From NCBI GenBank assembly GCA_038881635.1, contig JAVZPJ010000004.1:93824-157823 (forward strand): a stretch of 64,000 bases of DNA, read 5' to 3'. The translations under genes and the position numbers were made by a program. Under the pieces are notes generated by a model. It was not told where the DNA came from, made no database searches, and saw nothing but the letters and a program-made list of their open reading frames with translations. This document shows positions 1 through 64,000 of this stretch, piece after piece. The stretch comes from Sulfolobales archaeon. GTDB lineage: Archaea; Thermoproteota; Thermoprotei_A; Sulfolobales; AG1. Every line of letters begins with the position of its first letter. Positions within the stretch are counted from its first letter, which is position 1.

Positions 1-252
1 GGTGTGGCTAGATATACGAAGCCAAGACTTCCAGATCCTTCGAGAGATCTTAATCCTGTGATAAGAGAGTATAGACATGTGTATATAGATGGTGAATGGG
101 TTAGAGCTCCTGTATATGTTAGAGAAAGTCTTCCCATGAATTTCAAGATCGAAGGACCTGCAATTATTGAGGAGTATAGTTCAACCATCCTGATCAAGCC
201 TGGATGGAGTGGTTATGTAGAGAAGTTCGGATCTATCATTCTAGAGAGGTGA
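1..252 (+). CDS. Hydantoinase/oxoprolinase family large subunit (HyuA), 3' fragment
   Basis: The frame is open from base 1, so the gene begins outside the window and only about its last 83 residues are visible. They resemble the C-terminal end of HyuA-type subunits of the hydantoinase/5-oxoprolinase/acetone carboxylase family, with a [11 protein letters not shown] stretch followed by a Pro-Gly-Trp turn. In this family HyuA carries the ATP-using half of the enzyme and works with HyuB. The HyuB gene starts four bases after this stop, which supports the call. The substrate (5-oxoproline, a hydantoin or a ketone) cannot be told from this fragment. Confidence 0.8.
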
Positions 253-256
253 TGAG

Positions 257-1813
257 ATGGTCTCGTGGGAGATTATATACAGAGCTACTGTTTTTATAGC
301 TGAGGAGATGGGTGTTGCTCTCAAGAGATCTGCTTTCTCTCCTAATATTAGAGAGAGAATGGATCACAGTTGTGCGATATTAGATGAGTATGGTAGGATA
401 GTCTCTCAAGCTGAGCATATACCAGTACATCTAGGGTCTTTTAGAATCGGCGTTATAAATACTCTGAAATGGATCGAGAGAGAAGGTTTGAAGCTAGATG
501 AAGGAGACATGATTCTTACAAACGATCCTTACATAGCTGGAACTCATCTTAACGATCTAATGGTGTTAGCTCCCATATTCTATGAGGGAAGAGTAGTAGG
601 CTATGTAGTTAATAAAGCTCACCATGTTGACGTAGGAGGACCTATGCCAGCTAGTCTGAATCCACATGCTAGAACGATTTATGAAGAAGGTCTTATAATA
701 CCTCCTACAAAGATTCTTAGAAGAGGCGAGATTAATAGAGAGATCCTGAGTTTCGCGCTTGAGAATATAAAGACTCCCGATGTATTTCTAGGAGATCTAA
801 ATGCTCAGATCGCGGCTAATAGAACAGGTATCTCAAGAGTTCTACAGCTCATCGATAGATACGGTCTCGAGAATGTTATCAGAGGATGGTCTTCATCTAT
901 TGAGTATGGTGAGAAAACCTCTAGAGCAGAACTTATCAAATGGCCTCAAGGAGTTTTCGAGGCAGAAGACTATCTCGAGTGGAATGATGATCTGGTGAAT
1001 ATAAGAGTTAGATTAAGGATAGAGGGAGAGGGTGTCACAGCCGATTTCACGGGAACGCATAAACAGATCGAGGCACCTCTCAATGCTGTTCTAGGAGTCA
1101 CCTATGCTGCAACATCTTTCGCAATAAGATCTCTCATGGGTTCTGAGATACCTGTTAATGAAGGCTTCTATAGAGTGGTGAGAGTAATAGCTCCTGAGGG
1201 AAGTATAGTGAATCCTGTTAAACCAGCTCCTGTAGGAGGAGGAAATCTAGAGACATCTGATAGGATCGTCGATGTGGTGTACCTAGCTCTGTCAAAAGCC
1301 ATGCCTGGAAAAATTCCTGCAGCAAGCTCAGGAACTATGATGAATATAATGCTAGGAGGATTTCATGAGGGGAGGTACTGGTCTTATTACGAGACTATTG
1401 GAGGAGGAAGTGGAGGAAGACCTATGGAGGATGGTGTGTCGGGTGTTCATGTTTACATGACTAATACTCTGAATACTCCTATAGAAACTGCTGAGAGAGA
1501 GTATCCGATAATATTCACTAGATACATGATTAGAGAAGGTAGCGGAGGTAGAGGGAGGTTTAGAGGAGGAGATGGGATTGTAAGATCGTTTAAAGTTCTC
1601 GCTCCAGCAAGATTCTCGGTTCTCGCGGATCGATTTAGAATAGGTCCTTGGGGTCTTGAGGGAGGAGAGAGAGGTTCTCCAGGTTCTGTGAGAATTATAA
1701 CCAGAGGATCTGTTATAACGCTGAAGAGTAAAGCTTCAGCAGAGCTAGCTCCAGGAGATGAGGTTATAATAGAGACACCTGGTGGTGGTGGGTATGGGTT
1801 ATCAGTTCAATGA
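257..1813 (+). CDS. Hydantoinase B/oxoprolinase family protein (HyuB)
   Basis: A 518-residue protein of usual length for the family. It has the N-terminal [11 protein letters not shown] segment, [14 protein letters not shown] near residues 89-102, the [10 protein letters not shown] metal-site-like segment near residue 118, and a glycine-rich C-terminus with GGDGIVR and TPGGGGYG. HyuB subunits act with HyuA in hydrolysis or carboxylation of cyclic amides or ketones. The ATG follows a GAGAGGTGATGAG ribosome-binding region four bases after the HyuA stop, so the two genes are cotranscribed. It converges on the pyruvate kinase gene, with only a few bases between the stops. The exact substrate is unknown. 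Confidence 0.88.
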
Positions 1814-1818
1814 TATTT

Positions 1819-3213
1819 TTACAATGCTCTTTTAATAGAAACCACATACTTATCCTCTGAAGGTATGGCGTAGGCGAGTACTATCATGCGACCTCTCTCT
1901 ATAAGCTCTCTCTCTAGAGCTATCTTAAGAGTTTTATCCAGACCATCCTCATGATTCTTGGCATCAACATATACAGGTTCTACACCCCAGAGTATCTTTA
2001 GACTTGTGAAAACATCACTTCTATTAGTTCCACATATCACCTCAACTCTAGGTCTTAAGGATGATACTTTTATAGCTGATGAACCGCTTGAGCTGAACAG
2101 AAGCATGTATGCATTCAGAGATTCTGCTAGTTTAACTACTCCATAGAAGAATTTCTCAGCAGGATCTGAAATCTCTTCAACTCTATATCTAATCTCATTA
2201 TAACTCCTTCCACTCTCATAAAGATACTTCTCAGAGGTATCAACGATTTTTCTAAGCCATTTCACAGCTTCTATAGGATAGGATCCTACTGCTGTCTCTC
2301 CTGTTAACATGAAGCCGTCCACGCCGTATAGTACTCCGGAGTATATGTCTTGAACCTCTGACCTGGTGGGTATGGGTGATTTGATCATTGACTCGAGTAG
2401 TTGTGTAGCTAGGATCACGGGTTTCCCAAGCCTTCTACTCTCTCTAACTATCTCCTCTTGAACTCTAGGGATCTCCTCAAGACCTAGAGACATACCTAGA
2501 TCTCCTCTTGCTATGACCACACCATCTGAGGAGTGTATTATCTCTCTTAGATTATCTATAGCAATTCTATTCTCGATCTTAGCTAGAATCCTCTGATTCC
2601 CTCCTAATCCTCGAATACTTTTTCTGATAATCTCTATATCTCTACGATCTCTCACATGACTTACTCCTATATATGTGATCCCTTCTCTAACGCTGAATTC
2701 TATGGCTTTGGAATCTCTTGGTGAGAATATAGATGACTTCAGACTCTTACCTCTGACAGCTATGTTCTTTCTAGAACTGAGAATGCTATCTGTTAGAGCT
2801 ATAGCTTCTACTTCTTCGTATGCTACCCTTATAACTTCAAATCTTATCTTACCATCATCCATGAGGATCATATCTCCTTCGTCTACTATCTTGAAAAACT
2901 CGTCAGAGTCTACGGGAATTCCCTTCGAGGGATCTCTCGAGAAAACAACTTTAGATCCTTTTGAGATACTCATATTCTCCTTAAGATCTCCTAGCCTTAT
3001 TGATGGACCTCTCAGATCTCCTAGAACACATATTTTATCATTAAACTCTTTCTCTACAGCTCTTATAGCCTCTATATATCTACTCCAACTATCCAGATCT
3101 CCGTGAGAAAAGTTTATTCTGAAACAATCGACACCTGCTATATAGAGTTCTCTTATGATCTTCGGATCCTCTGATGAAGGACCTATACTAGCTATGATCT
3201 TAGCTCTCAACAT
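1819..3213 (-). CDS. pyk: Pyruvate kinase
   Basis: A 464-residue pyruvate kinase, converting phosphoenolpyruvate and ADP to pyruvate and ATP in glycolysis. It has the N-terminal ASIGPSS and RINFSHG motifs, GDLRGPSIR near 65, the AKIEN segment near 211, the ARGDLG metal/substrate loop at 235-240, TRSEV near 283 and MLTGETA near 302. It lacks the extra C-terminal domain of some bacterial enzymes, as in archaeal forms. ATG-TTG stand in tandem after a GGTGG site, so either may be the start. It is divergent from the S-adenosylhomocysteinase gene and shares its upstream region. Confidence 0.95.
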   Translation of the reverse strand: MLRAKIIASIGPSSEDPKIIRELYIAGVDCFRINFSHGDLDSWSRYIEAIRAVEKEFNDKICVLGDLRGPSIRLGDLKENMSISKGSKVVFSRDPSKGIPVDSDEFFKIVDEGDMILMDDGKIRFEVIRVAYEEVEAIALTDSILSSRKNIAVRGKSLKSSIFSPRDSKAIEFSVREGITYIGVSHVRDRRDIEIIRKSIRGLGGNQRILAKIENRIAIDNLREIIHSSDGVVIARGDLGMSLGLEEIPRVQEEIVRESRRLGKPVILATQLLESMIKSPIPTRSEVQDIYSGVLYGVDGFMLTGETAVGSYPIEAVKWLRKIVDTSEKYLYESGRSYNEIRYRVEEISDPAEKFFYGVVKLAESLNAYMLLFSSSGSSAIKVSSLRPRVEVICGTNRSDVFTSLKILWGVEPVYVDAKNHEDGLDKTLKIALERELIERGRMIVLAYAIPSEDKYVVSIKRAL

Positions 3214-3291
3214 TCCACCAGATTAAATCAAACATCTCAAAATAAATAACTTGATTATAAGAAATGATAAACGGTTGAAGGCGGTGGTATA

Positions 3292-4545
3292 TTGAGGGCT
3301 AAGATAAGAGATCCAGGACTCTATAGAAGAGGAATGGATCAGATAGAATGGGCTGAGAAGCACATGCCTGTTCTAATGAAAATAAGAAGAAGATTTTCTT
3401 CAGAGAAAACTCTTAGCGGTGTGAGAATAGGAGCTGTTCTTCATATAACCAAGGAAACCGCGGTTCTTCTCAGAACACTTATAGCTGGTGGAGCTGAGGT
3501 GTGGGCTGCAGGTTCTAACCCTCTATCTACTCAAGATGATGTTGCAGCAGCTCTAGCTAGTGAGGGTGTTAATATATGTGCCTGGAGAGGTCAGAGTTCT
3601 GAGGATTATTGGGCTTGTATAGATTTTGTTGCAGAGTCTAATCCTAGTATTATTCTCGATGATGGAGCAGATCTTCATGGAAGACTGCATTCAAAATATA
3701 GAGACATAGGATCTAGAATCCTAGGAGGTACTGAGGAGACTACAACAGGTGTGATAAGACTTAAAGCTATGGAGAGAGATCGCGTTCTTCTATATCCTGT
3801 GATAGCTGTGAACAATGCTCAAACAAAGTATCTATTCGATAACAGATATGGCACAGGTCAGTCTACAGTAGACGGGCTTCTGAGAGCTACAAATATTCTG
3901 ATAGCTGGAAAGACTGCTGTGGTAGCAGGATATGGATGGGTTGGGAAGGGTATTGCTATGAGACTTAGAGGCATGGGTGCAAGGGTTGTAGTTGTAGAAG
4001 TAGATCCTATAAAAGCTTTGGAAGCTTACATGGACGGCTACATGGTTACGAGTATGAGCAAAGCTGCTGAAATAGGAGATATATTCATAACAGCTACAGG
4101 AAATAAAGATGTGATAAGAAGAGAGCATATGCTTAGAATGAAAGATGGAGCTATTCTAGCAAATGCAGGTCATTTTAATGTTGAGATTTCTATAAGAGAT
4201 CTTGAGGATATATCGATTGAGAAGAGAGTTATAAGAGAGAATCTGACAGAGTACAAGCTGAGAGATGGTAGAAGAATCTATCTACTAGCAGAAGGCAGAC
4301 TTGTTAACCTAGTTGCTGCCGAAGGTCATCCAAGCGAGGTTATGGATATGAGCTTTGCCAATCAAGCTCTATCCGTTGAGTATATATATAGAAATAGTGA
4401 GAAACTTGAGAAGAGGGTTTATAATGTGCCTGAGGATATAGACAGGCTTGTTGCAGAACTGAAGTTAGAGGCTTTAGGTGTGGAGATCGAAAGACTCACT
4501 GAAGAGCAGATCAGATATCTAAGCCAGTGGACTGAGGGGACTTAA
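3292..4545 (+). CDS. ahcY: Adenosylhomocysteinase
   Basis: A 417-residue S-adenosylhomocysteine hydrolase, which splits SAH into adenosine and homocysteine to relieve methyltransferase inhibition. Visible motifs are the catalytic/NAD region [18 protein letters not shown] near 178, the Rossmann GYGWVGKG near 212 and the C-terminal [14 protein letters not shown]. The length matches the shorter archaeal and thermophilic bacterial enzymes. A TTG start follows a GGCGGTGG ribosome-binding site. Its stop overlaps the start of a possible small membrane protein (TAATG). Confidence 0.96.
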
Positions 4546-4676
4546 TGGATCTATGGCCAGTATTCTTAGGATTTTTAGCAGGACTAATATCTCTGATCTA
4601 TGCATCAGCTCTTATAATGATCAAGATCTATCTTTTCAGGAGAAGCTCCTCTAAAAAGAAATCTTCCGAGAGCTGA
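4545..4676 (+). CDS. Possible small single-pass membrane protein
   Basis: A 43-residue frame whose ATG shares a base with the ahcY stop (TAATG), an arrangement common in this genome's operons. Residues 4 to about 31 are hydrophobic (PVFLGFLAGLIS and on), followed by a basic and serine-rich tail with RR and KKK, as in a single-pass protein with a cytoplasmic tail. Its last 72 bases overlap the 3' end of the converging DUF99 gene. I do not recognise a family. Start-stop coupling and composition are the only support, so it could be chance. Confidence 0.4.
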   Translation: MDLWPVFLGFLAGLISLIYASALIMIKIYLFRRSSSKKKSSES

Positions 4677-5249
4677 AGCTATTAAATCAGCAGATCTTAA
4701 TGGTTGAGGTATTTTATGAGAAGTCTGATTGTATATCACCTCGCTCATACAATATTCTAGATCAGATCCTAAACAGAGGATTCTTAGAAGCCCTCTGGGA
4801 GTTCTAATGATGCTACTACTCTTATATGCTTTCGAGATTAAATTAAATCTTCTCTCATGATCTCTGAAATGTTTTTCCAGAGCACTTTTAATTCTTCGAA
4901 GATCTAGATCATGTGAAAACACTATAATCAGAGGAATCTTAATGTAATCCTCCAGAGACCAAGGATCATATATTGAGAAGCCTGCGAATATAATGTTATC
5001 AGTTGCTATAGATGAAACCATTTTTCTGGAAAAATCCCTCAGAAGATCTGAGATGAGTTCTAGGAGAATATCATCAGGTCTCTCCTCGTCTACTAGAATC
5101 ATTTTAATTGAAATATTCTTTACAATAGATTTTCGCCCTAAAACACCGACTAAAGGAGCAAAACCTTTCTTCTCTTTAAAATAGGGGGGGAAGAATCCAT
5201 CATCTATACCTATCATCCACCCTCTTAGAGAACTGTTGGTATTCTCCAT
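4605..5249 (-). CDS. DUF99 family protein (endonuclease V-like fold)
   Basis: A 214-residue protein matching the archaeal DUF99 family (COG1628): an early GIDDGFFPP segment, a central IDDG-type acidic site, GRKSIVKNISIK, and the C-terminal PLRSADLIASALGR. DUF99 proteins are distant relatives of endonuclease V and may act on nucleic acids, but the activity is not established. The ATG follows a GGAG site, with a TATAAA-like element about 30 bases upstream on this strand. The 3' end overlaps a possible small frame on the other strand. Confidence 0.8.
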   Translation of the reverse strand: MENTNSSLRGWMIGIDDGFFPPYFKEKKGFAPLVGVLGRKSIVKNISIKMILVDEERPDDILLELISDLLRDFSRKMVSSIATDNIIFAGFSIYDPWSLEDYIKIPLIIVFSHDLDLRRIKSALEKHFRDHERRFNLISKAYKSSSIIRTPRGLLRILCLGSDLEYCMSEVIYNQTSHKIPQPLRSADLIASALGRFLFRGASPEKIDLDHYKS

Positions 5250-5365
5250 ATGCTCCAGATAAATAGGTAATACAGCATTTTATAATAAGCTCTATGAGAT
5301 CTCTAGAGTTTTCTTCAGAGCTTTTATATGATACCGGACCTTTATAACGCATATTACTTTTTCTG

Positions 5366-5379
5366 GATATATATATTTT
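5366..5379 (+). promoter_or_regulatory. TATA box of the ribonucleotide reductase gene
   Basis: The run GATATATATATTTT is centred about 25 bases before the ATG at 5397. That is the spacing expected if transcription begins at or next to the start codon of a leaderless archaeal mRNA. This is the main reason for placing the gene start at 5397 and not further upstream. Confidence 0.6.
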
Positions 5380-5396
5380 TAGGAATAGTGGGTCTA

Positions 5397-8138
5397 ATGA
5401 TACCAGAAAAAATGATCTCTACAGATGATTCGGAATCTAGAGCTGGTTTCTCGATTCTCAGATCTAAGGTTTTAGTTGTCAAAAGAAACGGATCTAGAGA
5501 GCCTTTCACCCTCGATAAAATCGTAGGATCTCTGGCGAAGATATTTAAGGAACTAGGTCTAAATCTTTCACAAGCTGAAGAACTTGTAATGAGAGTTCTT
5601 CAAGATCTTGAGAAATACTGTGATGAGAAGAAGTGTAGTGAAATACCTTCTACAATGATCTCTGATACTATTGAGAAGCATCTTATGAATATGGGGGTTA
5701 GCAATAGCATTATGTTCGAGATAGCTAAGAGATATGCTCTCGGAAGAATCTATCAAGATGTATATGGTAAGAAATGGGATGGCTCTTATAATCCTAGAGA
5801 CCTTAAGCTTACATTTCAAGCTATAAAAGTTTTAGAATCAAGATATCTACTCAAGGATCCTGAGACTCTCAGATATACAGAGACACCTCAAATGCTCTTC
5901 AGAAGAGTTGCTAAAGCCATCGCAGAGGTTGAAAGAAGATATGGAAAAGATGAAGCGTTTATAAGAGAACTTGAAGAGAAGTTCTACGACCTCATATCAT
6001 CTCTCAGGTTCATGCCCAACTCGCCAACTTTAATGAATGCAGGAACAGGATCAGGTCTTCTATCAGCATGCTTTGTAATACCAGTGAGAGATTCCATGGT
6101 CACACCTGAAGGCGAAGGTATCATGGATGCTCTCAGAGCACAAGCTCTCATACAGAAGTATGGTGGTGGAACAGGTTTTTCATTCTCAGAGTTAAGACCT
6201 GAGGGAGACGTGGTGGCATCAACGTCAGGGGTAGCTTCAGGTCCTCTGAGTTTCATGAAGCTCTTCGACGTGAATACAGAAGTGATCAAGCAGGGAGGTA
6301 AGAGAAGAGGTGCTAACATGGGGATCCTTCATGTATGGCATCCTGATATTGAGAGATTCATACTATCTAAAAGTGGAGAACTTAAAGATATTCAGCTTCA
6401 GAACTTCAATATAAGTGTTGGGATCTATGACAGCTTTATGAAAGCTCTTGAGAAAGGAGAGAAGTTTCCACTGATCAATCCGAGAAAAACTCAGTTAAGA
6501 CCTGGATCTGGAGATTCAAGATATTATGCTCTGACCAGAGCTAGGTATAGTATTGAAGAGGAGTGGGTGCAGGAGTATATATTAAAAGAGCTTGAGGAGA
6601 ACGGAGGTTCTATATCTCTTGATGAAAGTAGGATCGTGACATGGGAAGAAGCTGTAGCGATTGCTGAGAATGAAAAAGCTATAGTCAAATGGATCGATCC
6701 TCAGGATCTATGGAGTAAAATTGTTAAAGGAGCCTGGGATTCAGGAGATCCAGGACTTATATTTATTGATACCATAAATAGGAGACATACAGCATGGTAT
6801 ATAGATAAGATCAATGCAACAAATCCCTGCGGTGAAGAACCTCTCCTAGATTGGGAGCCTTGTAACCTAGGTTCTATAGATATCGCTAGCTATGTGGTCT
6901 TAGAAGGAGATAAAGCTTATATAGATGCTGAGAGACTTGCAGAAGATATAAAGATCATGGTTAGATTCCTTGATAACGTGATCGATGCAGCGAAATGGCC
7001 TTTGAAACAACTTGAGGAATCCTCTAAGAGAACTAGAAAGATAGGACTCGGAGTCATGGGCTGGGCTTATGCTCTTATAAAACTTGGAATAAGATATGAC
7101 AGTCCAGACGCAGTATATCTCTCCTGGCATATGGCTAGATTCCTCTACTATCATGCTTTGAAAACATCTATAGAGCTTGCCAAGGAGAAAGGAGCTTTTC
7201 CAGCATACGATCCGAATCTGTATAATCCTGCATGGAACTTCTCTAAAGATCTCGAAGAACTTTTCAAGATAGCAGGATTAGAACCTAAGATCTCTGCAAG
7301 AGCTGTGGAAATAGCTAAAGCTCTGCAAGTAGACCCTAGAGAGCTAGATGAAGAGCTGAGAATGTATGGTGTTAGAAATGCTCAGGTTCTCTCTATAGCT
7401 CCTACAGGAACTATATCAATAATCGCAGGAACTTCACCAAGTATAGAGCCTATATTCGCTCTAGCATTTGTGAGATCTGTTGCGGTTGGAACCTTCATAG
7501 AGATCGACAGGTTATTCCTAGAATATCTGAGAAGATATGAACTAGATGATCCTGAGGTTGTTGAGGCAATAGCCGAGACAGGATCCATAGGACACAACCC
7601 CTTCATGCCTAGAACTCTCAGAGAGGTTTTCAGAACAGCTCATGATGTAGATCCCATCTATCACTTACTCCACCAAGCAGCATGGCAGCAATGGGTTGAT
7701 GCTGGTGTTTCTAAGACTATAAACATGGTTTCAGAAGCTACGGTAGAGGATATTGATAAGATCTATAGACTTTCATGGAGACTAGGTATAAAAGGAACTA
7801 CAGTCTATAGAGATAAGTCTAAGAGTCAGCAGGTTATATACTTCGGATTGAAATCCTTCAGAGAAAGAAGTGGAGGAGGATCCCAGAGTCAGGAGAGTCG
7901 TGAAAGAGAGGTTGAAAGAGAAGAGAAGAGAAGCTCTCTTGAGAGACACGTGAGAAAACCTGCAAGAAGATATGTTGAAGAGGAGGAGGTAGAAGAGATC
8001 GCAGAAGAAGCTGATGTGTCGCGGAAAAGAAAGACGGTTAGATCCACAGCAAAGTATGGTAGGATCAGGATATCGAATAAAGAGTTTCTATACATAGAAG
8101 GATTTGAAGATCCTTCGTGTCCTACGTGCGAACTCTAG
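5397..8138 (+). CDS. nrdJ: Adenosylcobalamin-dependent (class II) ribonucleotide reductase
   Basis: A protein of about 913 residues that reduces ribonucleotides to deoxyribonucleotides. In order it has an ATP-cone regulatory domain ([16 protein letters not shown]), the SACFVIPV cysteine segment, the central [18 protein letters not shown] active-site motif, an [12 protein letters not shown] phosphate loop, an acidic/basic linker and a C-terminal CPTC pair expected to shuttle reductant. No intein is present. An in-frame ATG at 5328 would add a hydrophobic stretch and lie upstream of the predicted transcript start, so 5397 is preferred. B12 dependence is inferred from family resemblance. Confidence 0.93.
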
Positions 8139-8164
8139 AGATAGAATGTTTTATAATCTAGATC

Positions 8165-8452
8165 CTAACCAGATCTACTCATCATTTTACTTAACTCGGC
8201 TGTAAGAGCTTTTATAACATAGCTTTTCTTCATATCTGTTTCGATTCTAATCCTAGGTGTTTCAAGATACCAGAGTCTTGGATATCTCTTCTCTCTCTCA
8301 GCTTCGCACTTCAATCCTATCCTCTCACATGCTCTGAGAACATCTTCTAAGCTGGGTTTTCTAGGGAGAGAATTCCTAGCTATTCTCCTGCCAAGTCTTC
8401 TAGGTATTGTAGGATCTAGCTGTGGAAGCCATATGATAATCTCTCTACCCAT
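8165..8452 (-). CDS. srp19: Signal recognition particle 19 kDa protein
   Basis: A 95-residue SRP19, the subunit that folds SRP RNA so that SRP54 can bind. It shows IIIWLPQLDPTIPRRLGRRI at the N-terminus, then a SLPRKPSLEDVLRACERIGLK helix and the basic RYPRLWYLETPRI segment typical of the family. The ATG is preceded by a GGAAGGT site. It lies just downstream of the S8e gene on the same strand, with about 31 bases between, so both are probably in one transcript converging on nrdJ. Confidence 0.88.
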   Translation of the reverse strand: MGREIIIWLPQLDPTIPRRLGRRIARNSLPRKPSLEDVLRACERIGLKCEAEREKRYPRLWYLETPRIRIETDMKKSYVIKALTAELSKMMSRSG

Positions 8453-8483
8453 GAAGATACCTTCCTAGATTTCTTAGAATCTT

Positions 8484-8864
8484 CTATAGGAGAACTGCAT
8501 TAACTACTCCATCTTGTCCAGGTCTTGATGTAACTTTTGCTCTTCCTATCTCTGTCTCTATTATAGTACCTTTAACTATAATCCCTCTTCTAGCAAACTC
8601 TCTATTGGCATGGGATTCTAAGATAGCTTTTATCTTTACCTTCTGAGTCTTCATAGTCTTTCTATCAAGGACATTAGCATAGAGAGCTCTTCTAACTCTC
8701 ACCTTAATATTACCACCTCTCACTCTCTCAACCTCTCTGAAATCCTCATTGCCTAGCCTTGTTTCTGTTGGAAAGCTCCCCATCTCATACTTTCTCTTCT
8801 TCCTATGAGGTCTTCTCAATCCTCCGGTGATCTTTCTGAAATCACTTCCTTGATACACGCTCAA
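8484..8864 (-). CDS. rps8e: 30S ribosomal protein S8e
   Basis: A 126-residue archaeal/eukaryotic S8e. The N-terminal YQGSDFRKITGGLRRPHRKKRKYEMG signature (quoted in part) and the central TRLGNEDFREVERVRGGN segment are diagnostic. The TTG start has AGGTG about eight bases upstream. It is followed by srp19 and is divergent from the GTP cyclohydrolase gene. Confidence 0.95.
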   Translation of the reverse strand: MSVYQGSDFRKITGGLRRPHRKKRKYEMGSFPTETRLGNEDFREVERVRGGNIKVRVRRALYANVLDRKTMKTQKVKIKAILESHANREFARRGIIVKGTIIETEIGRAKVTSRPGQDGVVNAVLL

Positions 8865-8957
8865 TCTTATAACACCTAAGCCATTATATCAGGTGGTTAC
8901 TTATAAGCATTTAAATCTTTATATCTGAGGGTGCGACCCCTCTATCGAGGTGTTAGA

Positions 8958-9635
8958 ATGAGCTCTAACAAGAATCTGAGAATGGATCTGGATTTAAGAA
9001 AGAAGAAGCTTGAGGAGCTTTTCAGAGAATTTCTAATATTAATAGGTGAGGATCCTGATAGAGAAGGTTTGAAGGAGACTCCTGAAAGAGTTGCTAGAAT
9101 GTGGATCGAGGAGCTTGTAAGCGGATACTACAGAGATCCAAGCGAGTATCTAAGAACATTTTCTTATGAAGATAAAGATAATGATCTGGAGAGAGTTCAG
9201 AAGATTGATGACACGATAATAGTCTCAGGAATACCTATAAGAAGTCTGTGCGAGCATCATCTTCTACCGATCATAGGTGTGGCATCTATAGCATATATAC
9301 CTGGTGAGAAGATCCTTGGATTTTCAAAGTTCGCTAGAATAGCAGAGCTATTCGCGCGAAGACTTCAGATCCAGGAGAGACTTACAAATCAGATCGCGGA
9401 CTTCGTGTATGAGTATATCAAGGCTAGAGGAGTTATAGTGGTCGTGAGAGGTATTCATCTATGTGCTCTTCACAGAGGAGTTAAAGAACCTCTAATAACA
9501 GTGACAAGAGCTGTAAGAGGTGTTTTTAAAGAGGATGATGAGATGAGATCTGAGGTGATGAATATAATGTTAAGAGAGATATACACGCCACATGACATAG
9601 ATATGATACTATCAGCTATTGAAAAAAGATCTTGA
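8958..9635 (+). CDS. folE: GTP cyclohydrolase I (FolE1 type)
   Basis: A protein of about 225 residues making dihydroneopterin triphosphate from GTP, for pterin or deazapurine (archaeosine) synthesis. It has EDPDREGLKETPERVARMW at the N-terminus, the zinc/active-site LCEHHLLP motif, and HLCALHRGVKEP supplying the second zinc cysteine. All zinc ligands of canonical zinc-dependent FolE are present. An in-frame GTG at 8931 would add nine residues, but GAGGTG stands eight bases before the ATG at 8958, so that start is preferred. Its downstream pathway cannot be told from the neighbours. Confidence 0.92.
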   Translation: MSSNKNLRMDLDLRKKKLEELFREFLILIGEDPDREGLKETPERVARMWIEELVSGYYRDPSEYLRTFSYEDKDNDLERVQKIDDTIIVSGIPIRSLCEHHLLPIIGVASIAYIPGEKILGFSKFARIAELFARRLQIQERLTNQIADFVYEYIKARGVIVVVRGIHLCALHRGVKEPLITVTRAVRGVFKEDDEMRSEVMNIMLREIYTPHDIDMILSAIEKRS

Positions 9636-9753
9636 GAGAAGTATTTCTATCTATTAGCTATACGTAGAAGCTTTAAATAAGGTCTATACATGTTTCCGCT
9701 CTGGCTTATTAGCTAGATAAAATTATTATATACAGGCAGGTGAGGGTGTAACC

Positions 9754-10506
9754 ATGAGTAATAACAACAATGATAAAGGTCTTCTCGTAGACAACATATC
9801 AGCTGGTATAGGTGAGAAGCTGATTGTAAGAGATGTAAGGATTATGATAAGACCTGGAGAGATACATGCTCTGATGGGACCTAATGGTAGTGGTAAGAGT
9901 ACTGTTGCATATGCTCTGATGGGTCATCCTCTTTATAAGATCTATAGTGGTAGGATCTATCTTGATGGAGAAGATATCACAGATCTACCTCCCGAAGAGA
10001 GGTATAGAAAAGGTCTTTTCCTAGCTTTTCAAATACCTCCGGAGACTATGGTTAAAACTAGAACTCTATATCTTCAGCTTGCTAGAGTTAGGAAGATACC
10101 TTTTTCTAGAGTTATCAAACTCATGAGAGATCTAGATCTTAAAGAAGAAGTGCTTGATAGATATCTAAACAAAGGCTTCTCAGGTGGTGAGATGAAGAGA
10201 TCTGAGATCGTTCAGATGTATCTTTCAGAACCTAGATATGCTATATTAGATGAACCAGATAGCGGAGTTGATGTAGAAGGTCTTAATGCGATGAGCAGGA
10301 TCTTAGGAGATCTTCGCGAGAAAAAAGTTGGAGTGCTTGTTATCACTCATACAGGCAGGATCTTCAGAGGAGTGGATCCTGATGCGGTACATGTATTGAT
10401 CGGAGGTAGAATTATTGCCAGCGGTGATAAAGATCTTATAAGATTAATCGATGAGAAAGGATACGAGTATTTTAGAAAAAGAGTAGAAGAAACTGAGATA
10501 AGGTGA
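9754..10506 (+). CDS. sufC: Fe-S cluster assembly ATPase SufC
   Basis: A 250-residue ABC-type ATPase that drives the SufBCD iron-sulphur scaffold. It has Walker A GPNGSGKST near residue 44, the ABC signature FSGGEMKRSE, Walker B YAILDEPDSGVD and the switch histidine in VITHTGRIF. The Asp-Glu-Pro-Asp-Ser-Gly-Val-Asp form is typical of SufC. The ATG follows a GGTGAGGGTG site. It is first in a sufC-sufB-sufD operon; sufB starts four bases after its stop. Confidence 0.96.
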   Translation: MSNNNNDKGLLVDNISAGIGEKLIVRDVRIMIRPGEIHALMGPNGSGKSTVAYALMGHPLYKIYSGRIYLDGEDITDLPPEERYRKGLFLAFQIPPETMVKTRTLYLQLARVRKIPFSRVIKLMRDLDLKEEVLDRYLNKGFSGGEMKRSEIVQMYLSEPRYAILDEPDSGVDVEGLNAMSRILGDLREKKVGVLVITHTGRIFRGVDPDAVHVLIGGRIIASGDKDLIRLIDEKGYEYFRKRVEETEIR

Positions 10507-10510
10507 GACT

Positions 10511-11932
10511 ATGAGTGATAAGAAGAATCTAGATGAGATCATAGGAATAACACCTGTAGAAGAGATCCTAGGAGCCCAAGAGATTGGTAGAGAAAGTTTT
10601 ATTCTGAAAGGTAGGATCTCTAGAGAGCTTGTTGAAGAGATATCAAGAGCTAAGAAAGAACCTGACTGGATGAGAAGAATGAGACTCACCTACCTAGAAA
10701 TATTCGAAAAACTTCCAGAGCCTAGATGGTTGGAGGGAGTTGAAGAGCTAGACCTCGAGGATCTAGCCTACTACGTGGATCCAGGTATTGAGAAGAGTTA
10801 CTCGTGGGATGAGCTTCCTAAGGATGTTGTAGAAGCTTACGAAAGACTTGGAATTAAAAAAGCTGAAGCAGAGTTCCTCCTAGGATTAAACGCTCAACTA
10901 GATTCAGAGACTGTATTTACAAGAACTAAAGAGCTTCTAAAGAGTAAAGGAGTGATCTTCATACCCCTCGAAGAAGCTGTTCACAGATACCCTGATATGA
11001 TTAGAGAGTATTTCATGAGAATCTTCCCGCCAGAGCATAAGTTTGCAGCACTTCATGGAGCTCTCTGGAGTGGCGGTGTTTTCGTCTATGTACCTCCAAA
11101 TGTCAGAATTGAGACACCTGTTGAAGCATTCTTCCTTATAGGAAGAGCTTCTGAAGGTAATTTCGAGCATACTCTGATCATAGCTGATAAGAATAGCTAT
11201 CTACACTTTATCGAAGGATGTGCCGCACCGAGACTTTCTAAGTATAGCTTCCATGATGGAATGGTTGAGATATTCGTGGGCGAGGGTGCTCATGTTAATT
11301 TCACGACTCTTCAGAACTGGTCTTCTCAAGTTATAAACTTCAATAATAAGAGGGCTATCGTGGAGAAAGATGGATATGTAGAGTGGGTTGAAGGTTCTAT
11401 AGGTTCTAAAGCCACCTATGTATATCCCTCAGCCATATTAAGAGGTGAGAATGCCACTATGGAGAGCTATGTGATAACCTTCGCGAGAGATGGGCATATT
11501 AAGGATAGTGGTTCTAAGGTTATACATAGAGCTCCTAATACTAGAAGCAGGATCATATCAAAAAGTATTTCGGTAGGTGGAGGTAAAACTGTTTATAGAG
11601 GTGTTGTTAGAATTCTCAAAGGTGCCAGGAACTCCAGAAGCTATACATCATGTGACTCTCTTCTGCTTGATGATAAGAGTAAGACGGCTACATATCCTCA
11701 TGTGCAGAATGATGAACCCACATCTATAATAGGTCATGAAGCTAGAGTGAGTAAGCTTAGCGATCAAATGCTCTTCTATCTTAGATCAAGGGGTTTAAGC
11801 GAGAGCGAAGCTATAAGACTCGTGATAAGCGGTTTCATAAGCGATGTCCTCTCACGACTTCCATTTGAACAAGCTTCAATAATAAGAGGAGCTATAGATC
11901 TTGAGTTTGCTAAATATGGTAGAGTAGGCTAG
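10511..11932 (+). CDS. sufB: Fe-S cluster assembly scaffold SufB
   Basis: A 473-residue SufB, the scaffold on which iron-sulphur clusters are built with SufC and SufD. It has the N-terminal SKKEPDWMRRMRLTYLEIFEKLP-type segment, the IEGCAAP cysteine motif, a long beta-helix core with FTTLQNWSSQVINFNNKR, and a C-terminal FISDVLSRLPFE segment. It lies between sufC and sufD in the same operon. The ATG is preceded by AGGTGAG. Confidence 0.95.
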   Translation: MSDKKNLDEIIGITPVEEILGAQEIGRESFILKGRISRELVEEISRAKKEPDWMRRMRLTYLEIFEKLPEPRWLEGVEELDLEDLAYYVDPGIEKSYSWDELPKDVVEAYERLGIKKAEAEFLLGLNAQLDSETVFTRTKELLKSKGVIFIPLEEAVHRYPDMIREYFMRIFPPEHKFAALHGALWSGGVFVYVPPNVRIETPVEAFFLIGRASEGNFEHTLIIADKNSYLHFIEGCAAPRLSKYSFHDGMVEIFVGEGAHVNFTTLQNWSSQVINFNNKRAIVEKDGYVEWVEGSIGSKATYVYPSAILRGENATMESYVITFARDGHIKDSGSKVIHRAPNTRSRIISKSISVGGGKTVYRGVVRILKGARNSRSYTSCDSLLLDDKSKTATYPHVQNDEPTSIIGHEARVSKLSDQMLFYLRSRGLSESEAIRLVISGFISDVLSRLPFEQASIIRGAIDLEFAKYGRVG

Positions 11933-11954
11933 CTATTGAGATGGTGCTTGTATA

Positions 11955-13208
11955 TTGAGGATAAGAGATCTTATAGAGAGATCCCTAGAACTTTCAAGAA
12001 GCATTCCATATAGGCATATTTCTGACTCGCCTACTATTAAATCTTATACTAACTGGCTTGAATATGATAAGTATAGTATAGTGAGCGAATTAGAAGAAGA
12101 TCTTCTAGAGATCTTCTCAGAAGATATGCCGAAAAAAATAGGTCCTATGCTTAACTCCTATGATATAGTATACTATGGATCTAAGCTTTTCAAACGAGAT
12201 ATTAATGGGGTTGAGATAGGATTTCTAGAGAGAAGAGATCTATTAAAAGATTATTCTAATGACAAGCTTTTCAGATTGGTAGACCCCGAAGAGTCAAGGA
12301 TCTATGCTAGACATATTGGAGGGATATCATCAGTACTTATACTAAGACTTCACAAGACACTTGCAAAGCCTCTTAAAATATTTATAGGAGGAGGTCTTCC
12401 TAAGACTCAGATCTCGCAACACGTTCTCACATTAATCGAGGAAGGAGTTGAAGCAAGCATTATCATAGCAACAGAACCTCTTAGCAATAGTATGAGAACT
12501 TTTGTAGGAGAATATTACATAGATAGATCTGCAGGACTTAGAATAGGATTGATAAATATGGGCGGAGTAGCAGACTTTCACTCAAATCACTATCTTCTCT
12601 CTCAAGATTCATCGCTTGAGATCTATACATTATCTATGGGAGGTGCTGCCAGCAGATTTCAGAATAGAGTAGGTCTTGAGGGAGATTACTCAAGGCATGC
12701 CAGCTATTCGCTCACTATATCAAGTGGTTCTGAGTGGATTCATTTTATAGACAGTTCTCTCCTCCGAGGATCTAATACTATATCATATGTAACATCAAGA
12801 GCTCTAGCTCTGGGCAAGTCCAAGAACATAGTACAGGGTTATATAACCCAGAGAGAGACTGCAAAGAAATCAAGAGCTAACGTAGATGTTTCAGCATTAA
12901 ACGTAGGCGGTGAAGCTCTCACCGTTACAACACCATTCCTACTAGTTGAAACAGGAGAAGTTGAAGAAGCGGTACACTCTTCATCGCAAGCTATAATGGA
13001 TCAGGATACCATGGTTTATCTAAGAAGCAGAGGTTTTAATGAAAGAGATATAATTGAGCTTGTGGTAAGCGATTATGTAGGAGATTATATAGAAAAAGTA
13101 CCAGAGTATATGAGAGAGATCTTTATAGAATATATAGAGAGATACTTCAGAGATAGAGGGATCAGAATAATATCGTTAGAGGAGCTCAGAGGCGAGGTAG
13201 AATTCTAG
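11955..13208 (+). CDS. sufD: Fe-S cluster assembly protein SufD
   Basis: A 417-residue SufB/SufD-family protein, more divergent than the upstream SufB, with the usual SufD features: a variable N-terminal region, a beta-helix core (MGGVADFHSNHYLLSQDSS) and a C-terminal YLRSRGFNERDIIELVVSDYVGD segment related to SufB. SufD pairs with SufB and SufC to load iron and sulphide. The TTG start follows a GGTG site about nine bases upstream. It is the third gene of the sufCBD operon. Confidence 0.88.
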   Translation: MRIRDLIERSLELSRSIPYRHISDSPTIKSYTNWLEYDKYSIVSELEEDLLEIFSEDMPKKIGPMLNSYDIVYYGSKLFKRDINGVEIGFLERRDLLKDYSNDKLFRLVDPEESRIYARHIGGISSVLILRLHKTLAKPLKIFIGGGLPKTQISQHVLTLIEEGVEASIIIATEPLSNSMRTFVGEYYIDRSAGLRIGLINMGGVADFHSNHYLLSQDSSLEIYTLSMGGAASRFQNRVGLEGDYSRHASYSLTISSGSEWIHFIDSSLLRGSNTISYVTSRALALGKSKNIVQGYITQRETAKKSRANVDVSALNVGGEALTVTTPFLLVETGEVEEAVHSSSQAIMDQDTMVYLRSRGFNERDIIELVVSDYVGDYIEKVPEYMREIFIEYIERYFRDRGIRIISLEELRGEVEF

Positions 13209-13387
13209 CATTTCCTTGCAAACAGATCTTATATATAGCTAGATCTTTCGAATTTTAATAGAGAATCTAGCAGAGGTTTTAAAAGGTGTAAAGGTAGAAC
13301 ATGAAAGAACTAAAACGATCTCTACCTTCATATATGCATGCATGTTTAAGAATGAAGTTATTATAAGAATTGAAGTGTCAATATAAA

Positions 13388-13445
13388 TTAGGTTGATGAA
13401 AGAAACCGGGTCTGATATGTGATGTGCTTGGCCGGACTGACTGAA
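13388..13445 (+). ncRNA. Box C/D guide sRNA
   Basis: Within the 387-base gap between sufD and sdhA stands a complete box C/D layout. Box C is TTGATGA at 13393-13399. A 12-base guide follows, then box D' CTGA at 13412-13415, box C' GTGATGT at 13419-13425, an 11-base guide GCTTGGCCGGA, and box D CTGA at 13437-13440. Spacing matches archaeal sRNAs of 50-60 nt that direct 2'-O-methylation of rRNA or tRNA. A TATA-like TTATTATAAGA lies about 30 bases before box C. By the box-plus-five rule the targets would read ACCCG* and TCCGG* (starred base methylated). The rest of the gap holds the sdh promoter and nothing else I can name. Confidence 0.82.
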
Positions 13446-13546
13446 TTAAGATCTTCAGATCCTTATAGTAGAGTAAGAATTAACAATGCTGAATTTATAT
13501 CTAATCTAATATATTCTTAAAATACACTACTTGTTATATTCTCACT

Positions 13547-13587
13547 AAAATATATATTTATCGATGTATATCGGAATCTGAGGAGGG
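13547..13587 (+). promoter_or_regulatory. Promoter and ribosome-binding site of the sdh operon
   Basis: AAAATATATATTTA at 13547-13560 is a TATA-like element. Transcription would start about 25 bases downstream, leaving a short leader that carries GAGGAGGG at 13580-13587, eight bases before the sdhA ATG. Confidence 0.5.
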
Positions 13588-13595
13588 TATAAATA

Positions 13596-15350
13596 ATGGA
13601 GGTTTTAAAATACGACCTCCTGATACTTGGCTCCGGTCTTGCAGGTCTTAGAGCCGCTATTCAGGCTGCCATTGTTTCTAAGGAGAAAATTAGAATTGCA
13701 GTAATATCAAAACTTCACGCTATGAGAAGTCATAGTGTTGCTGCTGAAGGTGGTATTGCAGGAGTTCTCTATCCAGAGGCTACTGGAGACTCCCTGGATC
13801 TTCATGCTTATGATACTGTTAAAGGCAGTGATTTTCTAGCTGATCAAGATGTTGTAGAGCTTTTCGTTAGGTTTGCTCCTGAAGAGCTTAAATTCCTAGA
13901 TCACCTGGGTGTTCCTTGGAGTAGAACTCCCGATGGTAGAATTGCTCAGAGAATGTTCGGAGGCATGAGTATTCCAAGAACTGCTTATGCTGCTGATAAG
14001 ACGGGATTCTTTATAATGAGCACTCTCTATGATAATGTTCTTAGATTCGAAAATATAGATATATATCATGAGCATATGGCCACATCACTTATTATGGAGA
14101 ATGGTTATGTGAAAGGATTTACAGTTCTAGATCTTAAGGAGGGTGTTCTCAAGGTCTTTCTCGGAAAAGCAAGCATAATAGCCACAGGTGGAGCAGCCAG
14201 GATCTATGGTTTTACAACTGTTTCCTCCTCTGTCACAGGTGATGGTGCTGCAATGAGCTATAGAGCTGGAATTCCTCTTAAGGATATGGAGTTCATGCAG
14301 TTCCATCCAACAGGTATAGTTCCATCAGGAATTCTCATCACTGAGGCGGCAAGAGGTGAAGGTGGGTATCTGATCAATAGAAGTGGAGAGAGGTTTATGT
14401 CTAGATACGCTCCTCAGAGAATGGAGGTTGCTCCTAGAGATATAGTTGCAAGAGCTATAGTGAGAGAGATTCAGGAGGGCAGAGGCTTCATACATGAGGA
14501 GAGCGGTCTAGGATATGTGCATCTAGATCTAAGGCATCTCGGCGAGGAGAAGATCAATACGAGACTTCCTTTCATAAGAGAGCTGTCGAAGAAGCTTATC
14601 AACGTGGATCCTGTTCACGAACCTATACCAGTTAGACCTACTGCACACTATACGATGGGAGGTATACATGCAGATACATATGGACATATCATGTTTAACT
14701 CCACTGATTATGTCCCGAATCTATGGGGTGCGGGAGAGGCTGTTGCAACAAGTCTTCACGGAGCTAATAGACTTGGAAGTAATTCTCTAGCTGAATGTGT
14801 TGTATGGGGTAGATTCACAGGAGAATCTGCTGCTAGATATGCTGAGAATGCTTCCTCAAGTCTTCTAGAGGTTTCATCAACTGTAGAAGAGATCTTTAAG
14901 AGAGAGGAGAAGAGGTTGTTTGATCAGATGTTTAAACCAGAGCTTAATGCAGAAGATCCTTATATTATAAGGCAGGAGCTTTGGAGAACCATGGATACCT
15001 ATGTCTATGTCTTTAGAGATGAGAAAGGACTTTTAGAAGCAGGTAGAATAGTAAGAGATCTAAAGGATAGGTTCTCGAGGGTTAGAGTTGATGATAAAAG
15101 TAGAAAGTATAATATGAATCTTAAAGAGGTTATAGAGCTAGGAAACATGCTTGACATAGCAGAGGTTGTCATCGTATCAGCTCTGGCAAGAACCGAATCT
15201 AGAGGTGCTCATTATAGAACTGACTATCCTAAGAGAGATGATGTTAACTGGCTTAAACATACTCTAGCATACTACACACCTGAAGGACCTAGACTTGATT
15301 ATATTCCTGTTAGAATAACTAGGTGGAAGCCTGAGGAGAGAAAGTATTAA
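13596..15350 (+). CDS. sdhA: Succinate dehydrogenase flavoprotein subunit
   Basis: A 584-residue FAD-binding subunit of succinate dehydrogenase (complex II), oxidising succinate to fumarate. It has the N-terminal dinucleotide fold GSGLAGLRAAI, the HAMRSHSVAAEGGIAG segment containing the histidine that attaches FAD, the QFHPTGIVPSG active-site segment, and RPTAHYTMGGIH near residue 348. The C-terminal domain has the RTESRGAHYRTDYP motif. It leads a four-gene sdhABCD operon. Confidence 0.97.
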   Translation: MEVLKYDLLILGSGLAGLRAAIQAAIVSKEKIRIAVISKLHAMRSHSVAAEGGIAGVLYPEATGDSLDLHAYDTVKGSDFLADQDVVELFVRFAPEELKFLDHLGVPWSRTPDGRIAQRMFGGMSIPRTAYAADKTGFFIMSTLYDNVLRFENIDIYHEHMATSLIMENGYVKGFTVLDLKEGVLKVFLGKASIIATGGAARIYGFTTVSSSVTGDGAAMSYRAGIPLKDMEFMQFHPTGIVPSGILITEAARGEGGYLINRSGERFMSRYAPQRMEVAPRDIVARAIVREIQEGRGFIHEESGLGYVHLDLRHLGEEKINTRLPFIRELSKKLINVDPVHEPIPVRPTAHYTMGGIHADTYGHIMFNSTDYVPNLWGAGEAVATSLHGANRLGSNSLAECVVWGRFTGESAARYAENASSSLLEVSSTVEEIFKREEKRLFDQMFKPELNAEDPYIIRQELWRTMDTYVYVFRDEKGLLEAGRIVRDLKDRFSRVRVDDKSRKYNMNLKEVIELGNMLDIAEVVIVSALARTESRGAHYRTDYPKRDDVNWLKHTLAYYTPEGPRLDYIPVRITRWKPEERKY

Positions 15351-15360
15351 GGTGCTTCAA

Positions 15361-16110
15361 ATGACTGCGAGAAGCGAGATGCTTATTCAAGAAAGTAAAC
15401 TAGGCTTGAAAACTCTCACAATCAAGATCAAGAGGTATGATCCTGAGAAGAATAGATTTAGAACATCTATATATAGGATGGAGGTCTCTAGATATGATAC
15501 AGTTCTCGATGTACTTCTAAAAATTGTGAGAACAAATGATCATACACTCTCTGTAAGATATAGCTGTAGAATGGGTATATGCGGGTCTTGTGGAATGACT
15601 ATCAACGGCAAGCCTAGGCTGGCCTGCATGACCAACGCCATATCCTTGGGCGAGAAGATAGAGATAGAACCTCTAAGAAACTTCCCGCCAGTAAAAGATC
15701 TGGTGGTAGATCTAGAGCCTTTATTTCATAAGCATAAACAGGTTAAGCCGTGGCTCATAAGAAAAGATTTTGAAGAACAGTTTAATCCCAAGAAAGAGTA
15801 TCTTCAGAAACCAGAGGAGGTTGATAGATACAGGATCTTTAGCATGTGTATTAAATGCGGCATATGCATGGCTGCATGTCCTACTGTAGCGTCTAACCCG
15901 AGATTTCTAGGTCCTCAACCTCTCTCACAAGCATATAGATGGATCGCCGATTCCAGAGATGAAGGCGGTCTAGTCAGACTTGAGATAGTAGATTCTCAGG
16001 ACGGTGTTTTCGGATGCCACTTCGCTGGTGCGTGTAGTGCTTCATGTCCTAAAAATGTAGATCCTGCTCTAGCAATACAGTTTCTTAGAAGACTGGTTAT
16101 GAGGAGGTGA
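15361..16110 (+). CDS. sdhB: Succinate dehydrogenase iron-sulphur subunit
   Basis: About 249 residues. The N-terminal plant-type ferredoxin domain holds the [2Fe-2S] ligands (SCRMGICGSCG and RLAC). The C-terminal domain holds CIKCGICMAACPT and CHFAGACSASCPKNVDP for the [4Fe-4S] and [3Fe-4S] clusters. It passes electrons from SdhA flavin to the membrane subunits. A GTG at 15352 is in frame, but GGTG lies directly before the ATG at 15361, which is preferred. It follows sdhA at once and overlaps no other gene. Confidence 0.95.
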   Translation: MTARSEMLIQESKLGLKTLTIKIKRYDPEKNRFRTSIYRMEVSRYDTVLDVLLKIVRTNDHTLSVRYSCRMGICGSCGMTINGKPRLACMTNAISLGEKIEIEPLRNFPPVKDLVVDLEPLFHKHKQVKPWLIRKDFEEQFNPKKEYLQKPEEVDRYRIFSMCIKCGICMAACPTVASNPRFLGPQPLSQAYRWIADSRDEGGLVRLEIVDSQDGVFGCHFAGACSASCPKNVDPALAIQFLRRLVMRR

Positions 16111-16115
16111 TTTAA

Positions 16116-16568
16116 TTGAGCGAGTCACAGATCCAGGTTCTCGTAAGAAGAGTTATCGGATGGATATATCCGTGGATTAATATTGAGAGAATAGCGTACA
16201 CGCTTCATAGAATAACAGGGTTCTTCCTGGCAGTATATCTACCGCTTCATATAATATCAACTCATAATACATTGAATCCTGTAGCTTGGGCAGCCGAATT
16301 ACAACTCTACAGCTCTCTACCGATCAAGGTCGGAGAGATCTTTCTAGTATTCTCAATATTCTTCCACGGTTTAAACGGGATCAGATTGCTTCTAGTAGAG
16401 TATTTCAATGTGTGTATGCCTAGGAAGATACCCTCATCACTATATATCGAAAAACCTCTGTCACTGTCATCATGCCAGAAGACTATGCTGATCATAACAT
16501 TTACACTGTCTCTCATATTAACAGTACTAGGAACTCTATATCTCTTTGGAGTGATAACCCTGGGGTGA
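16116..16568 (+). CDS. sdhC: Succinate dehydrogenase cytochrome b/membrane anchor subunit
   Basis: A 150-residue protein with three predicted transmembrane segments. The motif AYTLHRITGFFLAVYLPLHI and the later FFHGLNGIRLL carry the conserved His and Arg residues expected for quinone/haem contact in SdhC-type anchors. The TTG start is five bases after a GGAGGTGA site that overlaps the end of sdhB. Third gene of the sdh operon. Confidence 0.88.
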   Translation: MSESQIQVLVRRVIGWIYPWINIERIAYTLHRITGFFLAVYLPLHIISTHNTLNPVAWAAELQLYSSLPIKVGEIFLVFSIFFHGLNGIRLLLVEYFNVCMPRKIPSSLYIEKPLSLSSCQKTMLIITFTLSLILTVLGTLYLFGVITLG

Positions 16569-16572
16569 GATT

Positions 16573-16920
16573 ATGAGGATAAGATATAGTTCTATTATGA
16601 AGTGGCAGTACTGGACAGCCCTAGCTCTCATAGTTGTTCTAACGATCCACATCATATATAGACTGCTACCAGGAAGCTATGAGTCGAGTCTGAGCTATGA
16701 GCAGGTTAGAGCCAACTACTCAGACATATTCTATAGAGGTGTTCTCTCAATTCTTCTAGCAGTAGCATTATTCCACGGGTTTAATGGTTTGAGAGTTATA
16801 ATATACGAGCTATCTCCTAGAGCTGGGAAGATCGCGACACCCATACTCTTCATACTAGGAATAGTATTTCTGGTTCTAGGAGTGTTAACACTCTCGGGAT
16901 ACTATGTATTTCCACATTAA
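16573..16920 (+). CDS. sdhD: Succinate dehydrogenase second membrane anchor subunit
   Basis: A 115-residue hydrophobic protein with three predicted transmembrane helices. It has a histidine in the first helix (VLTIHIIYRLL) and an ALFHGFNGLRVIIYEL segment paralleling the FHGLNGIR motif of the preceding subunit, as expected for paired anchors that bind haem and quinone. It starts four bases after sdhC and ends the operon. Confidence 0.85.
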   Translation: MRIRYSSIMKWQYWTALALIVVLTIHIIYRLLPGSYESSLSYEQVRANYSDIFYRGVLSILLAVALFHGFNGLRVIIYELSPRAGKIATPILFILGIVFLVLGVLTLSGYYVFPH

Positions 16921-17046
16921 TTTAAAGAGTTTTTCAGCTGAACCTACCTCTAATCTTCATAGGGATATCGAAGATTGGAGAGATCGTTTTTGCTAATATA
17001 ATTTTAATTTAAAATCCTGGCTATGAATTACTCTTTGGAGATTTGC

Positions 17047-18189
17047 ATGAGATTATACGAGTATGAAGGTAAGAGAATATTCTCTGAGTATAAGATACCT
17101 GTGCCTAGGGGTGGTATAGCGAGTTCTCTAGAAGAGGTAGAGTATAGAGTTAGAGAGATAGGTCTGCCATCAGTTCTCAAGGCTCAGGTATTGATCGGAG
17201 GGAGAGGTAAGGCTGGTGGTATTAGAATTGCTAGATCTCTAGAGGAGGCTCGCGAAATAGCTTCTAGAATGTTCTCAGAAGGAGTTAAAAACGTTCCTGT
17301 TAGAAAGATTCTTGTCGAAGAAGCTGTTAATATAGTGAAAGAGTACTATCTATCAATAACTATCGATAGATCTGCTAGAAAGTATGTCTACCTAGCGTCT
17401 GCAGAAGGTGGAGTTGATATTGAAGAGATCGCTGCTAGGAAGCCTGAAGCTATTATAAGAATCTATATAGACCCTGTGATAGGTCTTAGATCATATCATC
17501 TAAGAGCCTTAGCCGATAAACTAGGTATGGATCAAGATTCTTCTAAAACTCTTCAGAATATCGCTGAAGCGCTATACAAGATAATGCTTTCATACGACGC
17601 AGATCTGGTAGAGATAAATCCTCTAGCACTCACGGATAAAGGTCTTATAGCCTTGGACTCGAAGATAACTCTAGATGATAATGCTCTATTCAGACACAAA
17701 GAATTAGCTGAAAGCCTGAAATCAGATCCTAGAGAGTTTACCGAGGAGGAGGTTATAGCAAGAGAATATGGTTTCAGCTATGTATCTCTAGACGGTGATA
17801 TAGGAGTTATCGGTAATGGCGCTGGACTTACAATGGCATCACTAGATCTTGTGGCACACTACGGAGGTAAACCTGCTAACTTCCTGGATATAGGCGGTGG
17901 CGCTAGGGCTGAGAGAGTTAAAGCAGCACTTTTACTGCTACTCAGAGATCCCAGAATCAAGGTGGTGTTTATCAACGTCTATGGAGGGATCACAAGATGC
18001 GATGAAGTTGCTAGAGGAATCGTAGAAGCTTTAAAAGAGTCAGGAATTAAAAAACCTCTCTCAGTAAGATTAGTAGGAACAAGAGAGGAAGAGGGTAGGA
18101 AGATCTTGGAGGAGAATGGAATCAGTTATTTCACAAGTGATGAAGATGCAGCAAAATACGCTGTAGAACTTGCAAGCAGATCTAGATGA
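17047..18189 (+). CDS. sucC: Succinate--CoA ligase beta subunit
   Basis: About 380 residues. The protein starts [12 protein letters not shown], matching the family N-terminus. An upstream in-frame ATG at 17023 would add eight unrelated residues and lies too close to a TTTAATTTAAAA box at 17003-17014, while GGAG stands six bases before 17047. The ATP-grasp region includes [16 protein letters not shown], and the C-terminal CoA-ligase domain includes FLDIGGGA and [10 protein letters not shown]. With SucD it interconverts succinyl-CoA and succinate with nucleotide phosphorylation. Confidence 0.94.
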
Positions 18190-18200
18190 GGTGGGGTTGG

Positions 18201-19082
18201 ATGGCTATAATAGTTGATAGAAATACAGTGGTTCTGGTTCAGGGTATAACAGGTAGAGAAGGTAGCTATCATACAGAGGCTATGCTAAGATATGGAACAA
18301 GGATTGTTGCGGGAGTCACACCTGGTAAGGGAGGAACAAGTGTAGCAGGTGTACCTGTATATAACACTGTTGATGAAGCTGTTAGAAAACATCCTGAGAT
18401 AAATACATCTATAATATTCGTACCAGCTCAGTTCGCTCCTGATGCATTCTACGAAGCCGTCGACGCAGGTATAAAAACTATCGTAGTGATTACCGAAGGG
18501 ATCCCGGTGCATGATGAGATTAAGATGATAATGTATGCAAGAGCTAAGGGAGTGACTGTTGTAGGTCCTAACTGTCCTGGCGTGATATCTCCTGGAGAGA
18601 AGACTAAGGTGGGTATAATGCCTGAGAGATCATTTACACCAGGTAGTATAGGAATAGTCTCTAGAAGTGGTACACTCACATACGAGATTTCAGAAGCTAT
18701 AACTAGAGTAGGTCTTGGACATAGCACGGTGGTAGGCATAGGAGGAGATCCTGTGACAGGCATGGATTTCATAGAAGTTGTTGAGATGTTCTTTAAAGAT
18801 CCTCAGACTAAAGGGATTATAGTCATAGGAGAGATAGGCGGTGATGCTGAGGAGAGACTGGCATCATACATTAGAAGCACAGGACTTAGAAAGCCTATAA
18901 TAGCATTTATAGCAGGAAAAACAGCTCCACCCGGGAAGAGAATGGGTCATGCAGGAGCTATAATAACTATGGGAATGGGATCTGCTGAATCAAAGATTCG
19001 AGCCTTTGAAAGCATAGGAATACCTGTAGCTTCAACTCCAATGCAGATCGCAGATCTGGCTGCCAAGGTCTTTAAGAAATAA
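18201..19082 (+). CDS. sucD: Succinate--CoA ligase alpha subunit
   Basis: About 293 residues with the CoA-binding Rossmann domain ([16 protein letters not shown]) and the phospho-histidine region [11 protein letters not shown] near the C-terminus, where His is transiently phosphorylated. [11 protein letters not shown] and SRSGTLTYE are family signatures. The frame is open from an ATG at 18186, but GAGGTGG directly before the ATG at 18201 makes the latter the likely start. It overlaps or abuts sucC and completes the pair. Confidence 0.94.
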
Positions 19083-19289
19083 ATCCTTCTTCATCTTTTT
19101 ACCTCTAAAAATCCCGATCTTCATATAGGATTAATTAATCTTACACTCTCTATCTCCTGCTTCCGAGGTTGTAGCGAGATGAAATCTTTAAAGATATTAT
19201 TTTATCTAATCCAAATCTTCTTGGAATTTGTATTCCTCATGATAATTCATACATATTTTTCTATTAGTTTATATGTATAGGGGGTTTAC

Positions 19290-20489
19290 ATGGTCTATCC
19301 TCTCTCGTCAATTCTGGATCACTTAGTTGTTTTAGAAGAAGAACACGAGTTATTTAGAAGATCTGTTGAAAATTATGCTACCACATTCATACAACCTTAT
19401 GCAGATAGAATAGATAGAGAAGATAGAATACCAGATGATCTCTGGGATTCTATAAGGAAGAGTGGTTATCTAGGTCTCTCAATACCTCAGGAGTACGGCG
19501 GTCAGGGTGGTGATTATAGAAGTCAGGTGATATTTGCTGAGGAGATCAGTAGAATCTCACCAGCTGTGTACGTTGTATTTGCGGTTCAAAATCTCTTCAT
19601 ATACCCTCTTCTACTATACGGAACAGAAGATCAGAAGAGAAGATTTCTTCCTAAGATAGCTTCTGGAGATATAATCGCTGCACATGCTAATACAGAGCCT
19701 GGAGCTGGCAGTGATGTGGCGGGAATTAGATCTAGAGCTAGGAAGGTTAACGATCACTATCTTATCTCAGGAGTTAAAACATTCATATCTCTAGGAGATG
19801 TAGCAGATGTATTCATAGTATCTGCGAGAACACATCCTCCTCAAGAAGGAAGAAGGTGGTGGGGTATCACAACATTTATTGTAGAAAGAGATCGGCCTGG
19901 ATTTAAAATAAATAGATCTCTTGAGAAGTACGGATTGAGAGGATCTCACGTAGCAGAACTTGTTCTTGAAGATGTTAAGGTTCCTGAAGAGAATATCATA
20001 GGAGAACCTGGATACGGGTTTAAAGTAGTTGTAGAAACCTATGATAGAGCTAGGATAGGGATTGCGGGGCAAGCTCTTGGAGTTGCTAGAGCTGCTCTCG
20101 AGAAGAGCGTTGATTATGCTGTGAAGAGAGAGGCTTTCGAGAGGAAGATAATAGAGTTTCAGGGGATTCAATTCTACCTAGCTGATATGATTGCAAAGCT
20201 TGAGGCTGCAAGGCTTGTGACATATTGGGCGGCATATCTTGCTGATAGAAACTCGAGAGATTTTATAATAGCTGCTTCGATCGCGAAGATACTTGCTACA
20301 GAGGTTGCGCAGGAGCTTTCTATCAAAGCTATAGATATTCATGGAGGTCTTGGTCTAATGGCTGAATCTGGGGTTGAAAGGCTTCTAAGAGATTCTCAGA
20401 TCCTTAAGATCTATGAGGGAACTACAGAGATACAAAAGCTAACGATAATCAAACAGATTATAAGAAGATTCTATGGATTGAATATATAG
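19290..20489 (+). CDS. Acyl-CoA dehydrogenase
   Basis: A 399-residue acyl-CoA dehydrogenase, introducing a trans-2 double bond into acyl-CoA with FAD. It has the family signatures GLSIPQEYGGQGGD, TEPGAGSDVAGI (FAD loop), the KTFISLGDVAD segment and the C-terminal YEGTTEIQKL with the glutamate expected to be the catalytic base. It stands alone with its own upstream region; no electron-transfer flavoprotein gene is adjacent. The chain-length preference is not evident. Confidence 0.92.
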   Translation: MVYPLSSILDHLVVLEEEHELFRRSVENYATTFIQPYADRIDREDRIPDDLWDSIRKSGYLGLSIPQEYGGQGGDYRSQVIFAEEISRISPAVYVVFAVQNLFIYPLLLYGTEDQKRRFLPKIASGDIIAAHANTEPGAGSDVAGIRSRARKVNDHYLISGVKTFISLGDVADVFIVSARTHPPQEGRRWWGITTFIVERDRPGFKINRSLEKYGLRGSHVAELVLEDVKVPEENIIGEPGYGFKVVVETYDRARIGIAGQALGVARAALEKSVDYAVKREAFERKIIEFQGIQFYLADMIAKLEAARLVTYWAAYLADRNSRDFIIAASIAKILATEVAQELSIKAIDIHGGLGLMAESGVERLLRDSQILKIYEGTTEIQKLTIIKQIIRRFYGLNI

Positions 20490-20555
20490 ATCTTCTGTGA
20501 AGATATTTTCTTCATCATGCGAGAGCATAGGTTCTTGAGAAGAGATCCTAAAAAG

Positions 20556-20564
20556 TTTTTAAAT
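20556..20564 (+). promoter_or_regulatory. TATA box of the ribosomal protein cluster
   Basis: TTTTTAAAT sits about 45 bases before the L22 TTG start. It suggests that the L22-L15 cluster starts its own transcript here and is not read from an upstream S10-type half-operon. Confidence 0.45.
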
Positions 20565-20603
20565 TGCCGTATGAAACTTTATTCAGTCGGTGTCTAGAAA
20601 AAA

Positions 20604-21086
20604 TTGCCGTCTAAGTGGGTGTATCCAGAGATAGCTGAGAAGGAGAGAACTGCAAAAGCTTTGGGAAGAGAGCTTCCTATATCCTTTAAAGAGTCGGAGG
20701 AGATAGCAAAGGTTATCAAGGGTATGAAGCTTGATAAAGCTATAGAATATCTTGAGAGAGTCATACAGCTTAGAGATTATGTTCCCATGAGTAGACATAA
20801 CAAGCAGCTCGCGCATCATAGGGGTGTTTCTGAGAGATTTCCTAGATGGAGGATTCCCGTGGGAAGATATCCTGTTAAAGCCGCCCGATATATTCTTAGA
20901 GTTCTCAGGAACGCTAGGAATAATGCTGAGGAGAAAGGTTTAAATCCTGAGGCTCTTGTAATAGTTCATGCAGCGGCTCATAGAGGTAGGTATCTTAAAA
21001 GATACATGCCCAGAGCTTTTGGTAGAGCTACGCCTAAGTTCAGATCCTATACTAATTTTGAGGTTGTTGTGAAGGAGGTGGAGTGA
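20604..21086 (+). CDS. rpl22p: 50S ribosomal protein L22
   Basis: A 160-residue archaeal L22 with KWVYPE at the N-terminus, the RHNKQLAHHRGV loop and the C-terminal AHRGRYLKRYMPRAFGRATP signature lining the exit tunnel. The TTG start has GGTG upstream; the frame has a stop shortly before. It opens the cluster. L3, L4, L23, L2 and S19, which precede L22 in most archaea, are missing here. Confidence 0.95.
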   Translation: MPSKWVYPEIAEKERTAKALGRELPISFKESEEIAKVIKGMKLDKAIEYLERVIQLRDYVPMSRHNKQLAHHRGVSERFPRWRIPVGRYPVKAARYILRVLRNARNNAEEKGLNPEALVIVHAAAHRGRYLKRYMPRAFGRATPKFRSYTNFEVVVKEVE

Positions 21087-21087
21087 G

Positions 21088-21792
21088 ATAGTAGATAAAA
21101 AGAAGATCTTTCTTGACACCTCCATGAAAAAGCTAATGATTGAAGAATATCTAGCATCAGCATTCTATAGAGCTGAATTTGCAGGGGTTGAGATCATAAG
21201 CAGTCCTCTGGGTACAAGGATTATAATCTACGCTGATAGACCTTCTCTGATTATAGGGAGAAGAGGTGAGACTATTAAAAAACTCCAGATGATATTCGAG
21301 AAGCACTTCAAAATAGAGAATCCTCAGATAACAGTATCAAGTATAGAAAATCCCGAACTTAATGCAAGAGTAGTAGCATCGAGAATAGCTCAAGCTCTTG
21401 AGAGAGGATATCACTTCAGGAGAGCTATATTCATAGCTCTTAGAAGAGTTATGGCTGCAGGTGCTGTAGGTGCTGAGATTGTTGTAAGTGGGAAGATAGT
21501 TTCTGAGAGAGCTAGGTATGAGAAGGTTAGAGCTGGCAAGGTTTATAAGACAGGAGATCATGTGAATTATATAGTTGATAGAGCTACGTTCTCAACACTG
21601 CTCATCCCAGGGATATATGGTATCGAGGTTCTCATAGTAAAACCTTCTCCTCCAGCTGATCATCTTGAAATTCTTAAGAAATCTCCTGAAGAGCTAGGCA
21701 TTTTAGAAGAAAAGATAGAGACTTCTTCTGGAAGTAGCGAGAATAGCTTGACAGAAGTTGGTGGAGAGAGAAGTGAGGGAGGTGGCGGCTAG
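21088..21792 (+). CDS. rps3p: 30S ribosomal protein S3 (probable ATA start)
   Basis: S3, with an N-terminal KH domain (IIGRRGETIKKL) and the C-terminal domain lining the mRNA entry. The first ATG is at 21124, but the frame stays open upstream to a stop at 21070, and the codons between (IVDKKKIFLDTS) look like the usual S3 N-terminus, which has about 15 residues before the MIEEYL-like helix. No ATG, GTG or TTG occurs there. GGAGGTG at 21074-21080 lies seven bases before an ATA at 21088, the best start by spacing and homology, giving 234 residues. If 21124 is used the protein is 222 residues and lacks a proper ribosome-binding site. Confidence 0.9.
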   Translation: MVDKKKIFLDTSMKKLMIEEYLASAFYRAEFAGVEIISSPLGTRIIIYADRPSLIIGRRGETIKKLQMIFEKHFKIENPQITVSSIENPELNARVVASRIAQALERGYHFRRAIFIALRRVMAAGAVGAEIVVSGKIVSERARYEKVRAGKVYKTGDHVNYIVDRATFSTLLIPGIYGIEVLIVKPSPPADHLEILKKSPEELGILEEKIETSSGSSENSLTEVGGERSEGGGG

Positions 21793-22016
21793 TGGTCTTA
21801 TCCCCTGACGAGATAAGATCTATGAGCAAAGAAGATAGGCTGAAGCTTTTGAGAGAGCTTAGAACAGAGCTTCTCAGATTAAGAGCTCAGGCTTCAGCAG
21901 GTACTCTAGATAAGCCTCATAGGATTAAAATCGTTAGAAAGAATATCGCCAGAATACTTACTATTGAAAGAGAAGAAGCTTTAAAAGCAGGTGGCGAGAG
22001 TGAGAAGAAAAGCTGA
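21792..22016 (+). CDS. rpl29p: 50S ribosomal protein L29
   Basis: A 74-residue L29 with the DEIRSMSKEDRLKLLRELR helix and RIKIVRKNIARILTI, typical of the two-helix hairpin at the exit tunnel. The GTG start overlaps the S3 stop (TAGTG) and has GGAGGTGG five bases upstream. Confidence 0.92.
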   Translation: MVLSPDEIRSMSKEDRLKLLRELRTELLRLRAQASAGTLDKPHRIKIVRKNIARILTIEREEALKAGGESEKKS

Positions 22017-22284
22017 CAACATATTATACCACGAGCTTCTAGGACTGGAAGCAAGAATCCTATCATCTACAGATCCCGGTGTAGAAGGTTTGGAAGGCGT
22101 CGTAGTAGATGAGACTATGAAAACTCTCAAGATTTTAGGCGGTGATGGAAAGATTAGAACAGTATTTAAGTTAGGCAGTGTATTTAAATTCAGAATACCT
22201 GAGACAGGAGAGGAAGTAGTCGTGATGGGCGACAAGATAATCGGTAGACCATCTGATAGAGCTAAGAGACTGGTGAGAGTCTGA
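21991..22284 (+). CDS. rnp1: Ribonuclease P protein component 1 (Rpp29)
   Basis: About 94-97 residues. The Sm-like barrel of archaeal Rpp29/Pop4 is recognisable from LGLEARILSSTDPGVEGLEG, VVDETMKTLKI and the later GDKIIGRPSDRAKR. It assists the RNase P RNA in tRNA 5' processing. A GTG at 22000 preceded by GGTGG may be the real start. The gene overlaps L29 by about 20 bases. Its place between L29 and S17 is standard in archaea. Confidence 0.9.
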   Translation: MARVRRKADNILYHELLGLEARILSSTDPGVEGLEGVVVDETMKTLKILGGDGKIRTVFKLGSVFKFRIPETGEEVVVMGDKIIGRPSDRAKRLVRV

Positions 22285-22643
22285 TGGGAGTTGAAACTAG
22301 AAATATAGGTATAAGATATGAAGGCTTACAACCACCCTCAAGAACATGTGAAGATCCTGAATGCCCCTGGCATGGAAGGCTTAGTGTTAGAGGTCAGCTT
22401 ATTGAAGGTGTTGTTGAGAAGAATAGAATGCAGAAGACTGTTGTTGTTGTGAGAGAGTATGTGAGATATTCTTCTAAGTATATGAGGTATGAGAGGAGAA
22501 GAAGTAAATATCATGCTAGACTACCTCCTTGTATTGATGTGAAAGTAGGAGATAGAGTACTTATAGGCGAGACAAGACCTCTCGCTAAAAGTGTTTCGTT
22601 TGTTGTTCTAGGAGTTATAAGAAGAGGTGGTGGAAGTGGCTAA
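22284..22643 (+). CDS. rps17p: 30S ribosomal protein S17
   Basis: A 119-residue S17. Visible are CEDPECPWHGRLSVRGQ, the archaeal N-terminal extension with a cysteine pair, followed by EGVVEKNRMQKTVVV and the basic YERRRSKYHARLPPC segment. The ATG overlaps the Rpp29 stop (TGATG). Confidence 0.93.
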   Translation: MGVETRNIGIRYEGLQPPSRTCEDPECPWHGRLSVRGQLIEGVVEKNRMQKTVVVVREYVRYSSKYMRYERRRSKYHARLPPCIDVKVGDRVLIGETRPLAKSVSFVVLGVIRRGGGSG

Positions 22644-23061
22644 GAAAACTCTCAGATCTTCTGCTGCTCATCCTAGAAGAGGTTATTCTAGAGGACTTCC
22701 TCTGGGTGCTAAAGTAAATGTAGCTGATAATAGTGGTGCTAAGATAGCGATGATAATAGGTGTTCCAGAGGTTAAGTCAAGACTTAGAAGGATACCATCA
22801 GCAAGTGTTGGAGATCTTGTGATGGTCAGTGTTAAGAAGGGTAACCCAGAAATGCTAGGTCAAGTGATGCCGGCAGTAGTGATTAGACAGAGAATGCCTT
22901 ATAGAAGACCTGATGGAACTAGAGTGGTTTTCGAGGATAACGCTGTGGTGATAATAACACCAGAAGGGCTTCCTAAAGGTACTGAGATCAGAGGGCCTGT
23001 TGCCAGAGAAGCTGCTGAGAGGTGGAGTTCCATAGCTAATCTAGCCACGCTCATAGTTTAG
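22627..23061 (+). CDS. rpl14p: 50S ribosomal protein L14
   Basis: A 144-residue L14, with [19 protein letters not shown] at the start and [17 protein letters not shown] near the end, both signatures of the family. The first GTG (22627) and a GTG nine bases on are both possible; GGTGGTGG precedes the second. It overlaps S17 by 17 bases. Confidence 0.94.
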
Positions 23062-23072
23062 AGGTGAGCTTC

Positions 23073-23441
23073 ATGTTGAGCAGGCAGCCTAGAAAGATTA
23101 GAAAGAGATTTTTCAACGCGCCGCTCCATGTCAGGTGGAAGTTTCTAACGGCTAAGCTTTCCGAAGATCTTAGGAAGGAATATGGTGTTAAAAGACTTCC
23201 TGTAAGGACTGGTGATACTGTTAAGATCTTGAGAGGTGATTGGAAAGGTCATGAGGGTAAGGTTGTTGATGTGGATCTAAAGCGTGTGCGGATTCATGTT
23301 GAGGGTGTCACCATAAAGAAAGCTGATGGAACTCCTGTTTACTATCCTATACATCCTTCTAAGGTTATCATAACAAAGCTTGGTGAGATAGATGATGTTA
23401 GAAGAAAGATTATTGAGAGGAGGGTGAGTAAGAGTGGCTAG
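23073..23441 (+). CDS. rpl24p: 50S ribosomal protein L24
   Basis: About 122 residues with [19 protein letters not shown] at the start and a KOW motif ([18 protein letters not shown]) in the middle. GAGGTGA lies six bases before the ATG at 23073, which is preferred over an in-frame GTG at 23064. L24 nucleates early large-subunit assembly. Confidence 0.93.
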
Positions 23442-24183
23442 AATGGGTGGTAGCAGACATTTAAAGAGTTTAGCTGCACCTTTCTTCTACCCGATTCATA
23501 GGAAGGAGCATAAGTGGGTTGTAAAACCTTCTCCAGGACCTCACTCTATATATTCCTCATTACCGCTAATGTTAATATTAAGAGATCTTCTTAGGATAGC
23601 TGATACATCGAGAGAAGCTAGAAGAATTATTAGTAGTGGTGTTGTGATGGTTGATAGAAGAGTTAGGAGAAACTACAAGTATCCTGTAGGCTTCTTCGAT
23701 GTGATATCTCTGATTTCTATTGGAAAGCATTATAGAATCATACCGAAACCTGTTAGATTTATCGATTATATCGAGATAAACGAGGATGAAAGTTATATAA
23801 AGCCTCTCAGGATCGATAATAAGACAACAGTGAAAGGCGGAGCTACACAGCTGAATCTCTATGGAGGCTATAACATACTAGTGGGATCATCTAAGAATTC
23901 CGAGAAAAATGAAGGAATAGAGTATAAGACTTTTGGAACGGTAATAGTAGATCTCAGGGATATGAGCGTGAAAGATTACATACCTTTAGAAGAAGGAGTT
24001 TTAGCACTAGTAATAGGAGGCAGGAATATAGGGAGGCTTGGAAGAATAGTGAAGATAGTAAGAGGAATGAGAGCTTATAGAACTCTTGTGACACTCGAAG
24101 ATTATAACAAACATCTGTTTCAGACAACTTTAAACTATGTATATGTTATAGGTAGGGAAAAGCCTGTAATAAGGATCTCATAG
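23434..24183 (+). CDS. rps4e: 30S ribosomal protein S4e
   Basis: A 249-residue S4e starting [20 protein letters not shown], with an S4-like RNA-binding segment and a C-terminal KOW segment ([16 protein letters not shown]). The GTG start overlaps the end of L24 and has GGAGGGTGAG upstream. S4e in this position is typical of archaea. Confidence 0.94.
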
Positions 24184-24193
24184 GTGTCAAGCT

Positions 24194-24829
24194 ATGAAGA
24201 TAATCACATTATCTAGAGAGGAGCTGGAGAAAATAGAGGTTTCCGAGGATCTGTTGAGATTGCTTGGCGAAGAGAAGATTAAAACTGTTCTAGAGAGATG
24301 GAAGAGCAATCCGATGCTGGTTCCTTTCATAAGTAAGGTCACAGTTAACATAGGAGTTGGAGAAGGTGGAGAAAAACTTTCAAAAGCTCAGAAACTTCTC
24401 GAAGAGTTAACAGGCGCGAGACCTGTGCCTAGGAGGGCTAGAAGAACTATTAGGGAGTTTAATGTGAGGAGAGGAGAGAACATAGGTGTGAAGGTAACTC
24501 TAAGAGGTAGCTTGGCTGAAGCATTTCTCAAGAAATTATTCTCAGCTATAGGTTATAGAGTTAAGGAAGAATCCTTCGATGATCATGGGAATCTCTCTAT
24601 CGGTATTAGAGAGCATCTCATACTTCCAGGAGCTAGATATGATCCTGAGATAGGTATATTTGGTATGGATGTGTGTATAACTCTTGAGAGAAAAGGTTAT
24701 AGAATCGCTAGAAGAATTAGAGCAAGATCTAGAATTCCCAGAAGACATAGAGTCTCCAGAGAGGAGGGCATTCTTCTGCTAGCGCTTAAATTCAATCTAA
24801 ATATTATACCTAGTAGTAGGAAAACATAA
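24194..24829 (+). CDS. rpl5p: 50S ribosomal protein L5
   Basis: A 211-residue L5 binding 5S rRNA. The core motifs are [17 protein letters not shown], the [21 protein letters not shown]-type segment (in part) and [15 protein letters not shown]. It carries an N-terminal extension of about 35 residues relative to many homologues. The ATG has GGTG upstream. Confidence 0.94.
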
Positions 24830-24841
24830 GAGGCTGATTCC

Positions 24842-25006
24842 ATGGGCAAGTATAAGTCTAGAGTAGAGAGAAGATATGGAAGAGGAGTGCAGGTTTGCAG
24901 AAGATGTGGTTCTAGAGATGCTGTTATTCAGAAGTATGGTCTCTATCTATGTAGGCAGTGCTTCAGAGAGGTTGCAAGAACCCTAGGTTTCAGGATCTAT
25001 AGTTGA
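24842..25006 (+). CDS. rps14p: 30S ribosomal protein S14 (zinc-binding form)
   Basis: A 54-residue gene between L5 and S8. The protein is a zinc-ribbon S14 with CRRC at residues 19-22 and CRQC at 37-40, followed by FREVARTLGFRIYS, the conserved C-terminal part. The ATG is 12 bases after the L5 stop, and the stop sits at the start of the S8 gene. Confidence 0.95.
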   Translation: MGKYKSRVERRYGRGVQVCRRCGSRDAVIQKYGLYLCRQCFREVARTLGFRIYS

Positions 25007-25017
25007 GGTGGTCTTCT

Positions 25018-25419
25018 ACGACTCTAATGGATCCTCTTGCAAACGCTCTTAAAGCTATAGTGAATGCAGAGAGAAGAGCTCATGAGAACGTAGTAGTATG
25101 GCCTGCGTCAAAGCTTATAGCTATGACTTTAAGAGTTATGCAGAGATATGGCTATATAGGAGAATTTGAGTATATAGACGATGGGAGACAGGGTAAGTTT
25201 AAGATACAGCTTCTCGGGAGAATCAACAATGCAGGTGCTATAAAGCCTAGAACACCTGTTACATATCTCGAGCTTCTTAAAATGCCTCACTACCTCAGGA
25301 GATACCTTCCCTCGAGAGATATAGGTATTATAATTCTCTCCACATCTAAAGGTGTTATGTCTCATAGAGAGGCTGTTGAGGCGAGAATTGGAGGTATAGC
25401 TATAGCATATGTGTATTAA
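25018..25419 (+). CDS. rps8p: 30S ribosomal protein S8 (start uncertain, possibly ACG)
   Basis: S8, about 130 residues, with DPLANALKAIVNAERR at the start and the C-terminal GIIILSTSKGVMSHREA signature. Start choice: TTG at 25003 gives an N-terminal extension not usual for S8 and has no good ribosome-binding site. ATG at 25027 is 16 bases from GAGGTGG. ACG at 25018 is six bases from GAGGTGG at 25005-25011 and gives an N-terminus of the usual length (a few residues before DPLANAL). I place it at 25018 tentatively. Confidence 0.92.
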   Translation, partial: TTLMDPLANALKAIVNAERRAHENVVVWPASKLIAMTLRVMQRYGYIGEFEYIDDGRQGKFKIQLLGRINNAGAIKPRTPVTYLELLKMPHYLRRYLPSRDIGIIILSTSKGVMSHREAVEARIGGIAIAYVY

Positions 25420-25430
25420 AGGTGATGATA

Positions 25431-25994
25431 ATGGGTGGAAGCACATCTAGATTTCTCTATCTTGAAGAGAGAATCGAGATCCCTGAAAACGTCAGTGTTG
25501 AGATCTCTGGGAGGAGGGTAAAGGTTTCAGGTCCTAAAGGTTCTATAGAAAAAGATTTCAGCTTCGCTAGAAGTGTTATCATTGAGAAGAGTGGTAATGA
25601 GATTATTGTGAAAAGCTATCTGGGAAGATCTAGAGAAAAAGCTATTGTAAGAACCATAGCTTCTCGCATAAGAAATATGGTGAGAGGTGTGAGAGGAGGA
25701 TACAGATACTATCTTAAGATAATATTCACACACTTTCCAATGAATGTTTCGGTAGAAGATGGCAAGGTTGTTATAAGAAGAATTCTGGGAGGTAGTGATG
25801 TTAGAATAGCTAAAATACTCGAAGGCGTTAAGGTAGAGATAAAAGACAGAGATATAATCGTTGAAGGAGTAGATCTAGAAGCTGTTTCCCAGACCGCTGC
25901 AAATATTGAGAGAGCTGCAAGAATCACAGGATTTGATAAGAGAGTTGTTATGGACGGCATATACATATATAAGAGGGAGGTGATAGAAGGTTGA
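25431..25994 (+). CDS. rpl6p: 50S ribosomal protein L6
   Basis: About 187 residues. It contains ERIEIPENVSVEISGRRVKVSGPKG at its start (quoted in part: IPENVSVEISGRRVKV), a central FTHFPMNVSVE segment and the repeat-like VEIKDRDIIVEGVDLEAVSQTA-type C-terminal half. AGGTGAT lies six bases before the ATG at 25431; in-frame GTG and ATG codons at 25422 and 25425 are less well placed. Confidence 0.94.
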   Translation: MGGSTSRFLYLEERIEIPENVSVEISGRRVKVSGPKGSIEKDFSFARSVIIEKSGNEIIVKSYLGRSREKAIVRTIASRIRNMVRGVRGGYRYYLKIIFTHFPMNVSVEDGKVVIRRILGGSDVRIAKILEGVKVEIKDRDIIVEGVDLEAVSQTAANIERAARITGFDKRVVMDGIYIYKREVIEG

Positions 25995-26413
25995 GCACTA
26001 GCACAAGTGTCAGCTCTAGAGAAGTTCTGAAGAAGAGAAGCAGAATACGAAAGCTTATCAAGATGAAGAAGAAGCCTGAGTTTATAAGATATCTATGGTG
26101 GAAGTTTCCAAAATTCAAGAATAACCCCTCATGGAGAAAGCCTAAGGGTAATGATAATAAGCTAAGGTTAAGACTTAAAGGTTATCCTCCTATCGTTGAG
26201 GTAGGGTTTAGAAGTAGCAGAGAAATCAGAGGTTTACACCCCTCAGGTCTGAAACCTGTGGTTGTATCTTCGATGAAAGAAATTGAAAAACTAGATCCTT
26301 CCAAGCATATTGTATATATAAGCTCTAGCGTTGGTATGAGAAAAAGAATTGAGCTTATTAAGCTTCTTGAGGAGAGAGGGTTTAGAATAGCTAACAGAGG
26401 CGGTGGTGGCTAG
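25991..26413 (+). CDS. rpl32e: 50S ribosomal protein L32e
   Basis: A 140-residue L32e. The segment SWRKPKGNDNKLRLRLKGYPP and GLHPSGLKPVVV are diagnostic for this archaeal/eukaryotic protein. The TTG start overlaps the end of L6 and follows GGAGGTGA by about seven bases. Confidence 0.93.
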   Translation: MSTSTSVSSREVLKKRSRIRKLIKMKKKPEFIRYLWWKFPKFKNNPSWRKPKGNDNKLRLRLKGYPPIVEVGFRSSREIRGLHPSGLKPVVVSSMKEIEKLDPSKHIVYISSSVGMRKRIELIKLLEERGFRIANRGGGG

Positions 26414-26870
26414 ATTGGATCTGAGTATTCAAAGAAGACTTGCTGCAGAGATCCTAGGCGTGGGAGAGAATAATATCAGATTCAATCTTGAGAGATTAGA
26501 AGATATATCAAGAGCCTTCAGAAGAGAAGAGATCAAGGCTTTGATAGAGGATGGAGCCATATACTATGTAAAGCCCCATAGAAATAGCAGAGGCAGAATT
26601 AATATTCTTAAAGAGAAGAAGAGAAAAGGTAGGAGGAGAGGTCAGGGTAGTAGGAAGGGTGCTAGAGGAGCAAGAGCTGATGAAGAAGAGGTATGGGTTA
26701 ACAGAATTAGAAAAATCAGAAGATATCTAAAGTATCTTAAGAACTCTGAGATAATAGATTCGAAGACTTTCAGGAGACTCTATAGAATGGCTAAGGGAGG
26801 GCATTTTAGAAGTCTTGCATCGCTAAAGCAATATCTAGAGGCTGAAGGGATCATAAGATCTAGAGGGTGA
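26403..26870 (+). CDS. rpl19e: 50S ribosomal protein L19e
   Basis: A 155-residue L19e with LSIQRRLAAEILGVGENNIR at the start, the basic GRRRGQGSRKGARGAR stretch and RRLYRMAKGGHFRSLASLK. The start is one of GTG 26403, GTG 26406 or TTG 26415; the last has the best-spaced GGTGGTGG. Confidence 0.93.
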   Translation: MVARLDLSIQRRLAAEILGVGENNIRFNLERLEDISRAFRREEIKALIEDGAIYYVKPHRNSRGRINILKEKKRKGRRRGQGSRKGARGARADEEEVWVNRIRKIRRYLKYLKNSEIIDSKTFRRLYRMAKGGHFRSLASLKQYLEAEGIIRSRG

Positions 26871-26875
26871 AGTTC

Positions 26876-27499
26876 ATGGCTAGAGATGCTTCTTACAAGG
26901 TTCCTAGAAGAAGAAGAAGAGAAGGTAAGACAAACTATTACAGGAGATATAGGTTTGTCAGCTCTGGAAGATATATAGCTGTAGTGAGATTCTCGAATAA
27001 ATATGTTAGCGTTCAGATAGTAAAGCCTACTATACTAGGAGATGTAGTAGTTGCTGCAGCTCATAGCAGAGAGCTTTACAAGTACTTTGGCTGGAAAGCT
27101 GGCGGTAAGAATACATCAGCATCTTATCTAACAGGTTTTCTCGCAGCAGTAAGAGCTAGGTTCATGGGTGTGAATGATTGTGTTCTCGATATAGGTTTGA
27201 AGAGACCTACTAAAGGCTCTAAAGTATTCGCTGTTGCCAGAGCTTTTAGAGATGCTGGTCTGAAGATTCCCGTGGATGAGGATATGATACCTTCTGAGGA
27301 GAGGATTAAAGGCTTGGTTCTAGCTTCATATGCTTCAAAGCTCTACTCAGAAGATGTGGAGAGATTTAATAGACTTTTCTCAGAGTATCTTAGAAGAGGT
27401 CTTGATCCTAGACAGCTTCCAGATCATTTTAATGATGTTTTTAATAAGATCGTGTCTTACAGTGAGAAGTTAGGTGTAGAGGTGAGAGTTGGTGAGTGA
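26876..27499 (+). CDS. rpl18p: 50S ribosomal protein L18
   Basis: About 207 residues. The start reads YKVPRRRRREGKTNYYRR, followed by FVSSGRYIAVVRFSNKYVSVQ and the TNCVLDIGLKRP-type core that binds 5S rRNA. GGTGA stands directly before the ATG at 26876, so it is preferred over the in-frame GTG at 26867 that overlaps the L19e stop. Confidence 0.93.
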   Translation: MARDASYKVPRRRRREGKTNYYRRYRFVSSGRYIAVVRFSNKYVSVQIVKPTILGDVVVAAAHSRELYKYFGWKAGGKNTSASYLTGFLAAVRARFMGVNDCVLDIGLKRPTKGSKVFAVARAFRDAGLKIPVDEDMIPSEERIKGLVLASYASKLYSEDVERFNRLFSEYLRRGLDPRQLPDHFNDVFNKIVSYSEKLGVEVRVGE

Positions 27500-28139
27500 A
27501 TTCTCTGAGCCTACGGCTAGGGAGACTAGTGAGTGGATTCCTAGAACACATATCGGAAGACTTGTTAAAGAAGGTAAGATAGTTTCCCTGAAAGAGATAT
27601 ATGAGAAGAATGAGATCATTAAAGAACCTGAGATAATAGATTATCTGATAGGTCCTGAGCTCAAGCATGAGATCATAAGCATTGATATTGTTCAGAAAAT
27701 GACCGATGCGGGGAGAAGGACTAAGTTCAGAGTTGTTGTTGTAGTTGGAAATATGAATGGATACGTGGGATTAGGAGTGGGTAAAGCTTCTCAGCTTAGA
27801 GAAGCTATTGACAAAGCTATTAAGAATGCGAAGCTTAATATAATACCTGTTAGAAGAGGTTGTGGAAGCTGGGAGTGCAGGTGTGGAGAGCCTCACTCCA
27901 TACCTTTCATGATCTCTGGAAAGGAGGGGAGTGTAAGAGTGGTTCTCAAGCCAGCTCCTAAGGGTACAGGTCTTGTGGCAGGTGATATAGCTAAGATAGT
28001 TCTCAGATATGCTGGTATAAGAGATATATGGACGTGGTCTAGGGGAAAGACTTCTACATCTCTGAACTTTGCTAGAGCCGTGTATAATGCTCTTAAGAAC
28101 TCATATAGGTTTACTACGGTGAGTGACTGGAGTAGGTGA
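27492..28139 (+). CDS. rps5p: 30S ribosomal protein S5
   Basis: About 215 residues. The double-stranded RNA-binding motif is KFRVVVVVGNMNGYVGLGVGK (quoted in part: GNMNGYVGLGVGK), and GCGSWECRCGEPHSIPF is the archaeal/eukaryotic S5/uS5 insert. GAGGTGA lies six bases before GTG 27492; a TTG at 27489 is in frame. Confidence 0.94.
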   Translation: MSEFSEPTARETSEWIPRTHIGRLVKEGKIVSLKEIYEKNEIIKEPEIIDYLIGPELKHEIISIDIVQKMTDAGRRTKFRVVVVVGNMNGYVGLGVGKASQLREAIDKAIKNAKLNIIPVRRGCGSWECRCGEPHSIPFMISGKEGSVRVVLKPAPKGTGLVAGDIAKIVLRYAGIRDIWTWSRGKTSTSLNFARAVYNALKNSYRFTTVSDWSR

Positions 28140-28622
28140 GTGATGATGGTTCTAGTGGCTATAGTAAGACTCAGGGGTAGAGTTGATGTAGATCCCGATG
28201 TAGAGTATACTCTAAGACTTTTAAGACTTTATAGAAAGTTTCACGCAACATTATACCCTAGAGAACTTCCAGGCTTTGAGGGGATGCTTGAAAAAGTACA
28301 GCATTGGACGACTTGGGGTGAAATAGATCTTGATACTCTTAAAGAGCTGCTCGTAAGAAGAGGCGAGATACCTGGAGGGGGGAGGATTAGTGATGAGTAC
28401 GTTAGAGAAAGACTCTCTCTTAACAGTGTTGAAGACCTCGCTAGAGAGCTTTATGAAGGAAGAATACTTCTTCACAAACTAGGCGGAATTATAAAACCTG
28501 TTTTTAGATTACACCCTCCTAAGGGAGGTTTTAGAGGGAGTATTAAAAAGCCTATAAAAGAAGGTGGAGAGTTAGGTTACAGAGGTAAGGCTATAAACGA
28601 GCTGCTTAGGAGGATGATGTGA
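28140..28622 (+). CDS. rpl30p: 50S ribosomal protein L30
   Basis: A 160-residue long-form archaeal L30. It has VAIVRLRGRVDVDPDVEYTL, an RKFHATLYP segment and a C-terminal LHPPKGGFRGSIKKP stretch. It starts with GTG-ATG-ATG close to the S5 stop; the exact initiator is not clear. Confidence 0.92.
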   Translation: MMMVLVAIVRLRGRVDVDPDVEYTLRLLRLYRKFHATLYPRELPGFEGMLEKVQHWTTWGEIDLDTLKELLVRRGEIPGGGRISDEYVRERLSLNSVEDLARELYEGRILLHKLGGIIKPVFRLHPPKGGFRGSIKKPIKEGGELGYRGKAINELLRRMM

Positions 28623-29075
28623 ATGGTTGTGAGGAAGAAGAGGAAATCTAGAAAGCTTAGAGGAAGAACTCGAACCATGGGTTGGGGGAGGATCGGGCAG
28701 CATAGAAAGTCGGGGAGTAGAGGAGGTAGGGGTGCTGTAGGTTTTCATAAGCATAAGTGGATTTGGGTTGTCAAGTATTATCCTGATTGGTATGGTAAGA
28801 GAGGTTTTACACCTAGGAATCCTTCTTATGAAGAAGAGGTTAGAGAAATCTCTCTAAGAGATCTATCAGATCTCGTTGAAAGACTCAGATTAGAGAATAA
28901 GATTACCTATACTAGCGAAGGAAGAATCAGAATAGATCTCAGGGAGCTAGGTTTCAACAAGTTATTAGGAGGAGGAAAGATCGAGTACGCTCTTGAGGTT
29001 ATAACTCCTAGTGCCAGCAAGAAAGCTGTTGAAGCTATTCAGAAAGCTGGAGGGGTAGTAAGAATAGAGAGATAA
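28623..29075 (+). CDS. rpl15p: 50S ribosomal protein L15
   Basis: A 150-residue L15, with the basic RKKRKSRKLRGRTRTMGWGR start, GSRGGRGAVGFHKHKW and the C-terminal segment ending VRIER. It closes the ribosomal cluster. The usual next genes in archaea, secY and adk, are absent, and an agmatinase-family gene follows after 14 bases. Confidence 0.93.
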   Translation: MVVRKKRKSRKLRGRTRTMGWGRIGQHRKSGSRGGRGAVGFHKHKWIWVVKYYPDWYGKRGFTPRNPSYEEEVREISLRDLSDLVERLRLENKITYTSEGRIRIDLRELGFNKLLGGGKIEYALEVITPSASKKAVEAIQKAGGVVRIER

Positions 29076-29089
29076 TCTGAGAGATTAGG

Positions 29090-29998
29090 ATGAGCTATAA
29101 AGAGCTTTATCTAAACCCCAGACCTAATATTTTTGGAGGAGTGTCTTGGAGGAGAGATAAAACTCCTATAAGCTTCATAGGTGTTCCTTTCGATAGTACT
29201 GTAAGCTACAAGCCTGGAGCTAGATTTGCACCAGATTCTATCCGTATAGCCTCTAGAAATATAGAGCTCTACAGCATGAGAAAACAGATCGATGTAGAAG
29301 AGCATGGGGTATACGATGAAGGAGATATAGCTGTGATTCATGGAGATGTAGAGAAAACTCTTGAAAGAGTTGAGAAGGTTTTAGGAGAACTCTTCAAAGA
29401 GGGTAGATTTCCTATAGTGGTCGGCGGAGAGCATACCATAACTTATGCAGTAGTTAAAGCCTTGTCAAGACGTGATCTAGGTTTAGTGGTTTTTGATGCA
29501 CACCTAGATCTGAGAGATAACTATCTGGGATTAAAATATTCACATGCTTCGGTTATGAAGAGGATCTCCGAGATCCTCGATCCTGGAAGTATCTTCTATA
29601 TAGGTGTTAGAGCTGTATCTAGAGAGGAATTAAACGAGCTATCAAGACTTGGGCACGAGTATGTGAGCTCTATATCTCTTAGAAGACAGGGTGTTAGAGA
29701 GATTGTTAAGAGATTTGTAAGATGGTCTGAGAGGTTTAAGAGAATATACCTGTCTATAGATATTGATTCTTTAGATCCCTCAGTAGCTCCAGGAGTTGGA
29801 ACGCCGGAACCTGAAGGTCTTATGACATGGGAGCTTCTAGACTTGTTAGACGAGATCATAGATCAAAGGGTTGTAGGCTCCGATCTAATGGAGCTAAATC
29901 CTCTTAACGATCCTTCGGAGGTGACAGCGATGTTAGGCTCTAGAATTATCATAGAGATCTCGGCTAAGATACTTACTCTTAGAAAGAGATTAGAATAG
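29090..29998 (+). CDS. Agmatinase/arginase (ureohydrolase) family protein
   Basis: A 302-residue ureohydrolase with the binuclear manganese ligands in GGEHT near 113, DAHLDLRDNY near 131 and SIDIDSLDPSVAPGVGTPEP near 222. The sequence is closest in style to archaeal agmatinases, which split agmatine into putrescine and urea. Formiminoglutamase- or arginase-like alternatives cannot be excluded without assay. The ATG is 14 bases after L15, so it may be cotranscribed with ribosomal genes. Confidence 0.86.
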   Translation: MSYKELYLNPRPNIFGGVSWRRDKTPISFIGVPFDSTVSYKPGARFAPDSIRIASRNIELYSMRKQIDVEEHGVYDEGDIAVIHGDVEKTLERVEKVLGELFKEGRFPIVVGGEHTITYAVVKALSRRDLGLVVFDAHLDLRDNYLGLKYSHASVMKRISEILDPGSIFYIGVRAVSREELNELSRLGHEYVSSISLRRQGVREIVKRFVRWSERFKRIYLSIDIDSLDPSVAPGVGTPEPEGLMTWELLDLLDEIIDQRVVGSDLMELNPLNDPSEVTAMLGSRIIIEISAKILTLRKRLE

Positions 29999-30145
29999 AT
30001 GAGAACTTCATAATCTAGATCCTAGTACTCTACATTAATCTTTTTATGCTGCTATTATATCTCAGAAGACTTGATAAAATAGATCTAGTGTTCCTAAAAT
30101 GATTTAAGTTCTTTCTATGAGATTTAAAACCTTTGATACAATATA

Positions 30146-31177
30146 TTGCTGAGAGAAACTACGTTGATGATAGACACGAGGATGAGAGACAGAGAAAAGA
30201 CTATAGAAGCTGAAGATATAATCATAACTCATAGAGACGCCGATGGTGTTGGTGCACTGGTTAATCTTATGAGGTTAGGAGATCTAGAGAATCCTAGAGT
30301 GCTATATGTGAATCCCGAAGATCTCGGGAGGATTATTAATTTTATTAGAAGAAAACTTAGTGGTAGAATCAAAAGGATTTTTATAATGGATCTGGCTCCA
30401 AATAAAGATTCTATAGAATATATAGTTCAAGAGATTAATATTTTAAAGAGATCTGATATTAAGATTTTCTGGATGGATCATCATGTATGGGATGGTGCTT
30501 GGTTTGATCTTCTTAGAAGATCTGGAGTTGAAGTATATCATGATCCTAACACCTGCGCGACAGGTGTTGTAAGAGCATTCTTTAATTCTCAAGATCTTTT
30601 TACAATAGATCTTGAGAGGGTTATATGTTCAATAGATCTGTGGAAATTCGAAGATCCTAGAGCTCCTTGGTTTATGAGGATTATATCATACGAGGATAGA
30701 GATGAATGGAGGAATAGGATTGCGGAGATCTTGATTAAAGCAGATAGAGTAGAGGATCTGATTGAATGGGGTAGAGCATATGTTGAGAAAACCATTGATA
30801 GAGAGCTTAGAGAATATAATCAGTATGCGAAGAAGAGTATTATAAGAAATGTCAACGGGATCAAGATAGTAGTTGTGGTTAAGAAGAGCTCGTCAGCAGC
30901 TGGAGTGAGCAGTCTAGCTCATTATCTTCTCTCTCTATATGATGCCGAGATAGTTGCAGTCCTCAGATCTAATGGTTCTATAAGCTTCAGATCTAAGAAT
31001 TATAATGTAAGAGAGATAGCAAAAGCATTAGGAGGAGGAGGTCATGTGAAAGCTGCTGGAGCTAGAATAAGAATAAGTTTTATAGATAGAATCCTTCTGA
31101 GCATAGGATTAGAAAAACCCCTGCTCCTGAAAACACTTAAAATACTAGAGAGCTTGGTCAAGAATCCAAAAGATTGA
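30146..31177 (+). CDS. DHH-family phosphoesterase
   Basis: A 343-residue DHH/DHHA1 protein. Motifs are HRDADGVGA near residue 29 (motif I), DLAPN near 80 (motif II), WMDHHVWDG near 112 (DHH) and the C-terminal DHHA1 signature GGGGHVKAAGAR. Such proteins are RecJ-like nucleases or nanoRNA/pAp phosphatases. This one lacks the length of archaeal GAN/RecJ nucleases, so a small-substrate phosphodiesterase is likely. Start may be TTG 30146 or ATG 30167; a TTTAAAAC box lies about 25 bases before the TTG. Confidence 0.85.
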   Translation: MLRETTLMIDTRMRDREKTIEAEDIIITHRDADGVGALVNLMRLGDLENPRVLYVNPEDLGRIINFIRRKLSGRIKRIFIMDLAPNKDSIEYIVQEINILKRSDIKIFWMDHHVWDGAWFDLLRRSGVEVYHDPNTCATGVVRAFFNSQDLFTIDLERVICSIDLWKFEDPRAPWFMRIISYEDRDEWRNRIAEILIKADRVEDLIEWGRAYVEKTIDRELREYNQYAKKSIIRNVNGIKIVVVVKKSSSAAGVSSLAHYLLSLYDAEIVAVLRSNGSISFRSKNYNVREIAKALGGGGHVKAAGARIRISFIDRILLSIGLEKPLLLKTLKILESLVKNPKD

Positions 31178-31331
31178 ATATCTAATACCTACACACTCAA
31201 TCACTCTCAAAAGACTGATCCTATGCTTCCAGTAGCCAGATTCCACACCTATGCTGCTGATCTATTCTAACCTCAGTAACATATAAATTCAGGGTAGTAA
31301 TTCAGATTTGAGTGGAGGTTAATTCAAGGTC

Positions 31332-32849
31332 TTGGAGATGAGTCCTGAGAAGATGTCGAGCAATGTGAGAGAGATAAGTAGTAGTGTTGATAGAAAGTAT
31401 AGAGCTCTTCTGTGGACGGGTAGAGATTTCAAGAGTATTTCTATCTCCACAAATCTTGCTAATAGAATTTATGAGAGTATTCTAAGCATGCTTTCTAGTG
31501 AGAATCTTAACGAGGATGAAAGTGATCAGGGAACTTTAAGAAGGATCAGAGTCTTAACAGTTAGAGAACAATATAGGAGAAGAGATATATTCATCTCTGT
31601 GTATAGCTCGATTCTTAAGATAGCCTATGTAGATCTTCCTATGATTCTTAAAACCTTCGAAAGTTTTCTAAGCAACGAGATAATATGCTTATCGGCATAC
31701 TATGTTCAAGGCGGTATGTATAGAGAGATAACAGGAGTCTGTGGAGGTAGAATATGTGAGAGTGCTAGTTGTAAGAGTGGAAGGATAAGACCTTTGATAG
31801 CAATAATATCTGAGGAGGATCTAAGTGATAGACTTCAGGATCTAGAGATAGATCTATTCGAAAACTTCGTAGAACAACTTACAGCTCTTGAGAGAAGATT
31901 AATAGAATTACTCGGTCTAGAGAAGATCTCATATCCTGCTGAAGCTTTCTCCATCAAGTGGATTAGGCTTAAGAAAAGCGAGAGCGAAGCTGTTGAGGTT
32001 GTTATTAGAGAAGGTTTTGATAACCTGGTTATAAAACTTGATCTGAGGAAGCCTACATGGGATCTACTTATGTTCCCAAGGAAGATAGCATCAGAAATTG
32101 AAACACTTGTTGTCAACCCTATAAAAAAGAATTATAAATTTGCACCTAGAGGAGTTCTTCTGATAGGACCTCCAGGCGTTGGTAAGAGTGTTCTGGCAGA
32201 AGCTGTGGCATCTAGCATAGGTAGAAAAATATTGGATCTGAAACCTTCAGTGTATAGATCTATGTGGTATGGAATGACAGAAAAGATCCTTGATAGAATA
32301 CTTAGAAGTATCACATCTAGAAGAGACATAGCTCTTCTGATAGATGATGCAGAATTTCTAGTCGGAAGATCCTTGGCTATACACGAAGTTCATATAAGCG
32401 AGATATCTATACTTCTTAACTATCTTCAGAACCCTAGCAGACCTATAGTTCTTCTTACATCAAACACGCCAGCACTAATAGATCAAGCCTTGCTAAGACC
32501 TGGTAGAATAGATGTGACCATAGTATTAGGATACCCTGATAGAGAGAGTAGAAGAATGATAGTTGAGAACGTTCTTAAGAACTATGGTGTTGAGAACTAC
32601 TCTGAAGATATAGTAGAAGAGATCGTGAGAAGAACCAGATGGTTCAGTAGTGCAGAAATAGATTCTCTAATTAGAATGATTCTTTCCAAGGGTGAAGGAC
32701 GCATAGATATAGAATCGCTTGAATGGGCTCGAAAGAGATTTAAGATAGATCCAAATGCTAGAGCTTCAGAACAACAGCTTCTCAGATGGAGTGCAAGTAC
32801 TCTTAATAATCTAGTGATCCAGCACATACCCGATGAAAATGAGATCTGA
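31332..32849 (+). CDS. AAA+ ATPase with an unrecognised N-terminal region
   Basis: A 505-residue protein. The C-terminal half is an AAA module with Walker A GPPGVGKSVLAEA near 278, Walker B LLIDDAEF near 336 (second acidic residue is Asp, not Glu), sensor-1-like LLTSNTP and LLRPGRIDVTI with the arginine-finger region. The first 260 residues match nothing I know; they contain a four-cysteine stretch near 135-147 (C-x5-C-x3-C pattern) that might bind zinc. It stands alone upstream of rpl12. Role unknown; a remodelling ATPase is all that can be inferred. Confidence 0.75.
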   Translation: MEMSPEKMSSNVREISSSVDRKYRALLWTGRDFKSISISTNLANRIYESILSMLSSENLNEDESDQGTLRRIRVLTVREQYRRRDIFISVYSSILKIAYVDLPMILKTFESFLSNEIICLSAYYVQGGMYREITGVCGGRICESASCKSGRIRPLIAIISEEDLSDRLQDLEIDLFENFVEQLTALERRLIELLGLEKISYPAEAFSIKWIRLKKSESEAVEVVIREGFDNLVIKLDLRKPTWDLLMFPRKIASEIETLVVNPIKKNYKFAPRGVLLIGPPGVGKSVLAEAVASSIGRKILDLKPSVYRSMWYGMTEKILDRILRSITSRRDIALLIDDAEFLVGRSLAIHEVHISEISILLNYLQNPSRPIVLLTSNTPALIDQALLRPGRIDVTIVLGYPDRESRRMIVENVLKNYGVENYSEDIVEEIVRRTRWFSSAEIDSLIRMILSKGEGRIDIESLEWARKRFKIDPNARASEQQLLRWSASTLNNLVIQHIPDENEI

Positions 32850-33051
32850 TTAATATGCTATCGGCTACCATTAAAACAGTAAGAGTAGAAGATCTCAATT
32901 CAGTTTCACACTGATCTGCTACAAGGATCTAGAGAAGAATACAATCTATAACAGGTTGCGAAGCATTCAAGAGAATATTTGAGCACGACCTGATCTGTTG
33001 ATCTTAAGAGAAAGAAATGCTTATATAACTAGAAAAAGACATCATTAGTAG

Positions 33052-33390
33052 GTGATTGAAACGGAGTACATATATGCAACACTACTCCTTCACTCAGCAG
33101 GTAAAGAGATTAGTGAAGAGAGTATTAGAAAAGTTCTAGAAGCTGCAGGAGTAGCAGTAGATGAAGTAGAACTTAAGAAAGTTGTTGCAGCGGTAAAACA
33201 GATCAATATAGACGATGTTCTTAAACAAGCTATGGGAGTACCTATGGTCGCTGCTCCTGTAGCCTCAACCTCTCCACAGCCTTCTACGCAGAAAGAGTCT
33301 GAGAAGAAAGCTGAGGAAAAAGCTGAAGAGAAGAAAGAAGAGGTATCTGAGGAGCAGATTGCTGAAGGACTTTCAGCATTATTTGGATAG
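33052..33390 (+). CDS. rpl12p: 50S ribosomal protein L12 (P1/P2 stalk)
   Basis: A 109-112-residue archaeal stalk protein. It has EYIYATLLLHSAGKEISEESI at the N-terminus (part quoted), an Ala/Pro/Ser hinge, the charged EKKAEEKAEEKKEE run and the C-terminal EGLSALFG that recruits factors. Start: GTG at 33052 could be leaderless (TATA at 33019-33027). However, family members begin Met-Glu-Tyr-Ile-Tyr, and here that methionine position is ACG at 33061 behind GGTGAT. L10 and L1, its usual neighbours, are absent. Confidence 0.93.
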   Translation: MIETEYIYATLLLHSAGKEISEESIRKVLEAAGVAVDEVELKKVVAAVKQINIDDVLKQAMGVPMVAAPVASTSPQPSTQKESEKKAEEKAEEKKEEVSEEQIAEGLSALFG

Positions 33391-33509
33391 TCTTCAAGGA
33401 ATACGCAGATACAAGCTTTATAATTTATTAGTTTCTCCTTCATGTAGGTAATGAGGTTCAGCTCTTACGCAGGTTTGTATCGGTTGTTTTTATCGCCTCA
33501 TCTCTGTTT

Positions 33510-33585
33510 CCTTCTCTCGATAGATAGCTGTTCATAGTTTTCACGCTTTTTATATCCAGCCTCTCAGCTATCTATCGAGAGAAGG
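33510..33585. repeat. Perfect 21-bp inverted repeat in convergent intergenic space
   Basis: Arms at 33510-33530 and 33565-33585 are exact reverse complements over 21 bases (CCTTCTCTCGATAGATAGCTG for the left in two halves), with a 34-base spacer holding TTTTTATATCC. The repeat lies between the 3' ends of rpl12 and the converging inositol-phosphatase gene. It could be a bidirectional terminator hairpin, a small mobile element remnant or a structured RNA. Nothing coding is seen. Confidence 0.85.
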
Positions 33586-33608
33586 GATGGTTAAAATTCT
33601 ATTTCTTA

Positions 33609-34457
33609 CTATGTCTCGCTATGAAGGTTTTTCAGCTTGTCTATTATAATCCTGTGTACTTCTTTGTTTGAGGATACGATGATCGTACCAATCCTTGAAA
33701 CATTTGATAAATCAAGATCTAACTCTCCACCTTTGTGATCTGTTATGAAAGCTCCTATAGATCTTCCGAAGCCATATGCTGCGGCTATATCAACGTTTCT
33801 TAGTCTCCGCCTTAGATCTATGAATGCCATGTAGTCTCCGATCGATGCTTTAACAATATCTAATGCCGCAGATCCTAGGGATCTTATCTTGGGTTTTTCA
33901 AGTGCTATCCATAGATCGTAGAATAACTTTATTGTATCAAGATCTTCGAAGTATGATATTACAACCTTCTCAGGATTCTCTCTCTTCCTTACACGAGAAT
34001 TATTTATATAAGCTCCTAATCCTCTTGCAAATCCGTAAACTCTCTCTCTAAATATCTCGGAAACAACTCCTGCAACAATATCAGGCTTGTTTTCAGAACT
34101 CGATCTAATAGCTACAGCTATGCTAACAGAACAATATGGTGTATCTGTAGCATAGTTTATGCTTCCATCAAGAGGATCTATTATAAAGATCATGTTTTCT
34201 TTTAAATCTCCTAAAACACCGCTCTCCTCGGTGACAATCATAGCCTTAGGATGAATTCTTCTAATTTCTTCTACTATAAAACTTTCAAGCTCTAGATCTA
34301 TCTCTCTAGATTCGTCTCCAGATTTGTTTAAGCCTTTTACAAGGATCTCAGAAGGATCTCTAGCTCTTTCAAATGCTATTCTAGAAGCCTCTCTAGCGAT
34401 CCTATATATATCCTTGTACAAATCCTCTATAGAATCCTTCATATACTCTTCATCCAC
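33609..34457 (-). CDS. Inositol monophosphatase family protein
   Basis: A 282-residue member of the lithium-sensitive phosphatase family, which in archaea includes inositol-1-phosphatases and fructose-1,6-bisphosphatases. Metal-binding motifs are EESGVLGD, IIDPLDGSINYATDTPYC and the C-terminal SLGSAALDIVKASIGDYMAF, with a NVDIAAA acidic site. The GTG start lies 25 bases from TATAAATA on this strand, suggesting a leaderless mRNA. The true substrate is not determined by sequence. Confidence 0.85.
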   Translation of the reverse strand: MDEEYMKDSIEDLYKDIYRIAREASRIAFERARDPSEILVKGLNKSGDESREIDLELESFIVEEIRRIHPKAMIVTEESGVLGDLKENMIFIIDPLDGSINYATDTPYCSVSIAVAIRSSSENKPDIVAGVVSEIFRERVYGFARGLGAYINNSRVRKRENPEKVVISYFEDLDTIKLFYDLWIALEKPKIRSLGSAALDIVKASIGDYMAFIDLRRRLRNVDIAAAYGFGRSIGAFITDHKGGELDLDLSNVSRIGTIIVSSNKEVHRIIIDKLKNLHSET

Positions 34458-34478
34458 ATACTCTTAAGAGGGGGAGGA

Positions 34479-34486
34479 TATTTATA
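34479..34486. promoter_or_regulatory. Shared TATA element between divergent genes
   Basis: TATTTATA reads TATAAATA on the minus strand. It is centred 25 bases from the GTG start of the inositol-phosphatase gene. On the plus strand it lies about 35 bases before the DegT gene, whose ATG has a GGAAGGAGG site. It may serve both directions. Confidence 0.45.
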
Positions 34487-34517
34487 CTCCTTATGATTTT
34501 AGTAGGAAGGAGGGATT

Positions 34518-35615
34518 ATGAGAAGAATTAAGATTGCTGAGCCTATGATAGGAGAAGAAGAATTAAGATCTATTGAAGAGGTGATAAGATCAAAACACTT
34601 AGTACATGGGAGAATAGTAGAAGAATTTGAAAGAAGATTCGCAGAGAAGCACGCTTGTTCTGAGGGCATAGCAGTAGCCAACGGAACCGTAGCTCTTGAA
34701 ACAGCCTTGAGAAGTATTGGCGTAGGCTTCGGAGATGAGGTTATAGTTCCAGCATTCACATTCATAGCAACAGCTAACGCAGCTATGATGCTCGGTGCGA
34801 GACCTGTGCTCTGTGATATAGATCCTGATATACTCACATTAGATCCTAGGTGTGTTGAGAATAATGTGAGAAGGAATACTAGAGTTATAATACCAGTCCA
34901 TCTCTTTGGACATCCAGCAGATATGGAGCCTATTCTTAAGATAGCGAGAGATTCCAACGTCTATGTTCTAGAAGATGCAGCTCAAGCCCATGGAGCTTTA
35001 TACAGAGGAAGACCTGTAGGATGTTTAGGAGATATAGGGATTTTCAGTCTCTATGCAACTAAGAATATAACTAGTGGTGAAGGTGGTATAATTACCACTA
35101 ACGACTCTAGAAGAGCTAGGTTCATGAGATTATTCAGAGATCAGGGTCAGAGTGGAAAGTATAATCATGAGATACTTGGAACAAACTATAGAATCACCTC
35201 AATCCAAGGAGCTATAGCTCTTAAACAACTTGAGAAATTAGATTTATTCAATAACATTCGCAGACGCAATGCTAGAATGCTTACAGAGAGATTGAAAAAG
35301 ATTGAGTGGATTAAAACTCCTGTAGAGAGAGAATGGGCTTACCATGTTTATCATCAGTATGTAATAGTTCTTAAAGAGGATCCTCCTATATCCAGAGATG
35401 CATTGAGAGAATATCTACTTAGAAACGGTATTGAAACAGCGATACACTACCCAGCACCTATAAATGAACAGCCTCTCTATAGAAAACTCGGGTATTCAAG
35501 CGAGTGCTGTCCTGTATCTAGAGAGATCTCGCGAAGGATTTTAAGTCTTCCAATTCATCCAGCTCTTACAGAGGATGATATAGATTATATAGCTAGTGTT
35601 TTTGAGAAGATATAG
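34518..35615 (+). CDS. DegT/DnrJ/EryC1/StrS family aminotransferase
   Basis: A 365-residue PLP-dependent sugar aminotransferase family member. Signatures include VANGTVALETALRS, VIVPAFTFIATANA, EDAAQAHGA and the YATKNITSGEGG segment with the lysine that binds PLP. These enzymes aminate nucleotide-linked keto-sugars for surface glycans. No other sugar genes are beside it, so the substrate is not evident. It is divergent from the inositol-phosphatase gene and converges on the next gene, overlapping it by about 20 bases. Confidence 0.9.
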   Translation: MRRIKIAEPMIGEEELRSIEEVIRSKHLVHGRIVEEFERRFAEKHACSEGIAVANGTVALETALRSIGVGFGDEVIVPAFTFIATANAAMMLGARPVLCDIDPDILTLDPRCVENNVRRNTRVIIPVHLFGHPADMEPILKIARDSNVYVLEDAAQAHGALYRGRPVGCLGDIGIFSLYATKNITSGEGGIITTNDSRRARFMRLFRDQGQSGKYNHEILGTNYRITSIQGAIALKQLEKLDLFNNIRRRNARMLTERLKKIEWIKTPVEREWAYHVYHQYVIVLKEDPPISRDALREYLLRNGIETAIHYPAPINEQPLYRKLGYSSECCPVSREISRRILSLPIHPALTEDDIDYIASVFEKI

Positions 35616-36390
35616 ATATACATGCTGCTCTACCCCACTCATCGTACACATAGTAGCATCTGCTTCTAGGCATATCATATAGAAGAGTCCATAGTCTTCT
35701 CTCTATCTCGAGATATCTCATAAATCTATCTAGATCTCCTTCTCTAATACTCTGGATACTCTTCAAAGCTGTGTACCCGACTAGTTTTGTTACAAGATCT
35801 CCGATCTCGTTCTCGAGAAGAGTGGAAGGGATCTCACGAAGTTTCACATGTCTCACCAACTTCATTGTAAGAGAGAGAGTTCCCGGATCTGGTAGCTTGA
35901 TAATCTCATCACCTCTTCTGAAAGCTATGCTCATTCTTTCAGCTATTGAGAATCTAACTCCTTCAGCGTGTGAAGAGTTTAAACCTAAGGATCTGTCTAT
36001 GACAATCATAGATTTAGCAAGATCTATGGGATCTACTTCTCCAACTATGCGAGAAGTCACGGCTGTTGTTATAATCATGTACAGAGGTAGATAAAGGATT
36101 TCTCTCGTATCGTATGAGAGTGAAATTCTGATACACATATCCACTCCAAGCTCTTCAGAAAGTCTCTCGAAAAATCTTATCAGAGTTCTGATGATATCTC
36201 TTCTAACTCTTACACCTCCCTCGATTCTAAGATCACATCTTCTCCCTATACCAATCTTTCCATATATATCGATAGTATTATTAGAGTTTATCACGGCTAT
36301 AGGATTGTTCCTCCCAGGTATTGGAACACCTATGATAGGTATAGGTATCCTATATACTTCTCTCAGATCTAAGATATCTTCTTCTGTCAT
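35593..36390 (-). CDS. Uncharacterised protein downstream of MEMO1 (possible diverged GHMP-kinase-like)
   Basis: A 265-residue protein I do not recognise with confidence. It begins with a beta-rich stretch (IPIPIIGVPIPGRNNPIAV), then alternating strands and helices. The layout of an N-terminal PGRxN-like turn, a middle helix-strand region and SRIVGEVDPIDLAKS is reminiscent of GHMP kinases, but the glycine/serine phosphate loop of that family is not visible. The MEMO1 gene lies 17 bases upstream on the same strand, a neighbourhood often shared with isoprenoid kinases in archaea as far as I recall. Function unknown. Confidence 0.6.
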   Translation of the reverse strand: MTEEDILDLREVYRIPIPIIGVPIPGRNNPIAVINSNNTIDIYGKIGIGRRCDLRIEGGVRVRRDIIRTLIRFFERLSEELGVDMCIRISLSYDTREILYLPLYMIITTAVTSRIVGEVDPIDLAKSMIVIDRSLGLNSSHAEGVRFSIAERMSIAFRRGDEIIKLPDPGTLSLTMKLVRHVKLREIPSTLLENEIGDLVTKLVGYTALKSIQSIREGDLDRFMRYLEIERRLWTLLYDMPRSRCYYVYDEWGRAACISISSQKH

Positions 36391-36407
36391 CTGAAAAACC
36401 TTAAGAT

Positions 36408-37265
36408 CTATACAGCAGTCACAGAAGCATATCCTACAACCATGTCTCTTTCGCCTGTCACATCTCCTGATGTAGCGTATTTAAGCACTTCAGCTCTCGT
36501 AAAGCCCATAAGCCTAGCAAGTTCTATAAAGATCATCACAGGACCCGGTCCACATGCTGTGTGTCCTACTCTCTCTATATAGCTATAGAATCCTTCTAGA
36601 TCTAGGTTTTGAACAAATTTCAGAGCTTCAGAATCTTTAGCATATGCTTCTTCATAAGACTCATAATGAGTCCAATCACTCGATGCTATGTATATGAAAT
36701 CTCTCCCAGTCTTCTCATGAGCTTTAACAATAGCCTTAGCCAGGTCTTTCGCAACATCAGGTTTCTGAAGCATTATAACAATAGGAACTATCTTTATATA
36801 GTCTCCGAAGAGATGTTGTAAGAATGGTAGTTGAACTTCTACAGAGTGCTCCATATAATGAGCTGATATATCATCATCGAGATAGCTGCTCTCGCGGATA
36901 ATCTCTTTCGCGAATTCATTATCAACTTCAAGAGATCCTAGTGGTGTCTCCCATACATAGTTTAGAGATGTGGCTACGAGAGATCCCATACCAGTATGAT
37001 TAGGTCCTGCTATGATCGCTACCTGAGGAGTTCCTCCTCCTGCGATTCTATAGTAGGTATGAGAGGCTACAGGCCCACTATACATGTAGCCGGCGTGAGG
37101 TGCTATGAAGAGTCTTGATCTAGGATCTCTCTTTTCAGCAACCACGGGAAGTTTTCCAACACCTAGCGGATGAGTATAAGCCCATTCAATTCTCCTGAGA
37201 AGTCTGTCTCTAGAACTCTCATAAAAAGATCCGGCTACAGCAGGGTATCTCTTCCTCAAAGCCAC
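36408..37265 (-). CDS. MEMO1 family protein
   Basis: A 285-residue MEMO1-like protein related to class III extradiol dioxygenases. It has KRYPAVAGSFYESS at the start, the IAPHAGYMYSGPVA segment, AGPNHTG, MEHSVEVQLPFLQ and SSDWTHYESYEEA, supplying the His and Asp residues of the family's metal-like pocket. The TTG at 37259 has a better-spaced GGTG than the GTG at 37265. The cellular role in archaea is not settled; its gene often lies near isoprenoid genes. Confidence 0.93.
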   Translation of the reverse strand: MALRKRYPAVAGSFYESSRDRLLRRIEWAYTHPLGVGKLPVVAEKRDPRSRLFIAPHAGYMYSGPVASHTYYRIAGGGTPQVAIIAGPNHTGMGSLVATSLNYVWETPLGSLEVDNEFAKEIIRESSYLDDDISAHYMEHSVEVQLPFLQHLFGDYIKIVPIVIMLQKPDVAKDLAKAIVKAHEKTGRDFIYIASSDWTHYESYEEAYAKDSEALKFVQNLDLEGFYSYIERVGHTACGPGPVMIFIELARLMGFTRAEVLKYATSGDVTGERDMVVGYASVTAV

Positions 37266-37728
37266 ACACCTTATAAGTTATAAGAAGCCTGGATAATAAC
37301 ATTGTAGGAGTATTCACAAGATGATGAAGGGTGCAAAAGATGAGAGATGATTAACGCGCTCTTCGCTGAATCACAATGCATGTGAAATGAAATTATGAGA
37401 TTAAATCCATATCATCTCTTAGAATCATCCTACTGATAGTAGTGCGAGAGTATCTCTCTAAGATTTTTGCATTGCATGTTTCAGCTATTTCAGCTAAAAT
37501 CATGACAACCTTCCTCACCTCATGAGAGCTTCGTACTTCAGGATGGGGAGGAGGTCAGACTAGAGATAGAAATAGACGTAGAGTTTCAACACTTCTTTGA
37601 ACACCCTCGAGAGACATAGGTAGGAGATTAATTCAGGAGGATAGAGATAGAACAATGAGATCAATCGACGTATAATAATATAAGAGCTGAACTCTTAATA
37701 ATAATATTGAGAGTAGATGCCCTATAGT
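37266..37728. other. Intergenic region between MEMO1 and tRNA-Trp
   Basis: These 463 bases contain a candidate box C/D RNA (37318-37373) and, near the 3' end, A/T-rich elements (37672-37710) that probably form the tRNA promoter. No convincing protein-coding frame is seen between them, and I cannot assign the middle part (about 37380-37670). Confidence 0.5.
37318..37373 (+). ncRNA. Candidate box C/D guide sRNA
   Basis: Box C ATGATGA at 37321-37327 is perfect. A 12-base segment is followed by ATGA at 37340-37343 as a poor D' box, then GAGATGA at 37344-37350 as a C' box with one mismatch, 15 bases, and a perfect D box CTGA at 37366-37369. A GATAATAA element lies about 28 bases upstream. The weak D' box and the lack of a D'-C' spacer make this less certain than the other two guide RNAs in the window. 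Confidence 0.4.
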
Positions 37729-37863
37729 GGGCCCGTAGCTCAGCAAGGCAGAGCGGCGGGCTCCAGTCCTCTGCGGGTCTTAAGACCTCTAGATGAGGGA
37801 TGATGTGGGACTGGAGCTGGAGAGACCCGCAGGTCGGGGGTTCAAATCCCTCCGGGCCCACCA
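37729..37863 (+). tRNA. tRNA-Trp (anticodon CCA), intron-containing, CCA encoded
   Basis: A full cloverleaf can be drawn. The acceptor stem is GGGCCCG/CGGGCCC. The D stem is GCTC/GAGC, the anticodon stem GCGGG/CCCGC, and the T arm GGGGG-TTCAAAT-CCCTC. Discriminator A is followed by an encoded CCA. The anticodon CCA is at 37763-37765. A 58-base intron (37767-37824) sits between positions 37 and 38. Spliced length is 77 nt including CCA. Confidence 0.93.
37767..37824 (+). other. tRNA-Trp intron with bulge-helix-bulge splice site
   Basis: Exon bases 37761-37764 (CTCC) pair with 37819-37822 (GGAG). Three-base bulges at 37765-37767 and 37823-37825 frame the cuts expected for the archaeal splicing endonuclease. 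The intron has an internal palindrome GGTCTTAAGACC and two tandem CTGGAG copies (37811-37816, 37817-37822), each complementary to the exon sequence CTCCAG. An ATGATGT box C-like sequence at 37800-37806 precedes the first copy, so a guide function is possible but not shown. Confidence 0.8.
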
Positions 37864-37936
37864 CAGTAGGAGGAAGAGGCTCCTAATATGAGGATCTTTT
37901 TAAATTTTTTCTTGCATAGAATAATAGAATTCTGGC

Positions 37937-38731
37937 ATGGGAATGAACTCTGATACTGGTAGAGTGGATGTTCATCATGTGGTTTCAAGGATTGTGAATA
38001 GGTATATAGCTGTGTTAAGTGATGAAGCTGGTGAAGGTAATGTTAGAGAATGGCTGATTCGGTTTCGTGAAAAGCTTTGGAAGTTATGTCAGAATCCTTC
38101 AGGTCTCTGCTCGGTGGACGTACTTAATAGCTCTATAGAAGATCTTCTTAGATCATATGAGAGATTTCTATACGAGACAGCATATGCTTATGAGATTAAG
38201 CTAAGGGTTTATGAGATTCTTCTGAAGATACTCTCAGAGATCGAAGATTATCTGAGAACCAGATCTATAACCGGCTTTTCTTATAGTAGTAAGCTGGAGA
38301 AACCTTCTATGCATAGAGTTGAGATAGTATTCAAACCAGGTATAGATAAGAGAGAGAAACTCCACCTAGAGATCTCAGGATTAGGAGGGTATTATGAGAG
38401 TTTTACTATTTCATCATCTAGAAATCTTATAGAGATGCCAACAGGATCCTACAAACTCAGACTTCTCAAAGGCGGTTCAGAAGTCTATAGAGAATCATTT
38501 AAAGTCTCAGGAGATGTAACCTTATCCATAGCTTTAGAAAAGGTTTTGAAAAAACATTCTGAAGCTATGAGACGTGGAGCTAGAGAGATTGGAAGAGTAG
38601 CGGGTGTGGGTAGGTGGAGAGTGAGAGCGTCTCTGAAGAGGATCGTAAGGGTGGTGACCGACTTAAGATATATAGCTGTGATTCTCATACTAATGATATT
38701 AGTATTGGATCTCATAATACTTTTAAGATAG
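37937..38731 (+). CDS. Uncharacterised protein with a C-terminal membrane anchor
   Basis: A 264-residue protein with no family I recognise. The N-terminal half (about 1-115) is predicted mostly helical. Residues about 125-195 look like a beta-sandwich with EMPTGSYKLRLLKGG, similar in feel to PEGA-type or carboxypeptidase-regulatory folds. A basic linker leads to one hydrophobic helix at the extreme C-terminus (about 244-262). This suggests a tail-anchored protein with a soluble domain facing the cytoplasm. It stands alone downstream of tRNA-Trp. Confidence 0.7.
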   Translation: MGMNSDTGRVDVHHVVSRIVNRYIAVLSDEAGEGNVREWLIRFREKLWKLCQNPSGLCSVDVLNSSIEDLLRSYERFLYETAYAYEIKLRVYEILLKILSEIEDYLRTRSITGFSYSSKLEKPSMHRVEIVFKPGIDKREKLHLEISGLGGYYESFTISSSRNLIEMPTGSYKLRLLKGGSEVYRESFKVSGDVTLSIALEKVLKKHSEAMRRGAREIGRVAGVGRWRVRASLKRIVRVVTDLRYIAVILILMILVLDLIILLR

Positions 38732-38779
38732 ATTTCTAAGATATCTTAAGGAAATCTCTAGAAGATCGTATTTGAATGG

Positions 38780-39568
38780 GTGTTTGTGTTGGCTGAAAGA
38801 CTTGAGAAGCTAAGGATTTCAATAATCTATTCATCACCTAGATCCTATGGAAGTAGTAGGAAGATTTCAGAGTTATTAGCAGAACTTCTCAGAGGAGAGG
38901 ATTTTGAGGTGAGAACTTTCAATACATATGAAATGAGAATCGAGCCATGTATGGGGTGTGTGTCTGATAATGTAGAACTCTGCAGATTCCCATGTGTTAT
39001 TAATGATGATGCGAGATCTATATATGAGTATCTCGACAAGAGTCATGGTCTTATAATAGTTTCTCCAATATACTGGTATAATATTCCAGGACCTCTCAAG
39101 AATCTGATAGATCGTCTTACAGTGATGGAGAACTCTATATTCACAGAGGGTAGGAGCAGGCTTGAGGGTAAGGTCTTCGGAGCAGTTGTCATAGGTAATG
39201 ATGTTGGATCTATAGCAGTGATACAGAATCTAATGGCTATAGCAAATAGCATGGGTATGATAATACCTCCTTGGGCTCTCGCATACTATACAGGTGAAGA
39301 TGACCCTCTTAAAGACGAGAAGTTTTTACTAGATCTGGGAAATCTAGCTAGGTCTACTGCTATGATGATCAGAATCCTTGTAAAAACCAATGGAGATAAG
39401 GCTCTCTGGTATGATGCTTCAAAAGATTTTAGAGAGATGATCAGAAGAGAAGCTCTAGAGATCAGCAGAAGAATAGAATCTAGTGAGAGAAATAAGATCG
39501 CGTCTAGGATCAACATGATCAAAGAGATGTACTTGAAAACTCTTCAAGCCAGAGAAATAAAGAGATAG
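38780..39568 (+). CDS. Flavodoxin-fold NAD(P)H-dependent FMN reductase/iron-sulphur flavoprotein
   Basis: A 262-residue flavodoxin-like protein. IIYSSPRSYGSSRKISELL is the FMN phosphate loop (part quoted), and SPIYWYNIPGPLKNLIDR is the second FMN-binding segment. Four cysteines (C-x2-C-x7-C-x3-C near residues 58-72) in the position of the cluster-binding insert of iron-sulphur flavoproteins hint at a [4Fe-4S] site. The electron donor and acceptor are unknown. The start may be GTG 38780 or one of the GTG/TTG codons just after. Confidence 0.82.
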   Translation: MFVLAERLEKLRISIIYSSPRSYGSSRKISELLAELLRGEDFEVRTFNTYEMRIEPCMGCVSDNVELCRFPCVINDDARSIYEYLDKSHGLIIVSPIYWYNIPGPLKNLIDRLTVMENSIFTEGRSRLEGKVFGAVVIGNDVGSIAVIQNLMAIANSMGMIIPPWALAYYTGEDDPLKDEKFLLDLGNLARSTAMMIRILVKTNGDKALWYDASKDFREMIRREALEISRRIESSERNKIASRINMIKEMYLKTLQAREIKR

Positions 39569-39807
39569 AAGTTATCCAACCGAAACTGCTGGCATAGGGG
39601 TTCAACTCTGATATAGTTTTATGTAAATTAATTTCATTGCCTCATCTCTGCTCTCCGCATCCCAAATCTTGGACATGTTGATGATGTATGGGTAGAATAT
39701 CTTGTGTAGAGTTTCAACCGATAATATCTCGAGAGAAGTATTTTCCAGTGATTGTAAGCATCATATCATTATTAGCTTTGAAGCTTTTAGATAATAGGGT
39801 TGGTTGA

Positions 39808-40119
39808 GTGAGTAAAAAAGAAGAGAAATCTAGAGAGCTTCTCCTACCTTCGGAGGGTCAGATAATATGCGTTGTATCCGAGATTGTAGGAGCTGACTGG
39901 ATTAAGATGGTGTGTGCTGATGGTAGTGAAAAGATGGGTAGAATACCGGGTAAGTTTAGGAGAAAGATCTGGATAGCCCCAGGAGATCTTGTTCTAGCAG
40001 CTCCTTGGGATTATCAGAAGAATAAAGCTGACGTCATATATAGATATGAGAAAGATGAGAAGAAGAAGCTTATTGAGATGGGTTATATATCGAAGGAAAT
40101 AGTTGATCTAGTATCCTAA
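39808..40119 (+). CDS. Translation initiation factor aIF1A
   Basis: A 103-residue S1-like OB-fold factor that binds the ribosomal A site during initiation. It has LLPSEGQIICVVSEIVGADWIKMVCADG (in part), the RIPGKFRRKIWIAPGDLVL segment and a charged C-terminal tail. The GTG start is followed at once by a lysine/glutamate-rich N-terminus, as in archaeal eIF1A homologues. No operon partner is evident. Confidence 0.94.
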   Translation: MSKKEEKSRELLLPSEGQIICVVSEIVGADWIKMVCADGSEKMGRIPGKFRRKIWIAPGDLVLAAPWDYQKNKADVIYRYEKDEKKKLIEMGYISKEIVDLVS

Positions 40120-40233
40120 GATTATATTGTCTGTATGCATTACTTTCTTTTCATCACTCTGAATTTAACTATGTAAAAGCTTTTGAAAAATCGTTAAAAT
40201 AATATAATAACAGGTATTATAGGTTTACTCAAG

Positions 40234-40256
40234 TATAATATGATATACATATTATA
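40234..40256. promoter_or_regulatory. Palindrome just upstream of the pgk promoter
   Basis: A 9-bp perfect inverted repeat (TATAATATG and CATATTATA) flanks ATATA. It sits immediately before the GGGTATATTTTTAAG promoter element (40258-40272) of the pgk-gap-usp operon. Its position fits an operator for a repressor or activator of glycolytic/gluconeogenic genes, but no binding protein is known from the sequence. AT-rich composition makes chance a real alternative. Confidence 0.4.
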
Positions 40257-40303
40257 TTGGGTATATTTTTAAGACTTGGTATTAAAGATTATTAGGTGGT
40301 TTA

Positions 40304-41542
40304 ATGAGGTATGTAGTAGATGTGAATAACCTAGATATTGGAGGTAGAAAACTTCTAGTGAGAGTTGATCTTAATTCACCTATAGATCCTGAGACGAAAA
40401 AGATTCTAGATGACTCAAGGATCAAATTTCACTCTGAGACTGTTAGAGAGTTATCAAAGAGAGGTGCAGGTCTCGTGATCATATCTCATCAAGGCAGACC
40501 TGGAGATAAGGATTTCACAGATCTTTCTCAACATGCAGAGCTTCTCTCAAGGTATAGTGGTGTTAGTGTTAGATTTATTGAAGATGTGATCGGTCCGACA
40601 GCTCTTAGAGAGATAAGAGATCTAAAGCCTGGAGAGGTTATAATGCTTGATAATATTAGATTCCTTTCAGAAGAGCTTATTGAAGCACCTCCAGAGGTTC
40701 AAGCTAGAACATATCTAGTTAGAAAGCTCTCTCCTCTGATAGATTACTATGTTAATGATGCATTTGCAACAGCTCATAGATCTCAGCCAAGCATAGTAGG
40801 CTTCCCACCCGTGGTTAGATCATGTGCAGGTCCTATTATGATGAGAGAGATCAGAGCTATCTCTAGGATTAGTGAGGAGACTCAGCCTCCTAGAGTTTTT
40901 GTTCTCGGAGGTGCTAAGATTCTTGATTCTCTCAGAGTAGTAGAGAATATAACTAGAAGAAGAATAGCTGATAGAATACTCACCTCAGGACTGCTGGGAT
41001 TGGTATTTCAAGTTGCTAAAGGTATTAGAACAAGTTCTAAGCTTACTAAATTCCTAGAGAGCAGAGGTCTTCTATCACTCATACCAAGAGCCAGGAGAAT
41101 GCTGATGCAAGGAGCTCCTATAGAGACTCCTATAGATTATAGAGTTCTTCGTGATAATGGTGAGATCGCGAACGAGCCTTCATACATGATCTCGGGATCT
41201 CCGCTTGACATAGGTGATGAAACTGTGGACATGTATATATCTATCATGAGAGAAGCTAATCTGATAGTTATGAGAGGTCCTGCAGGATATGTAGAGGATC
41301 CTAGATTTGCTGTGGGAACTAGAAAACTTGTTGAAGCAGCTGTCAGTAGTAATGCATACGTTATAATCGGCGGAGGGCATTTGAACATGTTTGCAGGAGA
41401 GATATCAGAGGAATCTTCCGGTAGAATTCATGTATCAAGTGGTGGAGGAGCTCTTCTGGAATTTCTATCAGGATCAGATCTTCCAGCTATAAGTGCGCTG
41501 GAGATCTCATATAAGAAGTTCTGGGAGAGTGAATCAAAATGA
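40304..41542 (+). CDS. pgk: Phosphoglycerate kinase
   Basis: A 412-residue phosphoglycerate kinase, exchanging phosphate between 1,3-bisphosphoglycerate and ADP. It has LVRVDLNSPID near the start, the SHQGRPGDKDFTDL segment, NDAFATAHRSQPSIVGF, FVLGGAKILDS, GPAGYVEDPRFAVGT and the GGGHLNM nucleotide segment. AGGTGG precedes the ATG. It overlaps gap by four bases, forming a pgk-gap operon common in crenarchaea. Confidence 0.96.
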   Translation: MRYVVDVNNLDIGGRKLLVRVDLNSPIDPETKKILDDSRIKFHSETVRELSKRGAGLVIISHQGRPGDKDFTDLSQHAELLSRYSGVSVRFIEDVIGPTALREIRDLKPGEVIMLDNIRFLSEELIEAPPEVQARTYLVRKLSPLIDYYVNDAFATAHRSQPSIVGFPPVVRSCAGPIMMREIRAISRISEETQPPRVFVLGGAKILDSLRVVENITRRRIADRILTSGLLGLVFQVAKGIRTSSKLTKFLESRGLLSLIPRARRMLMQGAPIETPIDYRVLRDNGEIANEPSYMISGSPLDIGDETVDMYISIMREANLIVMRGPAGYVEDPRFAVGTRKLVEAAVSSNAYVIIGGGHLNMFAGEISEESSGRIHVSSGGGALLEFLSGSDLPAISALEISYKKFWESESK

Positions 41543-42573
41543 TCAGGGTTGGAGTAGTGGGTTTTGGAACAATCGGCAAGAGAGTTGCAGACGCCATAGC
41601 CAGACAAGATGACATGAGACTAGTAGGAGTATTTAAAACAAGACCAAACTATGAAAGCTATATAGCTCTGAGAAGAGGTTATGATCTCTATATACCTAGA
41701 GAGAGGGAGAAGGATTTCAATGAGAGAGGAATAAAGTTCAAAGGTTTTCTCGAAGATCTTCTAGATAACATAGATATAGCCATAGACGCATCACCAGGCG
41801 GTGTTGGAGCTAGAAATAAAGAACTCTATCAAAAGCATAACATCAAAGCCATCTTTCAAGGTGGTGAGAAAGCTTCAGTAGCTGAGACTAGTTTCAACGC
41901 TCTTGCTAGCTATACTAAGGCTCTTGGCAGGAGATTTATAAGAGTTGTCAGCTGTAATACGACAGCTCTCGTGAGAATTATATGGAGTCTCTCACAGATA
42001 GGTAGTATTGAGAGTGTGAGAGCTGTGATCATGAGAAGAGGATCTGATCCTAAGGAGATAGAGAGAGGTCCTTTAAATAGTCTCGTACTAGATCCTCCTT
42101 CTATCCCGAGTCATCATGCATATGATGTGAAAAGCGTGATCGGAGATCTAGATATTGTAACCATTGCTGTAGCATCTCCAACAACTCTAATGCATCTCCA
42201 CACCCTCCTGATCAGGTTTAAGACACCTGTATCAAGAGAAGATGTGCTGAGAGCGATTCTTGAAACACCTCGGATTCTCTTGGTAAGCTCCAGAAATTCT
42301 GATATAAGATCGACTGCTGAGATAGTGGAGTTCTCAAGAGATCTTGGGAGAAGCAGATATGATGTTTATGAGAATATAGTGTGGGAAGATACTATACATA
42401 TTGATGGTGGAGGTAGAGAGCTTATGCTGGTTCAAGCAGTACATCAAGAAGCTATTGTTATACCTGAGAATATTGATGGAGTAAGAGCTGTAGCAGAGCT
42501 AGAGAGAGATCCCATGAAGAGTATTGAGAAAACAGATAAAAACTTGGGGGTGATGAGGGGAAGATGGCTGTAG
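41539..42573 (+). CDS. gap: Type II glyceraldehyde-3-phosphate dehydrogenase
   Basis: A 344-residue archaeal phosphorylating GAPDH. The Rossmann start GFGTIGKRVADA, the IDASPGGVGARNKELY segment and the catalytic cysteine in VVSCNTTALVR near residue 140 are present, as is the HHAYDVKSVIGDLDI region. It works in gluconeogenesis with Pgk. The downstream universal stress gene overlaps its last ten bases. Confidence 0.95.
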   Translation: MIRVGVVGFGTIGKRVADAIARQDDMRLVGVFKTRPNYESYIALRRGYDLYIPREREKDFNERGIKFKGFLEDLLDNIDIAIDASPGGVGARNKELYQKHNIKAIFQGGEKASVAETSFNALASYTKALGRRFIRVVSCNTTALVRIIWSLSQIGSIESVRAVIMRRGSDPKEIERGPLNSLVLDPPSIPSHHAYDVKSVIGDLDIVTIAVASPTTLMHLHTLLIRFKTPVSREDVLRAILETPRILLVSSRNSDIRSTAEIVEFSRDLGRSRYDVYENIVWEDTIHIDGGGRELMLVQAVHQEAIVIPENIDGVRAVAELERDPMKSIEKTDKNLGVMRGRWL

Positions 42574-42980
42574 AGAAGAGATATGAAATAAGCTTCATGT
42601 TTAGAAGAGTACTGGTTCCTGTAGATGGTAGTGAGAATAGTTATAAAGCTTTAGAACTAGCTCTAGACTTCGCGTTGAGATACGGTTCTAAGATTGATGT
42701 TATATATGTATCTAGAGAAGGTGAAGAGGATCTAGGAATCAGAGGCGAGGTCATCAAAAGAGCTTCAGAGAGAAGAGTTCAGATATCTTTTATACATAAA
42801 AAGTATGATCCTAATACCAGTAGTGTTTCTACCGAGATTCTTAAAACACTGATCGAAGGAGGTTATGATGCTGTAGTTCTAGGAGCTAGAGGTAAGAGTA
42901 TTAATGAGGATCTGAATCTGGGAAGTGTTGCTCTAAGTATAGTGATCAATGCTCCTGCTAACATAGTTATAGTAAGATAG
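42564..42980 (+). CDS. Universal stress protein (UspA family)
   Basis: A 138-residue single-domain Usp. The start RRVLVPVDGSENSYKALELA and the C-terminal VVLGARGKSINEDLNLGSVA nucleotide-loop region are typical of the ATP-binding type (G-x2-G-x9-G-S). It overlaps gap by ten bases and is likely cotranscribed. An in-frame ATG at 42597 would give the usual N-terminus; the first eleven residues may be absent. Confidence 0.87.
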   Translation: MAVEKRYEISFMFRRVLVPVDGSENSYKALELALDFALRYGSKIDVIYVSREGEEDLGIRGEVIKRASERRVQISFIHKKYDPNTSSVSTEILKTLIEGGYDAVVLGARGKSINEDLNLGSVALSIVINAPANIVIVR

Positions 42981-43017
42981 CTGAGAAGTAGCATCTCTAG
43001 GAGATATATGCTAACTA

Positions 43018-43947
43018 TTAACATGTTTTAAGAATCTTCTCTAGAATCAAGGCTATTCTAAGAGGATTTTCACCTGCTATATATACTATGGGTTCGAAAC
43101 CTCTCCCTCCAGGGTCTTCTACTATATATATCTTACTGCTGCTCGTGAAAGCTCTAGATACTCTCTCTATGATATCACTCTCCCTAATATTATCTCTATC
43201 ATCAGAGATCTCAAGCGATATATCACTGTTCTTCATCCATCGATCAAGACATTCATGAACTCTTACAGATGCAAGAGCTCTAAGTTCAGGTCTTTCAACA
43301 CGGATCTTTAGTAGGATACTTCCTAAATGCCTGCTAGCACCCCAGCTAGGTTTTCCTACAGCTATTATAGCTTCATTAACCTTTATAATTCTACCTGGAT
43401 AAGCTATTATATCATTAAGATCTCTTGCATCTCTTCTCGCATACGCTATGTTCATACCTACCTCGGGTATGAGATTATGAATACCATGGAATCTTGATAT
43501 GATCTGTATGAATCTCTCTAACTCGAATATCATCTCAAGATCTTCGTGAGGTCTGAACATTTCTGAACATATGTTACAGCTCTCGGGAATCTCAGGATCT
43601 ATTCTTCTATGATATTTACACAGCTTTAGATCTGCTAGAAGACTGTTTCCATACAAGGTGATCCTTCTAAGCCCTCCTATAATATCTCCGGAGATTATAA
43701 GCTCTAGAACCTCATCTACTAGACTTACTATCTCTCTCTCATCAATACCTATTTTACTGATTCTTCTAAGAATACTCTCCTCAGAATACTCAGGATCTCT
43801 GAGATACATATTTACAGTAGGTTGAGAGACTCCTAGAATCCTGGCAATCCTAGGCTGAGAAAAACCCTTCTCAGAGAGTTTTCTTGCTAGAATAGCTTTG
43901 ACAGGTGTCTCGATAACCCTGCTAACTATGGTTTGAGGTATTATCAT
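43018..43947 (-). CDS. ThiR-type transcriptional regulator (HTH plus ThiN domain)
   Basis: A 309-residue protein. Residues about 20-70 form a helix-turn-helix (KGFSQPRIARILGVSQPTVN). The C-terminal half is a thiamine-phosphate synthase ThiN-like domain (VGMNIAYARRDARDLNDI, GKPSWGASRHLGSILL, DPGGRGFEPIVYI). This fusion is known in archaea as the thiamine-responsive regulator ThiR. Two cysteines near 128 and 131 might bind a metal. It is divergent from the acetyltransferase. No thiamine genes are next to it, so it likely acts in trans. Confidence 0.82.
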   Translation of the reverse strand: MIIPQTIVSRVIETPVKAILARKLSEKGFSQPRIARILGVSQPTVNMYLRDPEYSEESILRRISKIGIDEREIVSLVDEVLELIISGDIIGGLRRITLYGNSLLADLKLCKYHRRIDPEIPESCNICSEMFRPHEDLEMIFELERFIQIISRFHGIHNLIPEVGMNIAYARRDARDLNDIIAYPGRIIKVNEAIIAVGKPSWGASRHLGSILLKIRVERPELRALASVRVHECLDRWMKNSDISLEISDDRDNIRESDIIERVSRAFTSSSKIYIVEDPGGRGFEPIVYIAGENPLRIALILEKILKTC

Positions 43948-44118
43948 GATCCTCCTGTAATTCTTAGTGGTAGCATATAATAAATATATTTTCTGCCTAT
44001 AGATCAGATATTTTTCTTTTATATAGAAAGTATGTTTTACTATTTGTTTAGTTGATTTAAAACAATTATATCGAAGAATTATATTAAATTTATAAGCAGG
44101 AGAGAGAGTTATAATCTG

Positions 44119-44499
44119 ATGGAGGCTTCATCTAAGATGTCTAGCGAAGAAAATCTGGAGGTTAGATACACCTCAGAAGTTATATATGTAAAGTTTTCAG
44201 ATGGTTCAAAAGCCTATCTAACTTATAAAATAGATAATGGTAAAATGATCCTTGAGTCAACCTATACACCTCCTCAACATAGAGGGAAAGGTGTTGCTAA
44301 GAAGCTAGTTGATAAAGCTATTGAGATCGCTAGAGAGAAAGGATTAGAGATAATACCTATATGCTCTTACTCAGTATATTATTTCATGAAGTATAAAGAT
44401 GTCAGAGGTATTCTTGCAGAACCCTATAAAAGCTATAGTGAAGATGATTTTAAGAGATATTATGAGGAGAGATTAAAAGCTGAGAAAGAGAAGGAATAA
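44119..44499 (+). CDS. GNAT family N-acetyltransferase (small, YjdJ-type)
   Basis: A 126-residue small GNAT protein. The acetyl-CoA binding loop is QHRGKGVAKKLVDKAIE; EIIPICSYSVYYFMK follows, as in the COG2388 group. The acceptor substrate is unknown. TTTATAA lies about 29 bases before the ATG, so the mRNA is nearly leaderless. It is divergent from the ThiR-type gene. Confidence 0.85.
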   Translation: MEASSKMSSEENLEVRYTSEVIYVKFSDGSKAYLTYKIDNGKMILESTYTPPQHRGKGVAKKLVDKAIEIAREKGLEIIPICSYSVYYFMKYKDVRGILAEPYKSYSEDDFKRYYEERLKAEKEKE

Positions 44500-44660
44500 T
44501 CTATCCGTAGCCGTAGAGAATCTCGTGATCCACTCTTGCCGTCTGAGAATAGCATCGTAGAAAGATTTTGAAAGCTCTCGCGATCTTGTGCAGAGTCAGA
44601 GAATCAGTTTTCCTTGGGTAGGTCTTGAAAAGATCTTCAGATGAGGATCTATTAGCGTAT

Positions 44661-44686
44661 AGAGGTATTTACCTCTATAAAAAGGG
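44661..44686. promoter_or_regulatory. Palindrome abutting a TATA-like element
   Basis: AGAGGTATTTACCTCT is a 7-bp inverted repeat with a 2-base centre at 44661-44676. It runs directly into TATAAAAAGGG, which looks like a promoter. Downstream on this strand only an 17-codon frame (44713 onward, containing CSLC) is available before sfsA converges, so the transcript, if any, would be a small RNA or peptide. Confidence 0.35.
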
Positions 44687-44761
44687 AGAGATGGGGAGAG
44701 GCTATTAGCAGGTGTTGGAGAGAGTTGTAGGTTTTTGTAGTCTTTGCAGAAGATCACATAT

Positions 44762-45517
44762 CTAGATTTCTTCAAATTCTCTTCTTCTCATACTCTCGAT
44801 CCAATTCGTGCATAGAGGTATATCTGGGTTCTCGAGATATATAGATCCATCTTCTCTCATATATATTGAGAGGCTTTTCACTAGAACATTCTTCTTCAAA
44901 GCCTGATATATTAGATTGCTTAGAAGAGGATCTACTTCTTCGAAAGGTTTGAAACATTTTACGTTTTTCATAGCAGCTATAAAAATAAGAGCTGTGTCAA
45001 ATCCTTTATCCTTAAGCTCTATTAGAGTTTTCACATGTCTCTCACCTCTCTTAGTAGGAGCATCAGGGTACATAGCCTCACCTTCAGGACCTCTAAAAAC
45101 AGCGCTTTTAGTCTCTACATAGATCGTATTATTGTCACACTCTATCTGGTAGTCTAAAACACTATCTATAGCTCTAGGATTCCTCCTAGAGATCCTACAC
45201 CCTCTTAAATAATATATGAATCCTCTTCTCACAAGTTCTTCAAATACTATTCCTTGGGTGAGGGTATCTACTATACTAAATGAACCTTCCAGATCTTCTA
45301 TAGCTATAAGTCTGTACTTGATTTTCTCACCATTAATCATCTTAAGTAGAGCTCTTCTGCCAGGTCTTATGAAGTCGAGAAGTCTTCCTGTATTAGTATT
45401 GTGTGCGAGAATACTCTCTCTATTTCTACTGATTTCTACTATGAATCTATTCACTCTCCTGATTATAACTCCATCTATTAGACTCTCGATCTTCATTATC
45501 AAAAGATCTTCTTTCAA
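44762..45517 (-). CDS. sfsA: Sugar fermentation stimulation protein homologue SfsA
   Basis: A 251-residue SfsA. Family signatures are AHNTNTGRLLDF near the start and YVETKSA followed by YPDAPTKRGERHVKTL in the middle, the PD-(D/E)XK-like core. SfsA is thought to bind nucleic acids in bacteria; its role in archaea is unknown. The start is TTG 45517, or an ATG seven codons on. It is divergent from the tRNA thiolase gene. Confidence 0.9.
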   Translation of the reverse strand: MKEDLLIMKIESLIDGVIIRRVNRFIVEISRNRESILAHNTNTGRLLDFIRPGRRALLKMINGEKIKYRLIAIEDLEGSFSIVDTLTQGIVFEELVRRGFIYYLRGCRISRRNPRAIDSVLDYQIECDNNTIYVETKSAVFRGPEGEAMYPDAPTKRGERHVKTLIELKDKGFDTALIFIAAMKNVKCFKPFEEVDPLLSNLIYQALKKNVLVKSLSIYMREDGSIYLENPDIPLCTNWIESMRRREFEEI

Positions 45518-45579
45518 GGTGTTCTCCTAAAAAGATTATATAGCTCAGAGACTGTATAAAGTAGATAGATGAGCTTTTA

Positions 45580-46563
45580 ATGGTATTATGCGATATATGT
45601 AGAACTCGTGAGGCATCGATACTTCAGAGACATAGTGGTTTGAAGCTCTGTAGAGAATGCTTTCTAAGAGATATAGAATTTAGAGTTGTGAAAGAGATTA
45701 AGAAGTATAACATGATCTCTGAGAGAGACAGAGTTTTGCTAGCTCTCTCAGGAGGTAAAGATAGTTTTGTCCTTCTAGATATTCTATCTAGAAATCATGA
45801 TCCCTCGAAGTTGGGAGGAGTCACGATTATTGAAGGTATAAAAGGATATAATAGAGAAGAAGATCTAGAGAGATTAAAGATCTTAGCTAGAGAGAGAGGA
45901 GTTGAGCTGAATATTGTAAGAGTTAAAGATCTAGCAGGATATACCGTGGATGAGCTTGTAATAGGATCTAGAGAGAAAGGTTTGAAAATATCTCCATGCA
46001 CCTTCTGCGGACTCTATAGAAGAAGAGGAATTAATACCGTAGCCAGAGAACTAGGATATGATAAGGTAGCCACAGCTCATAATCTCGATGACGAGGTTCA
46101 GACTCTCATCATTAATATTCTCAGAGGTGATGAGATCAGAATAGTATCTATTCATCCTATGAGGAGAAATCCCTCAGATCTCTTCATACCGAGAGTGAAA
46201 CCCTTGAGAAAGATCTATGAGTATGAAACAGCATTATACGCTTTCATCAGAGGATACAAGCCTCAGGAGATTGAATGCCCGTATATATCTCACATGCCTT
46301 CATTAAGAGCTAGAATCAGAGAGATCTTATATAAACTCGAAGAAGAGAAACCTGGCATACTTCTTAAAATGCTGGAAGAATTCGATGAACTCTACACTAG
46401 AAGAGTTATGGAGTCTCATATTAGACTTGACACGTGCAAGATATGTGGAGAACCTACTAATCCTGGAAGGAGTATCTGTAAATCCTGCGAGCTTCTAATA
46501 AGATCAGGTTTTCTCGAGAATAAGAGAAGTATTTCAACTACTTCAATTCTTGTGAAGAAATAG
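45580..46563 (+). CDS. tRNA 2-thiolation protein, TtuA/NcsA (Ctu1) family
   Basis: A 327-residue PP-loop protein with all parts of the TtuA/NcsA/Ctu1 group. It has an N-terminal zinc finger (CDIC and CREC), LALSGGKDSFVLL near 53, ISPCTFCGLYRRRG with catalytic/cluster cysteines, ECPYISHMP with the third cysteine, and a C-terminal zinc finger (CKIC and CKSC). It adenylates a uridine of tRNA and inserts sulphur. Whether position 34 or 54 is modified cannot be told. A degenerate paralogue is encoded at 53228-54169. Confidence 0.9.
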   Translation: MVLCDICRTREASILQRHSGLKLCRECFLRDIEFRVVKEIKKYNMISERDRVLLALSGGKDSFVLLDILSRNHDPSKLGGVTIIEGIKGYNREEDLERLKILARERGVELNIVRVKDLAGYTVDELVIGSREKGLKISPCTFCGLYRRRGINTVARELGYDKVATAHNLDDEVQTLIINILRGDEIRIVSIHPMRRNPSDLFIPRVKPLRKIYEYETALYAFIRGYKPQEIECPYISHMPSLRARIREILYKLEEEKPGILLKMLEEFDELYTRRVMESHIRLDTCKICGEPTNPGRSICKSCELLIRSGFLENKRSISTTSILVKK

Positions 46564-46633
46564 ATCAGATAAAGTTTTACTAGAACTAAGATGATCCGAT
46601 AGAGTGTTATTGAAAACTTTTGAAGCAGATCTT

Positions 46634-47890
46634 CTAACTCTTCTTTCTACCAAGCTTTTCATGAGCTCTAGCTAGGTGTCCTGCTGCTATTGCTGCAATC
46701 AGATTCACTTCTCCAGCTAGTACTGCTGCAGCTATTATCTCGGCAAATTTCACTGCATTAGAACCCGGAGGATTTCCAGGACCTGCTACTCCTAGAATGC
46801 TTAGAGCCTCTCTCTGAGTAGGAAGCCATGTTCCTCCTCCCACGGTTCCCACCTCCAGACTTGGAAGCGTTACTGAGACATATAGATCTCCGTTTTCTCT
46901 CTCCTCCATCCATGTATATGTTATGCTGCTCTCAACAACCTGAGCCACATCTTGTCCTGTGGCTATGAATACTGCTGCTATAATATTAGCTGCATGAGCG
47001 TTCTGCCCGATCCCTCCTGCTAGAGAGGTTCCTAGCATGTTCTTCCTCAGATTTACCTCTATCATTGATCTGACATCTGTCTTGAGAATCTTTTCAACCA
47101 CATCAGATCTTATAACAGCTTCTGAGATAACAGTCTTACCCCTACCCAGGAGAGTGTTTATGTATGTAGGCTTCTTATCAGTACACATATTACCACTGAG
47201 AGCAATCAGATCTGCTTCCGGAAAACTCTGTTCTATAAATCTACAAGCTACATCAGTTGCTATAGTGACCATATTCATACCCATAGCATCTCCCGTTGTA
47301 AATCTGAATCTAAGCCACACATTATTCCCGATAATGAAAGGTTCTATAGATTGAAGTTTCCCATGTTTTGTAGTGCTTTCAGCAATCTTCTTAATCTCGT
47401 TAAAATTCTCTCTAACCCAAGCTATGAATTCTCTAGCTTTACTCGCGCTAGGAAGCTTAAAGAGAGGAGCTCTGGTCATTCCATCTCTTAGAACAATAGA
47501 ATGAGCACCACCGCTTAAGGTTATAGCCTTAGCTCCTCTCGATACACTAGCTACAAGAGCTCCCTCAGTTGTTGCCATAGGTATATAGTATTCTCCAATA
47601 GCATTCTCACCATTGATCTTGAGAGGTCCTGCAACTCCTAGAGGTATTTGAACTGCTCCAATAGCATTCTCAATATTTCTTCCTATGATCTCTTCGAAAT
47701 CTAGGATGTTATGTCCTATGCTTGGAAGAGATACTCCATACTTCTTCTCAATATATCTCCTCCTGATTAGAGTTCCTAGATTCTTGCTTCTAACAATATC
47801 ATCGATTTCGCTGAATCTAATCTCTCCTTTCTCAAGTTTTTCATGAATCTCATTAGAGATCTTTTCTATATCAATATTCTCATTAGACAT
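46634..47890 (-). CDS. hmgA: Hydroxymethylglutaryl-CoA reductase
   Basis: A 418-residue class I-like HMG-CoA reductase, making mevalonate for archaeal lipids. Catalytic residues are visible in [18 protein letters not shown] (Glu), [13 protein letters not shown] (Lys), DVAQVVESS (Asp) and AAGHLARAH (His). It is the fourth gene of an operon with HMG-CoA synthase, a thiolase-like protein and DUF35, three bases downstream of the latter. The ATG has a weak GAGATAAG region before it. Confidence 0.96.
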
Positions 47891-47893
47891 AGC

Positions 47894-48304
47894 TTATCTC
47901 ATACCCTCTGCAGGTGCGAATTTTATACCATAATAGATCAATCCTGTAGATCCGTCTACTACAAGTCTTCTTAGAACTGCTTCAACACGCATTCCAGGAG
48001 TTATCTTATCTGGTTCTACATCAACTATCTGAGCTAGCATGCTGAACCCTTCTTCCAACTCTACTAAGCCTATGATCAGAGGAGAAAGATCTCCAAATCC
48101 TGAGGGAGTTTGATATAGTATCGTGTACTCTTTAACAACACCTCTACCACTAGAATATCTATACTCCACATCCTGAGATCCGCAATACACGCATCTAGCT
48201 CGTGGAGGATAGAAAGCCTTCCCGCAAGACTTGCACGTGGCATACTTAAGTCTGTAGAGGATATCTCTACTTCTCCAGATCTTAGCAGGAGATCTCCTGA
48301 GCAT
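47894..48304 (-). CDS. Zn-ribbon/OB-fold DUF35 protein of the mevalonate complex
   Basis: A 136-residue DUF35 protein: a rubredoxin-like zinc ribbon with CKSCGKAFYPPRARCVYC near 24-42, followed by an OB-fold. In methanogens a DUF35 protein bridges acetoacetyl-CoA thiolase and HMG-CoA synthase and shares a CoA site. Here it lies between the thiolase-like gene and hmgA, consistent with that scaffold role. GGGTGAG precedes the ATG. Confidence 0.9.
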   Translation of the reverse strand: MLRRSPAKIWRSRDILYRLKYATCKSCGKAFYPPRARCVYCGSQDVEYRYSSGRGVVKEYTILYQTPSGFGDLSPLIIGLVELEEGFSMLAQIVDVEPDKITPGMRVEAVLRRLVVDGSTGLIYYGIKFAPAEGMR

Positions 48305-48305
48305 C

Positions 48306-49454
48306 TTATCTCACCCTCTTCAATATAATGACATAACTTGAATCTCCTGTTCCATTCATATTATGCACCGCTCCATATTCTATCTCTCCTAGAATAGAGC
48401 TCTTAAAAGATCCTAGTAGTGCTTGGAAGACCTCATGGATCTGATATATCCCGGTAGCACCCCATGGATTCCCTCTAGCTTTAAGACCTCCACTTAGATT
48501 GACGTGTACTCCTTCAATTGATGAGTTTTCTAATCTCTCAGGAGCTTCACCTCTCTCAGCTAATCCCATGGATTCTAATATTATGAAGGCGTTTGGAGTG
48601 TAGTTGTCATGTATCTCTATATATTTGATCTTTCTTCTCTCAATTCCAGCCATTGATAGAGCTTCCTCCCAGCTTTCTCTAACAGATCTAAATAAGAGAG
48701 GATCTTCTCTTGATGCGATGTCTTTAGAATCTACAGAACCTCCAAAACCTTCTATAGAAACTATGGCATCAGAAGATCTCTCTATAGCATCCTCGGAAAC
48801 TATGTATAAAGCTGCAGCACCGTCTCCCAGAGGATATGAATCTAGCAATCTCAAAGGCTCGGCTAGTACTGGCGAATCCTTGTAGCTATCAGGAGAAATC
48901 CTGAATCTAAGCTGTGCATGCGATGTCTCGAGCGAGTTTTGATGCATTGTATAAGGCCATATAAATAGATCCTCATAAGAGTAGTTATACTTCTTCATAT
49001 AAAGCTTAGCAAGTATAGCAGCTTCAGCTAGTGGTGTGATTCCTTGAAGCTGCATATACTCTGAATCCTTTATAGAACCATAGACACCAGCCATTCTAGA
49101 CACAGACATTTCAGATCCTTTGTCAACTCCTATGACGAGAACTCTTTTACTAGCTTTAGAAGTTGTGAGAGAGTATGCTAGTTGCACTGCTGCAAGACCT
49201 GAAGCTTCTCCTGCTTCAACTCTGTAGACTCTGATCTTTCTGAGTCCAAGATGATCTGCTATTAGATCAGCTATAGAACTCTGATAATCTACAAGTTCCG
49301 GGGTCATTGAAGATATGATGAGAGTATCCGGAACCAGATCTTCTGCATAGCTTTTCTCAATAGATTCAAGAGCTTCTCTAGCTAATGTCTTGAGATTCTT
49401 CTCATAATATCTATCGATCTTTATAACTCCTGAGGCTGCTATGAAGCTTTTCAT
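48306..49454 (-). CDS. Thiolase-fold protein with substituted catalytic residues
   Basis: A 382-residue thiolase-superfamily protein in the place of acetoacetyl-CoA thiolase. In archaeal thiolases the nucleophile lies in a CASG motif; here it is RVEAGEASG, with Glu83 in that place. The KGHP histidine is Asn329 (KARGNPWGATG). The histidines in EIHDNYT (282) and VHNMNGTG (364) are kept. It is therefore unlikely to carry out a Claisen condensation by the usual route. It may be a scaffold in the HMG-CoA synthase/DUF35 complex, with an active thiolase elsewhere, or a decarboxylase-like variant. It starts four bases after HMG-CoA synthase. Confidence 0.85.
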   Translation of the reverse strand: MKSFIAASGVIKIDRYYEKNLKTLAREALESIEKSYAEDLVPDTLIISSMTPELVDYQSSIADLIADHLGLRKIRVYRVEAGEASGLAAVQLAYSLTTSKASKRVLVIGVDKGSEMSVSRMAGVYGSIKDSEYMQLQGITPLAEAAILAKLYMKKYNYSYEDLFIWPYTMHQNSLETSHAQLRFRISPDSYKDSPVLAEPLRLLDSYPLGDGAAALYIVSEDAIERSSDAIVSIEGFGGSVDSKDIASREDPLLFRSVRESWEEALSMAGIERRKIKYIEIHDNYTPNAFIILESMGLAERGEAPERLENSSIEGVHVNLSGGLKARGNPWGATGIYQIHEVFQALLGSFKSSILGEIEYGAVHNMNGTGDSSYVIILKRVR

Positions 49455-49458
49455 CTGA

Positions 49459-50511
49459 TCACCTCTCGTATTTCAAGATCTTTTCTCTCATCTTAGCATA
49501 CCTACCATAGTCTATATAGATCTTCCTCGAGATCATGTCGGAAACCTTAGGAGCTTTATCTCTTTTCTCAACAGCTTTCTCTGTCACTACTATAGCATAG
49601 GCATCAGCACCTGCGCCACTGCCGAATGGTGCTAGAAGAATTCTAGATCCGGGCTTAGCCTCCTCAAGAACCTTAGCCAGACCCATTAAAGCAGATCCAT
49701 TATATGTATTTCCTATATATGGTGTGACCAGACCTGGAAGGATCTTCTCTTTCTGGAATCCTAGCTTAGCTCCTACCTGAAGAGGAAACTTACCATTAGG
49801 CTGATGGAATACTGCGTAGTCAAAATCTGCAGGCTTATAACCTTTAGAGAACAAGCCTTTAACAGCGTTTATAATATGATCGAAGTAGGCTGGCTCGCCA
49901 GTGAAAGCTTCACCATGCTCAGGATAGGGAGCAAGAGATCTTCTCCAGAAATCAGGAGTGTCTGTAATATAAGAATACGCATCTTCTATAACTGCTGCAG
50001 CATCTTCAACACCTCCTATGATGAGAGCAACACCACCACTGCTAGCTGTGAGCTCGAGAACATCACCTGGAGAAGCTTGAGCTGTGTCGGCGCCTATAAC
50101 TAGAGTGTATCTCGCAACTCCTGTGTTTACTAGGGACATACTGATTCTAATAGCTTCTGATGCAGCTCTACACGCGAATTCGAGATCCGAGGCGAGTTTT
50201 GATGCTGGGATCCCTAGCGCGTCTCCTATTACTGTTGCTGATGGCTTGACGGAATATGGTTTAGATTCTGTTCCTACGAATACTGCTCCTATATCGCTAG
50301 GGCTGATCCCGGCTCTCTGTATAGCGTATTTAGAAGCTCTCCATCCTATAGTGATTGTATCCTCATCCAATCCTCCTACGGCTTTCTCTTCAATCCATAT
50401 AGCCTTCGGCGTGTAAGGATCTATACCCCATAACGAGGCTATGTCACTTGCTTTCACTCTATATGGAGGTATGTAAGCTCCCCAGCCTGTAATCCCTGAT
50501 TTGATCGTCGT
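49459..50511 (-). CDS. Hydroxymethylglutaryl-CoA synthase (probable ACG start)
   Basis: HMG-CoA synthase of archaeal type, about 350 residues if started at 50511. Catalytic residues: Glu in GTESKPYSVKP, Cys in EFACRAASEA, His in FHQPNGKFP. The first ATG/GTG/TTG in frame is GTG 50457, but this would remove the conserved SGITGWGAYIPPYRV strand. That segment is encoded upstream, and the frame is closed by a TGA at 50520-50518. GGTGAT at 50522-50517 stands five bases before ACG at 50511, so initiation at ACG is inferred. It leads the operon HMGS-thiolase-DUF35-HMGR. Confidence 0.93.
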   Translation of the reverse strand, partial: TTIKSGITGWGAYIPPYRVKASDIASLWGIDPYTPKAIWIEEKAVGGLDEDTITIGWRASKYAIQRAGISPSDIGAVFVGTESKPYSVKPSATVIGDALGIPASKLASDLEFACRAASEAIRISMSLVNTGVARYTLVIGADTAQASPGDVLELTASSGGVALIIGGVEDAAAVIEDAYSYITDTPDFWRRSLAPYPEHGEAFTGEPAYFDHIINAVKGLFSKGYKPADFDYAVFHQPNGKFPLQVGAKLGFQKEKILPGLVTPYIGNTYNGSALMGLAKVLEEAKPGSRILLAPFGSGAGADAYAIVVTEKAVEKRDKAPKVSDMISRKIYIDYGRYAKMREKILKYER

Positions 50512-50516
50512 ATAAT

Positions 50517-50554
50517 ATCACCGAATATACTATCTTACAACGTATTTAAATTTT
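50517..50554 (-). promoter_or_regulatory. Promoter and Shine-Dalgarno site of the mevalonate operon
   Basis: On the minus strand AAAATTTAAATA (50554-50543) is a TATA-like box about 37 bases before ACG 50511. GGTGAT (50522-50517) is a match to the 16S anti-Shine-Dalgarno region seen before many genes here. It ends five bases before the ACG, which decides the start. Confidence 0.6.
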
Positions 50555-50574
50555 AGCCATCTATGTAAATTAAC

Positions 50575-50590
50575 TTATACAATTGTATAA
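50575..50590. promoter_or_regulatory. Perfect 16-bp palindrome between divergent promoters
   Basis: TTATACAATTGTATAA is a perfect palindrome between the HMG-CoA synthase operon promoter and the csl4 promoter (ATTATAATTT near 50611-50620). Length and location fit a dimeric regulator's operator able to affect both directions. No regulator is identified. Confidence 0.45.
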
Positions 50591-50650
50591 AGATCTATAG
50601 GAAGAGAATTATTATAATTTCACATGTAATCTTTATCTTGAGTGTATTAA

Positions 50651-51244
50651 TTGGAGGAAAATATTATCAGAAAAGATCTCGTAGCTCCTGGAAGTGTGAT
50701 AGGTGTGATAGAAGAATTCATGCCGGGCGAGAATATATATGAGAGAGATGGTTATCTCATATCTAGCATTGTAGGTAGTCTGATCATAGACATGAAGAGT
50801 AGGATAGCATATGTGAAACCTTCTAAAGAGATTAAAAGGATCACCCAGGGATCCTTTGTATATGCTATAGTAACATCAACTAGAGGAGAGATAGCAATGA
50901 GCAGAATACTTGGATTCAGTTTAGTGAATCCTATCAGGAATAATCTTACAGGAATTCTTCACGTGTCTCAGATACCTAGCGAGATTAAAACTAGATTCAT
51001 TGAAGATCTCATAAGAGTAGGCGATGTGATCTACGCTAAGATTATCTCGAAGAACCAACCTTATTTTCTTTCATTGAGAAGTCAGAAAACCAGCATAGTA
51101 GTATCTCTATGTCCTAGATGCGGTTCTTTCATGGGAAGATTCAGGGAGAAGCTAGAATGCCCTCGATGTGGTTATAGTGAGATTAGAAAACCTATTGGAA
51201 GTTATCTATATAAGCTGTCTGAACTGAAGAAGGAGATGCTATGA
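50651..51244 (+). CDS. csl4: Exosome RNA-binding subunit Csl4
   Basis: A 197-residue archaeal exosome cap protein. It has APGSVIGVIEEFMPGENIYERDG at the start (part quoted), an S1-like middle domain (IRVGDVIYAKIISKN) and a C-terminal zinc ribbon (CPRCGSFM and CPRCGYSE). TTG 50651 has no good ribosome-binding site. GGAGGA at 50653-50658 lies four bases before ATT 50663, another possible non-standard start. It is followed by and overlaps a DUF2067-like gene by four bases. Confidence 0.88.
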   Translation: MEENIIRKDLVAPGSVIGVIEEFMPGENIYERDGYLISSIVGSLIIDMKSRIAYVKPSKEIKRITQGSFVYAIVTSTRGEIAMSRILGFSLVNPIRNNLTGILHVSQIPSEIKTRFIEDLIRVGDVIYAKIISKNQPYFLSLRSQKTSIVVSLCPRCGSFMGRFREKLECPRCGYSEIRKPIGSYLYKLSELKKEML

Positions 51245-51882
51245 AGAAGAGTTTTGTGATCAAATGCGAGAATCTATGTGAAGAACTTATAGATAGAATG
51301 AGTGAGGAGGGTATCGAATTCAGCTCTGTAGAGGTCTCAGGAGGAGTGATGAGAATCATATTCTCAGATGATATAATAAATCCTGAGAGAGAGATTGAAG
51401 AAATTAGAAAGATATACTCTGAACTTAGATCTCGATCTCGTTCTGGAGCATTGAGAGAGATAGAGCTGAGAAGAATTCAGAAAGCTGTAGAAGGACCTAT
51501 AATACCATCGATTCTCTGTGAGATATTAAGGATCCAGGGTTACAAGGCTGAGCATGGTAAAGATAGAATTATCACAGACGCTCCCCACGAGATTCTGATA
51601 GAGGTGGGAGTGCTGGTTAGTATGTGTATAAAGAATCTGAAGAGAAGAGATCTAACATCTCAAGCTAAGGAGCTTGTGATTTTTGCATGCGCCTACCATA
51701 GATCGGATCCTGATACATGTGTTAGAGCTCTCATAAGAGAAGGTCTACTCAGAGATGTGGGAGGTGTGTATCATGTGGGATCTCATGATCTCAAGGAATA
51801 CATGATGAAAGCAATGAATATATCATGTGAGGAATTTCAAGAAGAGCATACAGAAGATCTACATAATCTAGAGTCAGCATAG
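51241..51882 (+). CDS. Uncharacterised archaeal protein (possibly DUF2067)
   Basis: A 213-residue protein next to csl4, which it overlaps by four bases. The N-terminal half is alpha/beta, and the C-terminal half is helical with HEILIEVGVLVSMCIKNLKRR. I believe it belongs to the archaeal DUF2067 family, but this is from memory and not certain. The link with Csl4 suggests an RNA-related role. No catalytic motif is evident. Confidence 0.7.
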   Translation: MKKSFVIKCENLCEELIDRMSEEGIEFSSVEVSGGVMRIIFSDDIINPEREIEEIRKIYSELRSRSRSGALREIELRRIQKAVEGPIIPSILCEILRIQGYKAEHGKDRIITDAPHEILIEVGVLVSMCIKNLKRRDLTSQAKELVIFACAYHRSDPDTCVRALIREGLLRDVGGVYHVGSHDLKEYMMKAMNISCEEFQEEHTEDLHNLESA

Positions 51883-51949
51883 CATGACACAGCTCATTTA
51901 AAGATATTTAAGCTCTTCTATCTCACATTCTATGGGTTGATGTATTTTT

Positions 51950-53113
51950 GTGGCTGATGAGGGGGAGAGAGTAGAGGAGTTCAAGGTAACACCTTGGGAG
52001 GTTAAAGGTAGAGTAGATTATAGGAGGCTTATAGAGATCTTTGGTACACAGCCTATCACAGAAGATCTAATAGAAAGGCTGAAGAAGGTATCTAATGAGG
52101 AGCTCCACCTATTTCTCAGAAGAGGTGTTTTCTTCTCTCACAGAGACTTCGATAAAGTTCTTGATGATATCGAGAGTGGTAAAGGCTTCTTTCTATACAC
52201 AGGGAGAGGTCCTTCAGGTCCTATGCATATAGGGCATCTAATACCATTTATAATGACGCAATGGCTTCAGAAGATCTTCAGAGTTAATGTGTATATAATG
52301 ATAACAGATGACGAGAAGTTTCTTCATGAGGAGAGTATGGAGCTTAATGACGTTAGGAGATGGGCTTATGAGAATATTCTTGACATAATAGCGGTAGGGT
52401 TTGATCCTGAGAGGACTTTTATCTTCCAAGACACGGAGTATATCAGAAACATGTATCCAATGGCTCTCAAGATAGCTAAGAAGATAAACTTTAACCTGGC
52501 GAGATCGGTATTCGGTTTTGATACAAGTACCAATGTAGGACTTCTATTCTACCCTGCACTACAGATAGTGCCAACATTCTTTGAGAAGAGAAGATGTCTG
52601 ATACCTGCTGCAATAGATCAGGATCCTTACTGGAGAATCCAGAGAGATCTAGCGGAGAGAATGGGGTACTATAAAGCAGCTGCAATACACTCTAAATTCC
52701 TTCCTCCACTCACAGGTTTCGAAGGTAAGATGAGTTCTTCTAAACCCGAGACAGCTATATATCTTCATGATGATCCTAAGACTGTTAGATATAAGATCAT
52801 GAGATACGCATTCTCAGGAGGACAGCCTACTATAGAACTTCACAGAAAACTAGGAGGTAATCCTGATATAGATGTGTCATTTCAATGGCTTTACATGTAT
52901 TTCGAGAATGATGATAGGGAGATAAGAAGAATAGAAGAAGAATATAGATCCGGTAGACTTCTAACAGGTGAACTGAAGGAGATTCTGGTGGAGAGGATAA
53001 ATGAATTTCTAGAGAAGCATAGAGAGAAGAGGGAGAAAGCTAGAGAACTAGTTCACGTGTTCAAATACGAGGGCAGGCTAGCTAGAGAGATGTGGGAGAG
53101 GGTGTTAGAGTAG
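51950..53113 (+). CDS. trpS: Tryptophanyl-tRNA synthetase
   Basis: A 387-residue archaeal/eukaryotic-type TrpRS. The HIGH motif is GPSGPMHIGHL near residue 86, and KMSSS appears as GKMSSSKPETAIYL near 262. The N-terminal region before the HIGH motif is the archaeal extension. It charges tRNA-Trp, whose gene is also in this window at 37729. The GTG start follows GGGTTGAT. A box C/D RNA lies about 40 bases downstream. Confidence 0.95.
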   Translation: MADEGERVEEFKVTPWEVKGRVDYRRLIEIFGTQPITEDLIERLKKVSNEELHLFLRRGVFFSHRDFDKVLDDIESGKGFFLYTGRGPSGPMHIGHLIPFIMTQWLQKIFRVNVYIMITDDEKFLHEESMELNDVRRWAYENILDIIAVGFDPERTFIFQDTEYIRNMYPMALKIAKKINFNLARSVFGFDTSTNVGLLFYPALQIVPTFFEKRRCLIPAAIDQDPYWRIQRDLAERMGYYKAAAIHSKFLPPLTGFEGKMSSSKPETAIYLHDDPKTVRYKIMRYAFSGGQPTIELHRKLGGNPDIDVSFQWLYMYFENDDREIRRIEEEYRSGRLLTGELKEILVERINEFLEKHREKREKARELVHVFKYEGRLAREMWERVLE

Positions 53114-53150
53114 TAGGCTTAATTTAATAATCCCGGCTGTGTAACATGTT

Positions 53151-53209
53151 ATGGGATGATGAGCGACTTCGGTCTGGAAATGTGAAGAGCCGTGTGAGGT
53201 CTGACTCAA
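53151..53209 (+). ncRNA. Box C/D guide sRNA
   Basis: Box C ATGATGA at 53156-53162 is followed by an 11-base guide GCGACTTCGGT, box D' CTGG at 53174-53177 (one mismatch), box C' GTGAAGA at 53182-53188 (one mismatch), a 12-base guide GCCGTGTGAGGT, and box D CTGA at 53201-53204. A TATA-like CTTAATTTAATAAT at 53118-53131 is about 25 bases before the RNA start. The RNA sits between trpS and the degenerate thiolase-like gene and ends some 20 bases before the latter. By the box-plus-five rule the targets would read ACCGA* and ACCTC*. Confidence 0.82.
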
Positions 53210-53227
53210 AAAAGATCGGGGATATTA

Positions 53228-54169
53228 TTGGATCAGATTCTATGTAGCAGATGTGGTTTTAGAAAAGCTATATATCTAGATAGATCCTCAGGACATAGGA
53301 TGTGCGGGGTATGCCTCTATAGAGATGTTGAGAGTAAGATTAGAGAGGTTATATCGAGATATGCTAGAGATCTGAGAAACTCTTATGCGGCATACATAGA
53401 TTTCTTTCAACCTGTTCCTTGGAATGGTCTTGTGATAAGGATTCTAGCTAGGATCTTAGGTAGAGCTGGTAATAGACTTATAGTGCTTCTATACCCATGG
53501 TATTCAGATTGTGTAGATATTTTTCGCAGTATTGCTGGAGATGTAGATCTTATAATCTTAGGTAAAACCTATGTTGAAGAGGTTCTCAGAATATGCTCAG
53601 ATCTAGGCGAATCCATTGATTTCTACGCGTGTATTCTCAAACATCAGATGCTACTAGGACTTTCTCTTAGAAGTAGAGGATTTAATGTTGAAAAGATCTT
53701 CATAGCAAGACCTCGAGAATTCTCTGTAGATCTAGCTTTAAAAGTTTTAACAGGCTACAATAGAGAGATACTTTCTGAGGTGTATAATGATAGAACTATA
53801 GAAGGTCTTCACATAGTAAACATACTTGATAGAGTCTCCGAGTCAAGTCTAATATCATTAGCTCTCAGAGATAGAGATCTTGAGAACTGCTATGAGAAGA
53901 CATTCATAGAATATGTTAGCCAGATGCCTGAGAAGGTGAGAGGAGTCTTATTTAGAGAGAATACTGTGATATCTATGTTTAAAGAGATCTTCTACACATC
54001 TTACGAGTACATGTATACATTCCCTGAATCTATGAAGAGATACTATTCATTATACTCCTATAGATGCAGGATCTGTAGTGCACCATTATCAGATAGCGAT
54101 CAGAATCTCTGCAGATACTGTCTAAGACTGACTTCTGCTCTTAAGGATTTCTCTCAGATTTTTAGATAG
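53228..54169 (+). CDS. PP-loop-less paralogue of the TtuA/NcsA tRNA thiolase
   Basis: A 313-residue protein built like the thiolase at 45580: an N-terminal zinc finger (CSRC at 6-9, CGVC at 26-29 with the shared SGHRMC context) and a C-terminal zinc finger (CRIC 280-283, CRYC 295-298). The PP-loop SGGKDS is replaced by a PWYSD stretch near 90-94, and the C-x2-C active-site motif is lost. NCYEKTFIEYVSQMPEKVR aligns with the ECPY...MP region of the active form but with no matching catalytic cysteine. It may be a non-catalytic partner, like eukaryotic Ctu2/Ncs2 for Ctu1/Ncs6. The TTG start follows GGGGAT. Confidence 0.75.
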   Translation: MDQILCSRCGFRKAIYLDRSSGHRMCGVCLYRDVESKIREVISRYARDLRNSYAAYIDFFQPVPWNGLVIRILARILGRAGNRLIVLLYPWYSDCVDIFRSIAGDVDLIILGKTYVEEVLRICSDLGESIDFYACILKHQMLLGLSLRSRGFNVEKIFIARPREFSVDLALKVLTGYNREILSEVYNDRTIEGLHIVNILDRVSESSLISLALRDRDLENCYEKTFIEYVSQMPEKVRGVLFRENTVISMFKEIFYTSYEYMYTFPESMKRYYSLYSYRCRICSAPLSDSDQNLCRYCLRLTSALKDFSQIFR

Positions 54170-54400
54170 ATTAAAACATCCTTCACCTCTCTCAATAAGA
54201 CCTAGTCTGATGAGTTTTCCTATAATCTGCTCAGGATCTTCTATTTTATAGAGTAGTCTAAGCTCTTTAATAGCTACTATCTCGCCTACAGATAGATTTC
54301 TGAGAAAGTATTCTAGGACTTCTAATTCGTTTTTCGAGAGATCTTTTGGTATGTGATCTTTAACTAGATCTATGAGATTTCTCCTAGGTCTATACATCAT
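54122..54400 (-). CDS. Small winged-helix protein
   Basis: A 92-residue protein predicted as a winged helix: LSKNELEVLEYFLRN, then EIVAIKELRLLYKIEDPEQII and a LIRLGLIERGEGCFNLS wing. This resembles a DNA-binding or ribonucleoprotein-binding domain. It is divergent from moaA, and its 3' end overlaps that of the degenerate thiolase-like gene by 48 bases. Composition and the divergent arrangement support it as real, though no family is named. Confidence 0.55.
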   Translation of the reverse strand: MMYRPRRNLIDLVKDHIPKDLSKNELEVLEYFLRNLSVGEIVAIKELRLLYKIEDPEQIIGKLIRLGLIERGEGCFNLSKNLREILKSRSQS

Positions 54401-54447
54401 GCTTCCAAAGTATTTTGGTATTAGTGCGTTAAAGTATATTAAAACTT

Positions 54448-54459
54448 CGTATGAATACG
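54448..54459. promoter_or_regulatory. Palindrome in the divergent moaA/winged-helix promoter region
   Basis: CGTATGAATACG is a 5-bp inverted repeat with a 2-base centre, between the divergently read winged-helix gene and moaA. It is short, so chance is possible. It could be an operator for the winged-helix protein itself. Confidence 0.25.
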
Positions 54460-54521
54460 TTTTTAATAGGATATTAGGCTTGTAGTATGTAGATCAAGAG
54501 GAATAGTATAGGGCGGTATAG

Positions 54522-55598
54522 TTGAAAAGAGTAGATAGAATGATCATAGATAGATTTGGAAGACCTCTTGAATCTCTTAGAATAACTGTGACTCATAAAT
54601 GTAATTTTAGCTGCTTCTTCTGCCACATGGAGGGCGAGTCTCTGGAGAGTAGCGTAGAGTTATCCTACGAAGATATTGGAATAGTTGTTGAGGCTTTTTC
54701 AAGACTTGGTGTTAGGAGGTATAAGATCACTGGTGGAGAACCTACTCTGAGGAGGGATATACTGCATATTGTGAGAGAGGTCAAGACTCGTGGAAGAGCT
54801 GAGGATCTTTCTATGACAACTAATGGCTTTAGACTTGAAGAGCTTGCATTCAGACTCAGAGAAGAAGGTCTTAGCAGGATTAATATAAGTATTCATTCTC
54901 TAAAGAGAGATACCTTCAGGATGATCACGGGTGTTGATGGTCTGGAAAGAGTTTTAAAAGGACTTGAAGCGGCGAAGAAGGCTGGTTTCAAGCAGATCAA
55001 GATAAACACTGTTCTTCTCAGAGGTGTTAACGAGGGTGAGATACTAGATCTTATAGAGCTTGTAAGAGGTGATGATAGAATGGTTCTACAGATAATAGAG
55101 CTTCATCCCGTTGGAATGGGTGCTGGAGTCTTCAATAAGCATTTCCTATCAATGGATTATGTTGAAAAACTTCTGTCAGAGAATATATCACATCTGAGGA
55201 TTAGAAGAGATCTTCATAATAGACCGGTGTACTATCTCAGAGAAGGAGGAGCTATAGAACTTGTCAGACCCGTTAGCAATCCTATATTCTGTGCAGGATG
55301 CAACAGGCTTAGACTTACTGCAGATGGTTTTCTTAAGCCCTGTCTTCTTAAGAACCGAGATAATGTGGATCTGAAGCCTGTGTTATTCGATGAAAGTCTT
55401 AGTAGAGAGGAGAAGATCAACAAGATTATAGAGCTTATATATCTTGCGAATCAGTTTAGAGAACCTTCGGCATTCTGGGCTTTAAATAGAGATCTAGATT
55501 TTGTGGCGGAGAGATTCAAGATCTCGGGAGATCTGAGAGATAGGATCAGGATTCATATACCTAAGAGATACTACTCATATAATGATAGCTCTTATTAG
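54522..55598 (+). CDS. moaA: GTP 3',8-cyclase MoaA
   Basis: A 358-residue radical SAM enzyme for the first step of molybdenum/tungsten cofactor synthesis. The N-terminal cluster motif is C-x3-C-x2-C (KCNFSCFFCH), with an ITGGEPTLR glycine motif. The C-terminal cluster ligands are in FCAGCNRLRLTADGFLKPC. No other moa genes are beside it. The TTG start follows GGGCGGT. It is divergent from a small winged-helix protein. Confidence 0.94.
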   Translation: MKRVDRMIIDRFGRPLESLRITVTHKCNFSCFFCHMEGESLESSVELSYEDIGIVVEAFSRLGVRRYKITGGEPTLRRDILHIVREVKTRGRAEDLSMTTNGFRLEELAFRLREEGLSRINISIHSLKRDTFRMITGVDGLERVLKGLEAAKKAGFKQIKINTVLLRGVNEGEILDLIELVRGDDRMVLQIIELHPVGMGAGVFNKHFLSMDYVEKLLSENISHLRIRRDLHNRPVYYLREGGAIELVRPVSNPIFCAGCNRLRLTADGFLKPCLLKNRDNVDLKPVLFDESLSREEKINKIIELIYLANQFREPSAFWALNRDLDFVAERFKISGDLRDRIRIHIPKRYYSYNDSSY

Positions 55599-55699
55599 AT
55601 CTTGAGGACAATATCTTAATTTGAAGATCTTTAAATAATAAGCATGTTATAAAGAGTTTCTAGGGTGGTTTTCTGAGTGAACTACCCTTCTCTCTTAAC

Positions 55700-56803
55700 A
55701 TGAAAAGACTTAGAGAATTCGGTCTCTTGAAAGGTCTGAGTAAGATAATCATATTTAACGAATCTAATCAGGCATGGGTTTCAGGACTTAGGATCGCGGG
55801 TTCGGCTCTGATCATAGATCTCAGAGATTCTGTTGTGAGATACTATACTCCGATCCTAGAGTTCTGGAGAGCTTATGACATGCTTGGAGAGAGCTTGGGT
55901 TCAGAGATCTCGTATGATGTTCTCGGATACTATAGATATAAGATCGATCTTCCAGAAGATATTAAGGTTTTTAATGGAGGACTTAAAGATGCTATAAAAA
56001 GCGAGGTAGGAGATCTAGGGGAGAAGTCCTGTGGAGTGGATAATATCGATATAGACTCTGATCTCAGAGATCTTCTGAGGAAATGTGTGGATCTAAGAGA
56101 AGATATAGCTAGCCTGAGATCTATTAAAAACAATATAGAGATAAGCTTGATAAAAACCGCCAGCGAGATAAGCATGAAAGCTCTCAGAAGAATTATTGAG
56201 GAAGGAGTTATAGGAAGATCTGAGCGAGAGATTGCTGGAAGATTCTCATATCTAATAAGATTATACGGAGCTGATGGAGAAGCATTCCCAAGTATAATAG
56301 CTGTGAATGAGAATGCTTCAAAACCACACTACCAGCCTAGTTCTCGAGTAGTTTCTCTAGGTGATTATATCCTCGTAGACGCGGGTGCTAAGGTTCGCGA
56401 GTATAATTCGGATATGACTAGAATGATTATCTATAGGAATTCCGAGGATTACAAGCATGTGCTTGAAGCTGTGATAGAATCTGTAGATGCTGCTCTCGAG
56501 AAGATTTCTCCAGGTGCTAAAGCCTCAGACATAGATAAAGCTGCTAGAGAGGTGCTTGAGAGGAGAGGATATTCAAAGTATTTCATCCACTCAACAGGTC
56601 ATGGCGTAGGTGTTGATGTTCATGAGAAACCTCTTCTATCTCTATCTTCTAGCGATTCTATAGAGGAGGGTATGATAGTGACTATAGAACCTGGTATTTA
56701 TATGAGGAATAAGATTGGTGTTAGAGTCGAGGAGTTAGTTCTTGTGAGTTCGAGAGGACCTAGGATCTTGACAGAGATTAGCAGAATTCTTGAGTACTTC
56801 TAA
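55700..56803 (+). CDS. M24 family Xaa-Pro peptidase
   Basis: A 367-residue creatinase/prolidase-like peptidase. Metal ligands are in VDAGAKVREYNSDMTR (two Asp), HSTGHGVGVDVHE (His), TIEPGIYM (Glu) and GVRVEELVLV (Glu). The N-terminal domain is short and divergent. The ATG has no ribosome-binding site; GGGTGG four bases before an in-frame CTG at 55673 could instead give a nine-residue longer protein. The substrate, Xaa-Pro or other, is inferred from family. Confidence 0.87.
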   Translation: MKRLREFGLLKGLSKIIIFNESNQAWVSGLRIAGSALIIDLRDSVVRYYTPILEFWRAYDMLGESLGSEISYDVLGYYRYKIDLPEDIKVFNGGLKDAIKSEVGDLGEKSCGVDNIDIDSDLRDLLRKCVDLREDIASLRSIKNNIEISLIKTASEISMKALRRIIEEGVIGRSEREIAGRFSYLIRLYGADGEAFPSIIAVNENASKPHYQPSSRVVSLGDYILVDAGAKVREYNSDMTRMIIYRNSEDYKHVLEAVIESVDAALEKISPGAKASDIDKAAREVLERRGYSKYFIHSTGHGVGVDVHEKPLLSLSSSDSIEEGMIVTIEPGIYMRNKIGVRVEELVLVSSRGPRILTEISRILEYF

Positions 56804-56933
56804 AGATTAGATTAACACTTGATACAGGGATCTTCTGTAGATCTCTTTGGTCTTGTAGTACCTTTAATCTCTTGAGATCGAGATTCTAAGAGGTTTTATA
56901 TATTTAGAGTAGGATAGCCAACATAATTTTCTG

Positions 56934-58202
56934 GTGCTTCTTTTGGAGGATTTGGATAAGATATTTATGAGAGTTCTTACATCAAAGATCTTTATTAATA
57001 GAGAGGTTCTAAGACCTGACTATATACCGGATCACCTGCCGCACAGAGAAGATCAGATTAGAAGCATTGCATCAGTAGTCTCAGTAGCTCTCCAGGGTGA
57101 GAGACCTAGCAATCTTTTCATATACGGTGTGACTGGTACTGGCAAGACTGCTGTGACCAAGTATGTTCTCAGAAGATTAAGTGGGAAGGGTATTGAGTTT
57201 AACAGGCCTGTTTCATGGATATATGTGAATTCTCGTATAGATAATACTTCTTACAGGATCTTCACAAGAATCGGTGAAGAGATAGGACTTAGACTTCCAT
57301 TCACAGGTCTTTCAACAGCTGAAGTTTATAAGAGAGTTAGAAATGCTCTGGATTCAGAGGAGAGAGTGTATATTATTGTTGTTGACGAGATAGATTTCAT
57401 AGCTAGGAATGAGAGTGACGAGATACTATACAAGCTTACAAGAATTAACGAGGATCTTAACAGGGCTAAGGTTAGCTTCATAGGTATAACGAATAACATA
57501 AGATTCGTGGAGAATCTTGATGCAAGAGTTAGAAGTAGCTTAGGAGAAGAAGAGATAGTATTCCCACCATATAACGCGCTACAACTCGAAGAAATACTAT
57601 GGGAGAGAGCTAGAATAGCTTTTAGAGAGAATGCGATCACTGAAGAAGCTATAAAGATCTGTGCTGCCATAGCAGCTAGAGAGCATGGAGATGCTAGAAG
57701 AGCACTAGATCTTCTGAGAATCTCTGGAGAGATAGCTGAGAGAGAAGGTTCGAGTAAGGTTTTGGAAGAACATGTTCATAAAGCTTACTATGAGCTTGAG
57801 AGGGAGAGAGTGGTTCAGATAATATCAACACTTCCCTTCCACAGCAGGCTTGTTCTCTACGCGATACTTAAGACAGAGGTTAGTGATGAGGCTACTACTA
57901 CTGGAGAACTCTACGCACTATATAGAGATATAGCAATTAGATTTGGTATAGAACCTGTGACTCAGAGGAGGGTGAGCGATATAGTATCAGAGCTAGAGGT
58001 TTTGGGGATAATATCTGCGAGGATCTATAATAGAGGTAGGTATGGGAAGACACGGGTTCTTAGACTTGCTGTGAATCCTCTCACAGTATTAGAAGTTCTC
58101 AGAAGAGATACCTTGATAAGAGATATCATGGAAGGCGAGTTAGAAGAGCTCGAGGAAAAACTCAGAGGCTCTACCCATAACTCAAAACAGCTCTACGAGT
58201 AG
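56934..58202 (+). CDS. Orc1/Cdc6 replication initiator
   Basis: About 420 residues. A AAA+ module has GVTGTGKTAVTKY (Walker A), IIVVDEIDFI (Walker B) and GDARRALDLLRISGE (sensor 2). A C-terminal winged-helix domain follows (TQRRVSDIVSELEVLGII). These proteins bind origins in archaea. TATA (TTTTATATATTTA) lies at 56894-56906. I looked for origin-recognition repeats in the 130 bases upstream and saw none. The start may be GTG 56934 or TTG 56943. Confidence 0.94.
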   Translation: MLLLEDLDKIFMRVLTSKIFINREVLRPDYIPDHLPHREDQIRSIASVVSVALQGERPSNLFIYGVTGTGKTAVTKYVLRRLSGKGIEFNRPVSWIYVNSRIDNTSYRIFTRIGEEIGLRLPFTGLSTAEVYKRVRNALDSEERVYIIVVDEIDFIARNESDEILYKLTRINEDLNRAKVSFIGITNNIRFVENLDARVRSSLGEEEIVFPPYNALQLEEILWERARIAFRENAITEEAIKICAAIAAREHGDARRALDLLRISGEIAEREGSSKVLEEHVHKAYYELERERVVQIISTLPFHSRLVLYAILKTEVSDEATTTGELYALYRDIAIRFGIEPVTQRRVSDIVSELEVLGIISARIYNRGRYGKTRVLRLAVNPLTVLEVLRRDTLIRDIMEGELEELEEKLRGSTHNSKQLYE

Positions 58203-58241
58203 AAGCATCTGCTACTTGAAAACTATATTACCCGGAGAAGA

Positions 58242-59204
58242 TCAGGTTCTTCTAATGCTTTTCAGAAGTTCTGAAGCGTTATCTCTCAGAATCATCTCTT
58301 TCTCTCTACTACTAAGATAAGGACTTTCAAGAACTACTCTAACCTCATCATCTATGCTACCACCCTGAACCACTGGATAGTCTGAGCCGAATAATATTCT
58401 TTCTAATCCAACTTCCTCCCTTAGTTTTCTAACAACACTTTCTGTATAGAATAGATAGTCGTTTACAGCAGAAGAATCACCATAAACATTATCATATTTC
58501 CTCATGATCCTAATCGCTTCATTAAACCATATCCCATATCTATAGGCGCAGTAGGATCCTGTGTGTGCAAGAACTATTTTGGGGGAGAATATTTCTAGAG
58601 CCTTTGCAAGTCTACTAGGTGAAGCCCATTGAGAGAGTAGTGGTATCTCGAAAGGTCCTGGATCGCATCCTGTGTGAATTATAATCAGAAGATCATTCTT
58701 CTCGGCAAATTCTAGAACTCTCAGAAAACCCTCGCTCTCTAAAGGATCGAATAGTTGTAGAGTTGGAAGCAGTTTTATACCTCTAACTCCCATCATCAGA
58801 AGATCTCTTAATCTCTTCTCAAGTGTTTCATGTCTTAGCTCTGGATATATAGATCCTATTGGTATGATCTCTATGCCGTTGCCACTATACTCTCTAGAGA
58901 TCGCTATAACATCTTCTGAGAGATATCTCTTGTCTCCATAAGTCTCGCTTAAATGAGTATAGAATCTTCTGAAAGCTTCGAGAAGATCTGTTGTACCGAA
59001 CATCTTATAGATCTCTAGATTTACTGTGAATAAAGACTCGGAAGATACTCTCTCTAGAAAATGTCTCACCTTAGGACTCTCCACGACTTTTACAGGGATC
59101 TCTGTTGCGAGAAGTATTATCTTGCTAACTCCAGCTCTTCTAGCATTCTCTATGATCTTATCTATATCTGTTAGAGGGTGTACGTGTGCATCTATATAAT
59201 TCAT
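58242..59204 (-). CDS. Amidohydrolase family metal-dependent hydrolase
   Basis: A 320-residue TIM-barrel protein with the metal-binding HVHP near the start (DAHVHPL), IIHTGCDPG and VLAHTGSYC in the barrel and the terminal FGSDYPVVQGG. This order fits amidohydrolase-2 (ACMSD/5-carboxyvanillate-like) enzymes that hydrolyse or decarboxylate. The substrate is not evident and no pathway partner is adjacent. It starts with ATG. Confidence 0.85.
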   Translation of the reverse strand: MNYIDAHVHPLTDIDKIIENARRAGVSKIILLATEIPVKVVESPKVRHFLERVSSESLFTVNLEIYKMFGTTDLLEAFRRFYTHLSETYGDKRYLSEDVIAISREYSGNGIEIIPIGSIYPELRHETLEKRLRDLLMMGVRGIKLLPTLQLFDPLESEGFLRVLEFAEKNDLLIIIHTGCDPGPFEIPLLSQWASPSRLAKALEIFSPKIVLAHTGSYCAYRYGIWFNEAIRIMRKYDNVYGDSSAVNDYLFYTESVVRKLREEVGLERILFGSDYPVVQGGSIDDEVRVVLESPYLSSREKEMILRDNASELLKSIRRT

Positions 59205-59376
59205 CGGCTCTCAACTATATTATTTAATATCGTTAGAAATAATAAATATTTTAAAACATCTGATATAGAAGGAAAGAGCCCTCTCGAGAGGAGTATTAAG
59301 ATTTTCAAACGATTTTATATGTTTGATAGTATTTGAAGGGAGAGTTGTTAAGAGTATCTTCTGATGCAGGAGAACA

Positions 59377-59832
59377 TCAGATTCTCCCTATAATCATGTT
59401 TCTAATATCCTCATCTTCTAAAGCTCTTCTATATGCTTCAACAATTCTTCTAGCGGTTTCTTCTTTCAAAATCTCTCTCGGCTGAATCGATCCTGGGCTT
59501 CCAAATCCGTATCTAGGTATTACATGAACATGGAAATGAAATATAACTTGACCTGCTGAAGATCCTTTATTTGTTATGATTCTAAATCCAGTAGCTCCAA
59601 GATATCTCACGCTGGCATGTCCAAACCCTCTTGCTACTATAAAGATCCTTGCCACTATATCTGGAGGTGTTTCCACTACATCTTTATAATGATCTCTAGG
59701 TGCTATCAGGAGATGTCCGTAGCTTAGAGGGTATTTATCTAGAAACACGACTAGGTCTTTGTCCTCATACACTATCCAGCCTTCTTCTACGCCTTCAAAG
59801 ATTCTGCAGAATACACAGTTCTCATCTTTCAA
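59377..59832 (-). CDS. HIT family hydrolase
   Basis: A 151-residue histidine triad protein. CVFCRIFEG is the N-terminal zinc-ribbon-like start, HLLIAPRDHY the mid motif and HFHVHVIPR the catalytic triad region with the phosphate-accepting His. Such proteins hydrolyse nucleotide phosphoramidates or adenylylated molecules. The TTG start is preceded by AGG. The stop overlaps a short hairpin (GGAGAA...TTCTCC) near 59369-59387. Confidence 0.9.
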   Translation of the reverse strand: MKDENCVFCRIFEGVEEGWIVYEDKDLVVFLDKYPLSYGHLLIAPRDHYKDVVETPPDIVARIFIVARGFGHASVRYLGATGFRIITNKGSSAGQVIFHFHVHVIPRYGFGSPGSIQPREILKEETARRIVEAYRRALEDEDIRNMIIGRI

Positions 59833-59944
59833 TCTTGTCAGCCTGAAGATAATAATGTGTATACTATTAAATCTCTTACACAGCTATCATCTTAGATATT
59901 TTAATGCTTATTTCCTTAATTACCTAGCTTCTATAGGGTGTGAT

Positions 59945-60166
59945 ATGGGTAGCAAGCATGGTAAGTATGGGTATCTTAAGATAGGCGAGGATCTATATGC
60001 TAAGATAAGAATTCTTAAGAATAGAGATCCTAAGAATCCTGAGGCGTATTATTTCACAGGTGTGTTTGTGAAGAAGAAGCCTAGGAAGGCTAGGATCATA
60101 GAAGGATCAGATATTCCAGAAGAGATTTTATCAAAGATCAGATCTTCAGTTTCTTCTCTAAGATGA
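59945..60166 (+). CDS. Conserved small basic protein, function unknown
   Basis: 73 residues beginning MGSKHGKYGYLKIGEDLYAK. GGGTG stands about five bases before the ATG at 59945. An open frame extends further upstream but overlaps the HIT gene in antisense and looks non-coding, so 59945 is chosen. Basic and compact (KKKPRKAR near 50), it could bind nucleic acid. It resembles small crenarchaeal proteins of unknown function, but I cannot name the family. Confidence 0.75.
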   Translation: MGSKHGKYGYLKIGEDLYAKIRILKNRDPKNPEAYYFTGVFVKKKPRKARIIEGSDIPEEILSKIRSSVSSLR

Positions 60167-60252
60167 TCTGGACAGCATTCTCTTAGGCTCTCACTCTCAT
60201 ATTTATAACTTTCACACATATGTGATTATATAGGTGTTCGAGAGGTAATACC

Positions 60253-61050
60253 ATGAGATTATACGATTTAGGAGATGGGATCTCTATAGTTCCTGGATAT
60301 CCTTTCCTCTATATGTCATCATATAAAAAGCTTATTCTCGCAGATCTTCATCTAGGCTATGAAGAGGCTATGGCTGAAGAAGGGATCTATCTTCCTAAAG
60401 CTCAGTTAACCTCTATAATTAATGATCTCAGAACAGTTCTAGAGTTTTTAGATGTTAAAAACATTCTAATAGTAGGAGATCTCAAGCATAGATTTGATAG
60501 GCTGAGCAAGCAGGAGAGAGAAGAAGTCTCGCACTTCATAAAAACATTAAGAGAATACGGTGTAGATATGATAGATCTTGTTAAAGGAAATCATGATAAC
60601 TTTATATCTATAGTGCTTAAGAAACTTGATGTGAGAATAAGCGATCATATCATCATAGGTGATATACTATTCATACACGGTCATCAAGATCCTTTCGAGA
60701 ATAAAGCAGATACTGAAACAGATCTTAGCAGGGTGAGAGTGGTGGTGTATGGGCATGAACATCCTTCTATAGTTCTCCGCGATAGACTTGGTAAAGTAGC
60801 TAAACTACCTGTGTTTCTTGAGATCCCTCTAAATCTGAGAGAAGATTCTAAGGTGAGAGGTATTGTTCTTCCAGCATCAGGTTATTATCAGCTTGGATCT
60901 CCTGCAACCCTTGATCCTGATAAATATCTCTCTCCTATAACCAGGAGATATGCTCAGACTCAGCATGTAAAGCCTTACGCGCTTATAAAAGGAGATACCG
61001 TTCTCGAGATGCCTACACTAGCAACCTTGATGGAGTTCATAGAGATCTAA
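60253..61050 (+). CDS. Metallophosphoesterase (COG1407 type)
   Basis: A 265-residue calcineurin-like phosphoesterase with the ordered metal motifs ADLHLGYE near 31, VGDLKHRF near 75, KGNHDNF near 115, IHGHQDP and YGHEHPS. The group (COG1407, ICC-like) in archaea lacks an assigned substrate, though DNA or nucleotide ends have been proposed. It starts with ATG after AGGTA. Its 3' end converges on the next gene. Confidence 0.88.
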   Translation: MRLYDLGDGISIVPGYPFLYMSSYKKLILADLHLGYEEAMAEEGIYLPKAQLTSIINDLRTVLEFLDVKNILIVGDLKHRFDRLSKQEREEVSHFIKTLREYGVDMIDLVKGNHDNFISIVLKKLDVRISDHIIIGDILFIHGHQDPFENKADTETDLSRVRVVVYGHEHPSIVLRDRLGKVAKLPVFLEIPLNLREDSKVRGIVLPASGYYQLGSPATLDPDKYLSPITRRYAQTQHVKPYALIKGDTVLEMPTLATLMEFIEI

Positions 61051-61063
61051 AAGATAGGACATT

Positions 61064-61936
61064 TTATGAGGTTTGAGAGAGATGAGTTCTTAGGTTCTTA
61101 ATTTCTCTGGATAGATCTGAAGGTCTAGAGATCCTGTCATTATCTCCGTAGAATACTTCGAAAACAAGAAATCTTATATTAGGAGATCTTGTGAGAAGCT
61201 TGGCAAGTTTTAGTGTGTCTAGAGGTGTTTGAGAGAAGTTTCTATGAGATCTAAATCTAGAACCTTCTCTAATGAGTCCGTGAAGATGTATAACTCTGCT
61301 TCTCTCAAGAATCTTCTCGGGGATTATCTCTAGAACCTGGGAGATGTTTTCAAAGTTTCTGAACCTGTAGTTCTCAGCATAGACATGAGCTAAGTCTATG
61401 CATATACTTGATTCAGGGATTCTCTTGATTAGTTCTTCAAGCTGATCTATTTTACCACAACATCTGCCCTGAATAGTTTCAACAACGATCTTTTGATCTA
61501 GTTTAAGTAATTCTTCCATAGATCTAGCTAGAGAAGATATGCATAGGCTAGGATCTTCATCACATAAAGGTTGTTCTGATGCTCCGTGAAGAACTATATA
61601 CTCGTACTCGCTCACTCCTACTTCTCTAAGTCTCTGAATTGTTTTCCTAATAATCTCTACTGAAGCTCTTCTCACATCTTCTACTGGTGATGCTATATAG
61701 ATTTCTTTCCAAGGTCCGTGGAATCCTATTGATATTCTATAGCTACTCAGAAGATCTCTGAATGTTCTCAGCCACTCAGGTTTTTCAAGTTCTAGAATGC
61801 TGTCAATATCTATCTCAACATGATCTATTCCAACATCTATGAATTCTTCCACTAGATCTCTTATTCTCCCCAGATCCTTCCTCCAGATCGTGAAACCAAT
61901 ACGAGGATTCATAATATGATCACATCTATAGATCAC
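61064..61936 (-). CDS. Sugar phosphate isomerase/AP endonuclease-family TIM barrel protein
   Basis: A 290-residue xylose-isomerase-like TIM barrel. It has GFHGPWKEIY, VLHGASEQP, IVVETIQGRC, SICIDLAHVY and VIHLHGLI, giving His/Glu/Asp residues where endonuclease IV or sugar epimerases bind metal. Which class it is cannot be decided. GTGAT precedes an in-frame ATG at 61912 that may be the real start. It follows the phosphorylase gene directly. Confidence 0.75.
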   Translation of the reverse strand: MIYRCDHIMNPRIGFTIWRKDLGRIRDLVEEFIDVGIDHVEIDIDSILELEKPEWLRTFRDLLSSYRISIGFHGPWKEIYIASPVEDVRRASVEIIRKTIQRLREVGVSEYEYIVLHGASEQPLCDEDPSLCISSLARSMEELLKLDQKIVVETIQGRCCGKIDQLEELIKRIPESSICIDLAHVYAENYRFRNFENISQVLEIIPEKILERSRVIHLHGLIREGSRFRSHRNFSQTPLDTLKLAKLLTRSPNIRFLVFEVFYGDNDRISRPSDLSREIKNLRTHLSQTS

Positions 61937-61939
61937 GCT

Positions 61940-62680
61940 TTAATCCTCGTATTCTAAAGAAGAGATTATATCGAGAAGAGCTCTACCTACTTCTATAATT
62001 CTGCTCGAGAGCTTGTCTAGAGAATCAAGAACTGTGACACCTTTAACAAGATTATCGCTTACTATGAGAACACATGATGTCTTAAGATTTCTAAGTCTTC
62101 CGATAGCATTGAGAGTGGCGCACTCCATCTCTACAGATATTATATTCATCTTTCTACATCTCTCTATAAAAACAGGATCCTCTGCATAGAATGAGTCGGA
62201 GCTGAAAACAATTCCTCTGAAAACCCTATCAAATCTTCTCTTAAGCTCTCTATAGATCTTGCTAGTGAGAATTATGTCAGGCGATGTAGAATAGCTTATG
62301 TCACTCCCAACATACATGCCTATAGTACCTCCTATACTGTATGATGCTCCTTCTGCGATGATTATATCTCCTATCTCGAGATCTTCTTTCAAAGCTCCTG
62401 TAGTCCCCAGCCTGATAATTCTTCTAGCGCCTAACATGGCAAGTTCCTCGAATACTATGGCTGAGGAAGCACCTCCAACTCCATGAGTTGCTATACTCAC
62501 TCTCCTACCCTTATAGTAGCCTGTGTATGTTAGAAAACCTCTGTATTCGTTGACCAGTCGAGGGTTTTCTAAGAGGTTTGAAAGGATTCTCACCCTGCCA
62601 GGATCTCCTGCTGCTATCACATCCTCGGCGATATCTCCTCTCTCAGCATGTATATGAAGAGGTTTTTTGAACTTGCTCAA
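61940..62680 (-). CDS. Purine nucleoside/5'-methylthioadenosine phosphorylase (PNP family)
   Basis: A 246-residue PNP-I family enzyme. It has AAGDPGRVRILSNLL near the phosphate site, ATHGVGGASSAIVFEEL, IIRLGTTGALKEDL, FSSDSFYAED and VEMECATLN, which binds ribose. It is very close in layout to the crenarchaeal hexameric enzyme that cleaves inosine, guanosine and 5'-methylthioadenosine. TTG start with GAGGGAT upstream. It runs into the TIM-barrel gene three bases later. Confidence 0.9.
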   Translation of the reverse strand: MSKFKKPLHIHAERGDIAEDVIAAGDPGRVRILSNLLENPRLVNEYRGFLTYTGYYKGRRVSIATHGVGGASSAIVFEELAMLGARRIIRLGTTGALKEDLEIGDIIIAEGASYSIGGTIGMYVGSDISYSTSPDIILTSKIYRELKRRFDRVFRGIVFSSDSFYAEDPVFIERCRKMNIISVEMECATLNAIGRLRNLKTSCVLIVSDNLVKGVTVLDSLDKLSSRIIEVGRALLDIISSLEYED

Positions 62681-62729
62681 TCTAGGCTATCCCTCGTACC
62701 AGATAGTATTAATTAATACTGATTATAAG

Positions 62730-63806
62730 TTATTTCTCTAAATTCTCATGTCTTTCAGAGATATTAGATATCATGTGATCTTTTAATGTTCTCTGGGTTT
62801 TAATTCTATCGGATGGCTCTACATCATATTCATCATATATTTCTCCGAATATCTCTTCAATAAGATCTTCTAGTGTGACAGCTCCTAGAATATTGTTATT
62901 ATAATCTACAACAATAAGCATGTGAGTTCTATATCTTCTCATTATTCTGAGAGCATCATAAAGTCTTGTATCATGATAGATCCTGGTTATAGGTCTTATG
63001 ATTTCTCGGATCTCCTTATCAAAACCTTTCATAAGCAGATCTTTGACATGGATTATGCCTATAACATTATTAGGATTATCTCTGTACACAGGATATCTAG
63101 AATGCCCGTAAGCTTTCAGCAGGTCTAGAATCTTGTTTATGTCATCTTCTAAGGATATCATAACGAGATTCTTAACAGGGATCATGATCTCCTCAACTTT
63201 TTTATCCATGAAGTTCATTATATTGTTCATCAGGAATCTCTCATACCTACTTATAACACCTTCTTTCTCAGCTATTCTAAGCATTGTTCTGAGCTCTTCT
63301 TCGCTGATCTCTTCTCTGCTCTTTTTAACTCTTCTCTCTAGAGGTGATATGATCTTGCTAGATATAAGTGATAGTATTCTTGCTACTGGTGTGAAGAATC
63401 TGATCATGATATACATAAAAGGTGATAGTATGGATACCATGCTCTCTCTATATATAACTCCAAGAGTTTTCGGTATAGATTCTCCTACTAAGACTATTAG
63501 AATAGTACCGATCACCAGTGCTAGCAGGCTTCCCAAGCTCTCTCCATAAGCTGATGTGAGTATGTGGGTTAGTAGTACTGCTATTCCTGTGTTTGCAAGT
63601 ATGTTTACTATTATGATCGCGTTTATAGTCTCATGAGGTTTTCTTCTAAGTCTTAGAGCTAGTGAAGCACCTTTAAATCCTCTCTCTCTAAGCATTGTAA
63701 GTCTGATCCTATCTGATGAGAATAGAGAGAGCTCGTAAGCTGTCACTATAAAAGAGAGTATTATGAGAGCACCTATTACCGCGAGCCATAAGACTGATGT
63801 GAACAA
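62730..63806 (-). CDS. CNNM/CorC-type membrane protein with CBS domains
   Basis: A 358-residue protein with an N-terminal DUF21 membrane domain of about four hydrophobic segments (residues about 3-27, 58-82, 90-110, 125-142). A CBS pair follows (MIPVKNLVMISLEDD and the RPITRIYHDTRLYDALRIM part). DUF21-CBS proteins are related to CNNM/CorC magnesium transporters. The C-terminal CorC_HlyC domain of bacterial forms is absent. TTG start; GGAGGG lies 13 bases upstream. Confidence 0.88.
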   Translation of the reverse strand: MFTSVLWLAVIGALIILSFIVTAYELSLFSSDRIRLTMLRERGFKGASLALRLRRKPHETINAIIIVNILANTGIAVLLTHILTSAYGESLGSLLALVIGTILIVLVGESIPKTLGVIYRESMVSILSPFMYIMIRFFTPVARILSLISSKIISPLERRVKKSREEISEEELRTMLRIAEKEGVISRYERFLMNNIMNFMDKKVEEIMIPVKNLVMISLEDDINKILDLLKAYGHSRYPVYRDNPNNVIGIIHVKDLLMKGFDKEIREIIRPITRIYHDTRLYDALRIMRRYRTHMLIVVDYNNNILGAVTLEDLIEEIFGEIYDEYDVEPSDRIKTQRTLKDHMISNISERHENLEK

Positions 63807-64000
63807 TCTCTCGGGACAACCCTCCTATCAATACTAATATATAATGAACATGGTTAATATAGATGTGACGCCTGTTTACATACAGATTCTCCTGAGAAGA
63901 TCTCAGATAGTGTTTTGAGTATTTGAGAGTAGTGCTATCCCAAGATCTATGAGAGAGAACAGAGATGAGAGGCTGAAACAGCTTGGTGTCGTGTGTTGAG

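Follow-up and report, generated by a model that had tools for sequence, protein, structure and literature searches.

Among the closest known counterparts of the protein considered here is the acetoacetyl-CoA thiolase of Methanothermococcus thermolithotrophicus (6ESQ/6ET9; NF053570), which has the same fold and likewise has DUF35 and HMG-CoA synthase (HMGS) neighbours. DUF35 mediates a tight association of thiolase and HMGS in the M. thermolithotrophicus complex, with a shared CoA site (PMC12329534). Known thiolases depend on a Cys acyl-enzyme (PMC3406046). The thiolase-fold protein encoded in our window, by which we mean the whole 64,000-nucleotide stretch of DNA from a Sulfolobales archaeon that was analysed, has the HD motif and the GGLKxRG-type loop in common with the M. 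thermolithotrophicus enzyme, but differs from it in having Glu/Asp in place of the Cys, a changed GHP His and a glycine loop that is degraded in its clade.

Individual features of the window's protein are also found in several other systems. The Ltp2-ChsH2 and Sal-Shy aldolases pair a thiolase fold with a DUF35 partner and operate without Cys acyl-enzyme chemistry, as would be the case here; they differ in using the Tyr of a YDHF/YDCY motif, where the window's protein reads HDNY, and in being partnered with steroid hydratases rather than with HMGS (PMC12329534). The YDxF/Y motif with the catalytic Tyr is thus absent from the window's protein, and YDTY-like sequences occur in part of family f2 and in some outside copies. 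MsTLP1 of Mycobacterium smegmatis is a thiolase fold in which the nucleophile Cys has become Gly and which has no thiolase activity, although it is a monomer with an extra domain and no HMGS/DUF35 operon role is described for it in PMC3406046. The structure 4yzo, a 'putative acyl-CoA acyltransferase' with an NTSGSG motif, is a solved DUF35-type thiolase fold without Cys at the nucleophile place, but is of Ser type, and its relatives in family f8 do not lie beside HMGS. Finally, the PhlABC acylase (PhlB, DUF35; PhlC, thiolase fold; PhlA) likewise has three components, with DUF35 as the scaffold (PMC12329534), but its reaction in Pseudomonas protegens is the C-acylation of phenolic compounds (PMC6392133), and it does not belong to a mevalonate operon.

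The thiolase-fold gene of the window lies in a minus-strand operon with the order HMGS (to 49459), thiolase-like gene, DUF35 and HMG-CoA reductase (HMGR), a tight cluster with gaps of 1-4 bp. This is the position in the mevalonate operon, between HMGS and DUF35, that a preliminary description of the locus had given it. The features are:

49459..50514, minus strand: archaeal HMG-CoA synthase (TIGR00748, 463 bits, above cut-off)
48306..49454, minus strand: thiolase-fold putative pseudo-thiolase, 382 aa, with Glu83 for the nucleophilic Cys and Asn329 for the GHP His
49206..49208, minus strand: codon 83 (Glu, GAA), occupying the place of the nucleophile in VEAGEASG
48609..48611, minus strand: codon 282, the retained His of the HD motif (EIHDNY)
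48468..48470, minus strand: codon 329 (Asn, AAT) in GGLKARGNPWGATG, opposite the His of GHP; lineage-specific
47894..48304, minus strand: DUF35 protein (zf-ChsH2 + OB_ChsH2_C; PF12172 + PF01796), four zinc cysteines intact
46634..47890, minus strand: HMG-CoA reductase, last gene of the cluster (TIGR00533, 513 bits, above cut-off)

The thiolase-fold frame opens with ATG and is uninterrupted. Its product scores 85.5 bits with Pfam Thiolase_C_1, above the cut-off of 28, and falls under the curated cut-offs of NF053570 (200 vs 600 bits) and NF004720 (271 vs 420 bits). Alignments to two solved archaeal thiolases (7yvy, E 3.8e-55; 6esq, phmmer E 4.6e-42) agree in placing Glu83 opposite the Cys of EAACASG and Asn329 opposite the GHP/GHA His. 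Both replacements proposed in the preliminary description are therefore borne out. The fold and the other histidines remain, as it had also stated, with His171 and His282-Asp283 kept. The C-terminal N-x-G-G-x-G loop is absent, this segment reading NMNGTG. The partner HMGS has its catalytic Glu84, Cys116 and His238 intact (stop-to-stop frame numbering), and the best solved match of the operon DUF35 is chain E of 6esq, which in the archaeal thiolase/HMGS complex is the DUF35 subunit. Identification of this DUF35 protein as Trf, the Sulfolobus translation recovery factor (6htj), was considered and rejected, with 33 bits vs 91 to 6esq chain E. The coordinate 50514 given for HMGS marks how far its frame stays open; at 50457-50514 of the window (minus strand) no ATG, GTG or TTG precedes the conserved SGITGWGAYIPPYR, and translation may begin at ATC or ATT, both rare as start codons, or the sequence may be imperfect in that stretch.

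Replacement of the nucleophile by an acid is not confined to the window's gene. In a 139-row alignment, the HMGS-operon copies of five families of the order (f1, f2, f5, f6 and f11) carry Glu (48 rows) or Asp (25 rows) and no other residue, i.e., an acid in 73/73 rows. All orthologues of f1, the window's family, that include the site read GEASG, while GE/GD forms are found in f2, f5 and f6, and GDASG or related forms in f11. The sister genome, Desulfurococcales archaeon EvPrim.Bin15 (contig WYEN01000107.1), encodes a protein 67% identical to that of the window, again with GEASG and GNP, and was the only match in a scan of the named genomes with a single-sequence query. When f8 is included, position 83 undergoes 8 parsimony changes in the clade, several of them D-E switches, against 20 for the median column, and outside f8 it stays D/E throughout the acid clade; residue 82, just upstream, switches too, from Ala to Gly. 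The Asn329 replacement is of a different kind. Among acid-type copies it is confined to the window genome, the sister genome and one further genome (G083), most acid copies keep GHP, and GNP also occurs in two Cys-bearing copies, so that Asn329 is no mark of inactivity and was dropped as a hallmark. Where the preliminary description had read the two changes as a joint signature of inactivity, Glu83 thus holds up across relatives as Glu/Asp, whereas Asn329 is local and not diagnostic. Over the 73 rows, position 329 is H in 49, Y in 21 and N in 3, and His282 of the HD motif is retained in 62. The C-terminal glycine loop of the Cys types (N365, G367, G368) is degraded in the acid clade, in which K112, H171, N319 and GGLKxRG are invariant; Cys types show little or no variation at these columns either.

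A protein search of 59 relatives, which recovered homologues in 57, is the source of our unbiased linkage count, and in it all but one of the acid or degenerate copies in the tree adjoin HMGS, the exception lying at a contig end. The later and wider survey was drawn through HMGS, so its linkage counts are biased. The catalytic Glu, Cys and His of HMGS are invariant in 92/92 non-Cys-linked loci, and the zinc Cys of DUF35 in 89/89 loci.

In an IQ-TREE phylogeny of 104 rows, the non-Cys copies of the order group together in a single clade of 46 (99/99). Another clade lacking the Cys lies outside the class and comprises f21, f25, f35 and f37 (12 rows, 100/97), with Gly, Ser, Thr, Asp or Glu at the site; the Asp copy of G014 branches deeply, between these two clades, and G021 displays a lone loss of the Cys to Leu. 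The Cys is ancestral when the tree is rooted with outside Cys copies, and it has been lost at least three times independently in Thermoproteota, namely in the order clade, in the f21/f25/f35/f37 clade and in G021. At the HMGS-linked locus of G021 (L202:2923-5195), the Cys to Leu change is accompanied by HD His to Arg and GHP to GEV, and no DUF35 was found beside this thiolase. HMGS-linked Cys thiolases were seen outside the order at L160, L162 and L163 (f33) and at L137, L138 and L140 (f19, f24). Family f2 carries both types: its Cys copy lies apart from HMGS and has a DUF35 of its own, and its Glu copy adjoins HMGS and is accompanied by a DUF35 of another lineage. This makes the Glu type an old paralogue tied to HMGS.

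The thiolase-like gene is under purifying selection but, in contrast to Cys-bearing copies, its rate of evolution is roughly double that of HMGS. Against the sister genome, NG86 dN/dS is 0.245/1.75 (~0.14) for the thiolase-like gene, 0.099/1.97 for HMGS and 0.239/1.61 for DUF35, ratios that are approximate because dS is near saturation. The thiolase/HMGS distance ratio is 1.4-2.4 in non-Cys families vs 0.5-1.3 in Cys families. A catalytic residue lost while the gene is held by purifying selection is the pattern by which a pseudoenzyme is recognised.

If the HMGS-linked protein no longer makes acetoacetyl-CoA, a second thiolase should exist, and the search of the genome proposed in the preliminary description located two with an intact Cys. 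The first, at C1:11171 (L001), has DMVCSSG, GHP and CHG; the second, at C4:290 (L002), has RQCASS, GHP and CVGGG and scores above the cut-off of the acetyl-CoA C-acetyltransferase model NF005033 (671 vs 511 bits). Every sampled genome of f1, f5 and f11 has a PF00108 match above 200 bits, as do all sampled f6 genomes but the incomplete G047; of these matches, those of the window's own genome had their catalytic Cys read, and the others are candidate thiolases judged by score. In f2, f21, f25, f35, f37, G014 and G021, inspection of representative genomes revealed other thiolases with an intact Cys. With the exception of f8, at least one such thiolase is present in each non-Cys genome in which the further copies were inspected. 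In f3, f4 and f9 (unlinked Cys copy) no canonical thiolase was found in the sampled genomes except G049 of f9. The link from non-Cys copy to canonical thiolase is one-way, since the Cys-linked G024, G033 and G040 also have a canonical thiolase. In f8, Gly, Gln or Glu copies adjoin HMGS and HMGR is present, but a search of its genomes (L054, L060, L064, L065, L194) for a Cys thiolase gave none, only the 4yzo-related Ser variant NTSGSG, which makes that family an exception to the pattern of external acetoacetyl-CoA supply. Thiolase-HMGS adjacency is not essential, because f9 keeps HMGS-DUF35(-HMGR) clusters without a thiolase in between (L081, L082, L084, L090, L094); other sampled f9 genomes have a Cys thiolase elsewhere, with no DUF35 neighbour. 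A separate locus of the window's own genome, L067:6021-9364 (G000:C1:108000-122000, minus strand), holds tandem thiolase-fold genes without Cys beside two DUF35 genes. This pair, of which similar examples occur in several genomes of the order, scores above cut-off with NCBIfam PRK06065 and just below with PRK06066, and in its first gene YDPF takes the place of the YDHF/YDCY of DUF35-linked aldolases; judged by sequence, it is possibly a DUF35-dependent aldolase or a heteromer.

We propose, with a probability of roughly 0.62, that the pseudo-thiolase is a structural or regulatory subunit of the HMGS/DUF35 assembly and that a separate thiolase supplies acetoacetyl-CoA. The protein would be a paralogue, of ancient origin, of the archaeal acetoacetyl-CoA thiolase and would have lost acetoacetyl-CoA synthesis, a loss argued for by the missing Cys, the degraded glycine loop, the availability of substitute thiolases and the relaxed rate. 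It would have been retained as part of a putative physical complex with HMGS and DUF35, as its faithful place in the operon, a DUF35 of its own and purifying selection suggest. Acetoacetyl-CoA would be made by a Cys-bearing thiolase elsewhere in the genome and might arrive at HMGS from solution or via the retained CoA-facing surface of the pseudo-thiolase. Since DUF35 ties thiolase and HMGS together in the M. thermolithotrophicus complex, a role in structure or docking suggests itself most readily. This is the first of two alternatives in the preliminary description, an inactive scaffold kept for the complex or a new activity, and operon placement, intact HMGS and DUF35, purifying selection and the accelerated rate all fit it, with inactivity and complex formation presumed from these features. 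A literature search returned no earlier account of an inactive HMGS-linked thiolase, its scope not extending to the 2018 archaeal-complex structure paper. An AlphaFold model built from two sequences was poor (pLDDT 42).

The main uncertainty is that a pure scaffold has no obvious need for an acid at position 83, yet D/E is kept outside f8; for the most part, His282 and the polar character of residue 329 (H, Y or N) have likewise been retained. Our guess is that the acid, at the start of a buried helix, might stabilise the fold or a neighbouring His/Tyr/Asn. This carboxylate might act as a helix cap where the nucleophile used to be, form a pair with residues 282/329, or have a catalytic part. 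The strictness of the carboxylate therefore keeps the new-activity alternative in view, in which carboxylate and retained His serve as base, acid or metal ligand in a non-covalent acyl-CoA reaction such as retro-aldol, decarboxylation or hydrolysis of acetoacetyl-CoA or HMG-CoA. D or E has also arisen in independent f21/f35 copies, E/D with two His is the commonest active-site combination and D-His-Tyr the next, and the Cys-free thiolase-fold/DUF35 relatives Ltp2 and Sal are retro-aldolases (PMC12329534). However, His282 is missing in 11/73 rows and the other active-site positions vary or are degraded, a non-acid residue replaced the Cys in independent losses (G, S, T or L) and in f8 (G or Q), the rate is accelerated, and the conserved operon contains no extra metabolic gene, so we regard a new enzyme as unlikely. 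That the clade is alive with a carboxylate-His-His/-Tyr centre, perhaps metal-binding, and performs in much of the order a new acyl-CoA reaction of non-covalent type, or a quality control linked to HMG-CoA synthesis, is doubtful, and we hold it only tentatively.

It is also quite improbable, in our estimate, that the protein is catalytically dead but binds acetoacetyl-CoA or CoA at a shared site and passes it to, or regulates, HMGS. The intermediate of the M. thermolithotrophicus complex is handed on without release, and the complex has a shared CoA-binding site (PMC12329534); the invariance of K112, H171, N319 and GGLKxRG would agree with retained binding, although it may be purely structural. 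Continued acetoacetyl-CoA thiolase activity, with Glu/Asp or another residue standing in for Cys, is very improbable: the operon position speaks for it, as does f8, which keeps HMGS and HMGR with no Cys thiolase found, but characterised thiolases use a Cys acyl-enzyme (PMC3406046), the GHP His and the glycine loop are altered too, and the window's own genome has intact thiolases. A decaying pseudogene or a sequencing error, the latter named as a risk in the preliminary description, can practically be set aside, for although the gene evolves faster than HMGS, its frame is intact, its dN/dS is ~0.14, the acid is universal in the alignment, the sister genome independently has GEASG and GNP, and Cys (TGT/TGC) to GAA alters all three codon positions, so that a single base error cannot explain Glu83.

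Archaeal membrane lipids come from the mevalonate pathway, and the accepted picture of thiolase and HMGS as one channelling machine rests on one solved archaeal complex. Across much of one order of archaea, including this heat-loving archaeon, the thiolase of that complex appears to be a pseudoenzyme, and channelling there could therefore not work as described. By the same token, genes of the window's type would be misannotated if labelled acetoacetyl-CoA thiolase. Because the Cys has been lost several times over while the partners stayed, what the thiolase subunit does structurally can be tested separately from its chemistry. In this archaeon and most of its relatives, a gene without its nucleophile has been kept over very long evolution, probably as the structural partner of the next enzyme.

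Follow-up and report, generated by a model that had tools for sequence, protein, structure and literature searches.

Why does an archaeon keep a thiolase-like protein from which the catalytic apparatus is missing? The question is raised by a gene in the window (the whole 64,000-nucleotide stretch of Sulfolobales archaeon DNA that was analyzed), which lies on the plus strand at 53228..54169, starts with TTG and codes for a 313 aa NcsA/TtuA-like protein that we term dead. Its N-terminal C4 zinc finger (C6, C9, C26 and C29; 53243..53314, plus strand) and its C-terminal C4 zinc finger (C280, C283, C295 and C298; 54065..54121, plus strand) flank a central region in which the place of the PP-loop, directly after a strand at residues 53-57, is taken by DFFQPVPW instead of SGGKDS (53399..53422, plus strand), as judged from the secondary structure of the model and the alignment. 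The alignment further places Glu260 (54005..54007, plus strand) at the site of the invariant Gly in the (H/R/K)PG motif of the active enzymes. On reading the sequence, neither SGGKDS nor the [4Fe-4S] cysteines (CxxC plus the C of CP(Y/F)) are present, and a Pfam scan that returned seven families at E<=10 gave no PP-loop match.

The window also codes for an active member of the same NcsA/TtuA family, an NcsA-like thiolase of 327 aa (45580..46563, plus strand) that belongs to the clade designated A1 below and is the proposed catalytic partner of the dead protein. It matches PF01171 and TtuA_LIM_N, aligns with MmNcsA (6scy) at E 3.8e-44 and is the sole PF01171 protein of the source genome (1.405 Mb, 18 contigs, 97% complete). 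Its SGGKDS PP-loop occupies residues 57-62 (45748..45765, plus strand). By homology to MmNcsA, the cysteines C140 and C143 (C140-x2-C143; 45997..46008, plus strand), invariant in 21 of 21 A1 rows, and C233 (46276-46278, plus strand) are the predicted three ligands of the [4Fe-4S] cluster, the ligands in MmNcsA being Cys142/145/233 according to the available part of PMC10067955. The source genome further encodes one ThiF/E1-type protein, which a sulfur-carrier route would need. As a side observation on these A1 enzymes, the one at locus L158 in an Acidilobus-like genome (G046) has SGGKDG where SGGKDS is expected.

Direct comparison of the two window proteins by BLASTP recovers the N-terminal finger only (42 aa, E 1e-6) and a weak match at the C-terminal finger. 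This short similarity is more than chance, since a profile-profile comparison with hhalign of 44 dead homologs (alignment A6) against 18 active enzymes (alignment A7) spans 276 columns with a probability of 99.9 and an E of 1.1e-34, with three stretches falling into line, namely the strand and loop that precede SGGKDS, the region of HNLDDE and that of the (H/R/K)PG motif. The first-pass annotation had held that the protein shares both fingers and its overall layout with the 45580 protein and has lost the SGGKDS PP-loop and the catalytic cysteine motifs; the fingers at C6-C29 and C280-C298, the full-length profile match and the reading of the sequence bear this out.

The predicted structures point the same way, and both AlphaFold models were made from nine dead sequences with no active sequence among them. 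For the window protein (pLDDT 65.7, pTM 0.66), the top 17 PDB rows from Foldseek are all TtuA/NcsA (best E 2.4e-9), and VIA-align places NcsA 6scy_B first (Z 14.1, rmsd 4.4, 229 residues), with TilS level with this match at Z 13.6. The model of an Ignisphaera homolog (L053; pLDDT 84.0, pTM 0.84) separates these families more clearly: TtuA/NcsA fill the first 17 Foldseek rows and the nine best VIA-align entries (Z 17.1-18.7, 247-260 residues), led by TtuA 5mkp (Z 18.7, rmsd 3.4, 254 residues) and including NcsA 6scy_B at Z 17.1; TilS comes next at Z 12.4-15.4, and other PP-loop enzymes reach Z <=9.7. The values of Z 8-10 for LarE, NadE and GMP synthetase reflect the wider PP-loop fold and not closer kinship. 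The central region, for which lack of similarity to the PP-loop fold had been named in advance as the outcome that would overturn the assignment, thus models as NcsA/TtuA, with best Z values of 14.1 and 18.7 for the two proteins. Sequence profiles and models together identify the window protein as an inactivated NcsA/TtuA paralog with a PP-loop (HUP) fold and both zinc fingers. An unrelated zinc-finger protein was also considered and is ruled out by the fold matches and the full-length profile homology. With NcsA, the archaeal U34 tRNA thiolase (PDB 6scy), the dead protein shares the fold, the layout, the zinc fingers and homology along the full profile, and with TtuA, the m5U54 thiolase (PDB 5mkp, 5gha, 3vrh), the fold; it differs from both in having neither SGGKDS nor the cluster cysteines, and in carrying a Glu where they have the glycine of (H/R/K)PG.

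These losses extend across the family. A catalytic-type PP-loop motif (.GG.D[ST]) occurs in none of the 44 aligned members of A6 and in none of 48 loci scored later; a looser search of A6 for.GG.D hits one of the 44 (L110) through the letters GGGDY at another place in its sequence, which we read as a chance match. A central CxxC is present in one aligned member (L092), which is likewise without a PP-loop. The N-terminal finger is complete in 42 of the 44 and the C-terminal finger is kept in 30 and lost in 14, and Glu260 is found in all 44, though it is not universal, as a member read later (G201) has no Glu there. Homologs are 11-32% identical to the window protein. By NG86, dN/dS is below 1 in all six pairs compared (e.g., G029/G074, with dN 0.135 and dS 1.18), and values range from about 0.08 to 0.67, the last being a YN00 estimate for one pair. 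The sequences thus point to an old family, evolving fast and under purifying selection. A decaying pseudogene or an annotation artifact, of which the rapid evolution and one frameshifted copy (G061) might be signs, is refuted by the dN/dS values and the conservation of the fingers and Glu260, and the gene is intact in 60 of 61 well-completed carriers, so that we give this explanation practically no weight. The frameshift itself (L188; contig C1 588500-590500 of G061) splits the dead gene in a single-contig genome and is either an error or a recent loss.

To map the family, profile A6 was searched against 229 genomes of the window's class, 122 of which make up a well-completed set (>=90% complete, <=5% contamination). 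A first cut at E <~1e-35 was used, the actives within the class reaching about 6e-31 at best, and two members falling below it were added after their sequences were read (G031 at 3.8e-35 and G201 at 6.9e-33). Sequences were read individually because this cut is valid inside the class only; outside, actives reach 4e-46. The dead gene is intact in 60 of the 122 well-completed genomes, with one further copy, that of G061, frameshifted; reading of all 60 intact sequences revealed no PP-loop, and for 48 loci, one from each of 48 genomes, the dead profile gave a better fit than the active one in every case. By family tag, the gene is present in every well-completed member of f1 (4/4), f2 (11/11), f3 (10/10), f4 (2/2), f8 (4/4), f10 (2/2), f12, f13 and f14 (1/1 each), and in f5 it is intact in 24 of 25, the frameshifted copy making up the remainder. 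It is absent from the well-completed members of f6 (0/3), f7 (0/6), f9 (0/23), f15 (0/1) and f11 (0/28), the last of which we take to be the Sulfolobaceae; other families and genera in the set presumably include Desulfurococcaceae, Pyrodictiaceae, Acidilobaceae, Ignicoccaceae and Aeropyrum. Beyond the class, none was found in the genomes searched: among 398 genomes, all 20 high-scoring matches that were fetched have SGGKDS and are active. A scan of GTDB r220 with A4, which rested on two short peptide patterns and was of limited sensitivity, gave 33 loci, eight of them dead, from Ignisphaera and from Desulfurococcales or Thermoproteota MAGs, and 25 active, including all seven Asgard loci; the Bathyarchaeota relatives retrieved likewise have SGGKDS.

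The active TIGR00269 thiolase is found in all 118 genomes of the order that are at least 90% complete (192 of 197 overall). Phylogenies of the active enzymes resolve three clades, namely A1 (to which the 45580 protein belongs), A2 and B; in the tree of 73 rows, the SH-aLRT is 100 for A1, for B and for the dead family, and 99 for A2. Against the NCBIfam models, A1 scores nearer NcsA (169-187 bits) than TtuA (108-149), A2 nearer TtuA (212-215) than NcsA (192-200), and B nearer TtuA (223-258) than NcsA (120-126), and no A1, A2 or B protein reaches the curated cut-off for either. On the 229 genomes, carriers separate well from the remainder with both the A1 profile (E<1e-115, all others 5.7e-87 or weaker) and the A2 profile (E<1e-120, all others 1.9e-87 or weaker); profiles A8 and A9, the latter of three rows, were built from a portion of the genomes that they later classified. 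All 60 well-completed genomes with an intact dead gene also encode an active thiolase, so the co-occurrence with an active form that the first-pass annotation proposed to check by phylogenetic profiling is indeed seen, and the occurrence in genomes devoid of the active paralog, which that annotation named as a refuting outcome, is not observed among them. Among 40 dead-gene genomes that were typed, A1 is the sole active type in 14 (in G001 as two copies on separate contigs), a second active paralog is present in 25 and only B in one (G187).

The dead gene follows one active clade in particular. Outside f11, 59 well-completed genomes carry A1, and the dead gene is intact in 58 and frameshifted in one; the 29 well-completed A2 carriers (23 in f9 and six in f7) have it in no case, and in f7 it is missing from all 12 A2 carriers of any completeness. 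In these A2-dominated families, the typable odd members that do have the dead gene carry A1 (G181 in f9, and G081 and G099 in f7). Of the genomes with neither A1 nor A2, the dead gene is present in G187 (90% complete, with only B found) and G200 (99%, with two other actives), and absent from three f6 genomes, which have a divergent A1-like enzyme, and from G203. There are two counter-cases among less complete f7 genomes, namely G093 (76% complete), in which A1 is present and the dead gene was not found, and G087 (78% complete), in which the dead gene is present and B is the only active found. Fisher tests of the A1-dead association give 0.046 within f7, 0.025 within f9 and 0.009 combined, and were framed after seeing the data; the association is largely at the level of families, the p values obtained inside families are modest, and shared descent inflates the figure for the order as a whole. 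Moreover, the well-completed A1 carriers of f11 lack the dead gene in 28 of 28 cases, and hence A1 need not be obligately paired. Two further observations concern A2: in G163 (f2, 70% complete), A2 is present and the dead gene was not found, and the occurrence in an f2 genome of this A2-type thiolase (L215), which is 64% identical to a Pyrodictiaceae-like one, suggests acquisition through transfer; in G111 (f7), there are two A2-type thiolases, on contigs C1 at 279408 and C2 at 21305.

In the window the dead gene lies 6.7 kb from the A1 gene, in agreement with the roughly 7 kb of the first-pass annotation, but as evidence for a link this proximity means little, because in other genomes, such as G029, A1 and the dead gene are hundreds of kb apart; an operon joining the two was sought next to A1 and not found. 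In 30 of 48 loci a thermosome gene is no more than three genes away from the dead gene, as part of a conserved thermosome/RpoK/topoisomerase/RNR neighborhood that is not kept in f1, the window's own family, which has moved out of this thermosome-side synteny. A functional meaning of the neighborhood was considered and rejected, as it looks like old housekeeping synteny not conserved in f1; this old synteny near the thermosome gene and the c2 family (below) does argue for vertical descent of the dead gene in most families.

These data can be read in more than one way. We lean, with modest confidence, toward the dead protein being a Ctu2-like non-catalytic subunit of the A1 tRNA 2-thiolation enzyme that probably evolved independently. 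This reading rests on the fold, the catalytic loss and the distribution; the pairing, the role on tRNA and the target position are what we infer. The ancestor would have been an NcsA/TtuA-type thiolase that lost ATP and [4Fe-4S] binding while keeping its overall fold and zinc fingers. Its descendant most likely pairs with the clade-A1 enzyme encoded at 45580-46563 and may help to hold or orient the tRNA, with A1 adenylating the uridine and transferring the sulfur, a mode of working like that of Ctu2/Ncs2 with Ctu1/Ncs6 that probably arose on its own in the window's class. The sole ground for favoring U34 as the target is that the scores of A1 are closer to NcsA than to TtuA.

A less probable but still weighty competitor is a neofunctionalized paralog, working by itself or with some other partner, that lost catalysis and kept the fold for binding, for instance as a zinc-finger protein that binds RNA, as a factor that docks the ubiquitin-like sulfur carrier or as a tRNA/rRNA chaperone. 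The extreme divergence of the family (11-32% identity to the window protein), the disappearance of the C-terminal finger in 14 of 44 members and the location of the gene in the thermosome/RpoK/topoisomerase neighborhood and not beside A1 would all fit such a role, as would the A1 of Sulfolobaceae, which manages without the dead protein, and G200, where the dead gene accompanies non-A1 actives; yet with an unrelated function one would not expect the gene to co-segregate with A1 and to be absent where A2 is found, and the whole thiolase fold has been retained. It is improbable, in turn, that the dead protein is a regulatory or inhibitory subunit, forming heterodimers that tune or cap A1 in response to temperature or sulfur and are not needed for catalysis: the same genomic evidence that favors the Ctu2-like subunit applies to it, and A1 does occur without the dead gene in the 28 f11 genomes, but nearly every well-completed A1 carrier outside f11 retains the dead gene (intact in 58 of 59, frameshifted in the other), which suggests an important role. 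Extending the Ctu2-like reading to the whole class, we propose more tentatively, as a scenario falling somewhat short of an even chance, that an asymmetric thiolase of live A1 and dead partner evolved independently of eukaryotes, that the replacement of A1 by A2 in two families was accompanied by disappearance of the partner, and that the choice of catalytic subunit sets whether the enzyme is heteromeric or homomeric.

Eukaryotic Ctu2 likewise has a dead PP-loop. Like Ctu2/Ncs2, the dead protein is a diverged thiolase paralog alongside an active one, without the [4Fe-4S] cysteines and with zinc fingers retained. This likeness in outline anatomy (dead PP-loop, no Fe-S cysteines, zinc fingers), the Ctu2 side of which is given in the portion of PMC10067955 at hand as absence of the [4Fe-4S] cysteines with the zinc fingers kept, is what speaks for a true ortholog of Ctu2/Ncs2 inherited from an archaeal ancestor. 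Against such orthology, which we consider very improbable, the CTU2 model PF10288 is not one of the seven Pfam families that the window protein hits at E<=10 and is absent from the best 25 of 77 families for the 44 dead members; the Asgard and Bathyarchaeota relatives retrieved all have SGGKDS, and the 20 matches fetched outside the class are all active. Unlike the eukaryotic Ctu2/Ncs2, the dead family is archaeal, restricted to one class and has often lost its C-terminal finger. Ctu2 also has two extra poorly ordered regions (alpha4-alpha5 and alpha12-alpha13), whereas the window protein is of about active-enzyme length (313 aa, the active paralog having 327 aa) and, judging from this length, has no long insertion; and while Ctu2 forms a heterodimer with Ctu1/Ncs6 and U34 thiolation depends on it, the pairing of the dead protein with A1 is a proposal by analogy. 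In the trees, the dead family forms one clade on a long branch, and a single clade uniting it with A1, at 2.7 log units above the free search, is not rejected (AU p 0.53), so that the dead family may stem from a duplication close to the A1 root. With no evident link of descent to Ctu2 and the Asgard relatives found all active, a parallel that arose separately in archaea is a likelier reading than an ancestor of eukaryotic Ctu2. The first-pass annotation's Ctu2-like inactive partner therefore survives as an inactivated NcsA/TtuA paralog that co-segregates with A1; the bearing on the origin of the eukaryotic complex that it foresaw is not supported, given the missing PF10288 match, the class-restricted family and seven of seven Asgard relatives active.

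Published accounts, in the parts of PMC10067955 (2023) and PMC12645042 (2025) available, describe archaeal thiolases as single or homodimeric proteins and the two-protein form as eukaryotic, and PMC10067955 reports that homodimeric MmNcsA is active. In the open-access literature, we found no title or abstract start naming a dead archaeal NcsA partner. Many heat-loving archaea nevertheless carry a dead thiolase copy that tends to travel with one live clade, A1, and they may have a live/dead enzyme pair as eukaryotic cells do, where published accounts describe a single protein. If true, the step from homodimer to heterodimer would have happened more than once. Hetero-oligomeric tRNA enzymes derived from duplicated homomers include ADAT2/ADAT3, the A58 methyltransferase and the Sen nuclease (PMC10067955, in the part available); these follow the same logic, with one subunit catalyzing and the other binding, in different enzyme families. 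A widespread dead paralog tied to A1 would also supply small, probably heat-stable proteins for biochemistry that has been blocked by the insolubility of recombinant Ctu2, noted in the same part of PMC10067955. The pairing view predicts a stable complex of A1 and the dead protein from Aeropyrum or Ignisphaera.

Two neighbor families without a Pfam family recur beside the dead gene. The c2 family (e.g., L053:8282-9124 and L105:4800-5618) is a zinc-ribbon protein of ~270 aa that lies at most three genes away in 29 of 48 loci, and c7 (L053:9102-9470) is a protein of ~120 aa adjoining the dead gene in 13 of 48 loci, with one base between the two frames in L053. In the window itself, the 3' end of the dead gene overlaps, tail to tail, the gene for PolB1-binding-protein-2 (92 aa; 54122-54400, minus strand), and upstream, just over 100 bases away, lies a TrpRS/TyrRS-type synthetase gene (51950-53113). 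Between this TrpRS gene and the dead gene, 53152-53207 on the plus strand is likely a C/D-box sRNA; its best Rfam matches, all under the gathering scores, are sR5 (29.2 bits, E 2.1e-5) and sR41 (23.2 bits), with the latter of which it has GAAGAGCC in common.
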